20,573 bases of DNA, from positions 1-20,573 of IMG/VR virus record IMGVR_UViG_3300020385_000079, one strand, 5' to 3'. The translations under genes were made by a program, and so were the position numbers. Every line of letters begins with the position of its first letter. The first letter of the stretch is position 1. Shown piece after piece: positions 1-20,573 of this stretch. Under the pieces are notes generated by a model. The model was not told where the DNA came from. It made no database searches and saw only the letters and a list, made by a program, of their open reading frames with translations. The stretch comes from a virus.

Positions 1-15
1 TTATGGGTCAGTATA

Positions 16-34
16 CCCGAAAACCCCTTTCGGG
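16..34 (+). terminator. Short hairpin, possible terminator of an upstream gene
   Basis: CCCGAAA (16-22) pairs perfectly with TTTCGGG (28-34) around an ACCCC loop. A 7-bp stem at the edge of a gene-free region could end transcription coming from the left. No proper T-tract follows on either strand (CTTGT on the + strand), so the terminator role is weak. Confidence 0.3.
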
Positions 35-103
35 CTTGTAAGGGGCTTACATTGAGTGTCAGGCATGTTTCACGTTTTGTTCTCGTTATGAGGCAATGCG
101 ACC

Positions 104-152
104 GGGTATATATTAAATGAACGCTTGTTCAATTAAGGTAGGGGTATATATT
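104..152. repeat. 11-bp direct repeats flanking an operator-like palindrome
   Basis: GGGTATATATT occurs at 104-114 and again at 142-152, a 38-bp period, with the 113-136 palindrome between them. The symmetric arrangement suggests one composite protein-binding site or a small iteron unit. Confidence 0.55.
113..136. promoter_or_regulatory. Operator-like palindrome A (TGAACGCTTGTTCA core)
   Basis: Arms TTAAATGAAC (113-122) and GTTCAATTAA (127-136) are complementary at 9 of 10 positions around GCTT. The core matches palindrome B at 213-234 in sequence and in its TTAA flanks. Inverted TGAACG half-sites with a short spacer are typical of dimeric repressors such as TetR-type proteins. No such regulator is encoded in this window, so the protein could be from the host or elsewhere in the phage. 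Confidence 0.55.
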
Positions 153-212
153 TACATATGCGAATATATGAATGTGTTGCGGTGTGTGGTGGTGAGTGGT
201 ACTTGCCCGGCA

Positions 213-234
213 TAATTGAACGCTCGTTCAGTTA
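213..234. promoter_or_regulatory. Operator-like palindrome B (TGAACGCTCGTTCA core)
   Basis: Arms TAATTGAACG (213-222) and CGTTCAGTTA (225-234) are complementary at 9 of 10 positions around CT. The inner 14 bases, 217-230 (TGAACGCTCGTTCA), differ from site A by a single base. Two near-identical palindromes 98 bp apart suggest cooperative binding or control of two divergent promoters, but I see no convincing promoter overlapping either. Confidence 0.55.
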
Positions 235-332
235 AATGTTACAGTATAACACATGCACGTATTCATATGTAATCATATATTGTATAATACATCCATATAT
301 AAGAATACGTTGATATACGAACACATTCAAAT

Positions 333-372
333 TCTTGAATATGTCTGATAGTATTCACGATCTTGAATATGT
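333..372. repeat. 12-bp direct repeat TCTTGAATATGT
   Basis: TCTTGAATATGT is found exactly at 333-344 and 361-372, a 28-bp period. The first copy is preceded by ACATTCAA (323-330), giving a near-palindrome. Function is unknown; it adds to the repeat density of the region. Confidence 0.5.
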
Positions 373-375
373 TAC

Positions 376-396
376 GGGGGGTATGGGGCAGGGGGG
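376..396 (+). other. G-run cluster
   Basis: Three G runs (six, four and six Gs at 376-381, 385-388 and 391-396) separated by TAT and CA stand out in an AT-rich setting. They could form a two-layer or intermolecular G-quadruplex. A fourth clean run is missing, so a standard intramolecular three-layer quadruplex is not supported. Confidence 0.35.
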
Positions 397-469
397 TGTG
401 CGTAGATAGTATATATGCCCAATGACAGAGAGGGGATTTTTTAGTTCTGGTCAAATTGTCGCACCTTTA

Positions 470-511
470 TGTGATCACACCGTGTTATCCATTATATTTT
501 GTGATCACAAA
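470..511. promoter_or_regulatory. Pair of TGTGATCACA palindromes
   Basis: Perfect palindromes lie at 470-479 (TGTGATCACA) and 498-511 (TTTGTGATCACAAA), with centres exactly 30 bp apart, about three helical turns. Between them is TTATCCATT (485-493), which matches the DnaA-box consensus TTATCCACA at seven of nine positions. They lie 40-80 bp upstream of the promoter at 551-580, an activator-like position. The half-sites resemble TGTGA/TCACA of CRP sites but lack the 6-bp spacer, so CRP itself is unlikely. Confidence 0.45.
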
Positions 512-550
512 TAAAAAATCAATAAAAATAAAAATATTTTTGTCTACCCC

Positions 551-580
551 TTGACGGCGGGGCACAGAGTATTATATAAT
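551..580 (+). promoter_or_regulatory. Strong sigma70-type promoter P1
   Basis: TTGACG (551-556) and a perfect TATAAT (575-580) are separated by 18 bp. The predicted start is near 586-588, giving a leader of about 190 nt before the first gene at 780. It probably drives the leader ORF, lysis cassette and the small-protein genes. Repeats and palindromes on both sides suggest regulated use. Confidence 0.7.
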
Positions 581-746
581 ACTTAATGTAATTATACTTA
601 AAGTAACTCTGTGTTACTTTAAGTTACTTAAAGTACCCTTAAGTTTCTTATTATCTCTTATATATTAATAGTTATTAAGTACTTTAAGTAACTTTAAGTA
701 GTACTTTATGGACGTACAAAGTTTTTTCTGTCGTCCCATTTAAAGT
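581..746. repeat. ACTTTAAGT iteron-like array
   Basis: The 9-mer ACTTTAAGT or its complement ACTTAAAGT occurs exactly at 596-604 (-), 616-624 (+), 626-634 (-), 681-689 (+) and 691-699 (+). One-mismatch copies lie at 581-589 and 738-746. Spacings between exact copies are 20, 10, 55 and 10 bp. The 10-mer ACTTTAAGTA is directly tandem at 681-700. A very AT-rich block (about 640-680) lies between the two groups. This looks like a multimer-binding array: replication iterons, or a repressor array lying across the P1 leader. Confidence 0.6.
596..635 (+). promoter_or_regulatory. Two mutually exclusive leader hairpins
   Basis: ACTTAAAGTAAC (596-607) pairs perfectly with GTTACTTTAAGT (613-624) around TCTGT, a 12-bp stem. 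TACTTTAAG (615-623) also pairs perfectly with CTTAAAGTA (627-635) around TTA. The two stems share 615-623 and cannot coexist. In the RNA made from P1 they would lie about 9 nt from the 5' end. They may instead be only a by-product of inverted DNA-binding sites. Confidence 0.45.
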
Positions 747-747
747 A

Positions 748-776
748 TTGACTTTACCCCCACCTCAAGGTATAAC
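748..776 (+). promoter_or_regulatory. Candidate promoter P2 next to the first gene
   Basis: TTGACT (748-753) and TATAAC (771-776) are 17 bp apart. The TATAACT form of the -10 is shared with the promoters at 4281-4309 and 14146-14173. Its start site would fall near 783, inside or at the start codon of the gene at 780. Either that transcript is leaderless (or starts at Met6, 795), or this is a chance match and P1 is the real promoter. AAGG at 767-770 is a possible ribosome-binding site for the P1 transcript. Confidence 0.45.
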
Positions 777-779
777 TAT

Positions 780-1031
780 ATGAGAAAAAGACACATGTAT
801 GCTTCGGATAATGTCGTTGAAGAGTTCTACAGAGCTTTAGCTGACAAAAACGAAGGGAAAGTACGAAGAGTACACATACCAAGATCCGATGTATTCTACG
901 TAAGAGAAGCTATATTCCAAGACACTGGTACTAAATACTCCTTAGACAGAGTAGAAAGAGCAATGTTCCTTGAAGGAATGCTAAATGCTAGGGATGTTCT
1001 TGAACCAGATCGAAAGAGAGATTGGGAATGA
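780..1031 (+). CDS. Hypothetical protein, 83 residues
   Basis: I do not recognise this small, charged, soluble-looking protein. It has many Arg, Lys, Glu and Asp residues, no membrane segment and no obvious catalytic motif; residues 35-75 look helical. Start at ATG 780 is preceded by AAGG nine bases upstream; Met6 (795) is the alternative if promoter P2 is used. It is the first gene after the control region, and its stop overlaps the ATG of the EF-hand membrane protein by four bases (ATGA), so the two are likely co-translated. It could belong functionally to the lysis cassette or be a leader gene; the sequence does not say. Confidence 0.75.
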   Translation: MRKRHMYASDNVVEEFYRALADKNEGKVRRVHIPRSDVFYVREAIFQDTGTKYSLDRVERAMFLEGMLNARDVLEPDRKRDWE

Positions 1032-1348
1032 CTGAGTTTGACAAAGTTGACGTAGATGGTAGCGGTTGTATTGACGAAGCGGAGTGGGATAAGCTAGCTT
1101 TAGACGATAAAAGAAGGCGTATTGAGGATGAAGATGCACACAGAGATCAGACTAGGAAAATGGCTTGGTTTGCACTGTGGGGAATGCTTCTGTATCCTTC
1201 AGGTGTTGTCCTCACTGGGTTAATGGGCTTAGAAAACGCCTCGACTATTATCGGCAGCATGGCATCTGTCTATTTCGTCTCTGTCGCTGGCGTAGTATCA
1301 GTATTTATGGGTGTAACTAACTTAGCTAAGAAGGTTCCAAGTAAATGA
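1028..1348 (+). CDS. EF-hand membrane protein in the lysis cassette
   Basis: This 106-residue protein has a canonical 12-residue EF-hand loop at 8-19, DVDGSGCIDEAE, with Asp at positions 1, 3 and 9, Gly at 6, Ile at 8 and Glu at 12, so it should bind calcium. A charged helix (about 20-45) follows, then two hydrophobic segments, about 47-67 and 74-97, and a Lys-rich tail. It sits directly before a holin and an endopeptidase, so a role in membrane lysis or its timing is plausible but inferred. ATG 1028 gives an ATGA overlap with the upstream stop and begins four residues before the EF-hand; an in-frame TTG at 1022 is less likely. Its 3' end overlaps the holin start by four bases. Confidence 0.75.
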   Translation: MTEFDKVDVDGSGCIDEAEWDKLALDDKRRRIEDEDAHRDQTRKMAWFALWGMLLYPSGVVLTGLMGLENASTIIGSMASVYFVSVAGVVSVFMGVTNLAKKVPSK

Positions 1349-1701
1349 TAGGTCAAATAATAGGTGCAGTAGGCGGTCTAGCTTCATCTTATCTTGACGG
1401 TAAGGTAGCTATTCAAAAAGCTAACGCAGAAATACGTGTAAAACAAGCTACTGGTGAGATTGATTGGGATATCGAAGCTATCAGAGCTACTCAGAACTCT
1501 TGGAAAGATGAGTGGATTACTCTACTCTTCTCTATTCCCCTTATTCTTGCATTTTGTGGAGATTGGGGTAACTCCATTGTACAGGCAGGCTTTACAGCAC
1601 TAGAAGCTATGCCTACTTGGTATCAGTATTCACTAGGCGGGATAGTTTCTGCCAGCATTGGTATGAGATCCGTATCTAAATTCTTTACAGGGAAGAAATA
1701 A
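1345..1701 (+). CDS. Holin, GTA 3TM type
   Basis: This 118-residue protein matches the 3TM holin family first described with gene transfer agents (Pfam GTA_holin_3TM). That family forms inner-membrane holes that release the endolysin. The N-terminus is Gly-rich (6-15), followed by a charged stretch and the family's typical block NSWKDEWITLLFSIP (51-65), which opens the main hydrophobic segment (57-71). A second amphipathic/hydrophobic region is at 76-89 and a third at 92-106, before a basic tail. The start overlaps the EF-hand gene by four bases, and the stop shares one base with the endopeptidase start (TAATG). Confidence 0.85.
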   Translation: MIGQIIGAVGGLASSYLDGKVAIQKANAEIRVKQATGEIDWDIEAIRATQNSWKDEWITLLFSIPLILAFCGDWGNSIVQAGFTALEAMPTWYQYSLGGIVSASIGMRSVSKFFTGKK

Positions 1702-2153
1702 TGTCCTTTAAATTATCAAATCGCAGCCTATCTAAGATGGACGGAGTAGATGAAAGCCTAGTGGCTGTAGTCAAACGTGCTATTGAACTAACCAAGGTAG
1801 ACTTTGGTGTAGTGTACGGTATGCGCACAGTAGAAGAGCAAGAGAAGCTTGTAGCTGCAGGTAAGTCCCAGACTATGAAGTCTAAGCACCTAGAGGGACG
1901 TGCAGTAGACCTTATGGCTTACGTGGACGGTAAAGGTTGCTGGGAGTTAAACGTATACGATGACCTCTGTGATGCAATGAAAGAGGCAGCACGAGAGCTT
2001 GGTGTAGCTATCAAATGGGGTGCTGCATGGTCAGAGGGTGACATCCGTACATACGAAGGTACAGCCGAGGCTGCTATGATGGCATACGTAGATCTGCGTA
2101 GGTCACAAGGCCGTAGACCTTTTATTGATGGCCCACATTTTGAATTGATGTAG
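1701..2153 (+). CDS. Endolysin: M15-family L,D/D,D-peptidase
   Basis: A 150-residue zinc peptidase that should cleave peptidoglycan stem peptides. The M15 signature SxHxxGxAxD is intact at 61-70 (S61, H63, G66, A68, D70), and the second half-motif at 143-148 (D143, H146 in DGPHFE) supplies the remaining metal and catalytic residues. GMRTVEEQ (40-47) matches the conserved segment before the active site. Length fits single-domain phage endolysins such as the T5 type; there is no cell-wall-binding domain and no signal peptide, so export through the preceding holin is expected. GGAAG-like GGAAGAAAT just upstream serves as ribosome-binding site. Confidence 0.92.
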   Translation: MSFKLSNRSLSKMDGVDESLVAVVKRAIELTKVDFGVVYGMRTVEEQEKLVAAGKSQTMKSKHLEGRAVDLMAYVDGKGCWELNVYDDLCDAMKEAARELGVAIKWGAAWSEGDIRTYEGTAEAAMMAYVDLRRSQGRRPFIDGPHFELM

Positions 2154-2164
2154 GTGAAATAGTA

Positions 2165-2407
2165 ATGAGAAATTACAAAAAAGAGTACAAAAATTATCAA
2201 GGTACTGACCAGCAAAAGAAGAATAGGGCTTCTAGAAATGCTGCACGTAATGCCCTTAAAAAAGTTGGGGCAGTTAAAAAAGGTGACGGTAAAGATGTAA
2301 ATCACCGTAATGGTAATCCTAGAGATAACTCAACTAAAAACCTATCTATAACTACTAAACGTGCAAATAGATCTTTTCCCAGAAATAGTAAAGCAGGTAA
2401 AAAATAA
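2165..2407 (+). CDS. Small basic protein with an HNH-like motif
   Basis: This 80-residue, very basic protein has VNHRNGNPRDNSTKNL at 45-60, closely resembling the core of HNH endonucleases (H, then G-N-P, then D/N-N and N-L). The next conserved position is Asn (ANRSF, 67-71) rather than the usual His, and no zinc-binding Cys pair is present. It could be a minimal HNH nuclease near the terminase block, as in many phages, or a DNA-binding relic. Residues 1-40 are Lys/Arg/Asn-rich. AGGTGA (2152-2157) lies seven bases before the ATG. It is the first of a run of small proteins and ends in a TAATG overlap. Confidence 0.7.
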   Translation: MRNYKKEYKNYQGTDQQKKNRASRNAARNALKKVGAVKKGDGKDVNHRNGNPRDNSTKNLSITTKRANRSFPRNSKAGKK

Positions 2408-2703
2408 TGGCTATCCCTGAGAGAGTTAAAACTAAGATGAAAGACGCAGGACTTAAAGGCGTCAACAAACCACAACGTCTTAATGACGACAGTGGTAAGT
2501 CACATCATGTTATGGCTTCTGAGGGTGGTAAGTATAAGTATATCAAGTTTGGTGAAAAGGGTGCATCTACTGCAGGTAAGCCTAAAGCAGGTGAATCTGA
2601 CAAGATGAAAAAGAAACGTGCTAGTTTTAAAGCTAGGCACAAGAAGAATATTAAAAAAGGTAAGATGTCTGCTGCTTATTGGGCAGATAAGGTTAAGTGG
2701 TAA
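2407..2703 (+). CDS. Small basic phage protein of unknown function
   Basis: This 98-residue Lys/Gly-rich protein has a central segment resembling a beta hairpin (HHVMASEGGKYKYIKFGEKG, about 33-52). It ends in a strongly basic C-terminal helix-rich tail, KARHKKNIKKGKMSAAYWA followed by DKVKW. Proteins with this tail recur in marine phage genomes as unknown or minor virion proteins; I recall the pattern but cannot name a domain with confidence. The charge suggests nucleic-acid contact. It is linked by TAATG to both neighbours. Confidence 0.72.
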   Translation: MAIPERVKTKMKDAGLKGVNKPQRLNDDSGKSHHVMASEGGKYKYIKFGEKGASTAGKPKAGESDKMKKKRASFKARHKKNIKKGKMSAAYWADKVKW

Positions 2704-2891
2704 TGTGGGTAGCTATTATTCTTGCTTGCACTACCACAATGGCTACTTCCTGTGAAGTATTTGCTAATACAGAAGAGATGTTTTATCTTGAGTCTGAATG
2801 CAAAAGTAATGCAACAAGGATGGCTGACTACTTAGTGAGTCGGGGTGTATTTGCCGCACCTCTTTGTTTTAAAATAGGTGAATCAGCATAA
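2703..2891 (+). CDS. Small exported Cys-containing protein
   Basis: This 62-residue protein opens with a hydrophobic segment (MWVAIILACTTTMATSC) that looks like a signal peptide or membrane anchor. It has Cys at 9, 17, 33 and 55, compatible with a disulfide-linked periplasmic product. MATSC is a poor lipobox, so a lipoprotein is doubtful. It is the only non-basic member of this small-gene run. Export of a tiny protein beside lysis genes suggests a spanin-like or envelope role, but nothing proves it. ATG 2703 (TAATG with the previous stop) is preferred over an in-frame GTG at 2697. Confidence 0.65.
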   Translation: MWVAIILACTTTMATSCEVFANTEEMFYLESECKSNATRMADYLVSRGVFAAPLCFKIGESA

Positions 2892-3070
2892 TGAAAAAGA
2901 AGTCTACAGTAAATGCAGCCGGTAACTACACAAAACCAACCATGCGTAAGAACCTTGTCGCCAAAGTTAAGGCGGGTGGAAAAGGTGGCAAACCTGGACA
3001 ATGGTCTGCGAGAAAAGCCCAAATGGTTGCCAAGCAGTACAAAGCAAAAGGTGGAGGATATAAATCATGA
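2891..3070 (+). CDS. Very small basic protein (59 residues)
   Basis: The frame reads MKKKSTVNAAGNYTKPTMRK at the start, has GGKGGKPGQWSARKAQMVAK in the middle (about 29-48), and ends KGGGYKS. The pattern of GNYTKPxMRK followed by PGQWSARKAQ recurs in small proteins of marine phages of unknown function. AGGTGA lies ten bases before the ATG; the ATG overlaps the previous stop as TAATG and the stop overlaps the next ATG as ATGA. The organised overlaps and the Trp-containing conserved core make it a real gene despite its length. Confidence 0.72.
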   Translation: MKKKSTVNAAGNYTKPTMRKNLVAKVKAGGKGGKPGQWSARKAQMVAKQYKAKGGGYKS

Positions 3071-3258
3071 AGGGTGTTAAGCATTACTTACGGGATGGTA
3101 CTCTTTATACAGGTAAAACTCACAAGCATCCTGATGGAACGTTGATGACAGGTGCTCGTATGTCTAAGTCCTCTAAGAATTTATACCACTACAAAGACCT
3201 AAGTAAAACAGCAAAGGCTAAAGCAGATGGCGCTAGCAAAAAGTCAAAAAAGTCTTAA
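3067..3258 (+). CDS. Small basic protein (63 residues)
   Basis: The N-terminus, MKGVKHYLRDGTLYTGKTHK, followed by PDGTLMTGARMSKSSK, looks like two short beta hairpins built on a repeated DGTLYTG/DGTLMTG element. The rest is a Lys/Ala/Ser-rich tail. Similar proteins are common beside the other small genes of marine phages and have no assigned role. A strong ribosome-binding site, GGAGG (3053-3057), lies nine bases before the ATG. The 3' end overlaps the next gene by 32 bases. Confidence 0.72.
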   Translation: MKGVKHYLRDGTLYTGKTHKHPDGTLMTGARMSKSSKNLYHYKDLSKTAKAKADGASKKSKKS

Positions 3259-3481
3259 GAAGTGGGGCAAAGAGAAGTGGGGTACTAAGTCAGGTAAGCC
3301 CTCTACTCAAGGTAAGAAAGCTACAGGTGAGCGTTACCTGCCTAAAAAAGCTAGAGATGCCCTATCTCCTGCAGAGTATAAAGCTACAAGTGCAGCCAAA
3401 CGTAAGGGAACTAAATCAGGTAAGCAATTTGTAGCTCAACCGAAGAAGATTGCTAAGAAGACAGCAAAGTACAGAACTTAA
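3227..3481 (+). CDS. Lys-rich protein, DUF5872-like
   Basis: This 84-residue protein contains 22 lysines. It begins KSLKKWGKEKWGTKSGKP, then TGERYLPKKARDALSPAEY and ends in a basic tail (QPKKIAKKTAKYR). The SLKKW...KW opening and the GERYLP...LS..E middle resemble small proteins annotated as DUF5872; I am only moderately sure of that name. Nucleic-acid binding is a reasonable guess from charge alone. It starts inside the previous gene in another frame (32-base overlap). Confidence 0.68.
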   Translation: MALAKSQKSLKKWGKEKWGTKSGKPSTQGKKATGERYLPKKARDALSPAEYKATSAAKRKGTKSGKQFVAQPKKIAKKTAKYRT

Positions 3482-3499
3482 CTTAAAAGGATTATGACT

Positions 3500-3646
3500 A
3501 TGATGAACAAAGGCATGAAAGCCCTTAAGAAAGCAGCACCAAAAGTAGCTAAGAAGATGGGCTATACGAAGGGTGGCATGGCTAAGAAGAAAATGGGCTA
3601 CAATAAGGGCGGCATGGCCAAGTGTGGTGCATCTTACAAGGGTTAA
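3500..3646 (+). CDS. 48-residue protein with two MGYxKGGMAK repeats
   Basis: After a Lys/Ala-rich N-terminus the protein carries two copies of MGYxKGGMAK (20-29 and 32-41) and ends KCGASYKG. KGGMAxCGAS-type tails recur in very short proteins of marine phages, function unknown. ATG 3500 lies nine bases after AAAAGG (3485-3490). In-frame ATGs at 3494 and 3503 are possible but too close to, or further from, that site. The GGMA element resembles the GGVA/GGIA elements of the 1384-residue virion protein downstream. Confidence 0.65.
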   Translation: MMNKGMKALKKAAPKVAKKMGYTKGGMAKKKMGYNKGGMAKCGASYKG

Positions 3647-3649
3647 ACC

Positions 3650-3913
3650 ATGAGATTGGAAAATGATAGGGTCGTAGATCACATTGGTACTGTCCTCGCT
3701 GAGAAGATTAGAGGGGAGTGGCATACTAAAGATGACTCAGTTATGCAATTTATTCTAGCTTCGGAGGGAGGTGATCCTGTTCTGCAAGATGGGGACGAAC
3801 TGGAGATGGTTCGTGCCAGGAATGAAAAGGGGCATTACATTGCTGATGACCCTACCACGGAAGTAAATGAAGCTTGGGTAGTTAAAACAATAAAAAAGGT
3901 AGTTAAAAACTAA
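3650..3913 (+). CDS. Hypothetical acidic protein, 87 residues
   Basis: I do not recognise this protein. It is acidic, unlike the small basic genes before it, with predicted strands (DHIGTVLAEKIRGEWH, VMQFILASEGGDPVLQDGDE) suggesting a compact beta fold. It has no Cys, no membrane segment and no catalytic motif. AAGGG lies seven bases before the ATG. The stop overlaps the next start (TAATG), so it is coupled to the probable virion protein and may itself be a minor structural or accessory head protein. Confidence 0.7.
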   Translation: MRLENDRVVDHIGTVLAEKIRGEWHTKDDSVMQFILASEGGDPVLQDGDELEMVRARNEKGHYIADDPTTEVNEAWVVKTIKKVVKN

Positions 3914-4275
3914 TGTCGGTACTCAATCAAGGTAAACCCTCCCGTATGCGTTCAGTATACGGCCACAACACAGGGACTAGCCTTGAGGTTGTGTATACTT
4001 GTCCCGCTAACTGTACAGCGGAGGTTACCTTTATTCACGTAGTTAATGGTGCAACAAGTGGCAGTGTTAACGTAGACGTAGAATGGTACGTAGCGGCAGA
4101 CTCTTACACATCACACTTCCTACACGGTAAGAGTATAGGTCACAGTGATTATGTAAGCTTTCCAGATATTGATCTCATCTTGCAACCAGGGGATAAAATT
4201 CAGGTTAAGCCCTCTAGCAGTGGACATCTAGATACAATTGTTACGGTAACAGAGACCTTTGTGCCAGTAGGGTAG
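3913..4275 (+). CDS. Probable virion structural protein, beta-sandwich type
   Basis: This 120-residue protein looks like an all-beta fold: alternating strands include LEVVYTCPANCTAEVTFIHV (24-43), SVNVDVEWYVA (51-61), DYVSFPDIDLILQPGDKIQVKP (79-100) and a final TIVTVTETFVPVG. The layout of YTCP..CTAEV..IHV..G...V.V.WY and LxLQPGDxIxV is seen in small structural or decoration proteins of marine phages. Capsid decoration, fibre base or host-binding roles are all possible. AAGGTAG lies nine bases before the ATG. It ends this operon; the next gene has its own promoter. Confidence 0.7.
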   Translation: MSVLNQGKPSRMRSVYGHNTGTSLEVVYTCPANCTAEVTFIHVVNGATSGSVNVDVEWYVAADSYTSHFLHGKSIGHSDYVSFPDIDLILQPGDKIQVKPSSSGHLDTIVTVTETFVPVG

Positions 4276-4280
4276 CGGGG

Positions 4281-4309
4281 TTGCACTATTGTCAGTAGTG
4301 TGGTATAAC
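4281..4309 (+). promoter_or_regulatory. Promoter P3 for the DUF1127/terminase operon
   Basis: TTGCAC (4281-4286) and TATAAC (4304-4309) are spaced by 17 bp, in the only real intergenic gap between 780 and 6750. TGTGGTATAACT (4299-4310) is almost repeated as TATGGTATAACT (4314-4325), a 15-bp period. The predicted start, near 4316, falls just before the hairpin at 4319. The -10 matches those at 771 and 14168. Confidence 0.6.
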
Positions 4310-4318
4310 TAAGTATGG

Positions 4319-4372
4319 TATAACTCCTATGCATGCAAAGAGTATGCATAATGTTCATGAACAGGAGTTATA
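4319..4372 (+). promoter_or_regulatory. Leader hairpin masking the ribosome-binding site of the DUF1127 gene
   Basis: TATAACTCCT (4319-4328) is exactly complementary to AGGAGTTATA (4363-4372), which contains the AGGAG ribosome-binding site for the ATG at 4376. Directly inside, ATGCAT (4329-4334) pairs with ATGCAT (4344-4349), extending the stem. GTTCATGAAC (4353-4362) is a further 10-bp palindrome. If transcription starts near 4316, the first bases of the mRNA would sequester the translation start. This suggests control by temperature, a protein or RNA processing; an operator role at the DNA level is the alternative. Confidence 0.55.
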
Positions 4373-4375
4373 AAC

Positions 4376-4534
4376 ATGAAATGGTTAATAAATTGGTTTG
4401 AAGCAGTAGCTGTAGCACAACAACGCCGTGCAGACTACTGGCTTTTAAAGAATATGTCCGATAAAGAGTTAAAAGATATCGGAATAACCCGTGGAGAGAT
4501 TGCCCAAAAAGTCTTTCTACAGGGTGCAAGGTAG
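4376..4534 (+). CDS. DUF1127 (YjiS-like) protein
   Basis: This 52-residue protein reads MKWLINWFEAVAVAQQRRAD, then YWLLKNMSDKELKDIGITRG and a short tail. The block LxxMSDxELKDIGITRGEI (24-42) is the DUF1127 signature, as in alphaproteobacterial (R/L)SDRELxDIGLTRxDI. DUF1127 proteins are small, basic and abundant in Alphaproteobacteria. Members in Rhodobacter (CcaF1) and Agrobacterium bind RNA or affect RNA turnover and metabolism. In a phage it could redirect host RNA decay or gene control, or was taken from an alphaproteobacterial host. It has its own promoter and an RBS-masking leader, and heads the terminase operon. It is less Arg-rich than many cellular members. Confidence 0.8.
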   Translation: MKWLINWFEAVAVAQQRRADYWLLKNMSDKELKDIGITRGEIAQKVFLQGAR

Positions 4535-4553
4535 TACAAATGATGGTAGGATC

Positions 4554-4922
4554 ATGGCCAGAAATTTAACAGAAAAGCAACAAAAATTCCTTGACGTATT
4601 GTTTGAGGAAGCTGGAGGAAATCTGGTCAAAGCTAAAAAGCTTGCTGGATATGCAGATGCCGTAACTTCTAGGCAAGTGGCAGAAGCATTAACAGATGAA
4701 ATTGCAGAACTGACGAAGAGGTTTATTGCCTCTTCCTCAACCAAGGCTGCATACTCAATGTTTGAAATTATGAACAGCCCGACAGATCTGGGAAATAAAG
4801 AAAAGATGGCAGCTGCAAAAGATGTCCTAGATCGTAGTGGTTTTGTGAAGACAGAAAAAGTAGAAGTCTCCGCAGCAAGTCCACTGTTTATTCTGCCACA
4901 TAAAGACAATGAAGATAACTAA
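4554..4922 (+). CDS. terS: Terminase small subunit
   Basis: This 122-residue protein begins MARNLTEKQQKFLDVLFEEA, the usual opening of phage small terminases, with an N-terminal helix-turn-helix (about 6-45, AGGNLVKAKKLAGYAD then TSRQVAEALTDEI). An oligomerisation helix region (50-105) ends in AKDVLDRSG, and the C-terminus is acidic. It should bind the packaging site and regulate TerL. ATG 4554 is chosen because it fits the family start, although the nearest purine-rich stretch (AGGA, 4548-4551) is too close; a GTG at 4491 would add 21 unrelated residues. The 3' end overlaps the next gene by 14 bases. Confidence 0.82.
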   Translation: MARNLTEKQQKFLDVLFEEAGGNLVKAKKLAGYADAVTSRQVAEALTDEIAELTKRFIASSSTKAAYSMFEIMNSPTDLGNKEKMAAAKDVLDRSGFVKTEKVEVSAASPLFILPHKDNEDN

Positions 4923-5328
4923 AACTTGGACTCTGCCTAAACCTGAAAAAATTGGTGAGGAGTATGTCTGGAAAGCTACAGTTAGAGTTGGAAGACATAT
5001 TCCATTTGGCTATAGACAACATCCAGAGGACTGTGATATACTCCTACCAATTCCAGAAGAATTAGAATTGTTTGAAAAAGCTAAGGAGTTCTTAAAACGT
5101 TATAGTTATAGAGAAGTCTCTGCTTGGCTCAGTACTCAATCTGGAAGATATATTTCCCATGTAGGATTATACAAGAGAGTTAAAATTGAGCAAAAACGTA
5201 AGACAGAAGCTTCAACTCAACGTTACCTCGCCCAAAGGTATAAAGAAGCCCTTGAAAAAGCCGAAAGGCTTGAAGGTAGGCAGCTCGGTCAAAGAGACTA
5301 CCTCGATACCAGCCCAACCGAAGCCTGA
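4909..5328 (+). CDS. HTH protein between the terminase subunits
   Basis: This 139-residue protein has a beta-rich N-terminal part (1-50) and a likely helix-turn-helix at about 66-91 (YSYREVSAWLSTQSGR, then YISHVGLYKRVK). That pattern resembles the 'reading-head' helix of resolvase-type HTH domains. A basic helix follows (94-123). It probably binds DNA. Lying between small and large terminase it may help site recognition or act as a connector to TerL. The last 143 bases overlap the TerL frame, which is unusually long. Start ATG 4909 lies inside terS. Confidence 0.7.
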   Translation: MKITKTWTLPKPEKIGEEYVWKATVRVGRHIPFGYRQHPEDCDILLPIPEELELFEKAKEFLKRYSYREVSAWLSTQSGRYISHVGLYKRVKIEQKRKTEASTQRYLAQRYKEALEKAERLEGRQLGQRDYLDTSPTEA

Positions 5329-6751
5329 AGAAATAGACTTCGAGCAAGCTGCACAAGAAGTTATCTTTGAACCAAACCCTGGGCCGCAGACCTCTTTTCT
5401 GGCAGCAACAGAACAAGAAGTCTTATATGGAGGAGCAGCAGGTGGTGGCAAATCGTATGCAATGGTTGCAGACCCAGTTAGGTACTTGGGCAACCCGAAT
5501 GCACGAATGCTATTGGTTCGTCGTAGCACAGAAGAGCTTAGAGAACTTATATCGGTAAGTAAACAACTCTATCCAAAAGCTATCCCTGGGATTAAGTTTA
5601 TGGAAAGAGATAAGACTTGGGTAGCTCCATCAGGTGCTACACTGTGGATGTCATACCTCGATAGAGATGATGACGTTATGAGATACCAAGGCCAAGCTTT
5701 TAGCTGGATAGGCTTTGATGAACTTACGCAGTGGCCTACACCATACGCATGGAACTACATGAGATCACGTCTCCGTACTACTAGGGCATCTGGATTGCCA
5801 CTGTATATGAGAGCAACAAGCAACCCAGGTGGCCCTGGGCATCAGTGGGTAAAAAGAACGTTTATCGACCCCCAAACACCGAATAATTCGTTCTCTGCCA
5901 CCGATGAAAACGGTAACGTGATTTCATGGCCAAAAGGCCATAGTCGAGAGGGTGAGCCTCTATTCAAAAGAAAATTTATACCAGCCACCCTCTTCGACAA
6001 CCCTTACCTATCAGACGATGGTTTATACGAAGCTAATCTCTTATCTCTACCTGAGCATCAGAGAAGACAGTTGCTTGAAGGTGATTGGGATATTAACGAA
6101 GGTGCTGCCTTCCCAGAGTTTAATCGTCGTGATCATGTCATTGATCCCTACGAGATACCGAGTAATTGGACACGTTTCAGGGCTTGTGACTATGGTTACG
6201 GATCTTACACCGGAGTATTATGGTTTGCCGTGGTCCCTGGATCAGAGCAACTAATAGTTTACAGAGAACTCTACGTATCTAAGGTCACAGCTACAGATCT
6301 AGCAGACATGATCTTAGAGATTGAAAGTGAATCTAACGAGAAGATACGGTACGGAGTACTTGATTCTTCTTTGTGGCATAACCGTGGAGACACTGGTCCT
6401 AGCCTTGCAGAACAAATGATTATGAAGGGTTGTAGATGGAGACCTTCAGATAGATCTAAAGGCTCTCGTGTAGCAGGTAAGAATGAGTTGCACAGACGTT
6501 TACAGATAGACGAGTTTACAGAAGAACCTAGACTAGTTTTCTTTAACACTTGTGTAGACTCTATATCGCAGATACCTAGTCTACCTCTGGATAAAAGAAA
6601 TCCAGAAGATGTAGATACACATGCAGAAGATCACTTGTATGATGCTCTTAGATATGGTGTAATGACGAGACCAAGAAGTAATATATTTGACTTTGATCCT
6701 GCATCTCAAAGAACAGGCTTTCAAGCATCAGATCCAACTTTCGGATATTAA
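5186..6751 (+). CDS. terL: Terminase large subunit
   Basis: ATPase and nuclease of the DNA packaging motor. With TTG 5186 as start it has 521 residues. The ATPase domain shows Walker A GGAAGGGKS (82-90), Walker B WIGFDE (174-179, D178/E179) and the coupling motif TSNPGG (211-216). The RNase-H-like nuclease shows CDYGYG (D335), GVLDSS (D393) and EDHLYDALRY (D482, D486). No ATG lies before Walker A, so the start must be TTG, GTG or another codon. TTG 5186 has GAGAG (5175-5179) six bases upstream; TTG 5252 or 5270 would remove only a basic leader. It overlaps the HTH gene by up to 143 bases; a frameshift fusion is the other option. Confidence 0.93.
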   Translation: MSKNVRQKLQLNVTSPKGIKKPLKKPKGLKVGSSVKETTSIPAQPKPEEIDFEQAAQEVIFEPNPGPQTSFLAATEQEVLYGGAAGGGKSYAMVADPVRYLGNPNARMLLVRRSTEELRELISVSKQLYPKAIPGIKFMERDKTWVAPSGATLWMSYLDRDDDVMRYQGQAFSWIGFDELTQWPTPYAWNYMRSRLRTTRASGLPLYMRATSNPGGPGHQWVKRTFIDPQTPNNSFSATDENGNVISWPKGHSREGEPLFKRKFIPATLFDNPYLSDDGLYEANLLSLPEHQRRQLLEGDWDINEGAAFPEFNRRDHVIDPYEIPSNWTRFRACDYGYGSYTGVLWFAVVPGSEQLIVYRELYVSKVTATDLADMILEIESESNEKIRYGVLDSSLWHNRGDTGPSLAEQMIMKGCRWRPSDRSKGSRVAGKNELHRRLQIDEFTEEPRLVFFNTCVDSISQIPSLPLDKRNPEDVDTHAEDHLYDALRYGVMTRPRSNIFDFDPASQRTGFQASDPTFGY

Positions 6752-6760
6752 GGATAAGAC

Positions 6761-8866
6761 ATGGAAGAAGAATTTGAATCAATGGAAATGGATATGGAAG
6801 AAGCTACTGCTATTGAAGATGTAGCAGAAGAAGACTATTCTGACCCGTTGACAGGCCAAATTATCCAGTTCGTCAAGGATAAGTACGGCAAAGCTCAAAC
6901 AGCTCGTCAATTAGACGAAGAACGCTGGATTCAGTCTTACCGTAACTATCGTGGTCTTTATGGCCCTGATGTGCAGTTTACATCCACAGAAAAATCTAGG
7001 GTTTTTGTTAAGATTACTAAGACAAAAGTTCTTGCTGCTTACGGACAAATTGCAGAGGTTCTATTCGGCGGTAATAAATTTCCTATTACTATTGACCCAA
7101 CAGTTCTTCCTGACAATGTTCCAGACACAATTAGTTTTGAAACTAATCCAGATTTAAATAAGGCAAAAGAAGAGTCTGGTGGTTTGAATGCAGGGGAAAC
7201 TTTTCCTGAGTATATGCAGCGTGTAGGTGGGTTACAGGAAGATCTTGAGCCTGTAGCTGACAAGGTTGAAGATAATCCAGGAAAAACACCCAGTTCAATC
7301 CAACTTCACCCTGCAGAGATTGCAGCTAAGAAGATGGAAAAGAAAATTCACGATCAGCTAGAAGAGTCTCATGCTAAAAAGCATTTGCGTTCTGCTGCAT
7401 TTGAATCCGCACTCTTTGGTACAGGGATTATGAAAGGTCCATTTGCTGTTGATAAAGAGTATGCAAATTGGGATGAGGAAGGCAACTATAGCCCTACCTT
7501 TAAAACAATCCCACAGACTACCTCAGTATCTATTTGGAACTTCTACCCAGATCCAGATGCCTCCACTATGGAAGAGGCAGAGTATGTGGTAGAACGCCAC
7601 AAGATGTCCCGTTCACAGCTACGTGCTTTGAAGAACCGTCCATACTTCCGTGAGAATGCCGTAGACAATGCTCTACGTCTTGGTGAAAACTACCGCAAAG
7701 AGTGGTGGGAACACATTATGGAAGATAACTCAGAAGAAGACAGAGCTGAACGTTTTGAAGTTCTGGAGTTCTGGGGTTTTGTAGATCGGGAGATTATTGA
7801 AGATCAAGGGGTAGATATCCCTAAAGAGTTAAAAGATGCAGATCAACTGAGTGTAAACATCTGGATTGCTAACGGACAAGTCCTTCGACTTGTAATGAAT
7901 CCGTTTACTCCTGCTTACATTCCTTACTTTGCTGCACCTTATGAGATGAATCCATACAGTATTTTTGGCGTAGGTATTGCCGAAAATATGGATGACACAC
8001 AAACACTTATGAACGGCTTTATGCGTATGGCAGTAGACAATGCTGCCCTATCTGGTAATTTGCTTATTGAGGTAGACGAGACTAATCTCGTCCCAGGGCA
8101 AGACCTCTCCGTGTATCCAGGCAAAGTGTTTAGGAGACAGGGAGGGGCTCCTGGTCAAGCTATCTTTGGCACCAAGTTCCCTAACGTATCCAATGAGAAC
8201 ATGCAGATGTTTGATAAAGCCAGAGTTTTGGCTGACGAGAGTACTGGATTCCCTTCCTTTGCTCACGGTCAAACCGGCGTCTCCGGTGTAGGTAGAACGG
8301 CATCTGGTATCAGCATGCTTATGTCTGCTGCCAATGGATCTGTCCGGAATGTAGTTAAAAATATTGATGACTACCTACTTGCTCCTCTAGGTAAAGCATT
8401 CTTTAACTTTAATATGCAGTTTGACTTTGACACTGAAATTAAAGGCGACCTAGAAGTTAAGGCCCGTGGTACAGAAAGTCTGATGGCTAACGAAGTACGT
8501 AGCCAACGTCTTATGCAGTTTATGCAAGTCGTATCTAACCCAGCCCTAGCACCGTTTGCTAAAATGGACTATATTGTTCGTGAGATTGCTAAGTCTATGG
8601 ATCTCGATCCCGATAAAGTCGGTAACAATATGGCACAAGCAGCAATCCAAGCTGAGATCTTGAAGAAGTTCCAGCAAGAGAATCCACCACCAGCACCACC
8701 TCCAGGAGCACCAGGTCCACAGGGACAACCCCCACAGGGCCAAGGAGCAGCCCCTGGAGTACAGGATACCGCAGGAGGCGGGGGAGGTAACATAGGAATC
8801 GGTACAGCCCCTCAGCCGGGAGAACAGGGCTTCTCAGGTAATACAGGACAAGGTCCAGTACAGTAA
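6761..8866 (+). CDS. Portal protein
   Basis: This 701-residue protein follows TerL directly and is the expected portal, the dodecameric ring through which DNA enters the head. Visible features are an acidic N-terminus (1-27), a helix-rich start (ARQLDEERWIQSYRNYRGLY), and the typical portal-like centre with VSIWNFYPDPDASTMEEAEY and YFAAPYEMNPYSIFGVGIAE, then TASGISMLMSAANGSVRNVV. The last 60 or so residues are a Pro/Gly/Gln-rich, probably disordered tail (PPPAPPPGAPGPQGQPPQGQ then a Gly run), an unusual addition. Length fits podovirus portals (about 530-730). AGGA (6751-6754) lies six bases before the ATG. It ends in a TAATG overlap. Confidence 0.85.
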   Translation: MEEEFESMEMDMEEATAIEDVAEEDYSDPLTGQIIQFVKDKYGKAQTARQLDEERWIQSYRNYRGLYGPDVQFTSTEKSRVFVKITKTKVLAAYGQIAEVLFGGNKFPITIDPTVLPDNVPDTISFETNPDLNKAKEESGGLNAGETFPEYMQRVGGLQEDLEPVADKVEDNPGKTPSSIQLHPAEIAAKKMEKKIHDQLEESHAKKHLRSAAFESALFGTGIMKGPFAVDKEYANWDEEGNYSPTFKTIPQTTSVSIWNFYPDPDASTMEEAEYVVERHKMSRSQLRALKNRPYFRENAVDNALRLGENYRKEWWEHIMEDNSEEDRAERFEVLEFWGFVDREIIEDQGVDIPKELKDADQLSVNIWIANGQVLRLVMNPFTPAYIPYFAAPYEMNPYSIFGVGIAENMDDTQTLMNGFMRMAVDNAALSGNLLIEVDETNLVPGQDLSVYPGKVFRRQGGAPGQAIFGTKFPNVSNENMQMFDKARVLADESTGFPSFAHGQTGVSGVGRTASGISMLMSAANGSVRNVVKNIDDYLLAPLGKAFFNFNMQFDFDTEIKGDLEVKARGTESLMANEVRSQRLMQFMQVVSNPALAPFAKMDYIVREIAKSMDLDPDKVGNNMAQAAIQAEILKKFQQENPPPAPPPGAPGPQGQPPQGQGAAPGVQDTAGGGGGNIGIGTAPQPGEQGFSGNTGQGPVQ

Positions 8867-9057
8867 TGCACAATTTAAAACCTCTAGTGAATGACAAAGC
8901 TCTGTGGGAATCTTTTCTTGCAGAGATCAACTCAAGACTAGCTGAAGTTCATCGTCAGATGGAACAAGCAAATTCAGCAGAAGATCTGTACAGGCTACAA
9001 GGTCAAGCAGCTTGCCTTAATAAATTTAAGTATCTTAGGGATAAAGTAAATGGCTGA
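8866..9057 (+). CDS. Short helical protein after the portal
   Basis: The 63-residue protein is almost entirely helical by eye: SFLAEINSRLAEVHRQMEQA and AEDLYRLQGQAACLNKFKYL look like an antiparallel coiled coil. Small helical proteins of this kind commonly follow the portal in podoviruses and may be minor virion or assembly factors; I cannot name the function. The start uses a TAATG overlap with the portal, and its last eight bases overlap the 1384-residue gene. Confidence 0.72.
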   Translation: MHNLKPLVNDKALWESFLAEINSRLAEVHRQMEQANSAEDLYRLQGQAACLNKFKYLRDKVNG

Positions 9058-12000
9058 AGTGGGTAGAGCTACAGGAAAAAAGACTCAGGCTGGTCGTGAG
9101 GTATACGAAACACCTGATGGTGAAATGGTATCTGAAAAATCCACTACTTTTAAATATAAAGGTAAGTGGATTAACGTACCTACTATTCACAGGGGGTATA
9201 CCTATGACGATGACATACTTCGTATGATGCTTGATGCGGAAGTTATAGAACCTACAAGCACTCATGAAACCCAAGAGGATGCTGTAAATTCTGCGATAGA
9301 AAGAAGTGAGTCTTTAAGGTTTGATAATGACGAAGATGTAAGAGATCTGGGCAACCTTGAGTTTGAAGCTACCCTTGCACCCCTATTAAAAAAAGATCCA
9401 ATTGCAATGCTTGGATTCAAAGTTTCTCGTGCTAGGAGGTATGGTCAAGATAATATAAAACCAGAGACTATTGCAAAACTACCTGAAGGTATATTTAAAG
9501 TAGCATATAACGCATCTGGAGACAAAGAGTCATTTTCATCCCGTGCTCCTGCGTCTTATAACGGTGAATACGATATTGTTTCTTATGGGCCGAGACATGG
9601 GGCATCTTTAGATGTAATTATCCATGAACTTCGTCATAGAGGACTTAAAATATTAGCAGAAAAATACGGAAATGACGAGGAATTTCTATCCAGGTATGGT
9701 GAAGATTCTTTAAAGTTACTGAGCCTCTCTAAAGAAAGGGGTAGCAGTAACCAACAGAACGAGTTTGTAACAGAGCTTTTCGATGATCCAGAAGCTGTTT
9801 ATGTAGCACCTAATTCTGCAGGCAGTAACACAACGGAAAAAATGAGTGACACTATTCAATTTGTAGATCCTTTAAGTGCCTCTCAACCAGTTCCCGATGC
9901 TCTTGATAGCCTTAGAGAGATGGTCCATTTTTCTAAGGACGATTACAGGACAATGCGAGAAAATAAATTTAAAAGGCAATTTTTACCGGAAGAAAGTGTT
10001 AACAGAGGCAAGGCTGGTTTAAATCAGGCAGCTATAGATCTTTTGAATGATGTGGGTGTTTTAGGATTTGCAGAGGGTGGAGTAGCCAATTACCGTAAAC
10101 GTATAGTTGATATGACAGATGAAGAACGTGCAGAGGTAGCACCTGGTTCTGCTGCATACGGTAATTTTCTTGGTAATACTGGAGATAAAAAACCCCTAAG
10201 TGTACAGATGGCTGAGACAGGATTAGACATAGCCACCCCATTAGGAACTATTAGGGAAATACAGCAAGAGTTAGGTAAGAAAGATCCTAGCTATGCTTTG
10301 ATAGCTGGCATGGCTGGTTTAGAACTTCTAGGCCCAGCTGGGGGTGCCATTAGGATGGCAGCAAAGTCTGGCAACAAGGGTGTACTGGAAAAAATCTTAG
10401 GGTCTTTTAAGAAAAAAGAAGGCACTAACACTCCTGGAGATTTACCTGCTTATGACGATGCCGGAGATCTCGATAATGTGCTTACAGATGAGGGTGTAGT
10501 AGACGAGGTAGCTGAACTACAAGCTCAAAAAGATTCTGGTATGTTCAATACTGAGAACGACATATTATCTGCATGGCAATCTGGGATTTTAGATGAATCA
10601 GAATATCTTGATGAAACTTACAAAGTTTTAAAGAATAAATTAAAATACTTAGAGCCACCTAAGAGTGGCAAAGCCCCCGAGTGGTCAGATTATGGACAAG
10701 CTAAGAAGTTTGTGGATGTCTACGATGCCGTTGGAAAAGATAAGATAATACAGCTTGCCAAAGATTACCCTGAAGATGTAGACTTTATAAATAAATACCA
10801 TGCTAAATTAGGAGAGTATGCTGACGAACTTGGGATAGAACCTGAAAATCTTATAAGTGTAATTCAGGATTCTAAATCTATAGTCGGTTACACCCCTTTA
10901 ACAGGAGTAGATTTACCTAAAGCTGTTGATACTGGGGATATTTACCCTAGAAAGGCTACCGAGTACTCTAGAGACCCATTGGCAATGCCCCCTGCAATGA
11001 CAGCTACTGATAGGGCTGCACATAGTTTAGGTTTTAAAGATACTGTATATCATTTGGCAGTAAATGAGGACGAATTTACTAATTTTAGTAATATTGACGA
11101 GAGGCTTCCAGAACTTGGAGAGGGGCCAACAGACAAGTTTCGGGGAGTTGCCCACGATCTTTTAGGTGTTCATGTAGGTACAGCTAGAGCTGCTGCAGAA
11201 AGAAATAAAATTAAATCTGCAGATGTCTTTAGTAAAGATAGGCCTAGATTTACTATGGAACTTAAGGCCAGGTTAGATAAGCCTGTTAGACCTGAAGAGT
11301 TAGCTGATAGGGTAGGTTTAGACAGAAAAGATCTTACACTGACTGATGATGAATTATATTTCACTGAGTCTGATCTTAAGGATATTATTAGACAAAAAGC
11401 CAGGCAGATGAATCCTGGACAAAGTTATATCTCTGATGCTATGAGACATAAAGCAGCTATAGCTTTACGTAAAGAACTTGCTAAGGATGGTTATACGCAT
11501 ATTCCTTATGAAAATAACGTAGAGGACATGGAAAGTATAAGCTATATTATGCTTGTAGACAGACCTAAAGATTCTGCTTCTGTTCTCAGAGATTCTAGAG
11601 CAAAATTTGACCCCGATCAGGTAACAAGTACAGATTTAAGACTGGCCCAAGGAGGAGCAGTAAATAACATGAGTATGAAGAAACAAATGTCACTCTTTGA
11701 GTATGGTGGAATTGCTGACGATGGTATGAATAAAGACCCAGTGTCCGGTAATAATATACCCCCAGGATCTCTTGCTAAAGAAGTGCGAGACGATATACCA
11801 GCTATGCTGTCGGAGGGTGAATATGTTGTCCCTGCCGATGTTCTTCGTTATTACGGGGTAAATTTCTTTGAAAACCTTCGTGGTCAAGCAAAACAAGGCT
11901 TGAACACTATGGAACAAAATGGTAGGATTGGCGGCACTCCAATGACGGAGCAAGATGTTGCTCGTAATATGCAACAGCCTATGATGGCCCCTGCACCTGT

Positions 12001-13204
12001 ACAAGCTGCTCAGGGAGCTATGATGCAGTCTCCTCTTCGTGTACAGCAGCAACAGGCACCTCAAGCGATGGGTAATGTTATGCAGCAACCCGTAATGGCT
12101 AATCAAGGTACGATGGTTCAGGGTTTTGACGAGGGTACTACAGGAGCAACAAGATCTTCTTGGACTCCTGCAAGAGCACGTTACTCCTCCCCTATGTTCC
12201 AAGGTACGTCCTCACAGCAAGCTAATATTCAAACTGCTCAGGACCAAGCAGCTGCTGAGTTACTTACCTTTATGAGAACTCACTTCAATAAGGACGGAGA
12301 GTCTATTCAGATTGCTTATGAGGGTACTGATCCGAACAGTGCAACACCTAAAGCAGGTCAAGAAGAACTCTTGGCAAGCTATCCACTTACCGAAGCAGAG
12401 TATGGTGCTTATCAATCAGAGGTTAAAAAATCTAATGGTGGTGGAGACGGTGGCGGTGGCGGTGATGCGACCCCTACTCCTACTGGCTCAGATACAAGTT
12501 GGATGGATGGGATTGATTTTGGTGATTCAGCTTCTGTTAAAAACTGGGTAGAGTCTGACGATGGTTTAGGTATGTCTGCTCTTGCAAAAGGTATTGGTCA
12601 AAAGGGAGGAATACTCGGAGCAATACCTGCAGCTGTACAAGCCAATGATATCGCCAAAGCACGAGGTGTTCTCGAATACTATAAAAGTATAGGTGATGAA
12701 GAGATGGTTTCCTATCTTGAGCCTAAAATTAAGGAAGCTATAGACCAGGGTGGGTTAGTAGTTGCTGCCTTTGATAAACTAGGTTTTTTAACTGGCAATA
12801 GTTACTTTAAACAAATAACTACTGATCCAACAAAAACACCAGAAGGATTTAAATTTAGGGCAGCTAGTCAGAAGGAAGAAGTAGCTAAAAATGCAGAAGC
12901 ACAGGCAGCTGAGGATTCCGCAGCAGCAGCTGAAGCATTAGCAGCATTTCAAGATGATGATGATGATGATGATGGTAACCTTTTCCCAGTTACAGCTGTT
13001 AGTATTGACAGAGATCCTATGGGTCAAGGAACTATGTCTACAACTTATGGTAGTGGCGATGATGCATTTACTGCTACAGCTTCTTTTGAAGAAGATCCAG
13101 AGTTTGACTACGGTGTTAACGAGGGCGGTCTGATGGCCACCCCTAAACCAAAAAAGAAAAAGAAAAGCAAACCTAAAAAGACAGGACTTGCAGGTAAAAA
13201 ATAA
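9050..13204 (+). CDS. Giant multidomain virion protein: HExxH peptidase-like and ART-like domains
   Basis: 1384 residues between portal and scaffold, a place for internal virion proteins. N-terminus: a beta-rich segment and a phage-type EDAVNSAIERSESL block (76-89). HELRH (192-196) with NEFVTELF (237-244) looks like a zinc peptidase. At 386-440 is a hydrophobic, Gly/Pro-containing stretch, DIATPLGTIREIQQELGKKD and beyond. At about 640-865 is an ADP-ribosyltransferase-like domain: VYHLAV (666-671), GVHVGTARAAAERN (706-719), YENNVEDMESISYIML (820-835), AKFDP (851-855). A conserved block (902-962) contains PAMLSEGEYVVPADVL. Gln-rich and Gly linkers, seven Asp (1302-1308) and a Lys-rich tail follow. 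GG[VAIL] motifs sit at 343, 868, 886 and 1359. It resembles phage 'polyvalent' proteins. Domain calls are by eye. Confidence 0.75.
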   Translation: MAEVGRATGKKTQAGREVYETPDGEMVSEKSTTFKYKGKWINVPTIHRGYTYDDDILRMMLDAEVIEPTSTHETQEDAVNSAIERSESLRFDNDEDVRDLGNLEFEATLAPLLKKDPIAMLGFKVSRARRYGQDNIKPETIAKLPEGIFKVAYNASGDKESFSSRAPASYNGEYDIVSYGPRHGASLDVIIHELRHRGLKILAEKYGNDEEFLSRYGEDSLKLLSLSKERGSSNQQNEFVTELFDDPEAVYVAPNSAGSNTTEKMSDTIQFVDPLSASQPVPDALDSLREMVHFSKDDYRTMRENKFKRQFLPEESVNRGKAGLNQAAIDLLNDVGVLGFAEGGVANYRKRIVDMTDEERAEVAPGSAAYGNFLGNTGDKKPLSVQMAETGLDIATPLGTIREIQQELGKKDPSYALIAGMAGLELLGPAGGAIRMAAKSGNKGVLEKILGSFKKKEGTNTPGDLPAYDDAGDLDNVLTDEGVVDEVAELQAQKDSGMFNTENDILSAWQSGILDESEYLDETYKVLKNKLKYLEPPKSGKAPEWSDYGQAKKFVDVYDAVGKDKIIQLAKDYPEDVDFINKYHAKLGEYADELGIEPENLISVIQDSKSIVGYTPLTGVDLPKAVDTGDIYPRKATEYSRDPLAMPPAMTATDRAAHSLGFKDTVYHLAVNEDEFTNFSNIDERLPELGEGPTDKFRGVAHDLLGVHVGTARAAAERNKIKSADVFSKDRPRFTMELKARLDKPVRPEELADRVGLDRKDLTLTDDELYFTESDLKDIIRQKARQMNPGQSYISDAMRHKAAIALRKELAKDGYTHIPYENNVEDMESISYIMLVDRPKDSASVLRDSRAKFDPDQVTSTDLRLAQGGAVNNMSMKKQMSLFEYGGIADDGMNKDPVSGNNIPPGSLAKEVRDDIPAMLSEGEYVVPADVLRYYGVNFFENLRGQAKQGLNTMEQNGRIGGTPMTEQDVARNMQQPMMAPAPVQAAQGAMMQSPLRVQQQQAPQAMGNVMQQPVMANQGTMVQGFDEGTTGATRSSWTPARARYSSPMFQGTSSQQANIQTAQDQAAAELLTFMRTHFNKDGESIQIAYEGTDPNSATPKAGQEELLASYPLTEAEYGAYQSEVKKSNGGGDGGGGGDATPTPTGSDTSWMDGIDFGDSASVKNWVESDDGLGMSALAKGIGQKGGILGAIPAAVQANDIAKARGVLEYYKSIGDEEMVSYLEPKIKEAIDQGGLVVAAFDKLGFLTGNSYFKQITTDPTKTPEGFKFRAASQKEEVAKNAEAQAAEDSAAAAEALAAFQDDDDDDDGNLFPVTAVSIDRDPMGQGTMSTTYGSGDDAFTATASFEEDPEFDYGVNEGGLMATPKPKKKKKSKPKKTGLAGKK

Positions 13205-13210
13205 GGCTAC

Positions 13211-13226
13211 CCAGCAATAGTGCTGG
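13211..13226 (+). other. Small intergenic hairpin before the scaffold gene
   Basis: CCAGCA (13211-13216) pairs with TGCTGG (13221-13226) around ATAG in the 43-base gap before the scaffold gene. No T-tract follows, so it is not a terminator. The GCTGGCCC at its 3' side (13222-13229) also ends the larger hairpin after the capsid gene. It may mark an RNA-processing or stability point. Confidence 0.35.
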
Positions 13227-13247
13227 CCCCAACATAAGGAAGATAAA

Positions 13248-14141
13248 ATGCCTGAACTAGCAGAAGTACAACCACAGAAATCAGCAGGTTTTGTTGATCG
13301 AGGTTACAACTACGACAAGAAACGTAAACGTATCGAGGATGAAGAAGAGGAGATCAAGCGTCTTGAAGCTCAACAACGTGGCGAAGAATCTGAATCAGTC
13401 GAAGAAGAAACCTCCGAAACGGAAGAGACCAATACAGAAGTTGAAGAAGCAACGTTATCTGCAGAAGAAAGATCTTTTAAAAAAAGATATGGTGATTTAA
13501 GACGGCACATGCAAGAAAAAGAGAAGGAGTGGAATGACAAATTCGACATCTTTGAAAAACGCATGGAAAAAGAATCTATTGTTCCTCCTAAGTCTGATGA
13601 AGACATTGAACAGTGGGCAAAGCAATACCCAGATGTAGCAGGCATAGTTGAAACAATTGCTGCTAAAAAGGCTCAAGAAATGTTTAGCAAAGCTGATGCT
13701 AGGCTTCAAGAGTTAGATAACGCAAAGTCAGAGGCAGAACGAGTAAAAGCAGAGAATGCTATCCGTAAGTCTCACGATGATTTTGATGATCTACGTGCTT
13801 CAGATGAATTTCATAACTGGGCTGAAGAACAACCTAAATGGGTACAAGATGCATTGTACGAGAATGCAGATGATCCTGCCTCAGTAGTACGTGTTATTGA
13901 CTTGTACAAAGGAGATAAAGGCCTTACTAAAACTGCAAAGAAAGCTAAGGCTAAAGATGCAGCTTCTACAGTAACTAGACGGGGTAAAGCCTCAGTAGAT
14001 GTAGAGGATGCAAATGATGTAATTCGTGAGTCAGATGTAGCAAAGATGTCCGATAGAGACTTTGAAGCTAAAGCTGATGAAATTAACAAAGCTATCCGTT
14101 CGGGTAAATTTGTTTACGATGTATCTGGAAATGCCAGATAA
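13248..14141 (+). CDS. Capsid assembly scaffolding protein
   Basis: This 297-residue, strongly charged protein directly precedes the major capsid gene, the standard position for scaffold. Residues 30-75 are Glu-rich (DEEEEIKRLE, EETSETEETNTEVEE), 75-115 form a charged helix, and 145-170 form another long helix (KADARLQELDNAKSEAERVK). The C-terminal third is basic and Ala-rich, then ends RDFEAKADEINKAIRSGKFV, a typical capsid-binding helix-turn-helix-like tail. AAGGA (13236-13240) lies seven bases before the ATG. There is no protease domain, so the scaffold is likely removed by exit or by a separate protease. Confidence 0.85.
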   Translation: MPELAEVQPQKSAGFVDRGYNYDKKRKRIEDEEEEIKRLEAQQRGEESESVEEETSETEETNTEVEEATLSAEERSFKKRYGDLRRHMQEKEKEWNDKFDIFEKRMEKESIVPPKSDEDIEQWAKQYPDVAGIVETIAAKKAQEMFSKADARLQELDNAKSEAERVKAENAIRKSHDDFDDLRASDEFHNWAEEQPKWVQDALYENADDPASVVRVIDLYKGDKGLTKTAKKAKAKDAASTVTRRGKASVDVEDANDVIRESDVAKMSDRDFEAKADEINKAIRSGKFVYDVSGNAR

Positions 14142-14145
14142 GCTG

Positions 14146-14173
14146 TTGACAATTAGTAAATCAGCAGTATAAC
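14146..14173 (+). promoter_or_regulatory. Promoter P4 for the major capsid gene
   Basis: A perfect -35 TTGACA (14146-14151) and TATAAC (14168-14173) are 16 bp apart, just after the scaffold stop. The predicted start near 14180 gives a leader of about 215 nt before the capsid ATG. A dedicated promoter would raise capsid output above scaffold. Confidence 0.7.
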
Positions 14174-14183
14174 TATAGGCACA

Positions 14184-14218
14184 GAGACAAAAGCCTCTTT
14201 TTGACTACCTTTTGTCTC
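14184..14218 (+). promoter_or_regulatory. 5'-terminal stem-loop of the capsid transcript
   Basis: GAGACAAAAG (14184-14193) is exactly complementary to CTTTTGTCTC (14209-14218) around a 15-base loop. It begins about four bases after the predicted start of P4. A stem so close to the 5' end would be expected to shield the mRNA from 5'-dependent decay. There is no T-tract after it, so termination is unlikely. Confidence 0.55.
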
Positions 14219-14280
14219 GGCCAAACTTCACAAAAAGTCTAAACTAAAAAGAACCACCTGTTTAAGTATAGGCCCATTTA

Positions 14281-14377
14281 CTCTAGACCGTATAATTGAT
14301 CATTATACCCTGGACCGTAAGTGCACCCTAGAAAAGTAACAGCCTCTTTAAGGTGTTAGCTTTTATTTAAAAGCCAA
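14281..14377 (+). promoter_or_regulatory. Structured leader of the capsid gene
   Basis: GTATAAT (14290-14296) pairs with ATTATAC (14302-14308) around TGATC. The near-repeat CTCTAGACCGTA/CCCTGGACCGTA occurs at 14281-14292 and 14308-14319. GCTTTT (14359-14364) pairs with AAAAGC (14369-14374), extendable to nine pairs with one mismatch. The strong ribosome-binding site GGAGG (14385-14389) lies free after these, seven bases before the ATG. The repeat around a palindrome could also be a DNA operator or a second control point. Confidence 0.4.
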
Positions 14378-14396
14378 ATATCATGGAGGATTTCAC

Positions 14397-15470
14397 ATGG
14401 CTTTCGCATCCGCATCAGGTTATAATAACCTGCCCAATGGCAACTTTTCAAGTGTCATTTATTCTAAAAAAGTCCAGCTGGCGTTTCGTAAGAGCACAGT
14501 CGTGGGCGACATCACTAACTCTGATTATTTTGGTGAGATTAGCAACCAAGGTGACACGGTTCGCATTATCAAAGAGCCAGAGGTAAGTGTCTCGGCCTAT
14601 ACCCGTGGTGAAACAATCGCCGCACAAGATTTGGCCGATGCCGATTTCTCGTTAGTCGTTGATAAAGCTAACTATTTTGCTTTCAAAATGGACGATATCG
14701 AGGAGGCTCACTCCCATGTAAACTTCATGGATCTTGCAACCAACCGTGCGGCATACCGTTTGGCTGATCAGCATGACCAAGAAGTCTTGGGTTACTTGTC
14801 TGGCTACAAACAAGCTGCTCTGCATGCAAATGCTTCAGCAGTAAATAATGTTGTTAACGGAACCAAAGCAGATACCGCTGCAGGTTCTGATGAATTGCTG
14901 GCAGCTAACAAGCTGATCAAAGGTTCATTCGGTAACATCACTACAGCATCAGCTGCGGATCACTCTATCCCAGTTGCTGCACGTCTGCCAGGTGCAACTG
15001 CCCTGCCAACGGCTACTGTATCGCCATCTATGGTTGTATCCCGTATGGCCCGTCTGTTGGATCAAAAGCAAGTTGATACGCAAGGTAGATGGCTCGTAAT
15101 TGACCCCGTAATGATGGAAGTCATGCGTGACGAAGATTCTCGCCTATTGAATTCTGACTTCGGTGAATCAGGTGGCCTTCGCAATGGTCTTGTCTTGAAC
15201 AACTTCCACGGTTTCCGTGTATACGTTTCAAGCAACTTGCCAGCAGTAGGTACTGGTGCAGGTACTACAGGTACAGCAAACCAAAACACTAACTATGGTG
15301 TTATTGTTGGTGGTCATGATTCAGCTGTTGCAACTGCCGAGCAGATCAACAAGACTGAAACATACCGTGACCCAGACAGCTTTGCTGATATTGTACGTGG
15401 TATGCACCTATACGGTCGCAAAATCTTGCGTCCAGAAGCACTGGTTACAGCTAAGTACAACTTGGCCTAA
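14397..15470 (+). CDS. Major capsid protein
   Basis: This 357-residue protein follows the scaffold gene and has the composition and layout of HK97-fold podovirus capsids. An N-terminal arm (MAFASASGYNNLPNGNFSSV) is followed by the E-loop-like region with GDTVRIIKEPEVSVSAYTRG, then a helix-rich P-domain (DQHDQEVLGYLSGYKQAALH), an A-domain segment (RWLVIDPVMMEVMRDEDSRL) and a C-terminal DIVRGMHLYGRKILRPEALV. No protease domain is fused. It has its own promoter, a structured leader and the strongest ribosome-binding site in the window (GGAGG), all fitting the most abundant virion protein. Confidence 0.88.
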   Translation: MAFASASGYNNLPNGNFSSVIYSKKVQLAFRKSTVVGDITNSDYFGEISNQGDTVRIIKEPEVSVSAYTRGETIAAQDLADADFSLVVDKANYFAFKMDDIEEAHSHVNFMDLATNRAAYRLADQHDQEVLGYLSGYKQAALHANASAVNNVVNGTKADTAAGSDELLAANKLIKGSFGNITTASAADHSIPVAARLPGATALPTATVSPSMVVSRMARLLDQKQVDTQGRWLVIDPVMMEVMRDEDSRLLNSDFGESGGLRNGLVLNNFHGFRVYVSSNLPAVGTGAGTTGTANQNTNYGVIVGGHDSAVATAEQINKTETYRDPDSFADIVRGMHLYGRKILRPEALVTAKYNLA

Positions 15471-15486
15471 ACCTACTTAATCTGTT

Positions 15487-15512
15487 GGGCTGGTCTCTAC
15501 TGAGGCTGGCCC
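15487..15512 (+). terminator. Hairpin after the capsid gene, possible partial terminator
   Basis: GGGCTGGTCTC (15487-15497) can pair with GAGGCTGGCCC (15502-15512) over 11 positions, three of them G-U, around TACT. It is the most stable-looking hairpin in the window and sits between capsid and tail genes, where phages often reduce read-through. Only TTC follows, so termination would be weak. Because several pairs are G-U, the hairpin forms in the + strand RNA but less well in the complement. Confidence 0.5.
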
Positions 15513-15541
15513 TTCAGTGCACCTAGTAGCAGGATTCAAAG

Positions 15542-16273
15542 ATGACAACCTACATCTCACTTACAAACGAACTGCTAAGACGACTTAATGAAGTTCCTCT
15601 TGATATAGCAGGTGATGGCTTTGATACTGTACGAAATGTGCAGGCACTGGCCAAGGATGCTATTAATAATGCTATTAGGAATATATTACAAACAGGGCAA
15701 GAGTGGCCCTTTCTCAAAACAACTTACGTTCAATCACTAACTGCAGGAACAAGACAGTACGATTTTCCCGCAGATTTTGCTAGTGTAGACTGGGATACTT
15801 TTTATATAAAACAACTAGGGTCTGCAAATAATTCTCCCGGTTTTATTCCCACAATCTCTTTTGAAGAGTATACACAAAAATATCGTGGACTTGACGATCA
15901 GTCAGATGAAGGTTCGGGAATTTCTGTACCTCAACGTGTATATCAAACATACGGAAGTAAATTTGGTGTCACACCTGTTCCAGATAATGCCTACGAAATA
16001 GAATACGTATATTGGTCATTCCCTGAAAATTTAACTCTGTACAATGATAATTGTGTAATTCCTGACAGATTTAGTCACGTAATTATTGATGGTGCAATGA
16101 TGTATCTCATGAGATTCAGATCAAACGATCAAAGTGCTGCTGTACATCAACAGACCTTTAATGAGGGTATACGTTCTATGAGACGAGTGCTTATGGATGA
16201 CCCTCTAGATATCAGATCTACAGTACTTCAAAAGAATAAATCTTTTGGTAATTCAGTTAGTGGTATTATTTAA
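15542..16273 (+). CDS. Tail adaptor, gp11/TtpA-like (tail tubular protein A)
   Basis: This 243-residue protein fits the adaptor ring that joins portal to nozzle in podoviruses. The N-terminal helix block MTTYISLTNELLRRLNEVPL and the following AKDAINNAIRNILQTGQEWPFLK are the typical start. Then come beta strands (TYVQSLTAGTRQYDFPADFA), a variable middle and the conserved VIIDGAMMYLMRFRSNDQSA helix. Length (about 190-250) is usual. AGGA (15531-15534) lies seven bases before the ATG; the stop shares one base with the nozzle start (TAATG). Confidence 0.82.
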   Translation: MTTYISLTNELLRRLNEVPLDIAGDGFDTVRNVQALAKDAINNAIRNILQTGQEWPFLKTTYVQSLTAGTRQYDFPADFASVDWDTFYIKQLGSANNSPGFIPTISFEEYTQKYRGLDDQSDEGSGISVPQRVYQTYGSKFGVTPVPDNAYEIEYVYWSFPENLTLYNDNCVIPDRFSHVIIDGAMMYLMRFRSNDQSAAVHQQTFNEGIRSMRRVLMDDPLDIRSTVLQKNKSFGNSVSGII

Positions 16274-17811
16274 TGCCAGAAAACTTATCTTCTTTTAAAG
16301 TCTTCTGCCAAGGCGGTCTAAACACCAGCCGTGACGTGCTGTCACAGGGTGAGACACAGCCAGGTTCTGCAGTTTCTTTAATAAACTACGAGCCTGCTGT
16401 TACTGGTGGTTACCGTAAGATAAGTGGCTACAGTAACGACTATGGAACTGTACCCGGTACTAACAAAGTTCTAGGTGTTTGTGTAGCTAATGGTGTTAAT
16501 GATGGTATTCTTGCAGCACGATATAATGCAGGTAATACAAACTATCTGTACCGCTGGAATAACTCTTCATCAGCTTGGGTAGCTATTACAACCCCTGCCT
16601 CTGTTAATGTATCTACTTTCCCTAAGGTACGCTTCTCACGTTACAACTGGGGTACATCTAAGGTAGTAATTACAGATGGAGTAAACCGTGCCGCTACATA
16701 TGATGGTACAACCTACACTCAGATTACTAATACCAATGCGCCCAGCGCACCTAAAGTATCTCACGTATTTAAGAACCACCTATTCTTAGCAGGTGATGCC
16801 ACTGAGTCCACTAACCTGTGGTTTTCTGCACCTTACAGTGAGACTGACTTTGACCCTGCAGATGGCGCTGGTGTTATTAACGTAGGTTTTTCCATTGTCG
16901 CAATCAAGTCATTTCGTGACGCATTGTACGTCTTTGGCTCTAACAATATCCGTAAGCTTGTAGGCAACAACATAGCAGACTTTGTACTTGAGGAAGTTAC
17001 AGATGACTTGGGTTGCTTGGCTACGGACAGTGTAGTTGAGATAGGTGGTGACCTACTGTTCTTGTCTCAGGATGGCTTGCGTCCTGTAACTGGGACTGAT
17101 AAGATTGGTGATGTAAATCTAGAAACAGTATCAAAAGACATTCAGTCTATCTTTACTGACTTGGTGTTTGAGGTAGACTTAGACAAGCTAGATGCAGTAG
17201 TTATTAGGCAGAAGACACAGTTCCGCTACTTCCTTGGTGCTGCAGACGGTCAGGGTATTATCGGTGGCTTCAGACAGACACCTAACGGCTTGCAGTTCGA
17301 GTACGGTCAGATGCTTGGTGTATTTACTACTTGTGCTACTAGCGGTTACATTGGTCAAGATGAGTTTGTCATACACGGTGATAGCAACGGTAAGGTTCAA
17401 CGCCAAGAGATAGGCAATGACTTTGACGGTGAGGCTATCTTTAGTGTATTCCAGACTCCCTTCTTTCATATGCAAGACCCAGAACAACGTAAGGTATTCT
17501 ATACTGTAGCTACGTACTTACGTTCTGAGGGTGACAATGAACTTATCATGTCTGCTCTTTACGACTACGAAGATGTAGATACGTTGCGTCCTACAAACTT
17601 TACACTTACAACAAAGGGCGCAGCATCTTACTACAACGAAGCCCTGTATAACAGCACAGCAATCTTTGACGGTAACCCTGCCCCTGTACGGCGCACAAAC
17701 ATTTCAGGTTCAGGCATGTCAGCATCATTTAAATACGTAACCAATGACACCAACGCCTCTCACAGTATCCAAGGCATAGTGGTGACATTCGGAGTAGGAG
17801 ACAGGTTATAA
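16273..17811 (+). CDS. Tail nozzle / stabilisation protein (beta-propeller type)
   Basis: At 512 residues this is rich in beta strands with repeated short blade-like units (TSKVVITDGVNRAATYDGTT, ALYVFGSNNIRKLVGNNIAD, LLFLSQDGLRPVTG). This fits the propeller-containing tail nozzle, P22 gp10-like or T7 gp12-like. It opens MPENLSSFKVFCQGGLNTSR, with the GGLNTSRD element usual in these proteins. It would sit below the adaptor, hold the packaged DNA and anchor fibres. The position between adaptor and fibres supports this. No ribosome-binding site is obvious; the TAATG overlap suggests coupled translation. Confidence 0.78.
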   Translation: MPENLSSFKVFCQGGLNTSRDVLSQGETQPGSAVSLINYEPAVTGGYRKISGYSNDYGTVPGTNKVLGVCVANGVNDGILAARYNAGNTNYLYRWNNSSSAWVAITTPASVNVSTFPKVRFSRYNWGTSKVVITDGVNRAATYDGTTYTQITNTNAPSAPKVSHVFKNHLFLAGDATESTNLWFSAPYSETDFDPADGAGVINVGFSIVAIKSFRDALYVFGSNNIRKLVGNNIADFVLEEVTDDLGCLATDSVVEIGGDLLFLSQDGLRPVTGTDKIGDVNLETVSKDIQSIFTDLVFEVDLDKLDAVVIRQKTQFRYFLGAADGQGIIGGFRQTPNGLQFEYGQMLGVFTTCATSGYIGQDEFVIHGDSNGKVQRQEIGNDFDGEAIFSVFQTPFFHMQDPEQRKVFYTVATYLRSEGDNELIMSALYDYEDVDTLRPTNFTLTTKGAASYYNEALYNSTAIFDGNPAPVRRTNISGSGMSASFKYVTNDTNASHSIQGIVVTFGVGDRL

Positions 17812-17812
17812 C

Positions 17813-20506
17813 ATGGCAGGTTACACTAGACAGTCAGTAGCGGATATTATCGCTAATGCGGTTATCAAAGCTGCACCAGTAAACGCTGAGTTTAACGCTA
17901 TTCGTGATGCTTTCAATAACAGCACGGGTCACAAGCATGATGGTACATCTACTGAGGGTTCTTACATACCACTCATTGCAGATGTTGATGCTAAGAACAA
18001 AGTAGTAGTAGACACAACTAACAATCGTATTAGCTTCTTTAGTGAGGTAGGTGGCTCTGCAGTAGAGCAAGTACGCATTCAAGATGGTGCTATTGTACCC
18101 ATAACAACTAATGACGTTGATCTTGGTACTTCCTCACTAAAGTTTAAGAACTTATATGTTAATGGTATCGGTGAGATTGGCTCTGTCACTATACTTGGTG
18201 GTACTATTGATAATGTAGTCATTGGTGGTACTACTCCAGCCGCTGCAGACTTTACTACAATGGATGCGTCAGGCAATGTTACTGTTGGTGGTACATTTGC
18301 TGTAACAGGTACATCTGCACTAACAGGCACTACAACTATTACATCTGCAGATATTAACTCAGGTGCAATGGACAACACTATTATCGGTAATACTACACCT
18401 GTTGCAATTACAGGTACTACCATTACAGGTACGTCACTTGTTGGTCCTTTGACAGGTAATGTTACTGGCGATGTCACGGGAGACTTAACTGGAGATGTTA
18501 CAGGAGACCTTACAGGAAATGTAACAGGGAATGTAACAGGTAACTTAAATGGTATTATTGGTGCTAGTTCCCCTGCTGCTGGTAGCTTTACAACTGTATC
18601 GACATCTGGACAGGCAACCTTGGCGACTGCTGATATTAACGGCGGTAGCATTGACGGTACTACTATTGGAGCATCAACTGCTGCAGCTATAACTGGTACA
18701 ACCATTACTGCTACATCAGGGTTTGTTGGAGATGTGACAGGCGATATTACAGGTAACATCACAGGTAATATTAGCGGTGTGATTACAGGTAGTGTTGTCG
18801 GTAATGTAAATTCAACTTCAGGTACTTCTGTATTTAATAACGTAACTGTCAACGGTACACTAGACGTTACAGGTACAACAATAGCTAATGTTACTGATCC
18901 AAGTAACGCACAGGACGCAGCCACGAAAAATTATGTGGACACACAAGTATCAGGATTGGTAGACTCTGCGCCTGGCACACTAGACACATTGAATGAGCTT
19001 GCTGCAGCACTAGGCGATGATGCAGACTTTTCTACAACCATTACAAATAGTATAGCAACCAAGTTACCACTTGCAGGTGGTACAATGACTGGTGCTATTG
19101 CTATGGGTACATCTAAGATTACTGGTCTAGGTGATCCTGTAGCCAACCAAGACGCAGTAAGTAAGAATTATGCTGATACTACGTTCTTAGGTAAAGCTGG
19201 TGGCACTATGACAGGCGCTATCGACATGGGTAGTGCTAAGGTTACAACCACGTATACACCTACCAACGGCCCTGATCTTACAAACAAAACATACGTAGAC
19301 AATATAACAGGTAGCCTTACATCAGCACAAACAAGTGCTACCAATGCTGCTACCTCAGAGACTAACGCTGCTACTAGCGCAACTAACGCAGGTAACTCTG
19401 CTACTGCCGCTGCTAGTTCGGCTACATCCGCCGCTAGCTCTTATGATGACTTTGATGACAGATACCTTGGTGCTAAGTCTTCCGCTCCCAGTACAGACAA
19501 TGATGGCGATGCTATAGTAGCTGGTGCTTTGTACTTCAATACTACCACAGACATCATGTACGTCTATGGTGGTTCTGGGTGGCAAGCCGCTGGTTCATCT
19601 GTGAATGGTACATCTAACCGTAACACTTACACAGCTACTGCAGGTCAGACTACCTTTGCTGCAACGTATGACCCCGGCTATGTTGATGCTTACCTAAACG
19701 GTGTAAAGCTTATTAGTGGTACAGACTTCACTGCTACATCAGGTACATCTATTGTACTGGCATCAGGTGCAGCAGTAGGCGATACGGTAGACATCGTAGG
19801 CTTTGGTACATTCGTAGTAGCTGATACATACACTAAGACACAGGCAGATGCTCGTTATGCAGTCCTTGGTTCAGACGTAGACTTTGGTAGTAATAAGATA
19901 CTTTACAGCAATGTGTATTCTGCTACAGGAGATTTACCTAGTGCATCAAATTATCATGGCATGTTTGCGCACGTACATGGTACAGGTAAGGGTTACTTTG
20001 CACATGCGGGATCATGGGTTCCTTTAGCTAATGATGCAGATTTAACTACTACCACAAATACAGCAAACGCTGCGCTTCCTAAAGCTGGTGGTGCAGTTAC
20101 TGGGAATGTAACTTTCGGTGACAACAACAAAGCCATCTTTGGCGCAGGGTCTGATCTACAGATTTATCACACTGGCTCTGCAAGTTACATAACCGACCAA
20201 GGCACTGGAAATTTAGTGTTAGGTGCGGCAGATAGTTTCATTGTTCAAAATGCTGCTCATAATGAAAACCTTATTGTTGCTAGTAATGGAGGAGCAGTCA
20301 CACTCTACCACGACAACTCAGCTAAGTTTGCCACAACAGCCACAGGCATCTCAGTCACAGGCTCAGTAGACTTTGGTAACTGGACAATCACAGAGTCAGG
20401 CGGCTCACTGTACTTCGCTACAGGCGGCACAAACAAAATGAAACTAGACGCAAGCGGCAACTTGGATGTTGTTGGCAACGTCAACTCTAACGCAACAATC
20501 ACCTAG
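17813..20506 (+). CDS. Tail fibre with TGxV repeats, 897 residues
   Basis: A receptor-binding fibre built of low-complexity repeats. The N-terminus (1-60), MAGYTRQSVADIIANAVIKA and on, is the probable virion-attachment part. Residues 214-245 are eight tandem TG(N/D)(V/L) tetrads, and 309-332 are six more, likely a triangular beta-helix-type shaft. Two AGGTMTGAI modules follow, a helical Ala/Ser/Thr coiled coil about 500-543 (NAATSETNAATSATNAG), then a globular domain beginning SAPSTDNDGDAI and a further AGGAVTGNVTFGD module. No C-terminal chaperone or tail-spike enzyme is visible. GGAGTAGGAG just upstream serves as ribosome-binding site. Confidence 0.82.
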   Translation: MAGYTRQSVADIIANAVIKAAPVNAEFNAIRDAFNNSTGHKHDGTSTEGSYIPLIADVDAKNKVVVDTTNNRISFFSEVGGSAVEQVRIQDGAIVPITTNDVDLGTSSLKFKNLYVNGIGEIGSVTILGGTIDNVVIGGTTPAAADFTTMDASGNVTVGGTFAVTGTSALTGTTTITSADINSGAMDNTIIGNTTPVAITGTTITGTSLVGPLTGNVTGDVTGDLTGDVTGDLTGNVTGNVTGNLNGIIGASSPAAGSFTTVSTSGQATLATADINGGSIDGTTIGASTAAAITGTTITATSGFVGDVTGDITGNITGNISGVITGSVVGNVNSTSGTSVFNNVTVNGTLDVTGTTIANVTDPSNAQDAATKNYVDTQVSGLVDSAPGTLDTLNELAAALGDDADFSTTITNSIATKLPLAGGTMTGAIAMGTSKITGLGDPVANQDAVSKNYADTTFLGKAGGTMTGAIDMGSAKVTTTYTPTNGPDLTNKTYVDNITGSLTSAQTSATNAATSETNAATSATNAGNSATAAASSATSAASSYDDFDDRYLGAKSSAPSTDNDGDAIVAGALYFNTTTDIMYVYGGSGWQAAGSSVNGTSNRNTYTATAGQTTFAATYDPGYVDAYLNGVKLISGTDFTATSGTSIVLASGAAVGDTVDIVGFGTFVVADTYTKTQADARYAVLGSDVDFGSNKILYSNVYSATGDLPSASNYHGMFAHVHGTGKGYFAHAGSWVPLANDADLTTTTNTANAALPKAGGAVTGNVTFGDNNKAIFGAGSDLQIYHTGSASYITDQGTGNLVLGAADSFIVQNAAHNENLIVASNGGAVTLYHDNSAKFATTATGISVTGSVDFGNWTITESGGSLYFATGGTNKMKLDASGNLDVVGNVNSNATIT
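18452..18547 (+). repeat. Eight tandem 12-bp repeats in the fibre gene
   Basis: Eight degenerate units of the form ACNGGNRAYNTW encode TG(N/D)(V/L). The copies vary mostly at third positions, as expected if the protein pattern is selected while DNA repeat slippage is limited. It is a likely site for fibre-length change by recombination. Confidence 0.75.
18737..18808 (+). repeat. Second block of 12-bp repeats in the fibre gene
   Basis: Six units follow the same TGxV design (18737-18808), less regular: two encode SGV I and VGNV variants. It matches the first block across a gap of about 190 bases, so recombination between blocks could delete or duplicate a shaft segment. Confidence 0.6.
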
Positions 20507-20521
20507 TAGGAGTATACGAAG

Positions 20522-20573
20522 ATGGCGATTAAAGTAGGCGGTACAACCGTCATAGATGATAGCAGACAGCTTA
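20522..20573 (+). CDS. Start of a second fibre-type protein (cut by window end)
   Basis: Seventeen codons, MAIKVGGTTVIDDSRQL, are visible before the window ends. MA(I/V)KVGGTTVIDDSRQL is a frequent opening of tail-fibre or appendage proteins in marine phages. AGGAG (20508-20512) lies nine bases before the ATG. It starts 15 bases after the fibre stop and is probably in the same operon. Confidence 0.65.
   Translation, partial: MAIKVGGTTVIDDSRQL

Follow-up and report, generated by a model that had tools for sequence, protein, structure and literature searches.

A portal-adjacent protein of HMO-2011-type marine podophages with one exchangeable GG-bordered slot, a probable carrier of head-internal cargo

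The window, a stretch of 20,573 nucleotides covering positions 1 to 20,573 of IMG/VR record IMGVR_UViG_3300020385_000079, belongs to a marine podophage of the HMO-2011 type, with a coat protein 86% identical to that of Roseobacter phage CRP-13. Phages of this type have been described as dominant in the ocean, with a wide distribution (PMC9038755). Between the genes for the portal and a scaffold-like protein lies an ORF encoding a protein of 1384 residues (hereafter, the window protein), a mosaic of an N module (residues 1–92), a cargo slot (93–865), a C1 module (866–965), and a C-terminal region ending in GGLM and a basic tail. The features of the locus are the following.

6761..8866, + strand: portal protein (PHROG head-tail adaptor/portal, 5e-78); context
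8866..9057, + strand: ORF of 63 aa between the portal and cargo genes; a small ORF is annotated at the equivalent place in several isolates
9050..13204, + strand: whole gene, 1384 aa, family of HMO-2011 gp49, putative head-internal cargo protein
9050..9325, + strand: N module, residues 1–92, kept in many relatives, with the end ..RSESLRFD
9326..10075, + strand: zincin-like cassette, residues 93–342
9623..9637, + strand: HELRH, residues 192–196, recognized by conservation in relatives
10076..10081, + strand: GG border 343–344 (FAEGGVA), separating the two cassettes
10082..10390, + strand: start of the second cassette, including a hydrophobic stretch (ALIAGMAGLELLGPAGGAI)
10391..10945, + strand: middle region of the second cassette, residues 448–632, unknown
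10946..11644, + strand: ART-type domain, residues 633–865 (invariant residues, AF2 model, fold matches)
11645..11944, + strand: C1 module, residues 866–965 (GG886; RDDIPAMLSEGEYVVPADVLRYYG), very widespread
11651..11656, + strand: GG border 868–869 (LAQGGAV), end of the cargo slot
11945..13123, + strand: C-terminal region, residues 966–1358, Q/M/P- and Gly-rich, variable
13124..13201, + strand: C-terminal tail GGLMATPKPKKKKKSKPKKTGLAGKK, GG and basic tail
13248..14141, + strand: scaffold-like protein (phrog_13678, 2e-50); context
14397..15470, + strand: major head protein (the coat protein compared with CRP-13 above); context

An earlier note on this DNA had described the ORF, HELRH at 192–196, E825, and GG motifs at 343 (GGVA), 868 (GGAV), 886 (GGIA), and 1359 (GGLM), all of which are found at these positions, and its placement of the gene between portal and scaffold agrees with the matches of the flanking genes listed above. 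The PHROG matched by the scaffold-like ORF is itself of unknown function. The gene order is preserved among the relatives, with the portal gene directly upstream in 59/59 testable loci, the small intervening ORF aside, and scaffold or coat genes downstream in 48/48; such a position is supported as typical of head-internal proteins. Searched alone against Pfam, PHROGs, and NCBIfam, the window protein matched no family and yielded sub-threshold noise only, e.g., Sigma70_r3.

The organization of the protein is visible only by comparison. Our relative set consists of 70 distinct ORFs carrying both N and C1; the slot is empty in 51 of these and filled in 19 (16 non-redundant), with eight cargo classes as classed by motif. 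The cargos are unrelated to each other, including ART, zincin-like, ParB-like, methyltransferase, and LPD23 domains. In the window protein, the slot contains two cassettes, one zincin-like and the other with an ART-type domain at its end. Two carriers that are 87% identical in N and 98% identical in C1 nevertheless differ in their cargo, ParB plus ART versus zincin plus ART, and in a pair with 97% identical N modules, one with an empty and the other with a filled slot, DNA identity drops from 0.93–0.98 to 0.42 at the GG. At least 9 changes of slot state map onto the carrier tree. Among isolates, CRP-2 and CRP-3 have a cell wall hydrolase (PF07486) in this gene, and the CRP-3 product also gives a methyltransferase match below the cut-off; the HMO-2011 version has no recognizable cargo, and CRP-235 (377 aa) and CRP-603 (438 aa) encode short carriers without large cargo. 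A tblastn search of phage isolates with the zincin and ART regions gave no real match. Given that empty slots or unrelated cargos occur in phages with near-identical carriers, comparison at the sequence level shows that residues 93–865 behave as one exchangeable slot between conserved modules. In the literature searched, we found no description of a GG-bordered slot and nothing on the SEGEYV-type motif.

The second cassette ends in the domain at approximately 633/640–865, which the earlier note had likened, on the basis of motifs, to ADP-ribosyltransferases (ARTs) of polyvalent proteins. An AF2 model of this region (pLDDT 84.8, pTM 0.84) matches mostly ARTs in the PDB and polyvalent ARTs in the viral library BFVD (E 1.7e-4 and 2.4e-4), so that an ART fold is well supported by modeling. 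The top VIA match is 9k3a_B, residues 1418–1600 (Z 7.9, 4.8 Å, 148 aligned), followed by ParT, RES, MbcT, VPA0770, ExoA, AcrIF11, NatT, and tankyrases, all Z values being below 8, a range that the tool itself labels common. H668, G706, H708-V709-G710, R718, E825, and S831 are invariant in 34 ART sequences; judging by position, H668 would be the strand-1 residue and E825 the catalytic acid. ART-PolyVal (PF18760) and ARTs of the ParT/RES/DarT type share with this domain the fold, a conserved strand-1 His, and an acidic residue toward the end. However, the PF18760 cut-off is not reached by the window protein, and neither this protein nor its 34 ART relatives match the family; when 20 records were searched with PF18760, 0/20 scored above the cut-off and only A-4L matched, below it. 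In a putative motif-level pairing, H708 takes the place of Tyr, and E825 that of Asp, in the polyvalent ARTs of Iyer et al. Sequence searches of solved structures with ART or N profiles returned nothing useful, and a single peptide pattern run against bacterial and archaeal genomes confirmed no ART relatives, which is weak evidence of absence.

The zincin-like module proposed in the earlier note is supported as a conserved sequence signature; its AF2 model, made from four sequences, has a pLDDT of 37.5 and is uninformative. An HExxH motif arises in 1.0% of shuffles of the window protein and so is weak from one sequence. Among diverse zincin-like relatives, 8/8 retain HE and 7/8 also the second His, the exception (L262) reading HEFTE, and the candidate third ligand E238 and its neighbor E242 are invariant (8/8). 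The region has no Pfam match, and hhalign pairs its profile weakly, with a probability of 72%, with further HExxH domains from phages. A match of the profile to CpcN among solved structures (E 2.5e-4), in which no stretch passes alone, was discarded as spurious. The zincin assignment is thus putative and motif-based.

The same note had placed the GG motifs near module boundaries, which is the case for GG343, GG868, and GG886, whereas GG1359 is part of a conserved C-terminal tail motif, GG and a basic tail being present in 64 of the 70 C1-set proteins with a complete C-terminus; GGs at 431, 961, 1186, and 1234 coincide with no module border. At the first border of the window protein (residue 93), the GG has been lost, but relative L067 has KGG there. 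Within the window protein, GG[VAILM] is seen 7 times versus 3.3 expected (P = 0.04, weak from one sequence), but in the 70 relatives the GG motif occurs 196 times versus 17.7 in shuffles. The portal, TerL, coat, and scaffold sets contain only 0–3 occurrences, compared with 194 in the cargo protein family, and in CRP-13 the motif is almost restricted to the cargo protein gene. The border peptide takes the form [F/L/Y]-x-[E/Q/K]-G-G.

What these peptides do bears directly on the suggestion of the earlier note that the protein is a polyprotein cut at GG sites by its own zincin-like peptidase, so that its modules are freed either within the head or inside the cell. The GG peptides at module borders and the retained HE, second His (7/8), and Glu are compatible with such processing, as is a discussed precedent: Iyer et al. 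2017 proposed autoprocessing for peptidases of this kind, the case being DdrB of phage P1 (PMC5512222). However, the GG borders persist in 51/51 empty-slot relatives, all of them lacking HExxH, as well as in 11/16 non-redundant cargo proteins and 35/51 further cargo-bearing ORFs, likewise without HExxH. Thus, the presence of the motif is not linked to a cis-encoded peptidase, and cleavage by the protein's own peptidase is rejected as the reason for it. Furthermore, the second His is altered in L262, and the CRP-13 annotation lists no protease within the first 50 kb, though most genes there are hypothetical; self-processing therefore appears very unlikely. Alternatively, a phage or host protease acting in trans could cut F-x-E-GG sites independently of the zincin-like domain. 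Seven different codon pairs, dominated by GGTGGA and GGTGGT, encode the first border GG, and conservation of the motif despite this variation suggests a function at the peptide level; for the same reason, we consider a DNA-level recombination seed less likely. Yet, the residue preceding GG is variable (E, Q, K, D, or Y), the motif persists in empty-slot proteins, which have nothing to free, and a prohead protease annotation is absent in CRP-13 up to 50 kb, so cleavage in trans is rather improbable. Most likely, the GG peptides are conserved carrier joints or docking peptides and not sites at which the protein cleaves itself.

The protein could also serve the head as a structural or scaffolding accessory whose inserts are decaying or structural, the enzyme-like modules not being active effectors. 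Its gene lies between portal and scaffold, most members of the N-module set have an empty slot, and C1 weakly resembles tape-measure PHROGs. We nevertheless assign this possibility a low probability: the inserts are of catalytic families with their motifs kept (ART H/E invariant in 34/34; PF07486 hydrolases) and have been swapped, not eroded. Another alternative is an ejection-channel protein, like T7 gp15/gp16 or P22 gp16, in which the slot modules would be wall-piercing or membrane-crossing parts. This would accommodate the cell wall hydrolases of CRP-2 and CRP-3, the stretches resembling the hydrophobic ALIAGMAGLELLGPAGGAI that recur across many cargos, and the ART-type region in the A-4L ejectosome protein. 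Such a role is unlikely, if less so than the others, in that the CRP-235 and CRP-603 carriers look too small for it and CRP-13 has other long late genes. In that phage, the large late genes gp35 and gp39 may encode the true ejection channel.

Several known systems resemble the arrangement seen here. In the polyvalent proteins described by Iyer et al. (2017; PMC5512222), a single late protein of a phage likewise combines several enzyme domains of unrelated kinds, and delivery with the DNA has been proposed. The kinship suggested by the earlier note is supported by relatives, through the families that occupy their slots (ART, zincin-like peptidase, ParB-like, methyltransferase, and LPD23), the LPD23 cargos passing the Pfam cut-off, although the window protein itself has no LPD match in Pfam. 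What sets the present protein apart is the fixed carrier, the one exchangeable and often empty slot, and the GG peptides at its borders; the HMO-2011-type group did not turn up in a word search of that 2017 paper. Jamet et al. (2017; PMC5576092) treat MuF polymorphic toxins, which are also encoded next to the portal gene and come in a short canonical and a long effector-bearing form, with ART among the effectors (PMC5576092). By contrast, their effector is C-terminal rather than internal, they are tied to temperate phages (PMC5576092), and a Pfam scan of the window protein detected no MuF domain. The best structural match, ORF27 of Anabaena phage A-4L, comes from a solved pre-ejectosome and is a podophage ejectosome protein with an ART-type region, but identity is only ~10%, the motifs are of the LYHGT/TYF type in A-4L versus VYH/HVG here, and the A-4L gene is located downstream of those for the tail tube rather than next to the portal. 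The Dar proteins of phage P1 (DarA, DdrB) are head-internal and co-ejected with DNA, and DdrB has zincin-like and ParB-like domains, both cargo types of the slot (PMC12810830, PMC5512222); P1, however, is a myophage with a prohead protease, and its proteins are encoded by separate genes without a slot.

Taken together, we propose that this is probably a head-internal cargo protein of HMO-2011-type podophages, in which a fixed carrier offers a single exchangeable GG-bordered slot for effectors. The N module, C1, and the C-terminal region with its basic tail would constitute the carrier, which would be packaged together with the portal and scaffold and leave the head along with the DNA. The ART-type domain might then modify a host target using NAD+ early in infection, and the zincin-like module could be an effector peptidase or free parts of the protein inside the cell. 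We infer packaging and injection from gene position, cargo types, and analogy, which suggests that the virus may carry swappable tools in its head and deliver them with its DNA. More tentatively, a widespread group of marine podophages might possess a standard portal-side carrier, with GG as a common joint or docking signal allowing any GG-flanked effector to be loaded into the head, and the ART carried might represent a distinct clade (H-H-E replacing H-Y-D) so far found only in phages; we regard this extension as possible, though somewhat short of even odds.

Although the phage group is described as dominant in the ocean, the gene is annotated only as hypothetical in isolates. If the slot reading is true, everything between the two border peptides would add up to a catalog of effectors that marine phages may use early in infection, and phages with empty and with loaded slots would form a natural comparison. 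Cultured isolates, namely, CRP-2, CRP-3, CRP-9, CRP-13, and HMO-2011, would then allow direct tests of packaging and delivery.

The 1384-residue protein encoded by ORF 9050-13204 (+) of the window lies among the genes for TerL, the portal, a scaffold-like protein (phrog_13678) and the major head protein; judging from its position and composition, the phrog_13678 neighbor is presumably the scaffold. Because the major head protein shares 86% identity with its counterpart in Roseobacter phage CRP-13 and 68% with the one in Puniceispirillum phage HMO-2011, the window can be assigned by sequence to the HMO-2011 type in its structural genes. Database profile searches yielded no family for the 1384-residue protein, and its motifs, all recovered where the earlier note had placed them, are close to chance level when this single sequence is considered: HExxH arises in 1.0% of shuffles, and GG[VAILM] occurs 7 times versus 3.3 expected (P = 0.04).

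In the first scan of IMG/VR, residues 1-92 (N) and 866-965 (C1) were conserved and the intervening part was variable. A further scan, with an alignment of N as the query, identified N and C1 together in 70 distinct ORFs, the spacing between them being less than 60 residues in 51 (empty slot) and 325-896 residues in 19 (16 non-redundant; filled slot). All counts refer to distinct ORFs rather than independent events, the loci being at most the best 80 of each pattern-based scan, with many open-ended fragments and some near-duplicates. By simple motifs, the cargo falls into ART (ADP-ribosyltransferase) plus zincin, ART plus ParB, zincin, zincin plus ParB, methyltransferase and three unnamed classes. 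The window and the related locus L088 are 87% identical in N and 98% in C1, with zincin plus ART versus ParB plus ART in the slot; for two other relatives, L014 and L012 (N 82%, C1 97% identical), the slot is empty versus occupied by a methyltransferase. It is likewise empty in L153 versus filled in L151 (N 97% identical), and the DNA identity of this pair, 0.93-0.98 as far as the border, is 0.42 beyond it. On the tree of 59 carriers, the slot changed state at least 9 times. More than 580 loci came from the scan with C1. The best 80 of them comprise 74 distinct ORFs, in which the stretch upstream of C1 ranges from 0 to 1625 residues, and 36 scanned stretches gave matches at E <= 0.001 to LPD23 (5), DUF6782, a putative metallopeptidase family (1), and a methyltransferase (1). 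LPD23 is also above the cut-off in L183 and L127, each with N and C1. The cargo gene follows the portal gene in 59 of 59 testable loci, with a scaffold or coat gene downstream in 48 of 48. At the level of sequence, these comparisons show a carrier with an exchangeable slot, the position of its gene and the diversity of its cargo.

The same gene occupies the equivalent place in eleven cultured phages, where it encodes 377 to 1395 residues and is annotated as hypothetical. Its product contains a cell wall hydrolase (PF07486) above cut-off in CRP-2 (E 1e-11) and CRP-3 (E 6e-16), the latter also with a methyltransferase-like region below cut-off, and a TIGR02594 match below its cut-off in CRP-9; in HMO-2011, CRP-1, CRP-603 and CRP-345, C1 lies nearly at the protein start. 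Stand-alone methyltransferase genes are located directly 3′ of the cargo gene in CRP-13 (gp54) and CRP-345 (gp61), and directly 3′ of the coat gene in CRP-9 (gp51). Between the portal and cargo genes of the window lies a 63-residue ORF (8866-9057, +) that shares 8 nt with the start of the cargo gene; annotations place small ORFs in this gap also in CRP-207, CRP-9, CRP-13, CRP-603, CRP-2 and HMO-2011. Upstream of the terminase genes, the ORFs at 1701-2153, 2165-2407, 2407-2703 and 3227-3481, judged by eye only, include an M15-type wall peptidase look, an HNH-like look and small Lys-rich ORFs.

The ART-like module suggested in the earlier note is well supported. A scan with five relatives yielded 53 loci, and H668, G706, H708, V709, G710, R718, E825 and S831, among others, are invariant in an alignment of 34 sequences. 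The AlphaFold2 model (pLDDT 84.8, pTM 0.84) had weak matches only in a Foldseek search against the PDB, the top one being the anti-CRISPR protein 6kyf (E 0.027), which we take to be the ART AcrIF11. The top VIA-align match was to residues 1418-1600 of the A-4L tail protein (Z 7.9, where Z < 8 is the common range according to the tool's own note; 148 aligned, 4.8 A), followed by ParT, RES, MbcT, VPA0770, exotoxin A, NatT and tankyrases, with ARTs in nearly all rows; a viral structure library gave eight matches at E <= 0.001, including two that carry the name polyvalent ART. The confident model, the predominance of ARTs among its matches and the invariance of H668 and E825 together show a predicted ART fold. 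Chain 9k3a_B has the same sequence as ORF27 of Anabaena phage A-4L; the ART-type region of this protein (LYHGT...GSGTYF...DGDTTLVI) agrees with the H-Y-D pattern of polyvalent ARTs (PMC5512222); at the matching places, the window domain seems to have VYH, HVG and E825, a pairing at the level of motifs. Since no member of the window family reaches the PF18760 cut-off, we do not place the domain there, and one genome scan revealed no bacterial relative. Locus L008 has the residues found on either side of the domain in L013 but lacks the domain itself, which looks like a clean loss or gain. A different phage architecture (L089, L091, L101, L102 and L105) combines it with a HE[IVL][LM]HKGA domain in 5 of 5 cases, a repeated co-occurrence of ART and HExxH domains, and Pfam places DUF6884 beside it in L101 and L105.

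The zincin-like domain has few relatives. In the eight aligned, HE, E238 and E242 are invariant and the second His is present in seven, the exception being L262 (HEFTE), so that the domain carries the zincin signature in its sequence. The protease-like module proposed in the earlier note is supported at this level, and its zincin fold is putative; the structure model, from four sequences, was uninformative (pLDDT 37.5). Profile comparison with HExxH domains adjoining ART in other phages gave a probability of 72%. One relative, L232, has two tandem copies, at residues 17-187 (HEYTHGG) and 298-543 (HELRHRG), the latter more similar to that of the window.

The motif [FYLM]x[EQKNDSR]GG[LMVIADTKE] occurs 194-196 times in the cargo-gene family, against 17.7 (maximum 28) for shuffled sequences; sets of portal, TerL, coat and scaffold proteins contain it 0-3 times. 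Within CRP-13, it is nearly restricted to the cargo gene. GG marks the start of the cargo in 15 of 16 filled slots and its end in 15 of 16, lies within 8 residues of the N end in all 51 empty-slot proteins, and stands at the border in all 51 C1-set ORFs with at least 100 residues upstream; GG[LM] with a basic tail forms the C-terminus in 64 of 70 of the C1 set. Cleavage by the protein's own peptidase, which the earlier note considered possible, cannot be what maintains these motifs, because GG is kept where HExxH is lacking: anywhere in the 51 empty-slot proteins (0/51), and upstream of C1 in 35 of those 51 C1-set ORFs. The first border GG is encoded by seven codon pairs, which favors a role at the peptide level; the motif may serve as a joint, as a docking peptide or as the target of a trans-acting protease.

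From the position of the gene, the cell wall hydrolases and polyvalent modules that it can encode, and the ART-type region in an A-4L ejectosome protein, we infer that the carrier may be packaged near the portal and leave with the DNA, and that its ART-type domain would modify a host target. MuF proteins act in a similar way (PMC5576092), but no MuF domain was found in the carrier, and the effector is internal here rather than C-terminal. The open-access papers covered yielded no virion proteomics on the cargo gene. Some genomes of the HMO-2011 type are reported to encode an ADP-ribosyl hydrolase (PMC9038755), an enzyme that would merit interest should the ART of the window be active.
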